Source: a virus. From it: a DNA stretch of 48,227 bases. Location: positions 1-48,227 of IMG/VR virus record IMGVR_UViG_3300022687_000002; one strand, given 5' to 3'. Below the pieces are notes generated by a model that searched no databases, was not told the origin of the DNA, and saw only the letters and a list, made by a program, of their open reading frames with translations. Made by a program: the position numbers and the translations under genes. Of the stretch, positions 1-48,227 are shown in pieces (positions within the stretch are counted from its first letter, which is position 1; each line of letters begins with the position of its first letter).

Positions 1-21
1 TATAAGCCAGCCCGCTGGTCA

Positions 22-98
22 CGGAGTGTAGCGCAGCCTGGTAGCGCACGTCGTTCGGGACGACGGGGTCGCAGGTTCGAATCCTGCCACTCCGACCA
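22..98 (+). tRNA. tRNA-Pro (anticodon CGG), prophage attachment gene
   Basis: A complete 77-nt cloverleaf including an encoded CCA. The acceptor stem CGGAGTG pairs with CACTCCG, the anticodon loop TTCGGGA gives anticodon CGG, and the T loop is TTCGAAT. The 5' half is chromosomal. The 3' half from about position 52 is duplicated at 47313-47360, which marks this tRNA as the integration target. The 3' half now in the gene is most simply read as phage-supplied, so the phage restores a functional tRNA on integration. Confidence 0.97.
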
Positions 99-99
99 G
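52..99 (+). repeat. attL: phage-bacterium junction within tRNA-Pro
   Basis: Bases 52-99 match 47313-47360 at 45 of 48 positions. The first 20 bases (52-71) are identical to 47313-47332 and cover the anticodon loop and the 3' side of its stem, so strand exchange most likely occurs there. The three mismatches are all in the T stem and keep it paired. The integrase gene ends 62 bp away, as expected for a tRNA-integrating phage. Confidence 0.93.
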
Positions 100-136
100 C
101 TAAAACAATCACTTAGCAATTTGCCTGAATTCGCTG

Positions 137-152
137 CGGACCGATATCGGAC
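137..152. promoter_or_regulatory. Candidate left arm-type integrase/Xis site
   Basis: The 16-bp sequence CGGACCGATATCGGAC, built around the palindrome CCGATATCGG, occurs here between attL and the end of the integrase gene. It recurs exactly at 47213-47228 just inside attR. Two identical sites at the two inner ends of a prophage, within about 100 bp of each core, are what arm-type binding sites for integrase or an accessory factor look like. Binding is inferred. Confidence 0.6.
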
Positions 153-160
153 CGAAACGA

Positions 161-1192
161 TCAATAGGCGTCCGCTGCAGCCCCCTGGAAGCTCGGGTCA
201 TTGTGAAGGTAGGTGCGCTCGTATTCGGCCTCGGTCATGCCCAATGAGGCGGCCGCCTGGCCGGCAGGAACCTCGGCTTGAGCCAGCCAGGTTCCGCGTG
301 TGTGCCGCAAGATGTGCGGCGTCACATCCTCTCCCAAGCCTGCAGCCGCCCGGATGGTGCGGAACGCCTTGTGCGGCTTGACGATCGGCTCTCCCCTGAA
401 ATGAATGACATAAGGCAGCCCCTGGTCTGCTTCTCTCCATAGCCTCAAGAACCGCATCAGGCGCTTCGGGATGCGAACCGGCGTCTTGCGCTTGTTGTGC
501 GCCACGCGCTCGCCCGTCGCCTTCCGGTGCATGATGCCGGCCTCCATGTCGATCCATCCGCCCATGGTGTTGGCACGCCATTGCAAATTGAGCATGGCTG
601 ACAACCGGGTGCCGGTATAGACGCCGATCAGGATCAGGCGAACCAGGTGGTCGCACTTGTCGGTGCGGCGGGCAGCGCGGAGCAGCGCAGCGACCTCGGA
701 GCGTGTCAACCAGCGCTCACGCGGCAGGCTCTTGTCTGGCAGAGTGATGGTGGGGAGAACCGAAAGGCCGTATTCGGCGTGGTAGTAGCGCACCGCAGCG
801 CGGAGTGTTTCGAGATCCCGGCGAGCGCCGGCCTCGGTGCCGCGGTGCTTGGCGTACTCTCTGCAGAGCCGTCCTCGGATGTCTGAAACTGGCCGATGGC
901 CCATGTAGGCATTGAGTCGGGCGATCTCGGCCTTCGCCTTGTCCTGCACCTTGAGCCGATCAACGCGCTCCTGCAGGTAGACAATCAGCGTGTCGGCAAT
1001 CGTTATCTGATCGGCACGACCTGCGCCTGGCGGCTGGTATTGGGCTGCGAGGTGCGCTTCGAGGGCGGCTTGCGCCCCTTCAACATCGTGCTCAGCGCAT
1101 TCTGTGGGGATACGGGCTGCCCCTGCCTTGATGAACCATGTCCCGGTGTCTGGTCGGAGCCAGAGTCTTGGAGGCTTTGCTCGACGCGGCAT
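161..1192 (-). CDS. int: Tyrosine recombinase (phage integrase)
   Basis: A 343-aa site-specific recombinase that should integrate and excise the prophage at tRNA-Pro. An N-terminal arm-binding and core-binding part (to about residue 155) precedes the catalytic domain. Visible active-site residues are Arg196 in TGTR, His293 and Arg296 in HILRH, and the nucleophile, probably Tyr328 in ERTYLH. The usual LGH motif reads LGM (residues 317-319), so the second histidine is replaced. Its 3' end faces attL. Its first 190 nt overlap the excisionase-like gene in another frame. The N-terminal [13 protein letters not shown] is typical of this integrase type, which supports the long start. Confidence 0.96.
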
Positions 1193-1371
1193 TTTTCGAT
1201 CATCCTCTTGATGGCGCCGCCGGTCACGAAGTCCTTTCGGGCGATCTGTGTGATCTCAAGATTGCCTTTTCTTGCTTCGGTGCGCAATGCTGATGGCGTG
1301 ATCGCGCCGTTGAAGAAAATCCTGCATGCCTCTTTCAGCTTCAAAGGCAGATCATCGTTGATGTCCGCCAT
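1003..1371 (-). CDS. Excisionase-like small DNA-binding protein
   Basis: A 122-aa protein directly upstream of, and overlapping, the integrase gene. Residues about 8-50 (PLKLKEACRIFFNG onward) have the look of an AlpA/Xis-type winged helix that recognises DNA through a short basic helix. The C-terminal 60 residues are polar, low in structure and encoded in DNA that also encodes the integrase N-terminus. It starts 3 nt after the beta-clamp stop codon, so the two are probably translated from one message. The role in excision is inferred from position and fold, not from a diagnostic motif. Confidence 0.7.
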   Translation of the reverse strand: MADINDDLPLKLKEACRIFFNGAITPSALRTEARKGNLEITQIARKDFVTGGAIKRMIEKCRVEQSLQDSGSDQTPGHGSSRQGQPVSPQNALSTMLKGRKPPSKRTSQPNTSRQAQVVPIR

Positions 1372-1374
1372 CGC

Positions 1375-2523
1375 TCACACCCTCATGGGCATGAGGACGA
1401 AGGTCATGTCGATCTCGTCGTCATCGCTGTGGGCAGGGGTGAAGCGGGCAGGGGTGCCGCCGTCGCCAAGGGCCACGTGCGCCTGGCCGCTCATGTGGGA
1501 GAGCATCTCGCCCAGATATTTCGAGTTGAAGCCGATGGTCACATCGTTGCCGTCCTCGGCGTTCACAGCCACATCCTCCTGGCCGTCGCCGGCGTCGGGG
1601 TTTGTGACCAGCATCTCGAGCGTGTCCCGCCCCCAGATCATCTTCACCGCGCGGCCGCGATCGGACGAGATGGTCGACACCCGGTCCGCTGCGGTCATCA
1701 GTGTCGCCACATCAAAGCTCCAGCGGTTGGGATTGCCCTCGGGGATCACGCGGGCATAGTCGGGGAAGGTGCCGTCGATCAGTTTTGAGCTGATGCGCAG
1801 CGCGCCAAGCTCGAAGCGGATCATCGCCTCGCTCACGGCAATGGTCAGCATCGCCTGGCTGTCAGCTGCGGACAGCGCTGTCCGCAGGATCTTCACCGTC
1901 TTGCGCGGGATGATGACGCCGGGCATGTCCTGCGCGCCATCAGGCGCGGCATAGATCGCACGGGCCAGCCGGTGGCCATCGGTCGCCACCGTGATCAGCT
2001 GATCGCCCAGGCAGTGGATGAAAACGCCGTTCAGATAATACCGGGTTTCCTCGGTGGAGATCGCGAATTGAACGGCCGCCAGCTGCGCGGCGAATTTTGT
2101 GGCCGGGATCTCGAATGTGGCCGTGGCCTCGCTCTTTTCCACCAGCCTTGGCCAGTCTTCTCCGGGCAGGGTCTGGAGCGTGAAGCGCGAGCGGCCGGAG
2201 GCGACGATCATCTGCCCGCCGCGGCTGGCCTGGCGCAGGCTCACGTCGGCCTTGGCCGGAAGCTTGCGCAGGATGTCGCCCAGAAGGGCCGCCGGCACGG
2301 TCAGCCCTTCGGCCTCCATGGCGTCAAAGCCGGTGCCGCTGTCGACCGATGTCATCACGTCAAGGTCGGTGCCCGCCACGCAAACCGTGCCCGCATCGCT
2401 GCCATCCAGCAGGAGGTTTGAAAGCACGGGAGTGGTGTTGCGGCGCTCCACCGGCTGCCCTGCGGTTTCCACTGCCGAGAGCAGTATCTCGCGCGAGGCG
2501 TTGAGTGAGAATGTGTCGGCCAT
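1375..2523 (-). CDS. dnaN: DNA polymerase III beta subunit (sliding clamp), phage-encoded
   Basis: A 382-aa clamp, near the usual 366-375 aa of bacterial DnaN. Three-domain clamp landmarks are visible: RNTTPVLSNLLLDG near the N-terminus, TEETRYYLNGVF and ATDGHRLA in the middle, IPRKTVKIL at the domain 2/3 boundary, and the C-terminal VLMPMRV, equivalent to the MPMR(L) end that helps form the binding pocket. The start at 2523 is preferred over 2529 because the AAGGA site lies 7 nt before it. It should load onto DNA at phage forks and recruit host polymerase III. It is in the early leftward operon with SSB. Confidence 0.95.
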   Translation of the reverse strand: MADTFSLNASREILLSAVETAGQPVERRNTTPVLSNLLLDGSDAGTVCVAGTDLDVMTSVDSGTGFDAMEAEGLTVPAALLGDILRKLPAKADVSLRQASRGGQMIVASGRSRFTLQTLPGEDWPRLVEKSEATATFEIPATKFAAQLAAVQFAISTEETRYYLNGVFIHCLGDQLITVATDGHRLARAIYAAPDGAQDMPGVIIPRKTVKILRTALSAADSQAMLTIAVSEAMIRFELGALRISSKLIDGTFPDYARVIPEGNPNRWSFDVATLMTAADRVSTISSDRGRAVKMIWGRDTLEMLVTNPDAGDGQEDVAVNAEDGNDVTIGFNSKYLGEMLSHMSGQAHVALGDGGTPARFTPAHSDDDEIDMTFVLMPMRV

Positions 2524-2607
2524 GGTCATGTCCTTCGAAAATGGGTGGCCCGCGCGGGGTGCTTGGGAGGAGGGGCCCCGCGCGGGGCTTTGCGCCTGTG
2601 GAGGAGG

Positions 2608-3546
2608 TCAGGCGTTTTCGGGTTTGCCGATGAAGCCGGGCAGTGCGGTGGCGGTCGTCGCGGCCTCATAGTCCTCGGTCACCCTCTCGGTCACCGCCAC
2701 GTCGGGGCGGTAGATCTGATAGAACCAGCTGGTCGAGCCTTCGCGCACCCGGTAGCGCAGCCGCACCGGAACGCGCTGGGCCTCACCCATGTGGAACAGC
2801 GGAATCTGCAGCATGAACAGCCCCGGCACCTTCAGCTTCTTGCCGTCGGCGCCCTGGTGCACCTCGTCCCAGACGATCTCGCCCTCGCCTGATTGCAGCA
2901 CCACCGAGGAAACAGCCTTCGATGCCACGTGAACGGCCAGGCCGCGAGACAGCGCCACCAGCTCGGAGGGGGTGGCGATCTTGGTGGCGAACTTCGCTTC
3001 GAAGTCGCTCACCTCCATCACTTCGGGCGATGACAGGTCGGCAATGTTGTCCTCGATGAACTGGGCAAAATCGGACTGGCCCATCGGCTTGCCGTTCATT
3101 GCCACCCATGTTTTCCACTGGTCGGACAGCGGAAAGGCATAATGGATGCGGTGCTTGAGCCATTGCGCATCGGTGCCCTCGGCGCTGTGATAGTCGACGA
3201 TGGTGGTCAGAGCCGGCGCTTTCCAGTCGGTGTTGGCAAAGATCACGCTGTCGGCCGTCTTGTGCCGGTTGGTCAGGTCGACAAACGATGTCAGCGTGTC
3301 CACCGCTGCGGTGCCGGTCTTGCGCTCAGGGTGCAGTCGCCATTCCTCAGCCAGCCTCTTGATGCTCGAGAATTCCGGGTTCTCGCCGTGCAGCTTCGCG
3401 ATCGGCACGCTCTCGGGCAAGCCCTTGCCGGAAAGCTTGAGCTCGGCGATCTCGACGCCGGCGGCTTCGCGCGCCAACTTTGCCCAGGCCTCGATTTCGG
3501 CGGCTGCGGAAGCCGGATCTGCTGGTTTCGTATCAGTCTTGGTCAT
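2608..3546 (-). CDS. DUF2303 family protein (YfdQ-like)
   Basis: A 312-aa phage protein of the DUF2303 (YfdQ) family. Characteristic stretches include NTDWKAPALTTIVDYH, HRIHYAFPLSDQWKTW and the RLRYRVREGSTSWFYQIYRP region near the C-terminus. The biochemical function is unknown. In prophages it sits among early recombination and replication genes, as here between the clamp and SSB. A start at 3546 is chosen because AAAGGA lies 8 nt upstream; the in-frame ATG at 3552 would be too close to it. Confidence 0.88.
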   Translation of the reverse strand: MTKTDTKPADPASAAAEIEAWAKLAREAAGVEIAELKLSGKGLPESVPIAKLHGENPEFSSIKRLAEEWRLHPERKTGTAAVDTLTSFVDLTNRHKTADSVIFANTDWKAPALTTIVDYHSAEGTDAQWLKHRIHYAFPLSDQWKTWVAMNGKPMGQSDFAQFIEDNIADLSSPEVMEVSDFEAKFATKIATPSELVALSRGLAVHVASKAVSSVVLQSGEGEIVWDEVHQGADGKKLKVPGLFMLQIPLFHMGEAQRVPVRLRYRVREGSTSWFYQIYRPDVAVTERVTEDYEAATTATALPGFIGKPENA

Positions 3547-3571
3547 AATCATGGTCCTTTGGTAGGGCTGC

Positions 3572-3922
3572 TTAAACGGCGGGTTCGGCAGTGCGCGCCT
3601 TGGTGTCGCGCGGGCCGGTGAACATGTCGGTCTGCTGTGGATGCTCGGTCGAGAGCGTGCCCTCCTCGGTGATCCAGTAGAAGGTGCGAGCGCGCGGGCG
3701 CTTTGGCGTTTTCGATTTGATCTCCGAGGAGATTGTCACCGCGCCGTTCTCGGCCGTCAGGATGATCTTGAGATCAACCTCGCCCTTGAACGTCTTCTTC
3801 ACGTCCTCGGTGGACATGGTGTGCAGCTCGCGCAGCACGGTGGAAAGCTCTGCGCTGACAGAGCGGTTGAGTTCACCGCCCTCAAGTGCGCCGAGCAGGA
3901 TGGATGCTTCGCGGATTTGCAT
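3572..3922 (-). CDS. Conserved phage early protein, unknown function
   Basis: A 116-aa soluble protein starting MQIREASILLGALEGG. The N-terminal half is helical and acidic. The C-terminal half is rich in beta-strand-like segments (GEVDLKIILTAENGAVTISSEIK) and ends in a basic and polar tail. AAGGA lies about 8 nt before the ATG at 3922; the reading frame is open further upstream but there is no ribosome site for that. It lies between the DUF2303 gene and ssb in the same operon, suggesting a role in early DNA metabolism. No family with known activity is recognised. Confidence 0.75.
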   Translation of the reverse strand: MQIREASILLGALEGGELNRSVSAELSTVLRELHTMSTEDVKKTFKGEVDLKIILTAENGAVTISSEIKSKTPKRPRARTFYWITEEGTLSTEHPQQTDMFTGPRDTKARTAEPAV

Positions 3923-3993
3923 GGGATTGTTCCTTGCTCTGGTTGTCCGAAAGTCTTGCGCTTCGCTGTGCTCACGCGCGCTTCCGGGGTTGG

Positions 3994-4497
3994 TCAAAAC
4001 GGAATGTCGTCATCGAGGTCGCGGCTCATCGGAGCCGCTCCGCCATTGTTCTGGCCACTCGTGCCTGACGATGGCCCGTGTGCCCGATCGGCATCGTGGC
4101 CATAGTCTTCGGGCCCGTTGCCGCCGGGCTTGTAGCCGGAGCCCTTGGCGCTATCGAGCATCTCAAGCCTGCCGCCAAAGCCCTGCAGCACCACCTCGGT
4201 GGCGTAGCGGTCCTGGCCGGACTGGTCCTGCCATTTGCGGGTCTGGAGCTGGCCCTCGAGATAGACCTTCGAGCCCTTCTTGAGGTAATTCTCGGCCACC
4301 TTGGCGAGCCCCTCGTTGAAGATCACCACGCGGTGCCATTCGGTTTTCTCGCGGCGCTCGCCGGTTGATTTGTCGCGCCAGTTTTCCGATGTCGCCACCG
4401 AGAGGTTGACGATCGGGCGTCCATCCTGGGTGTGGCGGATGTCGGGATCCGCGCCCAGATTGCCGACCAGAATCACCTTGTTGACTGATCCGGCCAT
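3994..4497 (-). CDS. ssb: Single-stranded DNA-binding protein
   Basis: A 167-aa SSB with an OB fold in residues 1-110 ([49 protein letters not shown]), a glycine- and asparagine-rich linker, and the acidic tip DLDDDIPF that binds partner proteins in bacterial SSBs. The GGAGG site 7 nt upstream fixes the start at 4497, one base after the upstream stop. It would coat phage single-stranded DNA during replication and recombination. The intact tip implies it can recruit host repair and replication proteins. Confidence 0.97.
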
Positions 4498-4498
4498 G

Positions 4499-4741
4499 TC
4501 AGACCTCCACGCCGAGTTCGCGCAGTTTCTCGTCAAGTTCTTCGATTTCGGCTCGGGTGGCCTCGGTCGCTTTCTCACGAAGCCCGGCCAGAGTGCCGGT
4601 GCTGAAAAGGAGTTCTGTGGCGGTGCCGCCGCTGCCGAGCACCAGTCGCAACGGTTCCTTGGCCAGCCGTGACGCGCGCTGAGCCGCGTTGTTGCGCTTT
4701 TCTGCCAGCACGCAAATGGTTTCGATGTCGTCGAGTTTCAC
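4499..4741 (-). CDS. Small coiled-coil phage protein with GTG start
   Basis: An 80-aa protein, [20 protein letters not shown] at its N-terminus, with a charged C-terminal helix ([23 protein letters not shown]) that probably forms a coiled coil. The GTG at 4741 is preferred: GAGGAG lies 6-7 nt upstream and overlaps the stop codon of the HD-hydrolase gene, implying translational coupling. ATG codons further upstream (4771-4798) would overlap the neighbour by up to 47 nt. Function unknown; it precedes ssb in the early operon. Confidence 0.7.
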
Positions 4742-4751
4742 TTTGCTCTCC

Positions 4752-5444
4752 TCACGAATTGCGCGCCACATGGGCGGCATGGATGGCGGCTTGCTCATGG
4801 ATGCGATCTTCGCCGATCAGCCGTTTTGCTGCCTCGATGAAGCGCTCCTCGGCCTTCATCGGCGCCCAGGGCTTGATGCCGCCCTTGAGGCGCAGCGTCT
4901 TGGTGTGAGCGACGGGAATGGCCTGCACCTTCGCCGCCGGGCCGAACAGCGCCACCATCTCGGCGTTGCACATGCGGCGGTCGAAATTGTCGACATGCGC
5001 CTGCTCGAATTCGTTGGGCAGTCCGAGGGCGGCGGCGATCCACCCGGCTTCGCGCCATTTGTCCTTGATGTGGCCCCAGAAATCTCGGCAGGCCAGCCCG
5101 GTCTGGTTGTCGCAGTGGTGCATCAACGTGAGCACCAGCAGCCGCTGCGCCGGCGTCGGCTTGTCGCCCAGCAGATGCTCCTCGCCGTCATGCAGCAGGA
5201 AGAACGCCGCCAGCCGGGCGTCGCCGGTCTCGTTCAGGATCCCCTCCGCGCCCATAACCGAGTGCTGCGCCACCGAATAGGCGATGCCGGGGTTAGAGCC
5301 GTTAAACCGGGCAATCTTCGAGAGGCCATTGGCCATCGCGAAAAAACAGATCTCGGCTGGGTCCGGTGCAGCCAGGTCGCGCACCGAGCCATCGGGGCGG
5401 AATGAACAGACAGGCGAGGGTGCAAGGCGCAAAATCTCGTTCAT
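4752..5444 (-). CDS. HD-superfamily phosphohydrolase
   Basis: A 230-aa metal-dependent hydrolase of the HD superfamily. His61 in YSVAQHSV, the His85-Asp86 pair in LLHDGEEHLLGD and the TPAQ segment after it match the phage and YfbR-like nucleotidase arrangement H...HD...D. Such enzymes remove phosphate from deoxynucleoside monophosphates or related substrates, so a role in nucleotide pool control during phage replication is likely; the substrate is inferred. Its start overlaps the preceding stop by 4 nt and its stop overlaps the ribosome site of the next gene. Confidence 0.82.
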   Translation of the reverse strand: MNEILRLAPSPVCSFRPDGSVRDLAAPDPAEICFFAMANGLSKIARFNGSNPGIAYSVAQHSVMGAEGILNETGDARLAAFFLLHDGEEHLLGDKPTPAQRLLVLTLMHHCDNQTGLACRDFWGHIKDKWREAGWIAAALGLPNEFEQAHVDNFDRRMCNAEMVALFGPAAKVQAIPVAHTKTLRLKGGIKPWAPMKAEERFIEAAKRLIGEDRIHEQAAIHAAHVARNS

Positions 5445-5800
5445 GGTTTTGCCTCGAGCGATGCGCCGCTGTCGTCATTGGCTACGGGTCCATTGGTGGC
5501 CCGCAGATAGGTCTCCACGGCCTGTTCGCAGTATCCCGCGCGGGTGAGATCAGCCATGTCGGCATAGCCACGGGTCTGGCGCGCCGTATCAATGATCTGG
5601 CGCATGTCGTCGCGCATGGCCGCCCAGAGCCGCTGCGCGTGGACAAGCCAGCGCTTGTCGCTCCCAAAGGCAAAGCGGCAGGCATCCTCGCGGGCGTTGC
5701 GCGCAGCATCGTCGGAACCGGCTTCCACCGTCTCGGCAAAGCTGCGGGCGTTGGCGGTGTCCGAGGTGACCGGGATGAATGTGTGGGAGAAGTCGGTCAT
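5441..5800 (-). CDS. Early-operon protein of unknown function
   Basis: A 119-aa acidic, mainly helical protein starting MTDFSHTFIPVTSDTANARS. The ATG at 5800 has a GAGGG site about 10 nt upstream; an earlier ATG at 5845 would overlap the next upstream small gene. The 4-nt overlap with the HD hydrolase suggests coupled translation. It has no membrane segments and no metal motifs. No family is recognised. Confidence 0.65.
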   Translation of the reverse strand: MTDFSHTFIPVTSDTANARSFAETVEAGSDDAARNAREDACRFAFGSDKRWLVHAQRLWAAMRDDMRQIIDTARQTRGYADMADLTRAGYCEQAVETYLRATNGPVANDDSGASLEAKP

Positions 5801-5804
5801 GCGC

Positions 5805-5915
5805 TCATGCCCTCGCAAGAAGTTTTGCGGCCACACCTGTGGCAATGGTGAGCGCGATCGCTGCGATCAAGGCGCGATCGGCAGGGCTCAGTGTCTGGCC
5901 TGTGCGACGAGCCAT
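5805..5915 (-). CDS. Small single-pass membrane protein
   Basis: A 36-aa ORF: a basic, polar N-terminus (MARRTGQTLSPADR), then one hydrophobic helix ALIAAIALTIATGVAAKLL. GAGGG lies 7 nt before the ATG, and its stop is 4 nt before the next start. Good spacing and a clean transmembrane helix support it as a real gene in spite of its size. Function unknown. Confidence 0.55.
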   Translation of the reverse strand: MARRTGQTLSPADRALIAAIALTIATGVAAKLLARA

Positions 5916-5917
5916 CC

Positions 5918-6100
5918 TCACACCCTCGCAATTTCGTGCTGGTGCGCGCCTATTTCGAGAGCGCGGATGGTGAGGCCTGCCACTGACAGCATCAGCGCGA
6001 CGGCAAGGCTTGCCAGCAAGATGCGCTCCACCCACGACACCGGAGCCCGCTTGAGCGCTTCCATGCGCGTGCCGTCGATGGTGGTGAGGGTGGTATCCAT
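5918..6100 (-). CDS. Small membrane protein, first gene of the leftward operon
   Basis: A 60-aa protein with one predicted transmembrane helix at about residues 26-45 (RILLASLAVALMLSVAGLTI) between a polar N-terminus and a short C-terminal tail. It ends 2 nt before the next small membrane-protein gene. The ribosome site is weak (AAGG about 10 nt upstream). Two adjacent tiny membrane proteins at the head of an early operon could act on the host envelope, but that is only inference. Confidence 0.55.
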   Translation of the reverse strand: MDTTLTTIDGTRMEALKRAPVSWVERILLASLAVALMLSVAGLTIRALEIGAHQHEIARV

Positions 6101-6172
6101 AGCGAGAGCCTTTTTCTTGACACACGTTTCCGGCGCGGCAGAATGGCGTTTTGCAACCGGAAGAGTGATGGA

Positions 6173-6499
6173 ATGAAACGGATGATGATTGTGGCAGCCG
6201 CCTTGCCGCTGCTGCTCGGCCCGGCTCTGGCGCAAGAGCGGCAGCTGGGTCGATCCGGGATGAGCAATGTCTTCGTCTGGAAGGACAGCGAAGCCCACAG
6301 TGAGGCGATCAGCCTCATTCAGGCGGGGGTCAACTCCACAAATCCAGCCCTGATCATGCGGCTTCTCTCTTGCATCGCTACGCCGGGAGACAAGGCTGTC
6401 GTGGTTGATGGAGGGTTCTTCTCCAGCACCGTTCTGGTGACCAGCGGCAAGCAGGCTGGGTGCCGGGGTGTCATCGCAAATGAGGACCTGGGTAGATAG
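6173..6499 (+). CDS. Small exported protein (signal peptide)
   Basis: A 108-aa product starting MKRMMIVAAALPLLLGPALA, a clear Sec signal peptide with cleavage after ALA. The mature part has two cysteines (LLSCIATPGD and KQAGCRGV) that may form a disulfide in the periplasm. It is transcribed against the leftward operon and lies in the antisense of that operon's leader, so it is probably a lysogenic-conversion gene or moron expressed from its own promoter. No family is recognised. Confidence 0.68.
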   Translation: MKRMMIVAAALPLLLGPALAQERQLGRSGMSNVFVWKDSEAHSEAISLIQAGVNSTNPALIMRLLSCIATPGDKAVVVDGGFFSSTVLVTSGKQAGCRGVIANEDLGR

Positions 6500-6575
6500 G
6501 TGCTTTGTGGGGCGCATCTGATTGGGCAAGGGCACTGAAGATCTCCAAACCGGTGCAATCTGGTGGGTGATCTAA

Positions 6576-6605
6576 AATATGGCGAATATCGCTATAATAT
6601 GTCAA
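6576..6605 (-). promoter_or_regulatory. PL-like leftward promoter overlapping an operator
   Basis: On the minus strand a consensus -35 TTGACA (6605-6600) is followed after 18 nt by CATATT (6581-6576), with operator 6579-6595 between and over the -10. The layout copies the rightward promoter at 7989-8019. It would drive the leftward operon whose first gene starts at 6100, with a leader of about 470 nt antisense to the exported-protein gene. Confidence 0.6.
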
Positions 6606-6630
6606 GCCATAATATAGCGAATATCGCTAT
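6579..6630. promoter_or_regulatory. OL-like cluster: two 17-bp repressor operators
   Basis: Two palindromes with 7-bp arms and a 3-bp spacer: ATGGCGA-ATA-TCGCTAT at 6579-6595 (one arm mismatch) and ATAGCGA-ATA-TCGCTAT at 6614-6630 (perfect). Their centres are 35 bp apart. The first is identical to the operator at 8000-8016 beside the Cro-like gene, so the S24 repressor and/or Cro presumably bind both clusters. Confidence 0.78.
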
Positions 6631-6690
6631 TATCTGGAAAAGCCTCTGTTGATACCATTTGGCGTCAACGCCAAAACAGGCTCAAAACAG

Positions 6691-7341
6691 ATGCTTAAAT
6701 TCCAAGTTAAGGGGTCAGCTGCAAAGCCGTATCAAGTGACGGCGGAGGGTGTTGGGCGCGACCTGCGGATGTATTGCACGTGTCCGGCTGGCGACCGCGG
6801 CGGCCAGTTTTGCAAACACGTTGCAGCTCTGCTTGTTGGCGATATTTCCAGCCTTGTGTCGTCGTCGCAGGATGTCGAACGACTTCGACGGATCGCCGAG
6901 GGAAGCCCTCTGATTGGTAGAGCATTGCAGCACGTCCCGCGTGCTGCCAAGAGACCGGCAATCCACGGATATCCGGATCTCGAGTCGGTTGCGCGAGGGC
7001 TTGGCGACCGCCTGCGCGCACTTGGTTGGCACGTTGAGTGGGGCGCGACGGGTGTCGATGCCAACGAGTTGGTGGGACTCTACAAGGTTACCAAGGGTGG
7101 GAAGCAGAGAAAGTGGCCCGCTGTTTCGATAGAGTATGAGGAGTATGTCTACACCATGGTTGCTCAGCCAGATGGATCGATCGAAGCGGTGCGGGAGGAG
7201 CGAAGATCGAGACCCTGGGTCGTTCGAGGGCAGAAGACTGTTACTTTCGGAAGTCTTGATCGTGCGCTGCCAATTTTTATTGAGGCGGCCGAGGCTTTGG
7301 CACCTATTCCGGACGGAATGAGTAGACCACTCGGCCAATAA
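6691..7341 (+). CDS. SWIM zinc-finger protein
   Basis: A 216-aa protein with a SWIM-type zinc motif near the N-terminus: Cys29, Cys31, Cys41 and His43 in the CxCx9CxH pattern, preceded by a strand-rich segment (MLKFQVKGSAAKPYQVT) usual for SWIM domains. The rest has no recognised domain. SWIM domains bind DNA or proteins. It lies between the two operator clusters and is convergent with the repressor gene, overlapping its end by 38 nt; this is the place where lambdoid phages carry exclusion genes. A TTG start at 6649 is possible, but the ATG fits the domain's usual beginning. Confidence 0.75.
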   Translation: MLKFQVKGSAAKPYQVTAEGVGRDLRMYCTCPAGDRGGQFCKHVAALLVGDISSLVSSSQDVERLRRIAEGSPLIGRALQHVPRAAKRPAIHGYPDLESVARGLGDRLRALGWHVEWGATGVDANELVGLYKVTKGGKQRKWPAVSIEYEEYVYTMVAQPDGSIEAVREERRSRPWVVRGQKTVTFGSLDRALPIFIEAAEALAPIPDGMSRPLGQ

Positions 7342-7930
7342 CCCGAATGATTTCACCATCCTCACCTTCGAGCGGGATGGGTTCCTGATGCCTTGGGTCT
7401 GTGGAGTCTGGCATTAGCCAAAGCGTTCCAGTTTCGTCTTTCGCGAGCGCCTTTACTGTTGCTTCTCGCAGCCCGTCCGGTTTTTCCCGCTCCACCACAT
7501 ACCGCTTGCCAACCTCAAGTGGTTCCGGCCGTTCTATGAGTGAAGTGAAGACGATGACTGTCCCTTCCGGGTAGATCCTGTTCATGGATGGGCCGCGTGT
7601 CTCAGCCCCATAAAGCGCTACCGAGTTGAGGCCGGGCACAGCGGGCACGGATACTTCATACCAATCAGCCTCATCCCATTCGAGGGCTTCGTGCCATGAG
7701 CCCGCCGCCACGCATCCGCGGACGAGAACAGTCTTCCCACTCTTCGAGTCGCTTATGAGATCGACTGGTTCGACGTGAAAGATCTCGGCGAGCTCGACCA
7801 TTCGGTTATAGGTGAGTTCGACTTTTCCGTTCTCAAGACGGTTGTAATTGGTCAGGTCGATGCCTAGCCGCTCTGCGACTGCGGCCTGGGTCATCTTCCG
7901 CTCTTTGCGAATTGCCTTTAATCTCAACAT
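7304..7930 (-). CDS. CI-like repressor with S24 (LexA-type) peptidase domain
   Basis: A 208-aa lysogeny repressor. An XRE helix-turn-helix occupies residues 1-60 (RKMTQAAVAERLGIDLTNYN is the HTH core). The C-terminal S24 domain has a probable Ala76-Gly77 cleavage site (CVAAGSW), catalytic Ser115 in GPSM and Lys160 in ATVKAL, so RecA-stimulated self-cleavage and SOS induction are expected. The ATG at 7930 is chosen. It has no ribosome site, and a TATATT -10 lies 6 nt upstream, so the transcript should be leaderless. The ATG at 7981 would place operators inside the gene. Confidence 0.93.
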   Translation of the reverse strand: MLRLKAIRKERKMTQAAVAERLGIDLTNYNRLENGKVELTYNRMVELAEIFHVEPVDLISDSKSGKTVLVRGCVAAGSWHEALEWDEADWYEVSVPAVPGLNSVALYGAETRGPSMNRIYPEGTVIVFTSLIERPEPLEVGKRYVVEREKPDGLREATVKALAKDETGTLWLMPDSTDPRHQEPIPLEGEDGEIIRVIGRVVYSFRPE

Positions 7931-7939
7931 GTTACGAAT

Positions 7940-8016
7940 ATAGCGAAATTCGCCATCCCAAAATATAGCGACTTGCGCCAAATACTGGTTGACAAAAGTA
8001 TGGCGAATATCGCTAT
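7940..8016. promoter_or_regulatory. OR-like cluster: three 17-bp operators
   Basis: Palindromic sites at 7940-7956 (ATAGCGA-AAT-TCGCCAT), 7965-7981 (ATAGCGA-CTT-GCGCCAA, degenerate right arm) and 8000-8016 (ATGGCGA-ATA-TCGCTAT). Centres are 25 and 35 bp apart. The cluster separates the divergent repressor and cro-like genes. The site nearest the repressor lies over its -10, and the site nearest cro lies between the -35 and -10 of the rightward promoter, so differing affinity could set the lysis-lysogeny choice. Confidence 0.82.
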
Positions 8017-8019
8017 ATT
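7989..8019 (+). promoter_or_regulatory. PR-like rightward promoter
   Basis: Consensus -35 TTGACA at 7989-7994 and a -10 of GCTATA (8012-8017, 17-nt spacer) or TATATT (8014-8019, 19-nt spacer). An operator fills the spacer. The -10 ends 6-8 nt before the ATG of the Cro-like gene, so transcription should start at or next to the start codon. Confidence 0.75.
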
Positions 8020-8025
8020 TAAGCC

Positions 8026-8274
8026 ATGAAGCTCACACAATGGCGATTGACCCACACGAAAACGTTGACTGAGTGCGCCGCCCTTTTTGGGTTGGCGAGC
8101 GCCAGAACGTATCAGCGTTATGAGACTGGAGAGACCCGCGCGGATGCGGATCTCGTCGAGGTCATTACTGCCCGGACGATGGGTGATGTGAAGGCGGCCG
8201 ATATGTATAACACCCGTCTTGAATGGCTTAAGGCCAACCGTCCTGAGAGATTTTCCACCGAGGCCGCAGAATGA
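8026..8274 (+). CDS. Cro-like helix-turn-helix regulator
   Basis: An 82-aa protein. Residues 14-40 (LTECAALFGLASARTYQRYE) form a helix-turn-helix of the XRE/Cro type. It is the first gene rightward of the operator cluster and divergent from the repressor, the position of cro. No ribosome binding site precedes the ATG, and the promoter -10 is too close for a leader, so it is probably translated from a leaderless mRNA. It should bind the same operators and favour lytic growth. It ends with an ATGA overlap with the next gene. Confidence 0.85.
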   Translation: MKLTQWRLTHTKTLTECAALFGLASARTYQRYETGETRADADLVEVITARTMGDVKAADMYNTRLEWLKANRPERFSTEAAE

Positions 8275-8888
8275 CCCGCTCGCTCCGCCGCCGCATCGAC
8301 GATGCGCTCTGCGCCTTTGCCACCGGTCACAGCCGGCGCGATCTCGAGCGGGTTCGCCGCCGTCGGGTGTGGTGCATTTCCGAACGGCTGGCGCTTTGGC
8401 ATGAGAGGGAAGCAGTTGGGGCGTCCGACTGGTATGCCGAGGAGCGCAGGTCACGGGCGGCGGCCCTTCGAGGCGGCGCGCAGGATTTCCTGCATGCTCT
8501 GGATGGCCCGCGTCTTCGCGGCTTGTCGCAACTCCTTTTCGTCGACGGAATTTGTAAAGAGAGCGTCTGGAAGTCGGACCTGGCCGAACGTCTTGGCTTC
8601 GACAGCTACAGTGAGATTCCGCGCGACCTCCTCGAGAGCATCGGGTTGAAGCCTGGCAAATACCCTCACGACCTCACGCAGGGCCTGTTTCATCACGAGG
8701 GCTTCAGTTTCGGCTTTGAGGAGCTGTACCCCAACCGGATCTATCGGCATCGGGAGTCCTTTCTTTTCTGGTGGCGCGGTGTCCGGAAGGCGATCCGCGC
8801 ACGGGTTGAGGATGTGAAAGCCCGGTTTCGCCGGAGCTTCCGGGCGGCGGCTCTTGCCTTTTTCTCGGCTTCGACCGGGCCACCGTAA
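8271..8888 (+). CDS. Uncertain ORF after cro, arginine-rich
   Basis: A 205-aa ORF overlapping the cro-like stop by ATGA, with GAGG 7 nt upstream. The first 70 residues are basic and helical (LRRRIDDALCAFATGHSRRD) and plausible as protein. The remainder is less convincing, because a well-formed ORF with a good ribosome site lies on the other strand at 8451-8750. Either the gene is real throughout or only its N-terminal part is. No family is recognised. Confidence 0.45.
   Translation: MTRSLRRRIDDALCAFATGHSRRDLERVRRRRVWCISERLALWHEREAVGASDWYAEERRSRAAALRGGAQDFLHALDGPRLRGLSQLLFVDGICKESVWKSDLAERLGFDSYSEIPRDLLESIGLKPGKYPHDLTQGLFHHEGFSFGFEELYPNRIYRHRESFLFWWRGVRKAIRARVEDVKARFRRSFRAAALAFFSASTGPP
8451..8750 (-). 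CDS. Antisense ORF, 99-aa helical protein
   Basis: The minus-strand frame has AAAGGA 7 nt before the ATG at 8750. It encodes an amphipathic, acidic protein starting MPIDPVGVQLLKAETEALVM with regular hydrophobic spacing, including ALREVVRVFARLQPDALEEV. It lies wholly inside the plus-strand ORF 8271-8888, so at most one is fully coding, or the locus is doubly coded. Composition favours this ORF for the 3' half of the interval. Function unknown. Confidence 0.5.
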   Translation of the reverse strand: MPIDPVGVQLLKAETEALVMKQALREVVRVFARLQPDALEEVARNLTVAVEAKTFGQVRLPDALFTNSVDEKELRQAAKTRAIQSMQEILRAASKGRRP

Positions 8889-8917
8889 CTGGCTTGATCA
8901 AACCATCTCAAAGCCGT

Positions 8918-8961
8918 TCCCACCACGGGAAAGCGAACCGGTTTTTCCCGGAACGGGAAAG
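8918..8961. promoter_or_regulatory. Paired GGGAA palindromes before the CII-like gene
   Basis: Two inverted repeats: TTCCC-ACCAC-GGGAA at 8918-8932 and TTTCCCG-GAA-CGGGAAA at 8945-8961 (perfect 7-bp arms). Their centres are 28 bp apart. They differ from the immunity operators and lie in the only sizeable gap of the early rightward region, so they probably bind a second regulator. The CII-like protein encoded immediately downstream is one candidate. Confidence 0.6.
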
Positions 8962-9083
8962 GATTGTCTCGGCTCAGGCCGGGGCATCAACAACCGCCAA
9001 AGGCGGCAAGCCCAAGCGGGCGTCGGCGCTGATGCGCCGCCCCATCCGGAGCGAAGCCGAAGGCGACAGCGCGAGGATCGAGA

Positions 9084-9575
9084 ATGCTCAAGAATGCCTG
9101 GTTCTACCGCGTCAAGGCCGCACAGCGTGATCTGATCGCCCTGTCGGGCGGCATCATGCGGGTGGTCGAAATCACCTCGATTTCCAAAAGCCATGTGGGC
9201 CGCTGGAACAATGCCGAGGACACCGACCTGATGCCGATCAACGCTGTCCTCGTGCTCGAGGAGCATTGCGGTGCGGCTGTCGTCACAGGTGTGATGGCGG
9301 AGCTCAATGGCCGCCGACTCGCCGATGAATCTGAGGCCACCCGGCAGAGCGCCGATGTTCTCTCCGCCTATGCGGAAGCCGTGCGGCACGCCGGCGAGGT
9401 GATGAGTGCCGGCGCCATCGCGCTTGCTGACGGCAAGGTGACGCCGACCGAGGCGCTTACGGTCGATCGTGCTGCAGCTGTGCTTGAGCGCGGTCTCTCG
9501 GATCTGCGACAGACGCTCGCGCATGTGCGGGCGGGCGACCTCAAGGTGGTCGGCGGGGCAGGGGCGGATAAATGA
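9084..9575 (+). CDS. CII-like phage regulatory protein
   Basis: A 163-aa protein of a family often annotated phage regulatory CII. An HTH-like N-terminus (residues 10-60, including KAAQRDLIALSGGIMRVVEI and ISKSHVGRWNN, where the protein meets DNA) is followed by NAVLVLEEHCGAAVVTGVMAEL and a helical C-terminus (LSDLRQTLAHVRAG). The GAGG site upstream and the preceding palindromes suggest a regulated early gene. It may control the repressor or integrase as CII does, but targets are not known. Confidence 0.75.
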   Translation: MLKNAWFYRVKAAQRDLIALSGGIMRVVEITSISKSHVGRWNNAEDTDLMPINAVLVLEEHCGAAVVTGVMAELNGRRLADESEATRQSADVLSAYAEAVRHAGEVMSAGAIALADGKVTPTEALTVDRAAAVLERGLSDLRQTLAHVRAGDLKVVGGAGADK

Positions 9576-9781
9576 TTGAGGACGAAAAGCCCACAGGCCT
9601 GCATTGCCCTGGCTGTGGCAAGCGGATGTTCAAGACAGTGGACAGCCGCCCGGCCCATGGCGGCCAGCGCCGCCGGCGGGTTTGCGTGTCCTGCGACTTC
9701 AAGGTGATCACGCTCGAAACCATCGTCGGCACGGCACGGCCCGGTCCTGGGCGGTTGCCTGGTCATGTGGTGGTGAAATGA
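9572..9781 (+). CDS. Small zinc-ribbon protein resembling the NrdR N-terminus
   Basis: A 69-aa protein. CPGCGKRMFKTVDSRP and RRRRVCVSCDFKVITLE reproduce the zinc ribbon of NrdR, the ribonucleotide reductase repressor (CPxCG...VxDSRP...RRRRxCxxC...T.E), but the ATP-cone domain is absent. Cys12, Cys15, Cys38 and Cys41 are the likely zinc ligands. It overlaps both neighbours by ATGA. It could bind DNA at NrdR-like sites or simply be a phage zinc ribbon; no NrdR box was looked for systematically. Confidence 0.72.
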   Translation: MIEDEKPTGLHCPGCGKRMFKTVDSRPAHGGQRRRRVCVSCDFKVITLETIVGTARPGPGRLPGHVVVK

Positions 9782-10368
9782 GCGCACTTCCGCAGGGTCC
9801 CTTCAATGTCATTTACGCCGACCCGCCATGGCGGTTTCAGTCATGGTCCGAGGCCGGTGAGGATCGCAGCGCAGTCCAGCATTATGACTGCATGGATCTT
9901 GAGGCCATTGCGGCCTTGCCGGTGGCTGATATAGCCGCCGAGGATGCGGCGCTCTTCATGTGGGTTATCCAGCCGATGCTGCCCGAGGCGCTGCAATTGA
10001 TCTCGGCCTGGGGATTCACCTACAAGACCGTGGCCTTCGCCTGGTTCAAGATCAAGGGTGATCCTGATCAGCAGTTCCTGTTTGCCGACTCCGGTTCGGT
10101 CCGCAAGGGGATGGGCTATCACACGCGCTCCGGCATGGAGCAGTGCTGGCTTGCCACGCGCGGGCGTGGTTACGACCGCCTGACCAAGGGCGAGGCGCAG
10201 GCCCATCTTGAGGGCATCCGCGAACATTCCCGCAAGCCGGATCACTTTGCAGACGCGATCGTGCGGCTCACCGGCGACGTGCCGAAGCTTGAAATGTTCG
10301 CCCGCACCCAGCGCCCTGGCTGGAACTCCTGGGGCAATCAGGTCGACAAGTTCGCGGAGGTGGCGTGA
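9778..10368 (+). CDS. MT-A70 family adenine N6-methyltransferase
   Basis: A 196-aa DNA methyltransferase with the catalytic DPPW motif at residues 15-18, MWVIQPMLPEAL and WGFTYKTVAFAW in the Rossmann core, and a C-terminal KLEMFARTQRPGWNSWGN, all typical of the MT-A70 group found in phages. It would methylate adenine in a specific sequence, protecting phage DNA or marking it for regulation. The ATG at 9778 overlaps the previous stop. No partner nuclease is next to it. Confidence 0.93.
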   Translation: MSALPQGPFNVIYADPPWRFQSWSEAGEDRSAVQHYDCMDLEAIAALPVADIAAEDAALFMWVIQPMLPEALQLISAWGFTYKTVAFAWFKIKGDPDQQFLFADSGSVRKGMGYHTRSGMEQCWLATRGRGYDRLTKGEAQAHLEGIREHSRKPDHFADAIVRLTGDVPKLEMFARTQRPGWNSWGNQVDKFAEVA

Positions 10369-10721
10369 TGGATCCCCGCCTCACCATCGTCACCAATCAC
10401 CCGGCACGCGCAGTCCTGGCCGTGCTCGGCGTCGATGCTGCGCCCGAATGGGTGCGTGTGATCACCCGGGCCGAGGATTCGGCTCACCTGGCACCCGGCT
10501 CGCGGGTGATCGGTCAATGGTTTGAGCCGCGCAAATACCGCTCCGCACTTGAATGGGCCTGGATTGAGCGCAAGGCGCGCGGCGATCTGATGGGCCTGTC
10601 GGTGGAGGATTGCGAGAGGCTTGCAGAGTGGGCCGAGCGCCGCGGAACGCGGTCTGATGTGGATTCGAGCCTGGCCGCCGCAACCAGCGGCATGGTGATC
10701 AGCGAACGGAGGATCTCATGA
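10368..10721 (+). CDS. Hypothetical early protein
   Basis: A 117-aa protein, MDPRLTIVTNHPARAVLAVL at its start. GGAGG lies 7 nt before the ATG at 10368; a GTG at 10365 is also in frame. A mid-section (FEPRKYRSALEWAWIERK) is rich in aromatic and basic residues. It overlaps the methylase stop, so it belongs to the same translational chain. No family is recognised. Confidence 0.7.
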   Translation: MDPRLTIVTNHPARAVLAVLGVDAAPEWVRVITRAEDSAHLAPGSRVIGQWFEPRKYRSALEWAWIERKARGDLMGLSVEDCERLAEWAERRGTRSDVDSSLAAATSGMVISERRIS

Positions 10722-10756
10722 GCATTCATCTTGATGTCATCGGTGAGCGGCCATGA
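10718..10756 (+). CDS. 12-codon ORF linking two genes
   Basis: A 12-aa ORF (MSIHLDVIGERP) whose ATG overlaps the upstream stop and whose TGA overlaps the next ATG at 10753, both by ATGA. A GGAGG site lies 5 nt before it. Without it the gene at 10753 would be separated from its upstream neighbour and have only a weak site of its own, so this ORF may serve to carry ribosomes to the next start rather than to make a functional peptide. Confidence 0.4.
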   Translation: MSIHLDVIGERP

Positions 10757-11382
10757 TCGAGGATCACGCCGTCACCTGCCGCTTTGGTGTTCCGCCGCGT
10801 GTCCGGGCGCGGCCAGCGTCTGGGCCTTTCGGAAGCCTTGCCGCCATTTCACCGGGGTTTGATGCGCTGCCCGCCCCGGAACAAGCGGCCGCCGTGAACC
10901 TGTTGCTCGAGCGCGGAGAAAAGCCTGCGGCCATTGCGGCCGGTCTTGGCCGCTCTCGCCGCCAGATCGAAGCCCTGCGAGATCTTCGCTGCAGGCCACT
11001 CCCAGCCGCCTTCCTGCGCGAGGAGCCGGCACCGCGCCCTGTGCCCGGTCTATTTTTGCGGCCGTTGCCCGCCACTGCAAAGGCAACGGTGAGTGACAGG
11101 CTCGCTGATGCTGCGCTGCTGGCTGTCGATCGGCTGCGAATTGCGGCGGGTGTCGATCCTGACGCCGAGTTCGAGATGACGATGGATGAGCTGTGCCAGG
11201 CCTGCGACGTTGGCCTGCCCGCCGGGCGGCGTCGGGTCGGGGAGCTTGAAAGCCGCAAATGGCTCAGGCGCAAGATCCGCTCGGGCCTGCCGCAGCTGGT
11301 CATGATCGCCCTTGCCGGTCGCTGTCGCCTGGCCGCTCTTGCTGAAGCCAAGGGCCTACAAAACAAGGGGAGGGCAAAGTGA
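10753..11382 (+). CDS. Putative DNA-binding protein with two HTH-like segments
   Basis: A 209-aa basic protein. Residues 40-75 (AAVNLLLERGEKPAAIAAGL followed by GRSRRQIEALRDL) resemble a helix-turn-helix. A second, winged-helix-like segment lies near residues 140-175 (MTMDELCQACDVGL, then GRRRVGELESRKWLRRK). Its place before the HNH and primase-helicase genes suggests a role in replication or early control, such as origin recognition, but there is no diagnostic motif. Confidence 0.65.
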   Translation: MIEDHAVTCRFGVPPRVRARPASGPFGSLAAISPGFDALPAPEQAAAVNLLLERGEKPAAIAAGLGRSRRQIEALRDLRCRPLPAAFLREEPAPRPVPGLFLRPLPATAKATVSDRLADAALLAVDRLRIAAGVDPDAEFEMTMDELCQACDVGLPAGRRRVGELESRKWLRRKIRSGLPQLVMIALAGRCRLAALAEAKGLQNKGRAK

Positions 11383-11705
11383 TGGTCCGCCTCAAGCCAC
11401 ATGAGCGCCCGCTCTACATCATCGCACCAAGCCTCGCCCAGTGCCACCGTGCGGCTCTCGCCCACGGGCTCAACCCGGAGCGGATGGAAAACGTGCGCTG
11501 CATCACGGCCGCCAGCCAGCTGCGCGGCACCCGCGCCTGCACGCCTTTCATCACCCATGAGCGCTCGACCTGGGTGCGCGCCATGCCCGACGTCTTCAAT
11601 CTCGACCAGGCAGTCGACCTTCTGGTGCGCACCGGCCGCCTGCGCGTTGCCGCATCCGATGACATCGCCGCCGTTCGTGGCCAGCGTGTAGAGGCTGCGG
11701 AGTGA
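11382..11705 (+). CDS. Hypothetical early protein
   Basis: A 107-aa protein starting MVRLKPHERPLYIIAPSLAQ with a Rossmann-like first strand and helix. GGAGG lies 8 nt before the ATG at 11382 (a GTG at 11379 is the alternative). It overlaps the preceding stop. No motif or family is recognised. Confidence 0.68.
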   Translation: MVRLKPHERPLYIIAPSLAQCHRAALAHGLNPERMENVRCITAASQLRGTRACTPFITHERSTWVRAMPDVFNLDQAVDLLVRTGRLRVAASDDIAAVRGQRVEAAE

Positions 11706-11751
11706 GCGGTGGAATCTGCCTAATTTCCCAATCTGGAAAAGGAGAAAGAGC

Positions 11752-11991
11752 GTGAAGAACAAGCTTCATGACCTCAACAACCATCTGTTTGCACAAATCG
11801 AGCGGCTTTCCGATGAGGATTTGACGCCAGAGAAGATTGACCAGGAGGCAAAGCGCGGGGAGGCCATCGTTTCGGTGGCTGATCAGATTATCCGGAATGC
11901 CGAATTGCAGATCAAGGCGGCAAAGCTTGTGGCTGAGTATGGCGAGAATCCTGCTCCCTATCTGCCGCAGATAGAGGCGCGACGGTCATGA
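11752..11991 (+). CDS. Small conserved phage protein upstream of HNH endonuclease
   Basis: A 79-aa helical protein starting at GTG with GGAG about 8 nt upstream. The pattern LHDLNNHLFAQIERLSDEDL followed by an acidic helix and QIIRNAELQIKAAKLVAEYG belongs to a small family seen in many phages next to HNH nuclease genes, with no known activity. It overlaps the next gene by ATGA. Confidence 0.75.
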   Translation: MKNKLHDLNNHLFAQIERLSDEDLTPEKIDQEAKRGEAIVSVADQIIRNAELQIKAAKLVAEYGENPAPYLPQIEARRS

Positions 11992-12815
11992 CCAGGCGCG
12001 GGCGTATCCTCTATTCACAGGCTGAAATGGCCTGGCTTGAAGCAAACCGCCTGATGATAATCAGCGATTATCATGCTGCATTCGTGGCGAGGTTCGGGCG
12101 CTCCGATGTATCGGCTGCGCATCTTCATGCACTTCGTAAGCGCAAGGGCTGGCTTGTTGGTCGCGCTCCGGGCCGGTTTAAGGGGCGGCGGATCAAGTAT
12201 TCCGATGTGGAGATGGAATGGCTTCGCGCGAACGGCACTTTGCCGATCGGTGACTATCATCGTGAGTTTCTCAAGGTATTTCCCCGCGAAGATGTGACAC
12301 GCGAAAACCTGCATGCGTTGCGCAAGCGTGAGGGCATGAAAACCGGGCGGACCGGACGATTTGAAAAGGGTGCAGTGCCTGCAAACAAGGGCAAGACCAT
12401 GCCCTTCAACCCGAAAAGCGCCGCCACCCAGTTCAAGACGGGGCAACTGCCGCACAATCACAAGGGTGCCGGGCATGAACGTATCGACAGCAAGGATGGC
12501 TATGTCGTCCTGATCGTTGATGAGCCCAATCCATGGACCGGAGCCGCAACCCGACCTGTGCACAAGCATCGCTGGTTGTGGGAGAGGGCAAACGGCCCGA
12601 TCCCTGATGGCTATGCCCTCAAATGTCTTGATGGAGACAAACTCAACACTGATCCAGAAAACTGGGAGCTGGTGCCGCGCGCCATGCTGCCGCGGTTGAG
12701 CGGGCGCTTTGGGCGAGGGTTTGACAGCGCGCCGCAAGAGCTGAAGCCAACGATCATGGCTGTCACCCGACTTGAGCACGCCGCACGGAAAAAGCAGACC
12801 GAGGCTGCCGAATGA
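11988..12815 (+). CDS. HNH endonuclease with duplicated DNA-binding repeats
   Basis: A 275-aa nuclease. The N-terminal part carries two related units of about 60 residues, each ending LHALRKRKGW or LHALRKREGM, that look like tandem helix-turn-helix modules. The C-terminal HNH domain has VHKHRWLWERANGPIPDGYA and LDGDKLNTDPENWELVPR. The usual central HH is replaced by KC, as in a known phage subgroup, so the catalytic set is not the textbook one. It could be a homing-type enzyme or help in DNA processing. Confidence 0.88.
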   Translation: MTRRGRILYSQAEMAWLEANRLMIISDYHAAFVARFGRSDVSAAHLHALRKRKGWLVGRAPGRFKGRRIKYSDVEMEWLRANGTLPIGDYHREFLKVFPREDVTRENLHALRKREGMKTGRTGRFEKGAVPANKGKTMPFNPKSAATQFKTGQLPHNHKGAGHERIDSKDGYVVLIVDEPNPWTGAATRPVHKHRWLWERANGPIPDGYALKCLDGDKLNTDPENWELVPRAMLPRLSGRFGRGFDSAPQELKPTIMAVTRLEHAARKKQTEAAE

Positions 12816-15800
12816 GCGAGATCCTCGATCTCTTCGTCGAGCGCGCGCGCGAGGTAACGATAGGTGAGGCTGCGCCCCGTCTTGGTCTGGCGCTCAAGGG
12901 CAGGGCGGCCGAGCAGGCCATGCCTTGCCCGCATTGTGGCGGCAAGGACCGCTTTGCGATCAACACGGCCAAGAACAAATGGAATTGTCGCGGTGGCTCC
13001 ACCGGCGGCAATGATGCGATCGGCATGGCGGCGCATATTAGGGGCCTCGATGTCGGCCGGCGGCCCGAATTTCTTGAAGCCTGCGGTGCGGTACTGGGCG
13101 AGGCAGTGCCTGATGGGGCCGAGCAGCTGAGCGAGGAGCGACGCGCGGAGATCCGCGCGGAAGCAGATGCCCGTGCCGAGAAGGCTGAACGCGAGGCCGC
13201 GGCCCGCGCCCGTGAGGCCGGCGAGTTTCGCGAAAAGGAGCTCGCGAAATGCCGGGGGATCTATGAGGCGGCAACGCTCGGTCTCGGCACTTCGCCAGCA
13301 GCCCTTTATGTGAAGGCCCGCACCGGGCTGCCGATGTCGCGCATGGCGCTGCTCGGTGTGGCCGGTTTCGCTGACCGCCTGACCTATTGGCACGGCAGGG
13401 ATGAGCGCGGCAATCCACGCGACCTGTGGTGCGGCCCAGCGCTCGTGCTGCCCTTTGTCGATGGCGAGGGCCATCTGATCGGCATCCACCAGACATGGAT
13501 CGACATGGACAATGGCCCGAAATTCCGGCCACACCTGGTCTGCCCGGAGAAGGGCGAGACGCTGCCCACCAAGAAGATGCGCGGATCCAAGAAGGGCGGG
13601 CTGTTACCGGTGGCGGGCGAGATGAGCGCCAGCCGCTGGGTTGTGGGGGAGGGGATCGAGAATGTGTGCGCCTGGCTGGCGGCGGAACTCGATGATGACG
13701 ACGCTTTGGCGCGCGCGACCTTCTATGCAGCCGCCGGCGATATCGGCAATTTGGCGGGTGCTGCCGCGCGCACCGGGCGCTTTGCCCACCCACATGAGAA
13801 GCAGGTCGATGCCAAGGGAGTTACCCGGCCGGTGATGATGCCGAGCCCAATTCCGGACCCTGTCCGGATCTCCGAGGGTTTTCCACTCGGGCCTCATGTG
13901 CGTGAACTGCTTTTTTTGGGTGATGGAGACTCGGAGCGGGTTTGGACCGAAGCACACATGAGCCGAGCTGAATCTCGAGCTCGACTTATTTCGCCAGGTA
14001 TCGACGTGGCAACGAGATGGCCGCCAAGTGGGCACGATTGGGCTGAGCAAGCCCTGCTCGGCGATATCGGAGATGCGATCGCTGCGTCGAAATCCCCGGA
14101 CCCCTTTTCTGGCGCTTCTCTAGGTGATGAAACTGGTGCAGAAAACGCCGACAGTGGCGACGGGAAGGGAAATGGCGAATTTTCGCCAGGGCGGGAACCC
14201 GATCGGCCTTCACTGGGCGATCTTGTCGCCAGTTGTGCCGTGCTCGATCACTCCGACACGGACAACGCCAAGCGATTGCTCAAACATTTCGGCACGGACC
14301 TGCTGGTGGTTACCCAGTCCAAGGCCAAGAGCCCGTTCTATGCGGTCTGGACCGGCACCCACTGGGACACTGACAATGGTGGCCCGCGATCGCTCGCCCT
14401 GGCCCAGCAGCTGGGCGATCTGATCATGATGGAGGTCGAGCACATCAACCCTACGCCTGGTGAGCAGGCGGCGATCGATGCTGGCAGCCAGTTCCTCGAG
14501 AAGCCCGACGATGAGCTTGGCAAGCCGCAAATCAAAGCCAAGCGCCTGGCCGAGGATGCCAACAAGGCATGGATGAAGCGTCGGGCCGGACGGGCAAGCT
14601 TTGCGGTCGGCTCGAAGAACCTCGCGAAGATGAACGCCATGCTCTCCTGCGGAGCACCGCACATCATGCGCGATCCTGATCACTTCAACGCCGATCGCTA
14701 TTCCTTTGCCACGTTGAACCACACCATCCGCTTTGCGCGGGAGACTGTCGCGGTGCCTGCGCAATCGGACGCGGAGGAGGATGGCGAGGCGGTGCGCGCC
14801 GTGGTGGCGGTGCGTGAGGGCCATGCCCGCGCCGATCTGATCACCCAGCTGGTGCCGGTCGATTATGATCCGAAAGCCCGATGCCCGCGGTGGGAGGCGT
14901 TTCTCACCCGCATGCTGCCGGATGCGGAGGTGCGAAAGCTGGTGCAGATCGCCTTTGCGCTCGGCTTGGTCGGCGTGACCGTCCAGAAGCTGTTTTTCCA
15001 TTATGGCTCGGGCGCCAACGGCAAATCGGTCGCCATGGAGGTGATCTGCCGCTTGCTGGGCTCTGCCTCGGTCACGCTGCCTGCCACATCCTTTATCGGC
15101 GAAAGCAACACTGGGGGCTCTGCCTCTCCCGATATTGCCCGGCTCTATGGCCGGCGCTTCCTGCGGGTGAAGGAATTGCCGCAGGGCGAGGATCTCAAGG
15201 AGAACCTGGTCAAGGAGGTGACCGGTGGCGAAGCCATCACGGCTCGCGACCTGCATCAGGGCTATTTCGATTTCGATCCGCTGTTTACCCCGCATATGAG
15301 CGGCAACGGTTACCCGCGGATCACCGGCATGGACAACGGCATCTGGCGGCGCATGTGCGTGATCCACTGGCCTGTGCAGCTCACAGTGGATGAGCAGCGC
15401 GACTTCGAGGATGTGATGGCGGAGTTCGAGGTCGAATTCCCTGGCATCCTCAACTGGATGATCGAAGGCATGCGCATGTTCCTCGAGGAGGGGCTGGTAA
15501 TCCCCGAAGCGGTGGCGCGGGCCACCCAGGATTACCGTGACGAGATGGACCCGACAGCGGCCTTCTGCGCTGCCTGTGTACGGCCTTCACCATGCGACAA
15601 GCTGACCGCCAAGGACTTCTACCACGCCTATGTGAACTACACGGTCGACCAGGGCGGCAAGCCGATCTCGCTGACGCGGTTCGGGCTGATCATGAAGCGA
15701 AAGTTCGAGCGCGAGGAGGGCCGGACCAATCACTATCTGGGCATTGTGCTGGTCGACGTGCCGGGTGACTCGGGTGATCCGCAAACCGCGCCGCCCGGCC

Positions 15801-15826
15801 ATTGGGACGATATACCGCCGATTTAG
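12812..15826 (+). CDS. Primase-helicase (zinc-binding primase plus D5/P4-type helicase)
   Basis: A 1004-aa replication protein. The N-terminal zinc-binding primase segment has Cys39, Cys42 and Cys59 (CPHCGGKDRF...WNC). A charged coiled-coil follows at about 105-145, then a Toprim-like region (RWVVGEGIENVCAWLAAE). The C-terminal SF3 helicase of the D5/P4 family has Walker A GSGANGKS at 732-739 and KELPQGEDLKENLVKEVTGG downstream. It should unwind the phage origin and prime replication, working with the phage clamp and SSB. It ends 10 bp before a block of iteron-like repeats, the probable site of action. Confidence 0.95.
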   Translation: MSEILDLFVERAREVTIGEAAPRLGLALKGRAAEQAMPCPHCGGKDRFAINTAKNKWNCRGGSTGGNDAIGMAAHIRGLDVGRRPEFLEACGAVLGEAVPDGAEQLSEERRAEIRAEADARAEKAEREAAARAREAGEFREKELAKCRGIYEAATLGLGTSPAALYVKARTGLPMSRMALLGVAGFADRLTYWHGRDERGNPRDLWCGPALVLPFVDGEGHLIGIHQTWIDMDNGPKFRPHLVCPEKGETLPTKKMRGSKKGGLLPVAGEMSASRWVVGEGIENVCAWLAAELDDDDALARATFYAAAGDIGNLAGAAARTGRFAHPHEKQVDAKGVTRPVMMPSPIPDPVRISEGFPLGPHVRELLFLGDGDSERVWTEAHMSRAESRARLISPGIDVATRWPPSGHDWAEQALLGDIGDAIAASKSPDPFSGASLGDETGAENADSGDGKGNGEFSPGREPDRPSLGDLVASCAVLDHSDTDNAKRLLKHFGTDLLVVTQSKAKSPFYAVWTGTHWDTDNGGPRSLALAQQLGDLIMMEVEHINPTPGEQAAIDAGSQFLEKPDDELGKPQIKAKRLAEDANKAWMKRRAGRASFAVGSKNLAKMNAMLSCGAPHIMRDPDHFNADRYSFATLNHTIRFARETVAVPAQSDAEEDGEAVRAVVAVREGHARADLITQLVPVDYDPKARCPRWEAFLTRMLPDAEVRKLVQIAFALGLVGVTVQKLFFHYGSGANGKSVAMEVICRLLGSASVTLPATSFIGESNTGGSASPDIARLYGRRFLRVKELPQGEDLKENLVKEVTGGEAITARDLHQGYFDFDPLFTPHMSGNGYPRITGMDNGIWRRMCVIHWPVQLTVDEQRDFEDVMAEFEVEFPGILNWMIEGMRMFLEEGLVIPEAVARATQDYRDEMDPTAAFCAACVRPSPCDKLTAKDFYHAYVNYTVDQGGKPISLTRFGLIMKRKFEREEGRTNHYLGIVLVDVPGDSGDPQTAPPGHWDDIPPI

Positions 15827-15835
15827 GCCAAATTC

Positions 15836-16082
15836 TGCACCAGTTTGCACCAGTAGCGCACCAGTTCGCGATAGTTTCCAAAGGGGGTTTGGGGGAATGA
15901 AAACAATGGCTTGCACCAGTCTGCACCAGTTTTGCCACCCCTATATGCGTGAGAGAAAACAGCGAAAGCAAAAAAGTCTAATGCGTATAGACCTCAAAAA
16001 CTGGTGCAAGTGGTGCATGCCATTGAAATATATATAGAAAAACTATCGCTTAAACTATCGCAAACTGGTGCAAACTGGTGCA
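15836..16082. other. Candidate replication origin: inverted arrays of 9-bp iterons
   Basis: TGCACCAGT occurs at 15836, 15846, 15857 (first base C), 15913 and 15923. Its reverse complement ACTGGTGCA occurs at 16001, 16010 (one mismatch), 16064 and 16074. Neighbours are spaced 9-11 bp, one helical turn. A second repeat, GCGATAGTTT, is at 15868 and inverted at 16040 and 16052. An AT-rich stretch (about 16022-16055) lies in the right arm. No convincing gene lies in 15827-16107. Position after the helicase and this symmetry suggest an origin; it could instead be a regulatory locus. Confidence 0.68.
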
Positions 16083-16107
16083 ATCGATCAAAACAGGATC
16101 AGACGCC

Positions 16108-16914
16108 ATGAAACAGATCGACATCATCAAGCTTCTCGAATGGGCCTATCGGAATGAACTGCCAAAGGCTGAGCGTGGCGGGCAGGGCCTGCGCGCCTCG
16201 GCGCCATCGTCCTGGGGAATGGTGGCGGACTTCGGTGTGCTGGGCACCGTGATCGATGCGCCGCTCAATCCCTATGGCGTCGTTGCCGTGGGCATGGATG
16301 AGGGTGATCCGCATCCTGACGCCCTGATCGTTGGTCATGCGGTTGCAAAGCTTGACGCCGTGCGCATCTCGATTGGAGATGGCTGGACACCATTCCCTGA
16401 ATGGGCAGACGCGGATGGGCTGGTGGCTGAAGCGGTCAGGCGGATCCGCCCGCGTCTCGCCTCGATGTCCGGCCAGGAGATCCAGGCCACGCTGATTGCC
16501 CGCGCCGTGCTTGGCCGCAAGCCGGACTGGCGAGGAGATGAGCCGCGCAGGACGATGGTGATGCGTGGCGGCACGCCTGCCTGGTTCGTCAAGGTGCCGG
16601 GTCACGATGCCTATGGCCGCCCTGCCGAGCATGAGCAGGACGGGTTCAACCCGAAGAGCCGCCGGCCTCGCCCCGGCGCCTATCGCAAATATCGCCTGAC
16701 CGATGATGTGGCGGGCCTCGCAATCGACCGGTTTCGCCGCACGCTGTGGGCCTTGGCGGTTCGCCATGTGGCGCATCAGGTGGCGAGCGGCGCGCATGGC
16801 CATCTTTCAGGCCATCAACTGACCGGCGAGGTGCCCACGCTCGCGCCCTGGGCTGTTGTCGCCGGGCTCGGCGGGCAGGGGGACCCCTTCCACTCTGTGT
16901 CGCTATTTTCTTGA
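16108..16914 (+). CDS. Conserved phage protein after the origin region
   Basis: A 268-aa protein starting MKQIDIIKLLEWAYRNELPK. The C-terminal half has a basic, tyrosine-rich turn (RPRPGAYRKYRLTDDVAGLA) and a helix with WALAVRHVAHQV. No catalytic motif is visible. The ATG at 16078 in the same frame would run into the last iterons, so 16108 is preferred. It is followed by a strong terminator, so it closes the early rightward transcript. Function unknown. Confidence 0.72.
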   Translation: MKQIDIIKLLEWAYRNELPKAERGGQGLRASAPSSWGMVADFGVLGTVIDAPLNPYGVVAVGMDEGDPHPDALIVGHAVAKLDAVRISIGDGWTPFPEWADADGLVAEAVRRIRPRLASMSGQEIQATLIARAVLGRKPDWRGDEPRRTMVMRGGTPAWFVKVPGHDAYGRPAEHEQDGFNPKSRRPRPGAYRKYRLTDDVAGLAIDRFRRTLWALAVRHVAHQVASGAHGHLSGHQLTGEVPTLAPWAVVAGLGGQGDPFHSVSLFS

Positions 16915-16966
16915 CGTGCGACCAAAACTTGACAATGGTCATCTCACCCTGAAAAGGACAAATCAG

Positions 16967-16994
16967 ACCCGCTGGCAACCCCGGCGGGTTTTTT
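16967..16994 (+). terminator. Intrinsic terminator between early and late regions
   Basis: A 9-bp stem ACCCGCTGG/CCGGCGGGT with one T.G pair, loop CAACC, followed by a run of six T. It sits between the last early gene and the first packaging-region gene and is the clearest terminator in the window. Confidence 0.88.
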
Positions 16995-17010
16995 CGTTGG
17001 AGATCCCCGC

Positions 17011-17562
17011 GTGGCTGGCGCTCAACTGAAGATCGACGCAAGCGACTTCCGCGTCCTCGGCGCAGCCATCCACCGCCTGCCGGCAGAGTTGAAGGCAAAA
17101 GCCTTTCGGTCTGCAGTCAATCATACCGGCAAGAAGGCCCGCACACAGATCGCGCGGCTCGCCGCAAAATACGCGGGCCTGCCCTATCGCTTCACGCGCG
17201 ATGCATCGCAAATGCGTCTGACCGGTGATGATGTCGAGATCAAGCTCCGCTCGCGCTGGATATCGCTGGCGCAACTCGGGCCACGGCAGACCCGCAAGGG
17301 TGTAAGTGTTCGCGGTCGCGGATCATATGCCAGCGCATTCATTGCCTGGTCCAAAATATCCGGTGGTCAGGCAGTCCTGATCAGGAAGGGCTCGGCGCGC
17401 ACACCTGTCCGCGAGCTCTATGCAGCCAACCCGGCTCACGCCATGGGTGCTGACCGTCACGGTGAGTTCCAGCGGATGGCCGAAGAGATCATGGCTCGAG
17501 ACTTCTCGCCGCGACTTCTCCATGAAATCAGCCGTCGTCTCGCCCGCCTCTCTGGCGGCTGA
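17011..17562 (+). CDS. Minor tail protein Z-like protein
   Basis: A 183-aa basic protein with GTG start (GGAG 9 nt upstream). RLPAELKAKAFRSAVNHTGK followed by KARTQIARLAAKYAGLPYRF matches the prophage minor tail protein Z (gpZ/HK97 gp10-like) pattern, a component of the head-tail interface or tail completion. It lies upstream of the terminase rather than in the tail cluster, which is unusual. It is the first gene after the terminator. Confidence 0.68.
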   Translation: MAGAQLKIDASDFRVLGAAIHRLPAELKAKAFRSAVNHTGKKARTQIARLAAKYAGLPYRFTRDASQMRLTGDDVEIKLRSRWISLAQLGPRQTRKGVSVRGRGSYASAFIAWSKISGGQAVLIRKGSARTPVRELYAANPAHAMGADRHGEFQRMAEEIMARDFSPRLLHEISRRLARLSGG

Positions 17563-17677
17563 CCGACCTCGAAGAGTGCATGACACAAGGCCGATGGCCA
17601 TGGGTCCTTCCCCCCTCCCAAGCGACGCGGGGCGGGACGACCCCGAAATTTCGCTAGGATTTTGAATTGAAAAGCCG

Positions 17678-17723
17678 GGTTGCGACGGTTGCGGCGGTTG
17701 CGGCTTTGGCGTTGCGGGTTGCG
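17678..17723 (+). repeat. GGTTGCG repeats before the terminase genes (possible packaging site)
   Basis: GGTTGCG occurs at 17678, 17687, 17696 and 17717, with a partial copy (CGTTGCG) at 17710. The first three are 9 bp apart. The block lies 36 bp before the small-terminase ATG. Repeats next to terS are often its DNA recognition site (pac or cosB). Function is inferred from position. Confidence 0.5.
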
Positions 17724-17758
17724 CACAAATGGAAAGGGTGCCGGATCACGGCGATGAT

Positions 17759-18388
17759 ATGAGCGACGGTGTTTGGCTGACGGTTTCCGAGATTGCGAGG
17801 CGCAAGGGCGTTTCGCATCAGGCGGTTTCCAAGCGCGTGAAATCGCTCGAGGCCGACGGCAAGGTGACCCCGAAGCGCGAAGGTAAGAAGACGCTCGTCG
17901 ACCTGGTCGAATATGACCGGGCCGTCGGAGACTTCGGTGACGCGACCCGCGAGGCCGCCGCTGAGACTGTCCGCGCGACCAAGCAGGAGCCACCGGCCGT
18001 CAAGGCCAGCCATCTGCCCGACGGCATGCGCGACGCGCAGCTTGAGCGGGTGCGTTACGAGGCCCGGATGAAGGCCCTCGACTATGCCGAGCGGACCGGC
18101 CAGCTTGTGCCGGTGTCCGGCCCCGGAGGCGTCGAGGATGCGATGGTCGTTGCCGCCGAGAAGATCCTCTCGGTGCTCGATCTCACGCTTCGCGCGACAC
18201 CCGGCATCGTCGCTGCAGCGCGCGAGGGTGAGCCAGCGGCAAGGCGCGAAATCAAGAAGGTCATCCATGCCCAGCGCATGGCGATTGGCGAGGCCATGCG
18301 GCTTTTGGCCGATGAAGGCCGCAAGGTCGAAGCAGATGGCGGATTAGCCGCCGATATCGATGTCGATCTTTTCCAGGGAATGATCTGA
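17759..18388 (+). CDS. terS: Terminase small subunit (putative)
   Basis: A 209-aa protein. Residues 1-50 form a winged helix-turn-helix (WLTVSEIARRKGVSHQAVSK) fit for recognising the packaging site. A linker leads to a long helical region (about 85-190), which in small terminases builds the ring and contacts the large subunit. It overlaps the large-terminase start by one base. The ATG at 17759 begins directly before the HTH; the one at 17729 adds ten residues. Confidence 0.78.
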   Translation: MSDGVWLTVSEIARRKGVSHQAVSKRVKSLEADGKVTPKREGKKTLVDLVEYDRAVGDFGDATREAAAETVRATKQEPPAVKASHLPDGMRDAQLERVRYEARMKALDYAERTGQLVPVSGPGGVEDAMVVAAEKILSVLDLTLRATPGIVAAAREGEPAARREIKKVIHAQRMAIGEAMRLLADEGRKVEADGGLAADIDVDLFQGMI

Positions 18389-20391
18389 TGCAAGTGACGT
18401 TGAAGCGCGCACCGCTGGTGATCGTCGCCGGGGTTCTCGCTGCGCTGATCACGCCTCCACCCCTGATGACTCCCTCCGCGCTTGCCGCCGAGATCATGAC
18501 TGTGGCCGACGGTCCGCGCGCGGGCGAACTTTGGGATCCGAACGAGACCCCCTACATCGTCGAGCCACTGGATCTGATGGCGCCTGGTTCCGGCGTCAAC
18601 GAGATCGCGGTGAGGAAATCCGCGCAGACCGGGTTCACGACCATGCTCCTGGCTGCGGCTGCCTATATCATCGATCGGGATCCGTGCCGGGCAATGATCG
18701 TGCAGCCGACATCAGGGGCACTGTCGGATTTCAACAAGGACAAGCTGACGCCGACGCTCGAGCAGTCGCCGGTCCTTGCAGCAAAGATCAAGTCGCAGAC
18801 CAGCCGCTCGGGCGACGCATCGACCGTCACGTCGAAGCGGTTTCAGGGCGGCTCGATCACACTCGCAATCGCCAACTCGGCGGCAGACCTTCGGTCGAAG
18901 ACCGTCAAGGTGGCGCTTTGCGACGAAATCGACGAGTACCCGGACGATCTCGACGGTCAGGGCGACCCGATGGCAATGATCGAAGCGCGTCAGGAATCGT
19001 TCCTGATGTCGGGCGAGTGGCTTCGCGCTTACGTCTCGACGCCAACCGTCAAGGCGGTATCTCGGATCGACGCGCAATGGGAGCGATCGGACAAGCGTTT
19101 CTGGCACATGCCGTGCCCGGGCTGCGGAGAAATGTTCCGTTTCGAGTTTGATCGGAAATATTTCAGGTTCAAGGCGGACTGGCCGCATGAAGCGCACTAT
19201 GCGACGCCGTGCTGCGGTTCGATCATCGAGGACGCCGACAAGGTGGCCGTCATGAAGCGCGGCCGCTGGATTGCCACTGACCCGCGTCCTGGTGCCATCC
19301 ATGGCTATCACTTCGACGCGCTGTCATCGCCGTTCGTGCCATTCGACAAGATCGCTTCGCGGTTCGTCGGAGCCGAGGGCGACCCGATGAAGATGAAGGC
19401 GTTCTACAATCTGACACTCGGTCTCGCCTACGAAATGAAAGGCGACGCGCCGGATCATGTACGTCTGATGGAACGCCGCGAGAAGGATCTCAAGCGCGGA
19501 TATATCCCCGCGCGAGGCTTGATCCTCACCGGGTCCGCCGACGTGCAAATGAATGGCATCTGGTATGAAATTGTCGCCTGGGCGTCGAACCGGGAGAACT
19601 GGACGGTCGACGCCGGCTATATCGACGGCGCGACCGATGATCCTCACGGCGGTGCGTTCGTCAAGCTCGAGGAAATCCGCCAGACGCAATGGCCGGATGC
19701 CTTTGGCGGCGCTCGCACGGTTGATAGCTTCGGCGTCGATTCGGGCTATCGCAGCCATGTGGTTTACACCTGGGTTCGCGGCAAGGCGGCGACGTTCGCA
19801 CTCAAGGGCATCGACGGATGGTCAAAACCAGCGCTGGGCGCGCCAACGCCGGTCGACATCAATTTCAACGGCCAGCGGGTTCGCCGTGGCGCCATGGTCT
19901 GGGGTGTCGGCACCTGGCCGCTCAAGGGGGCGATCTACGCGGATCTGCGCAAAGAGGGGGTCGCCGCCGGCAAGGATGAGGACCCCGCCGGCTATGGCCA
20001 TTTCGGCGACTGGATGGATGAGGTCTATTTCCGTCAGATCACATCAGAGTACCTGTCAAACGAGAATTATCGCGGCCGGGTCCGTCGGGTGTGGAAAGTT
20101 CGGAACGGAGAGGAAAACCACCTCTTTGACTGCCGCGTCTACAATTATGCGCTGGCGGATTATCTTGGCGTTTCGCGAATGACGGCCGAACAATGGGCAA
20201 CGCTCGCCGGCCGCCGGGGCGTGCCGCAGGAGGTTGCGAACCCGGACATGTTCGCGCCGGAGCCAGTGAAGGTGGCAAACGCGGCGCCTGTTGCGGCCAA
20301 ACCCTCGGCGGTTGAAGCGGCCCCGCGGCCAACTCTTAGCGACGACCAGGACGCCTGGATATCGAATGCAACCGGATGGTGGGACGACTGA
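18388..20391 (+). CDS. terL: Terminase large subunit, GpA family
   Basis: A 667-aa packaging motor. The Walker A variant RKSAQTGFTT is at residues 76-85, Walker B VALCDEIDEYP begins at about 175, and a zinc-ribbon-like pair (Cys243/Cys246 with Cys275/Cys276) follows. The C-terminal half (LTGSADVQMNGIWYEIVAW, VDSFGVDSGYRSHVVY) carries the RNase-H-fold nuclease with acidic residues. It belongs to the lambda gpA family, which normally makes cohesive ends. It cuts and pumps DNA into the prohead through the portal encoded two genes downstream. Confidence 0.96.
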   Translation: MQVTLKRAPLVIVAGVLAALITPPPLMTPSALAAEIMTVADGPRAGELWDPNETPYIVEPLDLMAPGSGVNEIAVRKSAQTGFTTMLLAAAAYIIDRDPCRAMIVQPTSGALSDFNKDKLTPTLEQSPVLAAKIKSQTSRSGDASTVTSKRFQGGSITLAIANSAADLRSKTVKVALCDEIDEYPDDLDGQGDPMAMIEARQESFLMSGEWLRAYVSTPTVKAVSRIDAQWERSDKRFWHMPCPGCGEMFRFEFDRKYFRFKADWPHEAHYATPCCGSIIEDADKVAVMKRGRWIATDPRPGAIHGYHFDALSSPFVPFDKIASRFVGAEGDPMKMKAFYNLTLGLAYEMKGDAPDHVRLMERREKDLKRGYIPARGLILTGSADVQMNGIWYEIVAWASNRENWTVDAGYIDGATDDPHGGAFVKLEEIRQTQWPDAFGGARTVDSFGVDSGYRSHVVYTWVRGKAATFALKGIDGWSKPALGAPTPVDINFNGQRVRRGAMVWGVGTWPLKGAIYADLRKEGVAAGKDEDPAGYGHFGDWMDEVYFRQITSEYLSNENYRGRVRRVWKVRNGEENHLFDCRVYNYALADYLGVSRMTAEQWATLAGRRGVPQEVANPDMFAPEPVKVANAAPVAAKPSAVEAAPRPTLSDDQDAWISNATGWWDD

Positions 20392-20591
20392 TGGCCTGGA
20401 CACAGACAGACCTCGACAAGATCAGCGCCGCTATTGCATCCGGAGCAAAGCGCGTGCGGTTTCAGACCCATGAGGTGGAGTATCAGAGCGTCGCCGAGAT
20501 GTTGAAGGCCCGTGACCTGATTGCGGCGGAGCTCAATCCATCAAGCGACCTGGGCGGAGCAATGTTTGCCCAGTATGGGAGCGACTACTGA
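20391..20591 (+). CDS. gpW-like head-tail joining protein
   Basis: A 66-aa protein. MAWTQTDLDKISAAIASGAK followed by VEYQSVAEMLKARDLIAAEL is the pattern of lambda gpW, the small protein that closes the portal and lets the tail attach. It lies between the large terminase and portal as in lambda, and overlaps both by one base. Confidence 0.88.
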   Translation: MAWTQTDLDKISAAIASGAKRVRFQTHEVEYQSVAEMLKARDLIAAELNPSSDLGGAMFAQYGSDY

Positions 20592-22123
20592 TGAACATCG
20601 TCGATAAGGCCATAGCCTATTTTGCGCCGAACGCTGGCGTTAGGAGAGCCGGCGCCCGTCAACTGCTTGAGCAGACAGAGAAGCGCGAATACGCGGCTGC
20701 AGGATCGGGGCGACGGAACTCCGGATGGCGCGGACGTAACACCTCGGCGGCGACAGAGGTCTCCGGCTCGCTATCGTTTCTCATGGCGCGGTCGCGCGAG
20801 TTCGTGCGCAACAGCTGGCAAGGACAACGAATCCTCGACGTGCTGACTTCGCACGTCATCGGCACCGGCATCATGACCGTTCCCAATACCGGTTCTGACC
20901 GAATTGACAGGATCTATCGTCTGGCTCGTGAGGAATGGGAGGAAAACAGCGATGTTGAGGGCGTTCTCGATTACGGCGGGCAGCAGGCCATGGCGCTGCG
21001 GTCGATGGCAGAATGCGGCAACAGTGTCATTCGCCATTTGACGGACAGCAACCAGGACACGCGCCGGCGCATCGTGCCGCTTCGCCTACAGGGTATTGAG
21101 GGCGACCAGATCGACACGTCGCGTGACACCTTGTCGGGTGTGACGAGAAACGCTGATGGGGAGCGTGTGCGACTCGGCGTGAAGTTGGGCGAATGGAACG
21201 AGCGCCAGGGGATGTACCTTCACAAGATGCACCCGGGTGAACAGGGTGTTGCGAACGTGGAAGCTTCGACGCTGGTTGAGTGGAACGATCTTTGCCATCT
21301 CTACCGGCCTCTCCGATTTGGGCAATTGCTTGGCGTGCCTGTCTTTGCGCCCATCCTGATGACCGGCCGCGACATACAGGATCTTATGGACGCTGCGATT
21401 GTCCAGCAGAAGGTGCAGGCCAGTTTTGCCGGGTTTCTCCGGCGTGCACCCGGCGAAGCCAACCCCTTCGCGACTGAAAAAACGGACGGCGCCGACGGCA
21501 AGTCGCAGACTGTGACCCAGATCAGGCCGGGGCAAATACAGGACATTGGAGACAGCGAAATCGTATTCTCGAATCCGTCGGGAACGTCCGTTTTCGGTGA
21601 GGCCTATCTGGCTGGAATGATGGCCATGGCGGCTGGAGCGGGTCTGACATATGACCAGCTTACGGGCGATCTACGGCAGGCGAACTATTCGAGCCTTCGG
21701 GCTGGCAAGATCGAGTTCCGCCGCCTGGTGGAACAGATGCAATGGCACATGGTGGTGCCGATGATATGCCGCCCGGTGGATCGCAAGTTCGAGGAGATGG
21801 GCCTCATGTCCGGTGTTCTGCCTAGGCGGAAGGGCGGATATCGCGTCGACTACGTGATGCCAGCCGTCGAGCCGATCGATCCCAAGAAGGATATGGAGGC
21901 GGATATTCTTGCTGTCCGATCAGGGCGGATGTCGCCACAGGAATTCATTTCGGCGTGGGGGAGGGACTGGCGCAAGGTCGTCACCGACTTCGATGCCTTC
22001 TTCAACTTCTGCAACCAGAACGCTTTGGAGGGTCTGATGTTCGACATCGACCCCAGGCGACCGGCGAATGGCGGTGTCAATGCGCCGCGGGCAGACCAGA
22101 CAGGAGCAACCGACAATGGCTGA
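20591..22123 (+). CDS. Portal protein, lambda family
   Basis: A 510-aa protein with the lambda-family portal signature: an N-terminal basic region, FVRNSWQGQRILDVLTSHVI, IRLRLQ-type strands, PVFAPILMTGRDIQDLMDAA and GLTYDQLTGDLRQANYSSLR. Twelve copies should form the vertex channel for DNA entry and exit. It is tightly packed between gpW and the protease, with an 8-nt overlap to the latter. Confidence 0.95.
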   Translation: MNIVDKAIAYFAPNAGVRRAGARQLLEQTEKREYAAAGSGRRNSGWRGRNTSAATEVSGSLSFLMARSREFVRNSWQGQRILDVLTSHVIGTGIMTVPNTGSDRIDRIYRLAREEWEENSDVEGVLDYGGQQAMALRSMAECGNSVIRHLTDSNQDTRRRIVPLRLQGIEGDQIDTSRDTLSGVTRNADGERVRLGVKLGEWNERQGMYLHKMHPGEQGVANVEASTLVEWNDLCHLYRPLRFGQLLGVPVFAPILMTGRDIQDLMDAAIVQQKVQASFAGFLRRAPGEANPFATEKTDGADGKSQTVTQIRPGQIQDIGDSEIVFSNPSGTSVFGEAYLAGMMAMAAGAGLTYDQLTGDLRQANYSSLRAGKIEFRRLVEQMQWHMVVPMICRPVDRKFEEMGLMSGVLPRRKGGYRVDYVMPAVEPIDPKKDMEADILAVRSGRMSPQEFISAWGRDWRKVVTDFDAFFNFCNQNALEGLMFDIDPRRPANGGVNAPRADQTGATDNG

Positions 22124-22736
22124 GATTATTCGCCTGCCGAAAATGCAGCGGGACGCGGAGATCCGCGCCTCCTCCTATGATGAGCAGGACAACACGATAG
22201 AGGTAGTCTGGACAACGGGATCCACGGGCCGCCGGGTGACTTGGATGGATGGCGAGTTTGATGAAGAGCTCGTCGTCGATGACAAGTCCGTGCGCATGGA
22301 TAGGCTCAATGCCGGAGCACCATTCCTGGACACGCACAATCGTTTTGGCCTCGATGCGGTTCTTGGTTCGGTGGTCGCCGGCTCGGCAAGGATTATCAAC
22401 GGAACCGGAACGGCGCGGATCATGCTTTCCAGGGCCTCCGACGCGGTGGACCGGGTTTCGAAAATCATCGAGGGCACGGTGAGAAACGTCTCCGTGGCCT
22501 ACAAGATTCATGGCGTCGAAAAATCGCAGCGTGAAGGAAAGGTTCCTCTGCACCGCGTGATCGACTGGGAGCCGATGGAGATCTCGGCGGTCCCGATCGG
22601 ATTTGACCCCGGCGCTCAGGTTAGAAGTGCGGACGAAGACGAGCTTTACGCATGCCGTGTCGAGCATTCGATCGGAGACCGCAACACTGTGCGGCGCATG
22701 ATGATGCAGATGCGCCAGAAACAATTTGTCGGGTAG
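22116..22736 (+). CDS. Prohead maturation protease
   Basis: A 206-aa serine protease of the caudovirus prohead family. AGAPFLDTHNRFGLDAVLGS contains the likely catalytic His74, and RNVSVAYKIHG the likely Ser126. The ATG at 22116 lies within the portal gene end. In many related phages this domain is fused to the capsid protein; here it is separate, 81 bp before the capsid gene. It should remove the scaffold part of the capsid protein. Confidence 0.88.
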   Translation: MAEIIRLPKMQRDAEIRASSYDEQDNTIEVVWTTGSTGRRVTWMDGEFDEELVVDDKSVRMDRLNAGAPFLDTHNRFGLDAVLGSVVAGSARIINGTGTARIMLSRASDAVDRVSKIIEGTVRNVSVAYKIHGVEKSQREGKVPLHRVIDWEPMEISAVPIGFDPGAQVRSADEDELYACRVEHSIGDRNTVRRMMMQMRQKQFVG

Positions 22737-22817
22737 CGCTAGGCGCTGCTGTCAAACCCGCCTTGTGCGGTGCCCTAAACCAGCCCCTGGGCCAGGCAAT
22801 CACTAAAGGAAACCATC

Positions 22818-24476
22818 ATGAATAAATATCGCTTTGTGGCGGTAGCCCTTGCGCTTGCCGTCTTCCCTCTCCTGGCGCTGGGTGTCATGGGCTTCGCGGC
22901 CAGCGACGCAATGGCGTCACCGGTCTCCGACTTTTTCTGGAATGGCGCTGACCATTCGCTGCGCGCAGTTGTCTTGGATCACATGTACAACGCATGGCCG
23001 GCGCTGATTGCGCTCAGGGCGGATCTTGACGGCCTTGTGAAAAAGGCAGATGAAAAGATCGCCGAGATCACGGATGAAACCGCACCCGACGCGGCGCGCT
23101 CGATCGAAAGCGAGCACAGCAAGCTGCTGGAACAGATTGCGGCGAAGCGCAAGGAGATCGCCGACGAGGAATCGCTGGGCGATCCGGCGACCCGCAATCA
23201 GCCGGTTAACCAGCCAAGCAACGCCAACGCGAACGCAGGCGACGCTGCGCGGGCGGCCGACATTCTTGATGTGGGAACGCGCGCAAGCATGGCCACTGAT
23301 GTCATCCAAGAGGCGATCCGTTCGGGAATGAGTCTCGACGCATTCCGCCAGCGCGCTTTCGACCACATGACATCGCAGCAGAACGGCAATCGCACCGACC
23401 CGCTGCGGGTCCAGCGAGACGAGCAGGAGACCCGCCGCAACCTTCAGATCGAGGCGCTTTCGTACCGGATGGGCGCACCGATTCCCGCAGCCGGGCCCAG
23501 TGCGGGAGCCCGCGAGCGCATGAATGACGGACTGATCGTCCTCGCCATGGAATGCACCCAGGAGCGTCAGTATCCGCGTAATGCGCGGCAGATCGAAGAA
23601 CTCTTCGAGCGTGCGGTGCACTCGACGAGCGATTTTCCGATCATTCTCGAGAACTCGCTCAACCGCACGCTGGAGCAGCGCTATGCGCTGGCGCAGCCCA
23701 CCTATCGCCGAATCTCGCGCCAGCGCAATTTCCGGGATTTCCGCCCGCACACCACCGTGAAGGTGGGCGACTTTCCGCTGCTCGAGAAGATCGCCGAGGG
23801 CGGTGAAATCAGGTACGGCACGCTGACCGAAGGTAAGGAAACTCTGTCGGTGCTTTCCTATGCCAAGGCGCTGTCGGTGTCGCGTCAGCTGATGATCAAC
23901 GACGACCTTGGTGCGATCAACGACATGCTGTCGAGCTACGGCCAGACGGTGGCGCTGTTCGAGGAAATCACCTTCTATGCGTCGGCTCTCAACGGGACGC
24001 TGGCCGACAACAAGGCGGTGTTTCATGCGGATCACGCCAACCTTGCCGGCTCTGGGGCCGCCATCACGGTGGCAGCGGTGGCGGCAGGGCGCGCAGCAAT
24101 GTCCAAGCAGAAGTCGCTTGACGGTAATCCGCTGCTCTCCAATCCGCCGGCGCTGATCGTGACTGGTCCGGACAAGATCACCGAGGCCGAGTCCCTGGTG
24201 CGGACCATTACGCCGACCACTGTTGCAGAGGTGAACGTGTTCTCCGGTCGCCTGACCCCGTTCGACACTGCCCAGATCGCCGGGAACAACTGGTATCTGT
24301 TCGCCGACCCTTCCGTCGGCAGTAACTACCGTTGGGGCTACCTGGAAGGCTACGAGGCTCCGCGGGTGCGCCTTGATACACCCTTCGGTCGCCAGGGCAT
24401 GGCCATGTCGGTCGAGCACGACTTCGGCGCAGGGGCTGTCGACTTCCGCTTCGGCTACAAGAACCCCGGCGCATAA
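22818..24476 (+). CDS. Major capsid protein with N-terminal hydrophobic and scaffold segments
   Basis: A 552-aa capsid precursor. Residues 1-33 look like a signal peptide (MNKYRFVAVALALAVFPLLA), followed by a coiled-coil delta-like scaffold (about 65-115, LEQIAAKRKEIADEE) and a linker. The HK97-fold capsid starts near 230: LENSLNRTLEQRYALAQPTY, FPLLEKIAEGGEIRYGTLTE, LSVSRQLMINDDLGAINDML and the C-terminal VDFRFGYKNPGA. AAAGGA 7 nt before the ATG fixes the start, so the hydrophobic segment is made. It is presumably cut off by the protease. A hydrophobic leader on a capsid protein is odd. Confidence 0.9.
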   Translation: MNKYRFVAVALALAVFPLLALGVMGFAASDAMASPVSDFFWNGADHSLRAVVLDHMYNAWPALIALRADLDGLVKKADEKIAEITDETAPDAARSIESEHSKLLEQIAAKRKEIADEESLGDPATRNQPVNQPSNANANAGDAARAADILDVGTRASMATDVIQEAIRSGMSLDAFRQRAFDHMTSQQNGNRTDPLRVQRDEQETRRNLQIEALSYRMGAPIPAAGPSAGARERMNDGLIVLAMECTQERQYPRNARQIEELFERAVHSTSDFPIILENSLNRTLEQRYALAQPTYRRISRQRNFRDFRPHTTVKVGDFPLLEKIAEGGEIRYGTLTEGKETLSVLSYAKALSVSRQLMINDDLGAINDMLSSYGQTVALFEEITFYASALNGTLADNKAVFHADHANLAGSGAAITVAAVAAGRAAMSKQKSLDGNPLLSNPPALIVTGPDKITEAESLVRTITPTTVAEVNVFSGRLTPFDTAQIAGNNWYLFADPSVGSNYRWGYLEGYEAPRVRLDTPFGRQGMAMSVEHDFGAGAVDFRFGYKNPGA

Positions 24477-24501
24477 ACGCGGGCTCTGACAGCCTGATAA
24501 G

Positions 24502-24523
24502 CGCCGGCGGAGGTCCGCCGGCG
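24502..24523 (+). terminator. Hairpin between capsid and decoration genes
   Basis: A perfect 9-bp stem CGCCGGCGG/CCGCCGGCG with loop AGGT, 26 bp after the capsid stop. It lacks a strong T run (TATTTCC follows), so it is more likely a partial terminator or mRNA end-stabilising hairpin than a full stop. Confidence 0.5.
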
Positions 24524-24560
24524 TATTTCCCCAAACTTTCATCTCCCAGGAGACAGGACC

Positions 24561-24887
24561 ATGAACAATTACAAGCAGCCGGGCGACGTTCTGACCGTCG
24601 CGGCACCTTCGGGCGGCGTCACCGTCAACCAGGCGGTCGTCATTGGCAACCTGCGCGGCTTTGCTGCCGCCACGGCAGCCGAGGGCGAGGATGTCGCAAT
24701 CGCACGCAAGGGCGTTTTCACAACCACGATCAAGGCAACGGGCACTGCCTGGGCTGTCGGCGATCTGGTTTACCTCAAGGCAGACGGCACCGAGTTCAAC
24801 AAGACTGCCTCGGGCAACACGCTGTTCGGATTCGCTGCGGCGCCGGCGGCGTCCGGCGATACCACAGCCTCCATCTGCCTGACCTGA
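24561..24887 (+). CDS. Capsid decoration protein, DUF2190 family
   Basis: A 108-aa glycine- and alanine-rich beta protein. YKQPGDVLTVAAPSGGVTVN followed by VIGNLRGFAAATAAEGEDVA is the DUF2190 pattern, found next to capsid genes and reported as a virion surface (decoration/cement) component. GGAG lies upstream. Confidence 0.87.
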   Translation: MNNYKQPGDVLTVAAPSGGVTVNQAVVIGNLRGFAAATAAEGEDVAIARKGVFTTTIKATGTAWAVGDLVYLKADGTEFNKTASGNTLFGFAAAPAASGDTTASICLT

Positions 24888-24908
24888 ATTTAGGCCTGGA
24901 AAGCACCC

Positions 24909-25319
24909 ATGACAGACTTCGAGGATCTTGCAGCGCTTGCGCGGGGCACGGTGAATGCTGTCATGGGTGAAACCGTCACCATCGTGCCGGTGACCAGACA
25001 GGGCGGGGTGAATTCCTCGACCTTCATCGCTGACCCGGCCCGGGCATCATTCACTGCCGAGGCCGTGCCCTATCGCCTGTTGACGGGGTCCGCAGACGGC
25101 CGCACCGGCGGCCAGGCCATGGGCGTGAATGGTTCGGAGCGTGTTCCGTTGCATATGGCGCAGGACACGATTCTTGCAATCGACAAGCCGGCGACCAACC
25201 TGGCCGACGGCGACAGGGTGCGGCGCGCCGATGGTTCCTGGTGGGCTATGCGGGCGCCTCAGACCGATGAGGCCGGCACATGCATCCTTTCAATTTACCG
25301 GTCGAGTGAGATCGCCTGA
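24909..25319 (+). CDS. Head-tail connector-type protein (putative)
   Basis: A 136-aa protein with beta-strand-like segments (ETVTIVPVTRQGG, DGDRVRRADGSWWAM, CILSIYRSSEIA), consistent with the small beta-barrel head completion proteins such as lambda gpFII. It lies between decoration and tail-terminator-like genes. Identification rests on position and fold style; the sequence family is not named. Confidence 0.6.
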   Translation: MTDFEDLAALARGTVNAVMGETVTIVPVTRQGGVNSSTFIADPARASFTAEAVPYRLLTGSADGRTGGQAMGVNGSERVPLHMAQDTILAIDKPATNLADGDRVRRADGSWWAMRAPQTDEAGTCILSIYRSSEIA

Positions 25320-26032
25320 TGATGTTTTCAAGCGCGCTTCGGCTTGCGGCCATCGAGTGTCTTTGCCCGACTGCGGCGATGGCCGGTTCGGCGGCATTTC
25401 CGACGCTGGCGGGCGGCACGGTGTTCGACAGCAAGCGACCGGAGATCGGTGATCTCGACAAGTCCAAGAAATACACGCCGGTCATCTCTGTCTATTCGGG
25501 CGAGGCGACATCGACATTGCGCGGCGACGCCGCGGCAGCGAATGATCGTGCGGCGACCGCGACGCTTGAATTCGTCGCCGAGCTCGCCGAGGCCGTGCCG
25601 GCCGAAGGCGGCGAGGCTTACGCCGAGGCCATGGTCACGACAGACCAGGACGCCCGCGTCGTGCTCGATGCCCTTGTGGCGCAGATCCGGCGCACGCTTG
25701 AACATGCGCCGGCTGGTGCCCTGTTTCGCAAGATGCGGATCGGCTCGCCGGTCAAGATCACATGCGAGCCGCATGTGGTGCCGGAGCTCGATCTAAGGTT
25801 CTGCCGCACATTCGTGACCATGGAATTCAACGTGCCGGACGATGCCTATTCGGACGCGGCAGGGTTGCCGGAACCTGCGGCAACGCTGCTCGCCAGCCTG
25901 CCAACCGGATCCTATTCAAAGGCGCGTCTGACCGCTCTTGCGAGCGCCTTTGCGCAGATCAATCGCGATGCGCTGACCGAAATCACCTTCGACCCCGTCG
26001 CGGGTCCGACCGCCGGCACAACACTGGAGTGA
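25319..26032 (+). CDS. Tail terminator-like protein (putative)
   Basis: A 237-aa protein overlapping the previous stop (ATGATG start). KYTPVISVYSGEATST and ATLEFVAELAEAVP, followed by a helix with VVLDALVAQIRRTL and CRTFVTMEFNVPDD, resemble proteins that cap the tail tube and join it to the head. It directly precedes the Mu-like gp38/sheath genes. Assignment is by position. Confidence 0.55.
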   Translation: MMFSSALRLAAIECLCPTAAMAGSAAFPTLAGGTVFDSKRPEIGDLDKSKKYTPVISVYSGEATSTLRGDAAAANDRAATATLEFVAELAEAVPAEGGEAYAEAMVTTDQDARVVLDALVAQIRRTLEHAPAGALFRKMRIGSPVKITCEPHVVPELDLRFCRTFVTMEFNVPDDAYSDAAGLPEPAATLLASLPTGSYSKARLTALASAFAQINRDALTEITFDPVAGPTAGTTLE

Positions 26033-26037
26033 CAACC

Positions 26038-26253
26038 ATGAAACGCTATCAACCCGCCGAAGGCGCGCCGGCGCTGCGCACCGCGGAAGGCGAAGCTTTC
26101 CCTATTGATGGGAAGATGATCGACCCGGCCCGCCGCTACTATGCGCGGATGATCGGCGAGGGGGCGCTTGAACCTGTGCCCGACAAGACACCCAAACCCG
26201 AAACCGAAGAACCGGCGGCCGTTGCCGCATCCAAGAAGGAGTCGCGGAAATGA
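26038..26253 (+). CDS. DUF2635 small tail protein (Mu gp38-like)
   Basis: A 71-aa protein starting MKRYQPAEGAPALRTAEGEA, then FPIDGKMIDPARRYYARMIG. The short N-terminal pattern with a basic-aromatic RRYYARM centre fits the DUF2635 family, found directly before the tail sheath in Mu-like phages, as here. The C-terminus is proline- and lysine-rich. It overlaps the sheath start by 4 nt. Confidence 0.72.
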   Translation: MKRYQPAEGAPALRTAEGEAFPIDGKMIDPARRYYARMIGEGALEPVPDKTPKPETEEPAAVAASKKESRK

Positions 26254-27731
26254 ATGTCCCCGCAAATCTCGTTGCACCCCTGTTTGCCTTCTCGGTCGAG
26301 AGCGGCGGGCAATTTGAAGACCTGGCGCCGGTGATCCTTTACGGTCACAAGACGGCCGGCGGATCCATGACCGACAACGTCAAGACCTCTTGCTCCTCGC
26401 GTAGCCAGGCCAGGGCGCTTGCCGGCAAGGGCTCGATGCTCGAGCAGATGGTCAACGTGTTCCGCAAGAATGCGCCAACACACCCGCTCTATATCGTCTC
26501 GATCCCGGCTTCCGGCACCGCCGAGATCCGCACCATCACCGTGGGCACGGTGCCCGCTGCCGGCGGCACCGGCGTGATCAACATCATGGGCGAGCTTGTT
26601 TCGATCTCGATCGCCGCCGGCGACAGCGCCAACACGGTGGCAGCCGCGATCAACGCCGCGATCAACGCCTATGACAACCCGCAGACAGGCCACGCGCTGC
26701 CCTACACCGCGACGGTTGCCACCAATGTCGTGACGATCACGGCGCGGCATGCCGGCGCCTATGCGGCAGAGATCGGCGTGAGCGTGCCTGTCCTCGACGG
26801 TGCCAACGCGCTGACCGGCGTGCTGACGATCGCCGAGGACACGGCCGGCGCAGGGACACCCGACACCTCGACCGCCAATGCGGCGATCGAGGAGGACGAC
26901 TGGTCGTTCCTGATCTCGGCCTTCGGCGACGCCACCAATGTCGGCAAATACGACACCCTCCTGTCGGAGGTGTCGGGCCGCTGGAGCTATGCCAACCAGA
27001 AATTCGGCATCGCCTATTATCCGAAGCGCGACAGCCAGTCGAACCTGATCTCCTACGGAGAGGGCAAGGACACCTGGAAACTTTGCGCGGTGCCGACCTT
27101 TACCTCCGGCGGGCATTCCGAACCAGGCTATCTGTGGGTGACGGCGATGATCGGCCGCGTGGCTCCGTGGCTGGCGGGCGGGGCGACCGGTGACGTGAAC
27201 CGGAACCAGACCGGCCTTGTGGTCGAGGGAATCACCGCGCCGTCAAATGGCGCCTACTGGCCGGACCTCGCGACCCGAAACGCGTTTCTTGCTGCTGGCC
27301 TGTCGTCTTGGAGCGTCAACGGCAATGGCCGGGTGGCGGTCGACAAGATCATCACCCATGCCCGCACCACCGCCGGCGTGCCGGACACCACATTCCGCGA
27401 TATCCAGAAGCCGCATGCGCTGATGTATTCGCTGCGTTACATGCTGGCGCAGCTGGCGTTCGAGCATTCCAACAAGGTGATTGCCGACGACAACCCCGGC
27501 AATGTCGCATCGGTCTCGACGCCGAGCGACATTGAGGCAACCTGCTACCACGCCTATGTCGGTCTTGAGTTGCGCGGCGTGCTGGAGAATTCGGCCACTG
27601 CACTCAAGGATCTGACGGTCACCCGCAACGCCGACAATCCGAACCGTGTCGATGCGGTGGTGCCGATGGACTTCACCAACCCGCTCGACATCTTCTCCGG
27701 CCTGGCGCGGGTCTATTCGCAGTTTCGCTAA
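26250..27731 (+). CDS. Contractile tail sheath protein (Mu gpL-like)
   Basis: A 493-aa sheath protein. The N-terminus PANLVAPLFAFSVESGG, the KTSCSSRSQARALAGKGSML segment, a central beta-rich insert (about 95-205), YPKRDSQSNLISYGEGKDTW-type middle and the C-terminal NPLDIFSGLARVYSQF match Mu gpL homologues. It wraps the tail tube and contracts to drive it through the envelope, which makes this phage a myovirus. Confidence 0.93.
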   Translation: MNVPANLVAPLFAFSVESGGQFEDLAPVILYGHKTAGGSMTDNVKTSCSSRSQARALAGKGSMLEQMVNVFRKNAPTHPLYIVSIPASGTAEIRTITVGTVPAAGGTGVINIMGELVSISIAAGDSANTVAAAINAAINAYDNPQTGHALPYTATVATNVVTITARHAGAYAAEIGVSVPVLDGANALTGVLTIAEDTAGAGTPDTSTANAAIEEDDWSFLISAFGDATNVGKYDTLLSEVSGRWSYANQKFGIAYYPKRDSQSNLISYGEGKDTWKLCAVPTFTSGGHSEPGYLWVTAMIGRVAPWLAGGATGDVNRNQTGLVVEGITAPSNGAYWPDLATRNAFLAAGLSSWSVNGNGRVAVDKIITHARTTAGVPDTTFRDIQKPHALMYSLRYMLAQLAFEHSNKVIADDNPGNVASVSTPSDIEATCYHAYVGLELRGVLENSATALKDLTVTRNADNPNRVDAVVPMDFTNPLDIFSGLARVYSQFR

Positions 27732-27792
27732 CCGAAATTGACCCTGGCGCCTCGCCGCCCGGTTGATTCCACACCAACAAAGGAGCCATCCC

Positions 27793-28164
27793 ATGGCTGG
27801 TAAAGATTACGGCGGTCAGATCCGCTTTCGCCTGTCGAGCGGCGTGACGTTCTCGCTGCGCGGCACCATGAACCTTATGACCGCCGGGCGTTCGGTCGAG
27901 GCTGTTGTCAACCAGGATCGCTCAACCGACCGGGTTGAAACCCTGACACCTTATGCGTTCGAGATTTCATTCGCCGATCGCGGCCAGGATCTCGAGGCGC
28001 TGATGAAGTCCGACCGATTCGATGCTACCTTTATCGAGGATGACACCGGCGTGTCGCACTATTTCACCCGGAGCTTTTTTGTCGGCGAGCCGACGAGCAA
28101 CCGGATGAACGGCGAGGTCAGCGGGGTTTCGGGTGCTGCCGAAGCCTATGTCCGGAAGGGCTGA
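27793..28164 (+). CDS. Tail tube protein (Mu gpM-like)
   Basis: A 123-aa protein starting MAGKDYGGQIRFRLSSGVTF, with AGRSVEAVVNQDRSTDRVET and FEISFADRGQDLEALM. AGGAG lies 7 nt before the ATG at 27793. Size, beta-rich character and position after the sheath identify the inner tube subunit of Mu-like tails. Confidence 0.88.
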   Translation: MAGKDYGGQIRFRLSSGVTFSLRGTMNLMTAGRSVEAVVNQDRSTDRVETLTPYAFEISFADRGQDLEALMKSDRFDATFIEDDTGVSHYFTRSFFVGEPTSNRMNGEVSGVSGAAEAYVRKG

Positions 28165-28167
28165 TCG

Positions 28168-28506
28168 ATGTCAGGTGAAAAGACTGTCCGGCTGTCGCGC
28201 CGTTACGAGGCGCATGGCCGGACTTTCGACAGCCTCACTTTCCGCGAGCCGAAGATGGCGGATTTCGAAGCGATCGGCGAAATTGCCGAACGCCAGCCTT
28301 TTGCGGCGGGTGGCGACATGGTGCTCTACCATGACGACCGGGTGTGGAGGTATCGTGACCGGTTGCTCAAGCGTGGAGATGACCTGCCTTCGGCGGCTGA
28401 TCTCGGCGACCTCGACCTGGTCGACGCGATGGCGGTGAAGGATCTTGTCACCGGTTTTTTTACCCCGGCGCGGGGCAAGTCTGGCGGCGAGCCGCCGACC
28501 TCCTGA
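28168..28506 (+). CDS. Tail assembly chaperone, short product (Mu gp41-like)
   Basis: A 112-aa protein (RRYEAHGRTFDSLTFREPKM near the start is typical of phage tail assembly proteins). It lies between tube and tape measure genes, where tailed phages encode a chaperone made in two lengths. The slippery run T_TTT_TTT at 28455-28461 near its 3' end would shift about some ribosomes into the -1 frame; see the next entry. Chaperones of this type coat the tape measure protein during tail assembly. Confidence 0.88.
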   Translation: MSGEKTVRLSRRYEAHGRTFDSLTFREPKMADFEAIGEIAERQPFAAGGDMVLYHDDRVWRYRDRLLKRGDDLPSAADLGDLDLVDAMAVKDLVTGFFTPARGKSGGEPPTS

Positions 28507-28601
28507 TTTTCAAATTCGGGTTCAATCCTGACAGCGTCATGGAAATGACGCTGTCGAAATGTGTTTCCTGGGCCGTGCGCGGCCAGACCTTCCGGAGTTG
28601 A
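28168..28601 (+). CDS. Tail assembly chaperone, -1 frameshift product (gp41-42-like fusion)
   Basis: A join of 28168-28461 and 28461-28601 gives a 144-aa fusion. After the shift the -1 frame is open for 46 codons and reads ...WRRAADLLIFKFGFNPDS followed by VMEMTLSKCVSWAVRGQ, a good match in style to Mu gp42-type C-terminal parts (a fixed helix ending in W). This frame has no start codon with a ribosome site of its own at its beginning, and it ends 2 nt before the tape measure GTG. The long form should be the minor product. Confidence 0.8.
28455..28461 (+). promoter_or_regulatory. Programmed -1 frameshift slippery site
   Basis: Seven T in frame as T_TTT_TTT (codons GGT TTT TTT). A small GC hairpin, CCCCG-GCG-CGGGG (28463-28475), follows almost at once, another (GGCGG-CGAG-CCGCC) lies at 28483-28496, and a perfect 11-bp stem with loop GGAA at 28530-28555. 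The first is the best candidate stimulator. Confidence 0.8.
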
Positions 28602-28603
28602 GC

Positions 28604-30490
28604 GTGAACCGCACGATCGAAGCCATGGTGCGCCTGTCGGCGAAGCTGGGGCCGATGGCTGCATTCGGCCAGATGGGCTCCAAGCTTGCGGATGTGAACC
28701 GCAAGGCTTCGGCGTTCAACAAGACCCAGGCGCTGGTTGCCCGCGGCTCGGATGCAGCGACTGCGGCAATGCTGCGCTTTGCCGCGCCGGCGGCAATCGC
28801 CTATGGCGCGCAGCGCGCGGTTCGCGAATTTGCCGGGGTCGAGCGGACGCTGACGCGCATCGGTATCAATGCCGAAGCGAGCCGTGAGCAGATGGCGGAG
28901 GTATTCAAGGAACTGCAGCAGATCGCGCAGGCCACCGCGACGCCTGTTGACAACATCGTTTCGGGTCTCGACTCTCTGATTGCCTCAGGCAAGTCGCTCG
29001 ACGAGGCCATGGCGCTGATCGGCTCTGTGTCCGCCACGGCGCAGGCCGCGGGTGCGAATTTCGGCGAGATGGCGACGACGGCCGATGCGGTCTCCAATTC
29101 GTTCGGCATCGCCGGCGAGGAAATGCAGAACGCCTTTGATATCCTGGCCAAGGGCGGTAAGGCCGGTAAGTTTGAACTGCGCGACATGGCTGCGGAACTG
29201 CCTTCGCTCGCGCCGGCATTCGCGGCGCTCGGCTACGAGGGCGAGGATGGACTCAAGCGGCTGACTGCAGCGCTTCAAACGGTGCGCATGGAGACCGGCA
29301 CGTCGGGCGAGGCGGCGACATCTTTCATGGATGTCTTGACCAAGATGAATTCGGTCACTGTGTCCAACAGCTTCAAAAAGCAGTTTGGCGTCGATCTCCG
29401 CAACGAGATGAAGAAGGCCAAGGCCGCCGGCGAGGATACGCTCGAGGCCTTCATCCGGCTTTCCAAAGAGGCGGTCAACGGCGACATGTCGAAGCTGCCG
29501 CTTCTGTTCACCGACAAGCAGATGTTGATCGGCATGCGGGCTTTGATGAATCATACCGGCGAGTTTCGGGATTTGCTCAAAGAACTGGGCAGCGCCGCCG
29601 GCACCGTGGGTGTCGACCTCAAGCGGGTGCTTGATGATAGCCAGGGGTCGATCGACCGGATGGCCAACTCATGGGACCGGCTCAAGACCAGCCTTGGTGA
29701 GACCATCGCGCCGACTGCGGCAAGTGTCATGGATACCGTCTCTGGAAGCCTCGACAGGGCGTCCGCTGTCAATGCCGGTCTCGAAAAGACAGGAAAGGCA
29801 AAAGGCTGGTGGGCCCGCACTGGCTGGGGCATCACCTCGAGCGAGGCCGAAAAGGATTCTATGGCGTGGGTCGGTGGTTATCGAACCGAGGAGCAGCGCG
29901 CGGCGATTGCCGGTTATGACGCCTATGCCAAATCGCGTGCCGCGGCGCCTGCTTACAGCATGCCGCGGAAGACGCTTCCGGACCTCGGTCCGGTTGTCAG
30001 GACGCGCGATGGCCAGGTGATTGGCGCGACGGCGCCGGCGCCCGTTGCTGTTCCTATGGATCCGACGGATGTGGCCATCAACCGAAGTGATGCCCATCGT
30101 CGCTATTCGATCAGCGCCGGTTCGCGCAGCGCCCCGCAGCCTGAAACCGTCTCGATTCGACAGGGCAGCCAGCTGAGTGACCTGCATGACATGTTCGACA
30201 AGTTCGACGCGCTTTATGCCAAGCCGGCGGCGGATCTGATCAAAGGCGGGGAGGACGCGGCAACCGCGATCTCGCAGGCAGCGCCAGAGGCCGGGAGTGG
30301 CTTCGGTAATGCGGCAGCGGCCAAGATAAATGCCTCGGCGGCGCAGGCCGGTGCGGTGTTTGGTGATGCAGCCGCAGCACGGATACGCGCGGCGGTCGGC
30401 GGTGGCGTCGGAGTTGGTGTAGGTAGCACAGTCTCCGGCAACCGCGGACGAACCATGCCGCAGGCCGGGCAGGCTGGAAGGGCGCAATAG
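28604..30490 (+). CDS. Tail tape measure protein
   Basis: A 628-aa protein. The TP901-type tape measure core lies at about 90-360: QMAEVFKELQQIAQATATPV, FGIAGEEMQNAFDILAKGGK and MAAELPSLAPAFAALGYEGE. A helical, alanine-rich C-terminus ends in glycine-rich repeats. The GTG at 28604 is the start: GGAG lies 6 nt upstream and it follows the frameshift stop directly. Its length sets tail length (by the usual 1.5 Angstrom per residue rule about 90-95 nm). It lacks an obvious lytic domain. Confidence 0.92.
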   Translation: MNRTIEAMVRLSAKLGPMAAFGQMGSKLADVNRKASAFNKTQALVARGSDAATAAMLRFAAPAAIAYGAQRAVREFAGVERTLTRIGINAEASREQMAEVFKELQQIAQATATPVDNIVSGLDSLIASGKSLDEAMALIGSVSATAQAAGANFGEMATTADAVSNSFGIAGEEMQNAFDILAKGGKAGKFELRDMAAELPSLAPAFAALGYEGEDGLKRLTAALQTVRMETGTSGEAATSFMDVLTKMNSVTVSNSFKKQFGVDLRNEMKKAKAAGEDTLEAFIRLSKEAVNGDMSKLPLLFTDKQMLIGMRALMNHTGEFRDLLKELGSAAGTVGVDLKRVLDDSQGSIDRMANSWDRLKTSLGETIAPTAASVMDTVSGSLDRASAVNAGLEKTGKAKGWWARTGWGITSSEAEKDSMAWVGGYRTEEQRAAIAGYDAYAKSRAAAPAYSMPRKTLPDLGPVVRTRDGQVIGATAPAPVAVPMDPTDVAINRSDAHRRYSISAGSRSAPQPETVSIRQGSQLSDLHDMFDKFDALYAKPAADLIKGGEDAATAISQAAPEAGSGFGNAAAAKINASAAQAGAVFGDAAAARIRAAVGGGVGVGVGSTVSGNRGRTMPQAGQAGRAQ

Positions 30491-30492
30491 AG

Positions 30493-30960
30493 ATGGCAAT
30501 GCGGGACTGGTCAAAGACGTTGCGGCGGGCGTCGTTCCGTGGCGTGTCGTTCTGGGTCGACGCGGAGGAGCCGGAGGTGGGCCGCCGCATTGTGGCGCAT
30601 GAAATCTCTGGCGGCGAGGCATCGCTGACCGAGGACATGGGCGCCAGGACGAAAACGATTTTCGTCGAGGCCTATGTCGCCGGCGACCTCGCCGACGTGG
30701 CCGGCCATGCGCTGGAGCGCGCCTGTGGCGCGCCAGGCGCATCGCTCCTGATCCTGCCAATGGATGCGGGCGAGGCGGCACATTGCCTTTCCTGCGCGCG
30801 CAACCGGCGCAAGGACCGAAACGGCTTCATCGCCTATCGGCTTGAATTCATGCGGGCCGGCAGCGGCGTCTCGTTTGCGGCCAGCGGCCTCGGACAATTG
30901 CGGACGGCGTTCGATGCCGGTGTTGCCGCTGTGTCGGTGCTGATTGCGGCGCAGTTCTGA
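30493..30960 (+). CDS. gpN-like protein, N-terminal DNA-circulation domain
   Basis: A 155-aa protein. RDWSKTLRRASFRGVSFWVD, GRRIVAHEISGGE and an EDMG motif match the N-terminal domain of Mu gpN (named DNA circulation protein, now seen as a tail-baseplate component). Mu gpN is about three times longer; here the C-terminal part is a separate gene next door. A hydrophobic alanine-rich tail (FDAGVAAVSVLIAAQF) ends the protein. Confidence 0.8.
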   Translation: MAMRDWSKTLRRASFRGVSFWVDAEEPEVGRRIVAHEISGGEASLTEDMGARTKTIFVEAYVAGDLADVAGHALERACGAPGASLLILPMDAGEAAHCLSCARNRRKDRNGFIAYRLEFMRAGSGVSFAASGLGQLRTAFDAGVAAVSVLIAAQF

Positions 30961-30971
30961 TCGAGGTGACA

Positions 30972-31562
30972 ATGGAAACGGTACTAACCATTCTCTCCGG
31001 CCTGGCGCGGGAGCTCATCCTCGATGCTGATGATTTGACGAGCGTCGATGCGCTGACCGTAGCAGCGCAGGCCGGCGGCGAAACCGGAATGGCAGCGCTG
31101 CTGCAGTTGGCGCGGCTCACCGGCGAGGCGGCGGCCGACGCCAATGCCGTGTCGGATGCGGTTGACCTGGTGCAGGACGACAGCCCGCTGTGGCGGCTCG
31201 GCGCCCTGGTGGTGGTCTGCTTTGCCGTGGTGCGCGCGGATTACCCGTCGCGGCAGGATGCGCAGGCGGCGAGGACCGCGATCAGCGCCCGGGCGGACGC
31301 GGTCTATAGTGAGGCCGGCGTCTACGGACCAGAGACAATCGAATGGCTGGTGTCGATGACAGGCGTCGCCACGCTGTATCTGTCGCGGACCGCGGCGGAA
31401 AGAGCTCCGGCGGTACGGGTGGAGACTGGCGTGTCACTGCCTTCGACGTTGCTGGCCTATGGCCTCTATGGTGATGCCGGTCGCGCTCAAGAGCTTGTTG
31501 ACCGAAACCGGGTGGCCACCTCGTTGGTCATGCCGGTCAGCTTCGAAGCGGTGGCGCCGTGA
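30972..31562 (+). CDS. gpN-like protein, C-terminal part
   Basis: A 196-aa protein with GAGG 5 nt before the ATG. LWRLGALVVVCFAVVRADYP and a final LPSTLLAYGLYGDAGRAQEL with VDRNRVATS resemble the C-terminal part of gpN-type proteins. It lies 11 nt after the first half and its stop overlaps the gpP-like start by GTGA. Two intact genes with their own ribosome sites suggest a stable split, not a recent frameshift. Confidence 0.72.
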   Translation: METVLTILSGLARELILDADDLTSVDALTVAAQAGGETGMAALLQLARLTGEAAADANAVSDAVDLVQDDSPLWRLGALVVVCFAVVRADYPSRQDAQAARTAISARADAVYSEAGVYGPETIEWLVSMTGVATLYLSRTAAERAPAVRVETGVSLPSTLLAYGLYGDAGRAQELVDRNRVATSLVMPVSFEAVAP

Positions 31563-32608
31563 CGCTGGAAACGATTGTCTTTTCGGTCAATGGCAAGCCG
31601 CTGCCGCATACATCCGCGTCGCTCGACGAATCCGCCGAGGAGGCCGTCCGCACCGCGCAATTCGATGTTGCGTGGGCTGGCGCCGGTATTCCCTGCGCGC
31701 CCGATGATCTGGCGACGATCACCGTGTCCGGCGCATTGTGGGGCACTGGCTATGTGCGAGATGTGCGGCCCGGTCATGACGAAAACAGCCGGACCTATTC
31801 CGTGAGCTTTGTGTCGCGCACCTGCGACGCGACGGAATGCTCGATCGATCATCCGACCGGGCTCAAGCGCGAAGCAGATCTCGGCGATATCGCCAATGAA
31901 TTCGATGTGCTCGGGGTAGGCGTCGAGGTCAAGGCAAAGACGATCAAGAAGGCCGTGCACAAGGTGCGGCCCGGCGAGACGCTGTTCGATACGCTTGAAA
32001 CCGATGCCCGGGCCCAAGGTGTGCTGATCCACGACAGTCCGGAAGGCAAGCTTGTCCTGGCCGACAAGCCGGAAGGGCGCCATGCCGGTGCGCTTGTGCG
32101 GGGCGTCAACATCAAGAGTGCTTCCGCCAGCCTTTCGGGCGCGACGAGTTTTTCAAGCGTCAAGGTTCGCGGGCAGGCCTCGATCGGGGTCAGCGCGTCG
32201 GCATTGCGTGCGGAGGCGGAAGCCAAGGGCACGGCTCGCCGGCGCCGGCCGCTGATCGTTCCGTTCGAAGGCGAAGCCACATCCGAGAGGCTGAAAAAAC
32301 GGGCGTCCTGGGAGGCAAAGCGGGCGAGCGGCGAGGGCGTGACCTGTCAGATCACCGTGGCCGGTTTCCGCGACCAAGGCGGGCAATTGTGGAAAGCCAA
32401 CTGGCTGGTCGAGGTTGACGACGACTGGCTCGGCATCAGCCAGGACATGGTGATCGCCTCGGTCAAGCTTGAGCAGGGCAGCGGCGGCACCGCGGCCACG
32501 CTGTCCCTCAAGGATCCGCGCGCGCTGGGCGGAGACAATCCGCGCGGCAAATCGAATGCGGCCTGGGGTGCTCCGGGCGCGGCTAATGCAGATTACCGGG
32601 AAGGCTGA
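31559..32608 (+). CDS. Baseplate hub protein (Mu gpP-like)
   Basis: A 349-aa protein starting at GTG. It has the hub domain order of Mu gpP: a barrel-like N-terminus (VSGALWGTGYVRDVRPGHDE), a LysM-like middle (KAVHKVRPGETLFDTLETDA) and a C-terminal WLVEVDDDWLGISQDMVIAS. It should join the tube to the spike at the centre of the baseplate. Confidence 0.87.
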   Translation: MTLETIVFSVNGKPLPHTSASLDESAEEAVRTAQFDVAWAGAGIPCAPDDLATITVSGALWGTGYVRDVRPGHDENSRTYSVSFVSRTCDATECSIDHPTGLKREADLGDIANEFDVLGVGVEVKAKTIKKAVHKVRPGETLFDTLETDARAQGVLIHDSPEGKLVLADKPEGRHAGALVRGVNIKSASASLSGATSFSSVKVRGQASIGVSASALRAEAEAKGTARRRRPLIVPFEGEATSERLKKRASWEAKRASGEGVTCQITVAGFRDQGGQLWKANWLVEVDDDWLGISQDMVIASVKLEQGSGGTAATLSLKDPRALGGDNPRGKSNAAWGAPGAANADYREG

Positions 32609-32611
32609 GAG

Positions 32612-33091
32612 ATGTTTGACGGCAATCTGACGCGGTTCGAGCTCGACGGAATGGTCGAGCACCGTGAAGGCCAGCAGTTCGTCAATGGAAAAGGGTTTAC
32701 CGGCGACAGTTTCGAGCGTGTGCACCGGATCGAGCCGCACGGCTTTGCCAGCAACCCGGTCAAGGGCGGCATAGGCGTCGCCATGTCGGCGCGCGGCAAT
32801 CGCGATTCGGCCTATCTGTTCGGCGGCGAAAACCCGTCGATGCGTCCGGACATCGCGCTTGGTGGTGCGGCGATCTATGACCACACGGGCAACATTGTCT
32901 CGGTGGTGCAGAAAGACATGCGGATCGTGCACTCGGCCAAGGTGCATATCATCGCGCCGGAGATCATCCTAGAGGGTGTGGTCTATCTCGGCGGGCCGGG
33001 CGCGTCTCGTCCGGTCTCGGCGGAAGGAACCGTCGACAGCGCAGGCGACACCGACGCCAGCAATTTCGCCACCGGGGTGTTTGCGACATGA
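32612..33091 (+). CDS. Baseplate spike protein (Mu gp45-like)
   Basis: A 159-aa protein. VHRIEPHGFASNPVKGGIG and GAAIYDHTGNIVSVVQKDMR followed by a beta-helix-like repeat (VHIIAPEIILEGVVYLGGPG) match Mu gp45, the trimeric needle that pierces the outer membrane. The metal-binding HxH apex motif is not obvious. It lies between hub and gp46-like genes as in Mu. Confidence 0.87.
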   Translation: MFDGNLTRFELDGMVEHREGQQFVNGKGFTGDSFERVHRIEPHGFASNPVKGGIGVAMSARGNRDSAYLFGGENPSMRPDIALGGAAIYDHTGNIVSVVQKDMRIVHSAKVHIIAPEIILEGVVYLGGPGASRPVSAEGTVDSAGDTDASNFATGVFAT

Positions 33092-33618
33092 AGATCATTC
33101 CGCTGTCGCCGGCGGCCGAACCGCTTCTCGATCCGGACCTGGTCTGGGACGGTCGCATCGGCGATCTGGTGACCACGCCGATCGACGACCCGGTCAACCC
33201 GGGCGGCTTTCGTGCAACCCAGGCGCTGGCAACCGCTATCCTGATTTGCCTGATGACGGACGCGCGGGCCGACGCCACCGAGTTGCGCGAGGGCGATGTC
33301 AACCGAGGCTGGCCCGGCGACAGTTTTGACAGGGATTTCGACGAGCCGCCGCTCGGCTCGAAACTCTGGCTTTTGCGGCGCCGGGCGCTGACCGGCGAGG
33401 TTGAGACCCTGGCCGAGGATTACACGCGCGCCGCCCTGCAGCCGTTGATCGACCAGGGCGCCGTGGCGCGCTTCGATGTGGCTGCCAGTGCCGACAGGGC
33501 CAAATCCACGCTTGTGCTTTCGATCGCTGGCTATGGCCGCGACGGAAGCCAGGTCCACGACCAGAAATATGCAGTTTTGTGGGAGCAGTTGAATGGCGTT
33601 TCCGATCCGCTCGCTTGA
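33088..33618 (+). CDS. Baseplate protein (Mu gp46-like)
   Basis: A 176-aa protein. VNRGWPGDSFDRDF and LGSKLWLLRRRALTGEVETL are the hallmark of the gp46 family, the baseplate wedge protein corresponding to gp25-like lysozyme-fold proteins. It overlaps spike and gp47-like genes. Confidence 0.88.
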   Translation: MKIIPLSPAAEPLLDPDLVWDGRIGDLVTTPIDDPVNPGGFRATQALATAILICLMTDARADATELREGDVNRGWPGDSFDRDFDEPPLGSKLWLLRRRALTGEVETLAEDYTRAALQPLIDQGAVARFDVAASADRAKSTLVLSIAGYGRDGSQVHDQKYAVLWEQLNGVSDPLA

Positions 33619-34684
33619 CGAGATTTCGGCCTCGGTTCGCGGGGCCATGCGGCAATATCTGCCCGGCACCGATGCCAGCCTCAAGCAGAACGTGCTGCGC
33701 GTCATTGGCAAGGTTCAGGCATTGCTGGCGCATGAATACGAGTTGCGGCTCAAATGGATCTTCAACCAGGTCTATCTGTCGACGGCGACCAGCGAGGCGA
33801 TCATCCGGCTCCACTGTGCCGAATACCGCATTCTGCAAAAGCCGGCCTCGGCGGCTTCCGGCGAGATCACCGGGATCGGGCAGGCCCACAAGGCCTATCC
33901 AGCCGGTGTTCGCTTTGTTTCGGCCGGCGTCACTTATGTGACGACTGCGCCGTTTACCGCCAATGCGGTCGGCGCATTTACCGCAAGTGTGCAGGCAGAA
34001 AGCTCCGGGGCTACGACCAACCGCGACGCGAGCGCAGAATTGCTGCTTGCCGATCCGGCGCTCTATCCGACGCTGCCTGAAAAGGTGTCTGTCGCTGATG
34101 GTGGCCTGGGCGGTGGCGCCGACATCGAGCCGATCGAGGATCTGCGCGCCCGCGGGCTCAAGCGCAAGGCATCGCCGCCGCAAGGTGGCGCATTGCCGGA
34201 TTATGAAAACTGGGCGCTCGAGGTGCCGGGCGTGGTGAGCGCCTGGGCTGCGAATTTCGCGGGCGGGTTCAACACGATCGGCGTCTGGATCCTGTTCAAG
34301 GATCGCGTGAACGGCATCCCGACGCCTGCAGACCTGGCGGCGGTGGATGCTTATATCGCCAGCCTGCGGCTTGTGCGGTCGCGATATTACACCATGGCGC
34401 CGCTTGCCAAGCCGGTCGATCTTTCGATCACCCTGTCGCCTGACACGGCCACCATGCGAGCGGCCGTGACCGAGGCGCTGACACAGTTTTTCGATGCGAC
34501 GCGAAAGGACACGCGGCTGCGCCCCGGTTTGCCTGATGATCCTTTCACCTTGCCGCGCGCGTGGCTGTCGGAGGTGATTTCGACCGTTCCTGGCGAGACC
34601 AGCCACATATTGAACACGCCCTCGGCTGGCTCGGTGTTCCAGCCCGGCGAGTTGCCGGTGCTGGGCACGATCACGTGGTCGTGA
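33593..34684 (+). CDS. Baseplate J-like protein (Mu gp47)
   Basis: A 363-aa protein. The J family pattern is seen in TDASLKQNVLRVIGKVQALL, WIFNQVYLSTATSEAIIRLH, a variable beta-domain, RGLKRKASPPQGGALPDYEN (the conserved proline-glycine turn) and FNTIGVWILFKD. It forms the wedge part of the baseplate that triggers sheath contraction. It overlaps the gp46-like gene by 26 nt. Confidence 0.93.
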   Translation: MAFPIRSLDEISASVRGAMRQYLPGTDASLKQNVLRVIGKVQALLAHEYELRLKWIFNQVYLSTATSEAIIRLHCAEYRILQKPASAASGEITGIGQAHKAYPAGVRFVSAGVTYVTTAPFTANAVGAFTASVQAESSGATTNRDASAELLLADPALYPTLPEKVSVADGGLGGGADIEPIEDLRARGLKRKASPPQGGALPDYENWALEVPGVVSAWAANFAGGFNTIGVWILFKDRVNGIPTPADLAAVDAYIASLRLVRSRYYTMAPLAKPVDLSITLSPDTATMRAAVTEALTQFFDATRKDTRLRPGLPDDPFTLPRAWLSEVISTVPGETSHILNTPSAGSVFQPGELPVLGTITWS

Positions 34685-34704
34685 TGACGGCGAGGGGATA
34701 AGCC

Positions 34705-35544
34705 ATGTCGACCTGGCACATCAATACCGACTGGGCGGAGTTTTTCGCGCCCGACGGCGGACCGGAATTCTGGATTGATCCGGATGACGGGTTCACTGAC
34801 CCGGACATTGACCCGCGCGATGTCCTGTCCGCACCGGATGTCGAAGGGCTTCTGTTTTCAGGCCTGTCGCTCTGGCCGCGTGGCGCTGCCTGGGGAACGC
34901 CCGATGGCGAGGCGCCCGGCACGGCAAGCGTTATCGCGAAACTGACGCGGGCACTGCTTTCGCCGTTCGCCGATCTCTACGCCAAGGCCTGGCGGGTGAC
35001 CGAGGAATCGCGGTCCGCGTCTCTGGTCGATAGCCTTGAGGATTGGGAAGCCGATTTCGGGCTTCCATCCGCATGTGCCGGCGAGGCCCAGACGCTTGAG
35101 GCGAGGCTCGCAATCTTGCGGGCGCGCGTGGCGCGGCTTGCCACTATCACGCCGGCCGATGTGATCCGTCTTGCGGCCCGGCTCGGCTATGTGGTGGCCA
35201 TCGAGGAACCCGATGCGTTCATGGCCGGCGAGGGCTCTTGTCTGGGACTGGGTGAACTGTCGGATACAACGCTCGAGAGCCAATGGGTGATCCTGGTGCG
35301 CGATGCGCCGTTCGAGCAGTTTGAGGCCGGCATAGGCGAGACCGGTGTCACCCGACTGCTCGATTTCAACCATGACATGCTGGAATGCGAAATCCGCCGG
35401 GTCAGCCCGGCATGGACAATCGTTGTCTTCAATTACGCCGAACAGCCGATCGCGCCGGCGCTTGCAACCGAGGACGGCGTTTTGATCGTGACCGAAACCG
35501 GCAAGGTGCTGGTCATGCCGGTTCTTGCATCATCCCTAACCTGA
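34705..35544 (+). CDS. Baseplate protein, DUF2313/YmfQ family (Mu gp48-like)
   Basis: A 279-aa protein. LLFSGLSLWPRGAAWGTPDG, LEDWEADFGLPSACAGEAQT and EARLAILRARVARLATITPA are typical of YmfQ. An acidic N-terminal extension of about 45 residues (rich in D and P) precedes the domain, and the C-terminus runs on past the usual end (PAWTIVVFNYAEQP). It links wedge to fibres. GAGGGG lies 7 nt before the ATG. Confidence 0.87.
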   Translation: MSTWHINTDWAEFFAPDGGPEFWIDPDDGFTDPDIDPRDVLSAPDVEGLLFSGLSLWPRGAAWGTPDGEAPGTASVIAKLTRALLSPFADLYAKAWRVTEESRSASLVDSLEDWEADFGLPSACAGEAQTLEARLAILRARVARLATITPADVIRLAARLGYVVAIEEPDAFMAGEGSCLGLGELSDTTLESQWVILVRDAPFEQFEAGIGETGVTRLLDFNHDMLECEIRRVSPAWTIVVFNYAEQPIAPALATEDGVLIVTETGKVLVMPVLASSLT

Positions 35545-35557
35545 CGGAGAGACTCCG

Positions 35558-36484
35558 ATGAAATACATTCCACCGGCTGGTGAAGCTGCCGATGCATCCT
35601 ATGTTGACGGCAATCGCAGCGCAGGCACCAAAGGGTCGGTTGTCCCGGCTGCTGCGGTCGAGCACCCGCAGCGCGAGATCCAGGAGGTGATCAGCTTTTT
35701 CGGGCTGACGCCATCGACGAGCGATCTGGCGCAGTTGCGCAAGGCGATCGAGGCCGCCATCCTGGCGGCGACGGGTGGCGGGGATACGTCACAATATCTG
35801 CTCATCACCCAGGCCCGCGCGCGTCTGCCGATCTTTCCTGATGTGCAGAGTGCGGATGGCAAGATCAACGTGACCAGTCCGACCGGTGGCACGGTGCAGG
35901 TGCCGACCTCGGTGAATTTCCAACATCGCGGCATCTATCCGATCTCGACCTCGGACTACATCGAGGACGACCGGACGTTTACAACGCTCGCCAACAAGAC
36001 CTATCATTTGCGCTGGAACCCGACCGACGGGTTCGTGCTCGAGGATCTGGCTGATAGCGGTTACAACCCGTCGGTGCTGGCCGAGACCGATGCGAGCTTT
36101 GATTCCACCTATGACGACATGCTGGTTTCCCGGGTTGTTACCAGCGCGGGCAATGTCGCGACGATCACCAATCTGGTCAACCTCGACAGGCTGATGTGGA
36201 TGAGCCTTGATCAGGGCGCGGTGACGGGTCCGCTTACAGGCAACGGCTACAGCTACACCGTCACAAAGACGCCCAACTGGGCAAGGACTCCAAAGCTGGT
36301 CATTCCATCCGGGTCCTTGAGATTCAACACCGTATCTTCAGGCACCATCGAGAGCTTCTCCAATGAGTGCGGCATAACGGCTTACGACCGGTACTCGACG
36401 ACCGCTGTCGTTGCCTCTGACTACACGGCCTCGATGACCGGAACCGGCGGTGTTGGCGCCATTCGCCTCAATTTGATGGGATAA
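35558..36484 (+). CDS. Tail fibre protein
   Basis: A 308-aa protein. The N-terminal part (MKYIPPAGEAADASYVDGN, AAAVEHPQREIQEVISFFGL) is a baseplate-attachment type. A threonine- and serine-rich beta middle and the end GTGGVGAIRLNLMG follow. It directly follows the last baseplate gene, where Mu carries its fibre. It probably recognises the host surface; the ligand cannot be told. Confidence 0.75.
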   Translation: MKYIPPAGEAADASYVDGNRSAGTKGSVVPAAAVEHPQREIQEVISFFGLTPSTSDLAQLRKAIEAAILAATGGGDTSQYLLITQARARLPIFPDVQSADGKINVTSPTGGTVQVPTSVNFQHRGIYPISTSDYIEDDRTFTTLANKTYHLRWNPTDGFVLEDLADSGYNPSVLAETDASFDSTYDDMLVSRVVTSAGNVATITNLVNLDRLMWMSLDQGAVTGPLTGNGYSYTVTKTPNWARTPKLVIPSGSLRFNTVSSGTIESFSNECGITAYDRYSTTAVVASDYTASMTGTGGVGAIRLNLMG

Positions 36485-36488
36485 CAAC

Positions 36489-37232
36489 ATGGTTGATAGC
36501 ATCACAATCGCTGGGTTGCCAGCGACCGCGTCGCCGTCGGTAGACCATCTCATTCCGGCAATGAAGGATGGCGTTACGGTCTATTTGTCGGGTGCGCAGA
36601 TCGTGGCGCTGGCCCAAGCGGCAATCCGCGATGGCGCACCCGAAGCTCTCGACACGCTCGACAAGCTCGCGGCGGCGATCGGCGATGATGCCAATTACGC
36701 GGCTTCGGTTGCAGCGGCTATCGCTGCAAAGGCGGATCAGACCGCACTTGATGCCGTGGCTGGCGATCTCGCAGACCTCGCTGCAATAGTGAACCCGGCG
36801 CCTGACGCGATCCTAGAGCACCAGCTTGCATCCGGCACGAGCGGCGGGACGCCTACAGCGACTGCATGGACCAAGCGGCCGATCAACACGGAGGTGTCTG
36901 ACCCTGGTGGGATCGTGTCGCTCGCGTCAAGCGAGTTCACGGTCACGGTGGACTGCTACTGCGAGGCCTTCGCCCAGTTCTACACCTCGTCCATCACCAG
37001 ATTGCGCCTGTACAATGTGACGGATGCCGCTGTGGTCAATCAAAGTCTGACAGACTATTTCATCGCCACATACAATGTCGGTGGTACAAGCGCAGTCCAG
37101 GGGCTTCTGGAGGCAGGGAAGACATACCGCGTCGAGTACTACGTCAGCGCGGCAACCACATTCGGACTTGGTATTCCCGGCTCCCTGGGATCTGTCGAGA
37201 TATACGCCCGCGTCCACCTTCGGAGGACTTGA
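36489..37232 (+). CDS. Second tail fibre-like protein
   Basis: A 247-aa protein. An N-terminal strand section (DSITIAGLPATASPSVDHLI), a helical repeat region of the type common in fibre shafts (APEALDTLDKLAAAIGDD, AASVAAAIAAKA, about 55-90) and a beta-rich C-terminal head (about 110-247) with two cysteines at CYCEAF. It lies 4 nt after the first fibre gene. It may form part of the same fibre or a side fibre. Confidence 0.68.
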   Translation: MVDSITIAGLPATASPSVDHLIPAMKDGVTVYLSGAQIVALAQAAIRDGAPEALDTLDKLAAAIGDDANYAASVAAAIAAKADQTALDAVAGDLADLAAIVNPAPDAILEHQLASGTSGGTPTATAWTKRPINTEVSDPGGIVSLASSEFTVTVDCYCEAFAQFYTSSITRLRLYNVTDAAVVNQSLTDYFIATYNVGGTSAVQGLLEAGKTYRVEYYVSAATTFGLGIPGSLGSVEIYARVHLRRT

Positions 37233-37234
37233 AG

Positions 37235-37651
37235 ATGAAACATGCGTTTGTGATTGACGGGGTGGTCGATACTGTCAGCTTCGAAGCTGTCGAGGGGTGG
37301 CTGGAGGTCGGTGATGACGTTTTCGCCGGTTTTCTTGTGTCTGCCGAAGGCGAGATTGTAGCGCCTCCAGCAGCGAGCCCATCATCAAACCCCAACGACT
37401 ACCCCTTATCCGCCCTTGAATTTGATGCGGCACTCGTCAGGCTTGGTATTGACCGGGACGCTGTTGCGCCAGCTATCCGCAGCATTTTCACCGATGACAT
37501 CGACGCCATGGCAGACAGCCTTGCGCGCTGGTGGAACCTCAAGACAATGACCCGCGACAACCCCGTGATGGGGATGCTCAAGCCGGTCTTCAACGTGACA
37601 GACACCCAGATCGATACGGCCTGGATGGAAACGGTCGCGCGCCGCGGCTAG
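37235..37651 (+). CDS. Tail-fibre-associated protein, unknown
   Basis: A 138-aa protein starting MKHAFVIDGVVDTVSFEAVE with GGAGG 8 nt upstream. The first 50 residues, which resemble the small beta-domain at the start of fibre assembly proteins, are followed by a helical C-terminus (YPLSALEFDAALVRLGID, WMETVARRG). It closes the fibre block. A role as fibre chaperone is possible. Confidence 0.6.
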   Translation: MKHAFVIDGVVDTVSFEAVEGWLEVGDDVFAGFLVSAEGEIVAPPAASPSSNPNDYPLSALEFDAALVRLGIDRDAVAPAIRSIFTDDIDAMADSLARWWNLKTMTRDNPVMGMLKPVFNVTDTQIDTAWMETVARRG

Positions 37652-37675
37652 AGCCCAAACCACAAGGACATCGTT

Positions 37676-38380
37676 ATGACTTTTGAACAGTGGCTGCAAA
37701 GCCGGCTGACGGCACACGGCTATGCCGTCGGGCCTGTTGGCGGCGCATTCGGTGCGAAGAGTCGCGCCGCGCTTGTCAATTTCCAGCGTGCCAATCGGCT
37801 CAAGCCGAGCGGCATGGCGGATGCGCCAACCGTTGCGGCGCTCAAGGCCAACCCGGCAGGCGAGACGCGCCCGGTGGCGCCAGCGCCCGCCGAGCGAATG
37901 CCGCCATGGATGGCGGAAATGTACCGCCGCAAGGGACTGCATGAGACCCGCGACAACGGCGCCCTGGCGTCCTGGCTGCGCGTCGGCAGGTTCCTCGGGA
38001 ACCCGGCAAAACTGCCCTGGTGCGGTGATGCCGTGGAAACCGCGATCGCCAAGACTTTGCCGGATGAGCCGGTGCCGGACAACCCATTCTGGGCTCAAGG
38101 CTGGGCTCGTTTCGGCACACAGGCCGGGCCAACGGATGTCGGCGCCATCGGGGTGATCCGCTGGTCGGCGCGCGCCGGGCATGTGGGCATCGTCGCTGCC
38201 TATGACGCGAGCCGCCGCCGGGTGCTGCTGCTCGGCGGCAACCAGTCCGATGCGATCACGCTGTCCTGGTTCCCGTTGTCGAAGTTCATCGCGTTTCGCT
38301 GGCCGTCGACATTCCCGCGCAAGGCCTATCCGCCACTCGACGCGAAGGGAAACAGCGGCAGCCTGGCGGGGACCCGCTGA
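37676..38380 (+). CDS. Endolysin: peptidoglycan-binding domain plus TIGR02594/CHAP-like hydrolase
   Basis: A 234-aa lysin without a signal peptide. Residues 1-58 are a PG_binding_1 domain (FGAKSRAALVNFQRANRLKP). The catalytic part has Cys116 in LPWCGDAVE and His169 in AGHVGIVAAYD, a cysteine-histidine pair of the NlpC/CHAP type, and the LGGNQSDAITLSWFPLSKFI motif of TIGR02594 proteins. It should cut a peptide or amide bond of the cell wall once the holin opens the membrane. Confidence 0.9.
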   Translation: MTFEQWLQSRLTAHGYAVGPVGGAFGAKSRAALVNFQRANRLKPSGMADAPTVAALKANPAGETRPVAPAPAERMPPWMAEMYRRKGLHETRDNGALASWLRVGRFLGNPAKLPWCGDAVETAIAKTLPDEPVPDNPFWAQGWARFGTQAGPTDVGAIGVIRWSARAGHVGIVAAYDASRRRVLLLGGNQSDAITLSWFPLSKFIAFRWPSTFPRKAYPPLDAKGNSGSLAGTR

Positions 38381-38691
38381 TGCTTGTCCATATCCTCCGG
38401 TTCCTCGGCGTCGCGCCGCGGGTCACCGGCAAGAGCGGCAAACGCGAGGCGGCCTGGCTGGTGTTCGTCTGCGCTGTGGCCCTCACGGTGCTGGCAATGT
38501 GGACCGGCGTCGAGATGGTTAGCGCCATGACGGCCCTGCTGATGGTCATATGGCCCTCTGCACTGGGTCTTCTGGCCGCTGCCTACAAACTCGAGTTCGA
38601 CAAGACGAAAGCGGAGCGGGCAGATGCGCCGGCCGACTGGCCGGAAGATATCGTCGCACCGGAATGTGACGATCTGGAACCCAGGCCATGA
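38380..38691 (+). CDS. Holin-like membrane protein with two transmembrane helices
   Basis: A 103-aa protein. Two hydrophobic helices lie at about 25-42 (WLVFVCAVALTVLAMW) and 48-66 (SAMTALLMVIWPSALGLLAA), with a charged C-terminal tail (KLEFDKTKAERADAP). It overlaps the endolysin stop by one base. Two-helix proteins between lysin and spanin genes are usually holins. Confidence 0.7.
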   Translation: MLVHILRFLGVAPRVTGKSGKREAAWLVFVCAVALTVLAMWTGVEMVSAMTALLMVIWPSALGLLAAAYKLEFDKTKAERADAPADWPEDIVAPECDDLEPRP

Positions 38692-39110
38692 TCGGTGTTC
38701 TTTCCGCGATCGTTCGGACGATTGGCCTGCCAGCCTTCGTTGTCGTTGTGTTGCTGGCCTATTACGAGGGGATTCCGGGCGCAAGCCGGGTTCCCTTTCT
38801 TGTCTCTGTGCCGATCATCGGAGACCTGGCCACCGGCCGGGTCCATTCTTATGCCGCTGACCAGGTGCGCCTGGCGACAGCCGGCCTCGTGGCGCAGTCC
38901 GAGGTGGCGGCGCTCCGGGCCCAGCTTGCCCGTGAGCAGGCATTGCGGCGCATCGCCAGCGAGGCGGAGGTGGAGGCCCGCGATCGCGCCAGGGATGCGC
39001 TCAAGGCGAAGGGCCTCGCCGAGCAGGAACTGGAAGAGCGCATTTCGGCGGATTCCGGAAGCGATGGTGCGGTGTGGACGGAAGGGGATCTCGAATGGCT
39101 CGCCCGATGA
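38688..39110 (+). CDS. Inner-membrane spanin (Rz-like)
   Basis: A 140-aa protein. One N-terminal membrane helix (FVVVVLLAYY) is followed by a long periplasmic coiled coil (about 60-125, AEVEARDRARDALKAKGLAE). Its end overlaps the start of the lipoprotein gene by 16 nt in another frame, the overlapped arrangement of Rz/Rz1. Together they fuse inner and outer membrane in the last step of lysis. Confidence 0.83.
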   Translation: MIGVLSAIVRTIGLPAFVVVVLLAYYEGIPGASRVPFLVSVPIIGDLATGRVHSYAADQVRLATAGLVAQSEVAALRAQLAREQALRRIASEAEVEARDRARDALKAKGLAEQELEERISADSGSDGAVWTEGDLEWLAR

Positions 39111-39400
39111 TTGTTGCCCTGGTGCTGCTTGCTGTTTCCATGACGAACAGCGCGTGCCAGTCGGCCGGCGACCGCCTGGCCGCGGCGGCCCGGGCTCAAG
39201 GGGAGCTCAATGCCCACAACCCCGAAGTGATTGCAACGGCGGCCTGCACCGCGCACATGGAGCGCGTCGTGCCGAAGGTGGGCGAAAAGGCGCGATGGAC
39301 CCAGAAGCGCTGGGAAATCGTGGCCGACAACCGCGATCGCCAGGCTGACGATTGCGGGGAGTGGATTGAAGACGTTTTCGGAGTAAGGGGCGCGCAATGA
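39095..39400 (+). CDS. Outer-membrane lipoprotein spanin (Rz1-like)
   Basis: A 101-aa protein with a lipoprotein signal: MARPMIVALVLLAVSMTNSA then Cys21, so TNSAC is the lipobox. AAGGGG lies before the ATG at 39095. The mature part is soluble with two more cysteines (TAACTAHM, DDCGEW). It overlaps the Rz-like gene, pointing to a two-component spanin. Confidence 0.85.
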   Translation: MARPMIVALVLLAVSMTNSACQSAGDRLAAAARAQGELNAHNPEVIATAACTAHMERVVPKVGEKARWTQKRWEIVADNRDRQADDCGEWIEDVFGVRGAQ

Positions 39401-39750
39401 TCGACTGGACAATCACCGCCGGCAATGTGCTGACCGTTGTGGGTATGGCCGTCGTCGCGCTAGCGGCGTTTTTCTCGCTGCGCGGCCGGCTTGACCTTAC
39501 GCAGTCAAAGGCCCGCGAGGCGTTCGATATTGCCAAGATGGCGCGGGATGAATTGCAGCGGTTCCAGATCGATGTGACCAAGCATTACATCCGATCGGAT
39601 GCGCTCGAGAAGCTCGAGGCGGCGGCGATCGTGCGCGAGACGCGGATCCTGACCACGCTCGAAAATCTTGGCGAACGGATCGACAGGCTGGTCGACCGGA
39701 TGGATCGCGGCACGCAAACCCGGCGGCGTTCAAACAGTTCGCAGACATAG
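39397..39750 (+). CDS. Membrane protein of the lysis block (XhlA/holin-like)
   Basis: A 117-aa protein. One membrane helix near the N-terminus (VLTVVGMAVVALAAFFSL) precedes a coiled coil (AREAFDIAKMARDELQRFQI, TTLENLGERIDRLVDRMD) and a basic tail. The order is inverted relative to XhlA, but the size and lysis-cassette position suggest a holin accessory or antiholin. It overlaps the spanin stop by 4 nt. Confidence 0.6.
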   Translation: MIDWTITAGNVLTVVGMAVVALAAFFSLRGRLDLTQSKAREAFDIAKMARDELQRFQIDVTKHYIRSDALEKLEAAAIVRETRILTTLENLGERIDRLVDRMDRGTQTRRRSNSSQT

Positions 39751-39761
39751 GCGGCCAGACC

Positions 39762-41414
39762 ATGCCAGCACCACGACTCACCGACTCCGAGATCCTCCGG
39801 CGGGTAAAACTGTGGGAATCCCACGGCCGCAGCTATAACGCCGCCGCGAAATCCGTCGGCAAGCGGCACCAGTTCATTTCAAGCGCGATCGAGCAGGCCC
39901 GGCATCGCGGCCTGATCGCGGCGGATGGCGAGCCGGGCAGTGCGACCACGCCGGCGCCGCCCGAACGCACGGCCCTGCGCAAGGCCAGGGCAGCACCGCG
40001 CAAGCGCGCGATCTGGCTGCTCACAGCCGCCCAGGATGAAACCGCGCTGCACCGCCCGTTCTGGGGCAACCTGATGGCCTATGCCGAGCACCTGGGCGCC
40101 AGCGTCATGGTGGGTGGCTTCACCTATCAAAAGGGCCTGTTCGAGGACCATTCGGTGCGCACCGGCATTTTTTCGCCGGAGGTCGAGCCGTTCCTGCAGC
40201 CGGCCGTCATCGACCTGGCTCCGGGCCTTGTCTGGTATGGCCGCGCCAATATCCTGCCGACCGCATCCGACCCACTGTCGGGCTGGGACACCCAGACGCG
40301 CGGCAAATGGATGGTCGCACCGCATGCCAAGATCGCGCTCAAGAGCGTGGCCACCATGCCCGGCACTCGGCCAAAGCAGATCATGACCACGGGCGTGGCC
40401 ACGGTCGAGAACTATGTGCAGCGCAATGCCGGCCAGAAAGCCGAATTCCATCACACCATCGGCGCCACGATCGTCGAGGTGGCGCCCGACGGCGCGTTCT
40501 GGTGCCGCCAGATCGCAGCCCTTGCCGACGGTTCGTTTCAGGATCTCGACCGCGTCGTGGCAAATGGCAAGGTGACCACAGGCCACCGGGTCGAGGCGAT
40601 CACATTCGGCGATCTTCATGCCGAGCAGATCGACCAGGTTTGTGCGCGCGCCGCGCTGGGCCTGGCGCCCGGCGACGACGCGGTGCAGCCTGGCTCGATG
40701 CTTGACGCCATGAAGCCCCGTGCGTGGTTCATCCATGACAGCTATGATTTCACGGCCCGGTCGCACCACACCCGCAACGATCCGCATGAGCGGGCGAGGC
40801 GTATCGCCGAGGGCCACGACGACGTGCGAGCGGCTCTTGCCGGCGTGGCGGCCTATCTGGCGCGCCTGCGCCGGCCGTTCGGTGAGATGGTGCATGTGGC
40901 CTCCAATCACAACATGCACCTCGATGGCTGGCTCAAGGATTACCGGGCTGCTGGTGACGCGGTAAACGCGGGCTACTGGCACGCGCTCAATGCCGCCTGG
41001 CATGAGGCGATCGCCGCTGGCGCCTCGAGCCGCTGGCTGATCCATGAATATGCGCTGCGCAATCTCGCGACTGACCGGCTTGAGGGCGTTCGGTTCCTGT
41101 CCGAGGGCGAAAGCTATGTCGTCTGCCAGGGTGTCGGCCCGATCGAGTGTGGCCTGCATAGCCATGTCGGCGCACGTGGTGCCCGCGGTTCGCTGCCCTC
41201 GCTGGCCCGCATCGTCGAGCGCGTCAATATCGGCCACGGCCACGGGCCCGGCGTTCGCGAAGGCGCTTACATGTCCGGCACCCTGTCGCGCCGCGATGCG
41301 GCCTGGGCCAACAAGGGCCCCGGCGACTGGCAACCGGCGAGCACGTTCACCTATCCGAACGGCAAGCGCAGCCTTGTGACGCAATGGGATGACGGCAGAT
41401 GGAGACTGACATGA
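39762..41414 (+). CDS. T5 A1-like metallophosphoesterase with HTH domain
   Basis: A 550-aa protein. Residues 5-50 resemble a helix-turn-helix (RSYNAAAKSVGKRHQFISSA). The main part has the calcineurin-type metal motifs: GDLH at 283-286, FIHDSYDF with NDPHERAR nearby, SNHN at 381-384 (for GNHD) and GHGHG at 491-495. The order and spacing resemble the T5 pre-early A1 protein, which is needed for second-step DNA transfer and host DNA breakdown. Why a temperate phage keeps it next to the lysis genes is not clear. The enzymatic substrate is unknown. Confidence 0.82.
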   Translation: MPAPRLTDSEILRRVKLWESHGRSYNAAAKSVGKRHQFISSAIEQARHRGLIAADGEPGSATTPAPPERTALRKARAAPRKRAIWLLTAAQDETALHRPFWGNLMAYAEHLGASVMVGGFTYQKGLFEDHSVRTGIFSPEVEPFLQPAVIDLAPGLVWYGRANILPTASDPLSGWDTQTRGKWMVAPHAKIALKSVATMPGTRPKQIMTTGVATVENYVQRNAGQKAEFHHTIGATIVEVAPDGAFWCRQIAALADGSFQDLDRVVANGKVTTGHRVEAITFGDLHAEQIDQVCARAALGLAPGDDAVQPGSMLDAMKPRAWFIHDSYDFTARSHHTRNDPHERARRIAEGHDDVRAALAGVAAYLARLRRPFGEMVHVASNHNMHLDGWLKDYRAAGDAVNAGYWHALNAAWHEAIAAGASSRWLIHEYALRNLATDRLEGVRFLSEGESYVVCQGVGPIECGLHSHVGARGARGSLPSLARIVERVNIGHGHGPGVREGAYMSGTLSRRDAAWANKGPGDWQPASTFTYPNGKRSLVTQWDDGRWRLT

Positions 41415-41698
41415 ACCGCGCGAAGATCCTTGACACGGCAAAGGCCACGGTGACGGTCGACCGGGCCGCCACGCATGGCAACGCCGAGGACAGTTTCGGC
41501 GATATTGCCGGTCACTGGACATGGTGGCTGCAGTCCAAGCTCAAGCCGGGCGAGGCGCTGGACGCTTACGATGTCGCCCAGATGATGGTCGGATTCAAGC
41601 AGGCGAGGGGGAAATCAAACCGCGGGCACGCCGACAATTTTGTCGACCAGGCCGGCTATTCATCGCTGGCGGGTGAGCTCGCCCTGCGCGAGGACTAG
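41411..41698 (+). CDS. DUF6378-type phage protein
   Basis: A 95-aa protein starting MNRAKILDTAKATVTVDRAA. HGNAEDSFGDIAGHWTWWL, YDVAQMMVGFKQARGKSNRG and DNFVDQAGY belong to a small helical phage family (DUF6378) with MazG-like spacing of acidic and aromatic residues. A nucleotide-related role is possible. It overlaps the A1-like gene by ATGA. Confidence 0.78.
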   Translation: MNRAKILDTAKATVTVDRAATHGNAEDSFGDIAGHWTWWLQSKLKPGEALDAYDVAQMMVGFKQARGKSNRGHADNFVDQAGYSSLAGELALRED

Positions 41699-41737
41699 GT
41701 CTGCATCAGCTTTGTTATTGATGCACACTGGGCCCTC

Positions 41738-41884
41738 CTATTGTGTTTGCTGGCTGGAGATCTCGGCATTGAACGCCGACACGATCTTGCCCGCTGATTG
41801 ACCAACTTCCTCTGGAAGGAAAAGAGCCAACAAAGCGAGCAACAAAACCGCTCCAGCAAACGCAATCACAAAAGACGCCCAGTT
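41738..41884 (-). pseudogene. 5'-truncated membrane-protein remnant
   Basis: The minus strand is open for 48 codons, ending at TAG 41738. It reads NWASFVIAFAGAVLLLALLA then LFLPEEVGQSAGKIVSAF, a membrane helix plus amphipathic tail. There is no credible start codon: the frame is closed by TGA at 41887-41885. It abuts the start-less plus-strand frame below. Confidence 0.45.
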
Positions 41885-42044
41885 TCACGACGCCCGTCAC
41901 GCCGACGAAACGCTGAAGTGCCTGGAGCGCATCGCGGTTGCTGTCGAGAAGATTGCTGCCTCGGCTGACACGATCGCCGACAAGCGCCAGTCCGACATAC
42001 AGGACACGCTGCACAAAATTGCCGAGCACATGAATAAGACCTGA
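41802..42044 (+). pseudogene. 5'-truncated coiled-coil gene remnant
   Basis: The frame is open from 41802 to TGA 42042-42044. Codons from 41880 read QFHDARHADETLKCLERIAV then AVEKIAASADTIADKRQSDI, a natural coiled-coil protein end. No ATG, GTG or TTG with a ribosome site precedes it. The 41699-42093 stretch holds only these two remnants and the ribosome site of the next gene. Confidence 0.45.
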
Positions 42045-42093
42045 TCCGCTGCCGGGGCGGTCATCCCGGCTCAACCAAAGAAGGAAGAAGACC

Positions 42094-42327
42094 ATGTCAA
42101 AGGTACGTGCGAAGTTTTTCGTCAAGCAGATCATCAACCACCACAACGGAGATCCGAAGTCGGATCAAGCCGGCGAGGTGGTGCTCGGCCCTGTCTATGA
42201 CGACGCCAACAAGGACTGGTCGAAGTGGACGCCGCAGGGTGAGATCAAGATGATGATCACAAATCCGGCGGCTTTGGAAGCGTTCGACCTCGGCGGGTAT
42301 TATTTCGTGGATTTCACGCCCGCCTGA
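42094..42327 (+). CDS. Small conserved phage protein
   Basis: A 77-aa protein. MSKVRAKFFVKQIINHHNG, VVLGPVYDDANKDWSKWTP and a final FDLGGYYFVDFTPA follow a compact beta pattern seen in many phage proteins of unknown role. AGGAAG lies upstream. The function is unknown. Confidence 0.8.
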   Translation: MSKVRAKFFVKQIINHHNGDPKSDQAGEVVLGPVYDDANKDWSKWTPQGEIKMMITNPAALEAFDLGGYYFVDFTPA

Positions 42328-42424
42328 CCTGATCCGCCGCATGCCGCGGCGGCTGCCCGCCGGTGCTGACCGGCTTCCCAAACGACTCGACGGGTTGGCT
42401 GCAATCTGCCTGTAGAGTTTCAAC

Positions 42425-42508
42425 GGTCCCTGCGCCCCTCCGGGCGCGGGGACCATAATTGACTGATCGCCCGGCTCCCGGGTGGCCACGAGCCCGGGGC
42501 ACGGGCTC
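42425..42508 (+). other. Strongly structured intergenic segment
   Basis: A 13-bp hairpin at 42425-42454 (GGTCCCTGCGCCC with loop CTCC, one T.G pair), CCCGG-CTC-CCGGG at 42470-42482, and GAGCCCG-GGGCA-CGGGCTC at 42490-42508. No T run follows the first, so it is not a simple terminator. The whole gap 42328-42619 has no gene and could be a structured RNA or methylase-gene leader. Confidence 0.5.
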
Positions 42509-42619
42509 ACGACAGCGGGCCTATTGGCGTAGGAGATCCCGCCCGACAGCACCAGAGATACCGTCGCACCCGGGCCCTTGCGGGCGGAAGGGGTGTGTCA
42601 GAAAACGGGTCTCACCACA

Positions 42620-43459
42620 ATGACCGATCTTTTTCCCTTCACAGAAGTCCGCCCGGTTTCGCCTCCGGCCGCCTATATCGGCGGCAAGAAACAGCTCGCG
42701 CAGCGCGTTGCCGCGATCATCGAGCAGATCCCGCACGGGATCTATGCTGAGCCGTTCGTCGGCATGGGTGGTGTGTTCCTGCGCCGCCGCCAAGTCCCGC
42801 GCTCGGAGGTGATCAACGATCGCTCCGGTGACGTGACAACGTTGTTCCGGATCCTGCAGCGGCACTATCCGCAGTTCATGGACGCACTCAAATTCCAGAT
42901 CACCAGCCGTGCGGACTTCGACCGGTTGAGCCGGGCCGATCCATCGACGCTTACCGACCTCGAGCGCGCTGCGCGGTTTCTCTATCTGCAGCGGCTTGCC
43001 TTCGGCGGGAAGGTGAGCGGCCGCAACTTCGGCGTGGATTACACGGGTGGCGCGAGGTTCAATGTCAATCTGCTCGGGCCTCTGCTGGCCGAAATCCACG
43101 AACGCCTGGCTGGCGTGACGATCGAGAACCTGGACTGGCAGGTTTTCATCGAGCGGTACGATCGGCCCGAGACACTGTTCTATCTGGACCCGCCCTACTA
43201 CGGCAACGAGAGCGACTATGGGCACGGCGTATTCAGCAGATCGGATTTTTCCCGAATGGCAAAGGTGCTGGCTGGCATCAAGGGCAGGTTCATCCTGTCG
43301 CTGAATGACCGACCGGAGGTGCGGGACCTGTTCTCGGAGTTCCGTTTCGCCGATGTTGGCCTGACCTACACGCTGCACGGCGGGGAGGGCACCAAGGTGG
43401 GCGAGGTGCTCATCCTCGACACCAAGGAACCGGCGCCGCCGAATCTGCCGCGGGGGTGA
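42620..43459 (+). CDS. D12 class (Dam-like) adenine N6-methyltransferase
   Basis: A 279-aa enzyme. AAYIGGKKQLAQRVAAII and AEPFVGMGGVFLRRR form the SAM-binding site (FxGxG motif), and LDPPYYGNESDYG the catalytic DPPY at 190-193. LSRADPSTLTDLERAARFLY is the usual target-recognition start. This is the second adenine methylase of the phage, unrelated to the MT-A70 one. The ATG at 42620 opens the domain directly; the ribosome site is weak. Confidence 0.92.
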   Translation: MTDLFPFTEVRPVSPPAAYIGGKKQLAQRVAAIIEQIPHGIYAEPFVGMGGVFLRRRQVPRSEVINDRSGDVTTLFRILQRHYPQFMDALKFQITSRADFDRLSRADPSTLTDLERAARFLYLQRLAFGGKVSGRNFGVDYTGGARFNVNLLGPLLAEIHERLAGVTIENLDWQVFIERYDRPETLFYLDPPYYGNESDYGHGVFSRSDFSRMAKVLAGIKGRFILSLNDRPEVRDLFSEFRFADVGLTYTLHGGEGTKVGEVLILDTKEPAPPNLPRG

Positions 43460-43542
43460 CCCACCCGCGCCGCGAAAAAAGGTCTCACGTCCAGATCGGC
43501 GTGGGGCTTTTTTGCGTTTGGGGACGGTGCTATCGCTCGATC

Positions 43543-43794
43543 ATGCCCCATCAAGGAATCACGCTCAAGACTTTCGGAGATCTGATCAAGCACGGCTACA
43601 GGCTGACTGGCTTCTGCCGGCGTTGCAGTGTGCACAAGGACATAGACCTGACTGCCGTGCCAGCCGATAGGTCCTATATCGGCGCGCGGTTCAAGTGCCG
43701 CGCATGCGGCGGGCGGGTCGAGATCACACTGAGTCCGGTATCGACCGGTAGTAGGGCGGATCCTCTGGCGCTCGAGCAGTGGCGAAGTAGGTGA
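43543..43794 (+). CDS. Small zinc-ribbon protein
   Basis: An 83-aa protein starting MPHQGITLKTFGDLIKHGYR. CRRC and CRAC, about 32 residues apart, form a probable four-cysteine zinc ribbon. The frame is open back to 43456 but there is no good start there. Unknown family; it may bind nucleic acid. A weak hairpin and T run (about 43485-43512) lie between it and the methylase. Confidence 0.6.
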   Translation: MPHQGITLKTFGDLIKHGYRLTGFCRRCSVHKDIDLTAVPADRSYIGARFKCRACGGRVEITLSPVSTGSRADPLALEQWRSR

Positions 43795-43834
43795 GGCGCC
43801 CACTTCCTTTTCGAGCACCAAAATACTTCATCTC

Positions 43835-44344
43835 TCACGACAGCTGTTGGGTCAAACGTAACAAACCAGTCAAGAAGAGCGCAGGAGAAGCCGCAACAAC
43901 TACGATGGAAACCCATTGAAGAATATTTCCTGCAGTTCCCCAACGCTTTGAGGCGGTTGTGTCGCGGATGTAGGGATCATCCCAGTGCATTGTCTGTGCC
44001 CGTGACTCTTCCATCCGAAACAAATTGACCAAATAGGAAATGCCAGTGCCAGCAACGGCTAATAGTGCACCCCAGGCGAAAATTGCAAGATTTTGTAGTA
44101 TCAGTTGTTGAAGGGGTATCGTGGTTTCAGGGTTGGGCTGCGCATCCCAAATATTCGCTAAGAATGCCAAGAGTGCGAGACAGGCTCCGCCGTTCAAGAT
44201 CAGGCTCGACCTGACAACAAGGATTCCAGAGTTGACCATAATCTCGTTGTGTTTTTCGTACCACAGATTCCTTTGATCAAAGGCCGTTTGCGCTAAGTCG
44301 TTCGGCGTACCCTTGTTTTGCTCTTGATTCTTGTTTTCGCCCAT
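43835..44344 (-). CDS. Three-helix membrane protein of accessory type
   Basis: A 169-aa protein. Hydrophobic helices lie near 45-65 (SSLILNGGACLALLAFLANI), 82-108 (LAIFAWGALLAVAGTGISYL) and 140-160 (WVSIVVVAASPALFLTGLLR). The LNGGACLALLAFLAN motif is shared by a group of small membrane proteins on plasmids and prophages without known role. DNA here is AT-richer than its neighbours, a sign of recent transfer. AGGAG lies 6 nt before the ATG, 18 nt after the recombinase stop. It could be a host-protection (exclusion) gene. Confidence 0.78.
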   Translation of the reverse strand: MGENKNQEQNKGTPNDLAQTAFDQRNLWYEKHNEIMVNSGILVVRSSLILNGGACLALLAFLANIWDAQPNPETTIPLQQLILQNLAIFAWGALLAVAGTGISYLVNLFRMEESRAQTMHWDDPYIRDTTASKRWGTAGNILQWVSIVVVAASPALFLTGLLRLTQQLS

Positions 44345-44362
44345 AAATGGCTCCTGTTCAGA

Positions 44363-44998
44363 CTACTCGGTTTCGTCGATGTCGATCTCGCCGGCATCCC
44401 ATTGCTTTTGCCAGGCGTAGTATGCCGCGCGGCTGATCGGGATATCCGATAGCGGCCGGATCTTCTCGAATACCTCTTTGCCGCGTGTGCCCATGCGCAG
44501 CATCATGTCGGCGACTTCGACCCGTTCCGGTGTCATGGCAACCGGGCGCCCGCCCTGTTCCCCGCGCTCGCGTGCTCGAGCAATACCGGCTTTCGTGCGC
44601 TCCGATATCAGGTTGCGCTCAAGCTCGGCGACCACCCCCATCATCTGCAGCATGGCCTTGCCCATAGGCGTTGTGACATCAACACGTTCGGTCAGGCTGA
44701 AAAAGGCGACGCCGCGTTCTTCGAACAGGCTCAACACCTCAAGAATGCCTTCCAGCGACCGGCCCAGGCGATCGAGTTTCCAGACTACAAATTCAGTCCC
44801 TTCGTGCTGCGCGTACTTGATGGCACGGATCAGGTTTGGCCGTTCCATCGTCCCGCCGCTGGCGTGGTCGACAAAGATCAGTTCGTCGGGAACGCCATAA
44901 GCCTTGAGCGCCGCAATCTGCATGTCCGGGTTCTGGTCGGACGTCGAGACGCGGGCGTAGCCGATCTTCCGTCCGTTGAGTTCGATTGGTCCACGCAT
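44363..44998 (-). CDS. Serine recombinase (resolvase/invertase type)
   Basis: A 211-aa small serine recombinase. GYARVSTSDQNPDMQIAAL carries the nucleophile Ser18; VWKLDRLGRSLEGILEVL and TPMGKAMLQMMGVVAELERN are the usual resolvase motifs, with the E helix after. The C-terminal HTH (DIPISRAAYYAWQKQW) is present. ATG 44998 is chosen, since the frame's earlier ATG at 45112 overlaps the RHH gene. Its natural site is not evident. It lies in one operon with an RHH protein and a membrane protein. Confidence 0.9.
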   Translation of the reverse strand: MRGPIELNGRKIGYARVSTSDQNPDMQIAALKAYGVPDELIFVDHASGGTMERPNLIRAIKYAQHEGTEFVVWKLDRLGRSLEGILEVLSLFEERGVAFFSLTERVDVTTPMGKAMLQMMGVVAELERNLISERTKAGIARARERGEQGGRPVAMTPERVEVADMMLRMGTRGKEVFEKIRPLSDIPISRAAYYAWQKQWDAGEIDIDETE

Positions 44999-45080
44999 GA
45001 ATTTTCTTACCACCCTGAGCACGTCGATCAGGGCAATCTGGACAGGGTTTTGAGACAACGCAAGGGCGGTTGCCTGCACG

Positions 45081-45233
45081 CTACCCATCGTTCTCGTCCA
45101 GGAACTTTTCAACGGCCTTCGCGATCACGGCATTTTGCGCCGGAGGGAAGTCCTGCTTTGCGATCCACGCCTTCAGCCTTTCGACCAGTTCGGGGTCGAG
45201 CGTGAGCGTCACCATTTGCTTTTTGCGTGCCAT
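45081..45233 (-). CDS. Ribbon-helix-helix regulator, 50 aa
   Basis: MARKKQMVTLTLDPELVERL then KAWIAKQDFPPAQNAVIAKA and VEKFLDENDG. The strand MVTLTL followed by two helices is the CopG/Arc ribbon-helix-helix pattern. It is the first gene of a three-gene operon; the perfect palindrome 42 bp upstream (45275-45292) is its likely operator, so it probably represses the operon. Confidence 0.78.
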   Translation of the reverse strand: MARKKQMVTLTLDPELVERLKAWIAKQDFPPAQNAVIAKAVEKFLDENDG

Positions 45234-45274
45234 CGTATCCATGGCTGTAATTCATGCTTTACATTTATGCTAGT

Positions 45275-45292
45275 GTCAATACACGTATTGAC
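45275..45292. promoter_or_regulatory. Palindromic operator between divergent accessory operons
   Basis: GTCAATAC-AC-GTATTGAC, perfect 8-bp arms. On the minus strand it contains TTGACA as a -35 toward the RHH gene; on the plus strand it contains TTGACG toward the gene at 45349. It lies midway between them and can control both. Confidence 0.65.
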
Positions 45293-45348
45293 GTGACATT
45301 GCATGTTGTGACAGTGTAGAGGCCAGATACCAACAGTTGGAGGCCGAT

Positions 45349-45627
45349 ATGAGCAGTAATCGCAAGCCGTTGAATGACACTGCCGGATATGTTGCCAGCC
45401 TTCGCGCGCCATTCGGCCACCTGATGATCACTGACCGTGACAACGGCGGCGACTGGATCGACAGTGAGGAGCGGTGGGTGGTCAGCGCCTTTGATCACGA
45501 CATGAGCAATCTCGCCCTGATTGAGGCGTCCAGCCTGCGTCGGGCTCGTGAGATTATGAAGGATGCCAGAGAGACTGGCTATCAAACCGACTGGATCAAT
45601 TTCGATCTTCAACCCACAGCCGCTTGA
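45349..45627 (+). CDS. Small accessory protein, first of the ORF array
   Basis: A 92-aa protein starting MSSNRKPLNDTAGYVASLRA, then ITDRDNGGDWIDSEERWVV. GGAGG lies 5 nt before the ATG at 45349. No family is recognised. It opens the array of small genes separated by repeated ribosome-site modules. Confidence 0.65.
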   Translation: MSSNRKPLNDTAGYVASLRAPFGHLMITDRDNGGDWIDSEERWVVSAFDHDMSNLALIEASSLRRAREIMKDARETGYQTDWINFDLQPTAA

Positions 45628-45656
45628 GCGGCATCCAAATAGCCCCGGAGGCCACT

Positions 45657-45965
45657 ATGGCACTGCCGTTTGAACAAGACATTCTCCCCGAAACGGTCGG
45701 GCTGCGGCTGTGCAAGATTGTTGGTGACGATGACCTGCGTATGGCTGAGGGGGTGATCTTCACAAAGGGCCGGCCCGCAGTGCTTACGACGCTGAACCGC
45801 GCCAACATCTCCGGGCATGTCGGTGGCGGCATCGACAAGTCCACGGATTTCTGGGCGGACCAACTGAACAGCGACGGCGATCACATTGGAGAAATCCGCC
45901 TAGATCGAGATAGCTGGAATATCCTGAAAAACCACTGGATGCGCTGCAAAATGCAGCGGTCCTAA
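45657..45965 (+). CDS. Small accessory protein of the array
   Basis: A 102-aa protein starting MALPFEQDILPETVGLRLCK. It contains VIFTKGRPAVLTTLNR and ends ILKNHWMRCKMQRS. The module supplies GGAGG 5 nt upstream and the gene ends TCC-TAA in the next module. Function unknown. Confidence 0.65.
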   Translation: MALPFEQDILPETVGLRLCKIVGDDDLRMAEGVIFTKGRPAVLTTLNRANISGHVGGGIDKSTDFWADQLNSDGDHIGEIRLDRDSWNILKNHWMRCKMQRS

Positions 45966-45982
45966 AAAGGCCGGAGGCTGAA

Positions 45983-46231
45983 ATGACCCGATACAAAGCA
46001 GAGATTATGGAGCGCATGGGGCACTACGAAACCAGTGTCTCGGTCCGCGCGGGATCGTCAAAAGTTTTCGTTGGCTTTGATGTAGCCAACCGCTTCGCCG
46101 GAGCTGATCTTCTTATCAGTGCTGACGACGCCCTGGCGCTCGCTGACCATCTTGCGCTCGTGGCGCATGAGGTGAAAGCGAACATCGCAGCAGATGCCGC
46201 CGCGCCGGCAGATCTCGAAACGTCCAACTAA
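45983..46231 (+). CDS. Small accessory protein of the array
   Basis: An 82-aa protein. MTRYKAEIMERMGHYETSVS, then a strand and helix (VFVGFDVANRFAGADLLIS), and an alanine-rich end DLETSN. The final Ser-Asn-stop is within the next module. Function unknown. Confidence 0.65.
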   Translation: MTRYKAEIMERMGHYETSVSVRAGSSKVFVGFDVANRFAGADLLISADDALALADHLALVAHEVKANIAADAAAPADLETSN

Positions 46232-46246
46232 GGCCGGGAGGCTCGA

Positions 46247-46549
46247 ATGAACGGCATCGAAAGCATTGCAGCGGAGCGCCAGCGGCAGGTCAAAATGGAG
46301 GGCTGGACACCTGAACATGATGACACCCACACCGACGGTGCCATGTCGGCAGCTGCGGCCGCTTACGCCTTCAGCGCCTTCAGGAACACCAGCTACCGCA
46401 TCTACGCCGCCCCTCCGGTCGGCTTCTGGCCATGGGATTTATCTTGGTGGAAACCAAAAACACCACGCGAGGATCTGGTGCGCGCTGGTGCACTCATCGC
46501 CGCTGAAATTGACCGTATCGACCGCGCCACAGCGCGCGAGTCTGAATAG
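46247..46549 (+). CDS. Phage/host family protein with IAAERQRQ and WPW motifs
   Basis: A 100-aa protein. GIESIAAERQRQVKMEGWTP then EHDDTHTDGAMSAAAAAYAF, PVGFWPWDLSWWKPK and the last helix LVRAGALIAAEIDRIDRA are a recognisable small phage family (ea-type accessory genes) of unknown function. It follows module copy three by 5 nt. Confidence 0.78.
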   Translation: MNGIESIAAERQRQVKMEGWTPEHDDTHTDGAMSAAAAAYAFSAFRNTSYRIYAAPPVGFWPWDLSWWKPKTPREDLVRAGALIAAEIDRIDRATARESE

Positions 46550-46563
46550 GCCGGAGAGAACTA

Positions 46564-46737
46564 ATGGATGATGAAATGATCAAGGCAAAGGCCGAGGGCC
46601 GGGAAGTGCCAGGCAAGCTCGAAATGTTTGAGGGCCAGCTTCGGGAAGTGAAGCAGCCGCACCGCTTCGGATGGTGGCGGTTCAACGAGCACTATGATCG
46701 CGACGGGTATTGTGACAATCCCGCGCGCGGTTACTGA
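46564..46737 (+). CDS. 57-aa accessory protein of the array
   Basis: MDDEMIKAKAEGREVPGKLE then MFEGQLREVKQPHRFGWWRF and NEHYDRDGYCDNPARGY. Helical N-terminus, aromatic C-terminus. Its TGA is followed at once, in frame, by TCC-AAC-TAA of the next module, which suggests that an earlier version ended Ser-Asn-stop. Function unknown. Confidence 0.62.
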   Translation: MDDEMIKAKAEGREVPGKLEMFEGQLREVKQPHRFGWWRFNEHYDRDGYCDNPARGY

Positions 46738-46760
46738 TCCAACTAAGGCCGGAGGCTCGA

Positions 46761-46973
46761 ATGCAGGTGACATTTTTCAAGCACGGCAAGAAGACCGTCA
46801 GCCTCAATGGCCTGCGCTGCATTGAGGAAATCCACAGAAACCCCGGCGGCGGGCAACCGTTCCATGATGGTGGTGTCCTTCACTACGAGGACGGCACAAA
46901 GATCCTAACTACGCTTGAATTTGCCGAGAACTTGGCGGTGTTCGTAACCACGCCCGCCGATCAATCCAAATAG
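46761..46973 (+). CDS. Small accessory protein of the array
   Basis: A 70-aa protein. MQVTFFKHGKKTVSLNGLRC opens a small beta-rich fold, with YEDGTKILTTLEFAENLAVF after. It ends Ser-Lys-stop in the next module. Function unknown. Confidence 0.65.
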   Translation: MQVTFFKHGKKTVSLNGLRCIEEIHRNPGGGQPFHDGGVLHYEDGTKILTTLEFAENLAVFVTTPADQSK

Positions 46974-46987
46974 CCCCGGAGGGCGCG

Positions 46988-47203
46988 ATGTCGATTGAGA
47001 AAGTAAGTAGTGAAGACCGCGTGAAGCGTATCCGTCGTGCTGCCGTTCGCTTCGCAAATGACTACGGGCCTTTGCCAGCGGCAAACGGCGGCGATGAAGA
47101 TGCGATCCACCAGGTTGCAACCCGACTTTACGGCATCATGCGCGCCGAAGGTTTGGACATCGTAACCACGAAACCGGACGCCAACTGGCCGCGATCCAAA
47201 TAG
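46988..47203 (+). CDS. Last gene of the array
   Basis: A 71-aa protein. MSIEKVSSEDRVKRIRRAAV then RFANDYGPLPAANGGDEDAI, IHQVATRLYGIMRAEGLD. Basic N-terminal helix. It ends Arg-Ser-Lys-stop in a truncated module, followed directly by the right arm site of the integrase system. Function unknown. Confidence 0.65.
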   Translation: MSIEKVSSEDRVKRIRRAAVRFANDYGPLPAANGGDEDAIHQVATRLYGIMRAEGLDIVTTKPDANWPRSK

Positions 47204-47212
47204 CCCCCGTCA

Positions 47213-47256
47213 CGGACCGATATCGGACTGTTTCAGGTGAACAGACGTGAACAAAC
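47213..47256. promoter_or_regulatory. Candidate right arm-type sites of the integration system
   Basis: CGGACCGATATCGGAC at 47213-47228 is an exact copy of 137-152. It is followed at 47237-47256 by a 10-bp tandem pair, GTGAACAGAC GTGAACAAAC. Both lie 57-100 bp inside attR, the place where integrase arm and Xis sites are found. The tandem pair does not occur near attL. Confidence 0.6.
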
Positions 47257-47312
47257 GGCGCTCATCCTGATCATACTAGACTGATTTCATTGAGCTTTTG
47301 CGAAGCCTACCC

Positions 47313-47360
47313 CGTTCGGGACGACGGGGTCGGAGGTTCGAATCCTCTCACTCCGACCAG
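47313..47360 (+). repeat. attR: displaced 3' end of the host tRNA-Pro
   Basis: The copy of the tRNA 3' half. The T stem here is GGAGG/CCTCT, versus GCAGG/CCTGC in the intact gene at 22-98. It should be the original chromosomal end, no longer transcribed as part of a tRNA. It marks the right edge of the prophage. Confidence 0.93.
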
Positions 47361-47496
47361 ATTTTCCCCGATTCTCCTGGTCCTGTGGTTTTGGCCACTT
47401 CGTTGGTCTGTGCATGTCACGGTTGCCAAAGCGCCTGACACTCTCTCTTAACAGCTTTTGCTTATGGTCTCCGGACCAAGCGAGCGAGAGACCACA

Positions 47497-48227
47497 ATGA
47501 CTGACCGGAAGACATGCGAAGGATGCCGAAACGGAGCCAAGTTCGCGACTGACATCACCATGGCTTTCCAGCCGATCCTGGATGTCCGGAACAAGCGCAT
47601 GTTCGCCTATGAGGCGCTCCTGCGCGGCGCGGAAGGAGAGGGGGCGGGTGTTATCCTGTCCCAGGTCACCGATGCCAACCGCTATGCCTTCGACCAGAAA
47701 TGCCGGGTGACGGCGATCGAGCTCGCGACCGCGCTCGATCTCGCTGAGCATAATGCCTACCTATCCATCAATTTCCTGCCAAACGCCGTCTATGAACCCA
47801 AGGCCTGCATCAGGCTGACCCTGGAAACCGCGATGCGGACAGGCTTTCCGGTCGAACGGATCATGTTCGAGTTTACCGAATCCGAGCGCGTCGACACCGC
47901 GCATCTGCTCAGCATTCTCCATGCCTACCGCAATCTTGGCTTCAAGACGGCCATCGATGATTTCGGTGCCGGCTATGCGGGTCTCGATCTGCTTTCTAGG
48001 TTTCAACCCGACGTGGTCAAGCTCGACATGGGACTGATCCGGGATATCGATCGATCTCCGGTCAAGGCCACCATGCTTCGCCACAATGTGCAAATGCTGC
48101 ATGATCTCGGTATCGAAGTGGTGTGTGAAGGTATTGAAACGCAGGCGGAGTTTGACGTGCTGTATGATCTCGGCGTCGACCTCATGCAGGGCTACTTCTT
48201 TGCCCGGCCCGCCATAGCTTCCCTGCC
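47497..48227 (+). CDS. EAL-domain cyclic-di-GMP phosphodiesterase (3' end beyond window)
   Basis: A chromosomal gene, open to the window end (243 codons seen). MTDRKTCEGCRNGAKF gives two N-terminal cysteines (7 and 10), then the EAL domain: EALLRG at 39-44, NFLPNA, FEFTESE, DDFGAGYAGLDLL, KLDMGLIRDID, EGIETQAEF and QGYFFARP. All listed metal- and substrate-binding motifs are present, so it is likely an active enzyme that cleaves c-di-GMP. It lies outside the prophage and is not interrupted by it. The 47361-47496 gap holds its upstream region; no clear promoter was found. Confidence 0.93.
   Translation, partial: MTDRKTCEGCRNGAKFATDITMAFQPILDVRNKRMFAYEALLRGAEGEGAGVILSQVTDANRYAFDQKCRVTAIELATALDLAEHNAYLSINFLPNAVYEPKACIRLTLETAMRTGFPVERIMFEFTESERVDTAHLLSILHAYRNLGFKTAIDDFGAGYAGLDLLSRFQPDVVKLDMGLIRDIDRSPVKATMLRHNVQMLHDLGIEVVCEGIETQAEFDVLYDLGVDLMQGYFFARPAIASL

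Follow-up and report, generated by a model that had tools for sequence, protein, structure and literature searches.

SV40 T antigen and papillomavirus E1 are SF3 helicases that act as opposed hexamers on inverted sites. In phage P4, the C-terminal part of the alpha protein binds short iterons, and initiators of the P4 family bind more than one cis region (ori and crr in P4). Lactobacillus phage A2 has a rep_origin that, from the record annotation and the literature, we take to function as an origin of replication. In the sequence record (AJ251789), this region is annotated directly 3' of the D5-family primase ORF35; in it we find opposed iteron sets, four copies in each direction, on either side of very AT-rich DNA. 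In PICIs, the origin follows the initiator gene on its 3' side and has its iterons in two sets around an AT-rich region, and in a plasmid test with EcCICFT073 deletion of the origin lowered plasmid maintenance (PMC6092414); in SaPIs, Rep uses its C-terminal domain to read the iterons, apparently as two hexamers (PMC7581432), and the origin of the crenarchaeal plasmid pRN1 is found downstream of its primase-helicase gene (PMC4234260).

Our analysis concerns an IMG/VR viral record (IMGVR_UViG_3300022687_000002) in its full length of 48,227 nucleotides (the window), which is from a prophage whose host bacteria are relatives of rhizobia; its nearest named relative is in Hoeflea sp. BAL378 (L017). 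An array of short repeats (15836–16082) directly follows a gene encoding a primase-helicase, and this region is very probably the phage replication origin, read by the adjacent primase-helicase, because about 70 distinct loci have such an array directly 3' of the gene for a P4-family primase-helicase, because the repeated word changes with the C-terminal half of the protein and with nothing else tested, and because the A2 rep_origin and the origins of PICIs/SaPIs match it in position and resemble it in layout. A sequence-only reading had proposed a candidate phage origin here; the position, the link between word and C-terminal half, and the likeness to A2 and PICI/SaPI support this as the best reading.

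The primase-helicase gene (12812–15826, plus strand) encodes a protein of 1004 residues, in which an N-terminal primase half with a zinc ribbon (about residues 1–420) is fused to a C-terminal P4/D5-family SF3 helicase (about residues 465–1004). The protein matches PF08706 (D5_N), phrog_1156, and TIGR01613 (phage/plasmid primase, P4 family; 198 bits vs a cut-off of 109); the profile of the C-terminal half matches the SaPI5 primase-helicase (7ola; E 3e-11) and also the D5-type hexamers of poxviruses and ASFV; and an AlphaFold model (mean pLDDT 76) matches 7ola and D5-type hexameric helicases. A hexameric, self-loading helicase is supported by this homology, and the C-terminal end is predicted to be a small helical DNA-binding domain that also contains a strand, which would fit a winged helix; the protein is the probable initiator. 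The two halves are encoded by separate genes in three relatives (L028, L029, and L032), and in L006 (about 6360–7420; also in L017) approximately 1 kb of extra DNA is found between the halves that form a single fused gene in the window; with these arrangements, modular exchange is easy to picture. A single exact iteron word also occurs in the linker between the halves (14132–14140, minus strand), with a counterpart at a similar place in L006 (7357) and L018 (7497) that is absent from L007.

The first iteron starts 9 bp past the stop codon (15826), a small correction to the sequence-only reading, which had rightly placed the array directly after the gene. Four exact copies of TGCACCAGT are present on the plus strand (15836, 15846, 15912, and 15922), together with CGCACCAGT at 15857, which differs by one mismatch; in the reverse direction, exact copies are located at 16000, 16064, and 16074 and a one-mismatch copy at 16009. 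The earlier count of five copies facing four therefore holds, as do their positions, but one copy in each direction is imperfect (two of the nine). A second repeat, GCGATAGTTT, is present as inverted copies as had been described (15868 on the plus strand vs 16040 and 16052 on the minus strand), and the spacing within groups, given earlier as about one helical turn within pairs, is 9–12 bp. These repeats are genuine and greatly exceed the chance expectation: the 48-kb window contains 20 matches to TGCACCAGT with at most one mismatch (8.7 expected), nine of which fall in 247 bp (about 0.04 expected at the whole-window shuffle rate); the clustered-repeat score of 14 is the highest among 398 windows of 480 bp across the record (median 6), and none of 200 shuffled versions of the region scored above 7.

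TGCACCAGT and GCGATAGTTT replace one another at the same array position among relatives, so we pooled both in one profile. Thus, the two repeats that had been described separately are both present, but we regard them as variants of one degenerate iteron, TGC[A/G][A/C][C/T]AGTT. A scan of 15836–16082 with this profile, which was trained on the window's clade and whose weakest sites are partly threshold-dependent, finds twelve sites, six per half, arranged as 4+2 on the plus strand facing 2+4 on the minus strand; shuffled regions contain approximately one site per 510 bp. The outer left group (15836–15876, plus strand) has sites at 15836, 15846, 15857, and 15867, the last being CGCGATAGTT; the inner left group (15912–15931, plus strand) has sites at 15912 and 15922. 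The centre (15932–15998; 67 bp, 58% AT) contains an imperfect inverted pair (CCTATATGCG at 15940–15949 and AATGCGTATAG at 15980–15990) that is nearer perfect in L006 and L018. To its right are two reversed inner sites (15999–16008 and 16008–16017, minus strand), the right spacer TGCCATTGAAATATATATAGAAA (16018–16040), and four reversed outer sites (16041, 16053, 16063, and 16073; two GCGATAGTT and two TGCACCAGTT; 16041–16082, minus strand). The right spacer is a candidate melting element, with 78% AT vs 38% for the 3' end of the primase-helicase gene, in agreement with the earlier description of the right part as AT-rich.

In the window, the outer four pairs of sites share one dyad axis and the inner pairs are off by 11–12 bp in sum; a formal dyad test on word-refined sites, which misses degenerate sites and so has reduced sensitivity, gives a borderline p of 0.06. 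Cumulative GC skew, which had been suggested as a check, has no inflection at the array, although for a phage of 48 kb this test has little power.

The relatives that we compared came from two sources, viral contigs and 792 genomes around Hoeflea, and gave about 70 distinct loci. The search for the repeat at the same locus in relatives, also suggested earlier, was productive: in almost all of the relatives examined (C-terminal part 35–90% identical), an array is found directly downstream of the helicase, often with different words (TGCGACAGT, TGCGAGGGT, TAGGGAGG, TAGGGACG, and TCTGACAGT). For 71 distinct loci, the median array score directly downstream of the gene is 13; the stretches within the gene and further downstream both have a median of 6, with maxima of 9 and 11, respectively. 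The p values for these comparisons (about 1e-19 to 1e-21) overstate the certainty because related loci are treated as independent, but the effect is large. By repeat scoring, the array is weak or absent in some relatives (e.g., L062, L066, and L096), and for distant classes the iterons come from repeat searches, which overlook degenerate copies. Matches to a 19-mer in L030, L031, and L034, which have no adjoining primase match, were set aside as probable chance matches.

The 4+2 / 2+4 count is also found in nine other loci (L026, L027, L028, L029, L036, L037, L047, L048, and L050), among which the word at a given array position often differs; in L028, all six site pairs fall on one dyad axis within 1 bp. 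With word-refined sites, the dyad test gives p ≤ 0.05 in 27 of 69 loci, and arrays of the AGGGAGG class lack mirror symmetry. In all 13 arrays that were measured, the left spacer is 34–35 bp and the centre 64–69 bp; the right spacer is 23–25, 35, or 45–47 bp, that is, it changes in steps of approximately one helical turn, which suggests that a protein complex has to occupy a single face of the helix.

The left spacer of the window also contains a G-tract pair, GGGGGTTTGGGGGAA (15883–15897), on the primase coding strand. The pattern GGGG(G)-N2-4-GGGG(G), searched in a form that allowed runs of three, occurs on this strand in 63 of the 73 arrays and in nine on the opposite one, with about 19 expected by shuffling; some arrays have it in the left spacer, some in the centre, and some in both. 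The pair is found across iteron classes, whatever the iteron word, which makes binding by the iteron-reading domain improbable; a role as priming start or in strand choice would be a guess.

The next gene (16108–16914, plus strand; phrog_9306) follows the array in most relatives, across iteron classes too, and its product is possibly a replication partner. Upstream, an open frame with a DPPW motif (9604–10368) had no match in an NCBIfam search and probably encodes an MT-A70-like adenine methyltransferase. Unannotated arrays of similar layout are present in Rhizobium phage RR1-A (L101 7503–7802), two genes downstream of the primase, and in Aurantimonas phage AmM-1 (L104 4289–4519).

Natural exchanges between loci separate the candidate readers of the array. 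In seven loci (L009–L012, L020, L038, and L041), the N-terminal half of the primase-helicase is 69–75% and the C-terminal half 34–36% identical to that of the window, and the array has a different word (AGGGAGG); in L028, L035, and L036, the N-terminal half is 46% and the C-terminal half 70% identical, and the word is the same. On this double swap, the N-terminal primase half is rejected as the reader. The word follows the C-terminal helicase/DNA-binding half and no other candidate tested; this link, like the array itself, its symmetry, and its conservation beside this protein family, is shown by sequence comparison. In the close clade, the helix that putatively recognises the DNA changes along with the word: SLTRFGLIM goes with TGCACCAGT/TGCGATAGT, SLTAFGLIM with more TGCGACAGT, and SETAFGR/SETRFGK with TGCGAGGGT; this association is confounded by common descent, and shared ancestry could explain part of it.

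The array might instead be an operator at which a phage repressor or activator controls the downstream genes: clusters of short repeats before a gene are common operators, and a CII-like protein and an HTH protein (10753–11382) are encoded upstream. The HTH protein, which the sequence-only reading had named as a possible binder, is rejected as the reader: it has no match in six array-bearing viral records (G008–G013), and it is present in L011, L038, and L041, whose array word differs. In addition, no sigma-70-like promoter or terminator was found in a scan of 15700–16200, twelve mirror-image sites over 247 bp are unlike simple operators, and the word tracks the helicase half; an operator array is, accordingly, very unlikely. 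The chance is slimmer still that these are incompatibility/copy-control iterons or a partition site, bound by the helicase to limit replication, much as P4 alpha also binds crr. The binding of more than one cis region by P4-family initiators would favor such a role, and a cognate site is mentioned in PMC6092414; however, neither the window nor the related viral records contain a second iteron cluster, so with one array per record a separate ori would have to be without iterons, and no partition genes are seen adjoining the array.

We consider a packaging (cos/pac) site, at which the terminase would bind the iterons ahead of the late genes, the least probable of these readings. The array is 1.6 kb upstream of the small-terminase gene, and in Rhodobacter phage RcapNL a similar iteron array (L103 5509–5828; L106 1–84) encloses the annotated cohesive end, so that an origin there would be complete only after circularisation. 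However, the site is not co-inherited with the terminase: L038 shares the downstream gene with the window and is 97% identical in portal, 90% in TerL, and 72% in TerS, yet its helicase half and word differ, whereas L006 and L007 share the helicase half and word with the window and are 37–38% identical in TerL. On this swap, the terminase is rejected as the reader; also, the AmM-1 and RR1-A arrays are about 3 kb from the record ends.

If the region is the replication origin, the C-terminal domain of the primase-helicase would bind the twelve iterons directly, and each half, with its six sites, would collect one helicase hexamer. As the two halves face opposite ways, the centre would then lie between two hexamers of opposing polarity. 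The AT-rich spacer DNA would then melt, the two helicases would move apart, and the fused primase half would make primers for a bidirectional start. The match of six sites and six subunits is attractive but unproven, and the other classes of the family do not all keep six. Only tentatively, as a rather doubtful extension, we suggest a distinct class of alphaproteobacterial prophage origins in which the 6+6 mirror array counts one SF3 hexamer per half, the spacers vary by whole helical turns only, and the G-tract pair has a separate, iteron-independent function (primer start or strand choice).

The dozens of helicase/iteron pairs, with different words and a common plan, constitute a natural specificity code, and their ready-made domain swaps open two questions to direct testing, namely which residues recognise the iteron and whether it is the six sites on each side that determine how two opposed hexamers are loaded. 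Searches of the openly accessible literature found no description of an origin of this type in rhizobial phages, and an earlier description is possible in subscription papers, which were outside our scope; we found no description of the 6+6 geometry or of a strand-specific G-tract pair within the array.

Among the known systems, SV40 T antigen and E1 offer an analogy of mechanism only, that is, opposed SF3 hexamers: their DNA-binding domain is N-terminal, and the number and spacing of their sites differ. P4 alpha belongs to the same helicase-primase family (TIGR01613), but P4 needs two separated cis regions, and no counterpart of its second iteron region (crr) was found in the window or related records. 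The A2 origin is similar in its location directly 3' of a D5-family primase and in its opposed iteron sets; it differs in its word (ACGGGAGGA), lacks the 4+2 / 2+4 spacing, and is from a phage of a Gram-positive host, and its primase is 27% identical to that of the window in the helicase half only. The PICI/SaPI systems (SaPI5 PriRep and E. coli EcCICFT073) share more of the plan: as in the window, two iteron sets around an AT-rich, putative melting region are located directly 3' of the gene for a P4/D5-type helicase; in these systems, the helicase is self-loading and its C-terminal domain reads the iterons, apparently as two hexamers, as we propose for the window. In contrast, the window is a complete tailed prophage, not a satellite; its array halves are split 4+2 with fixed spacers, its AT-rich element falls mainly in the right spacer and less in the centre, it has a G-tract pair, and its fused primase half is exchangeable as a module. 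The probable origin belongs to a known kind and is well supported, and its layout is unusually regular.
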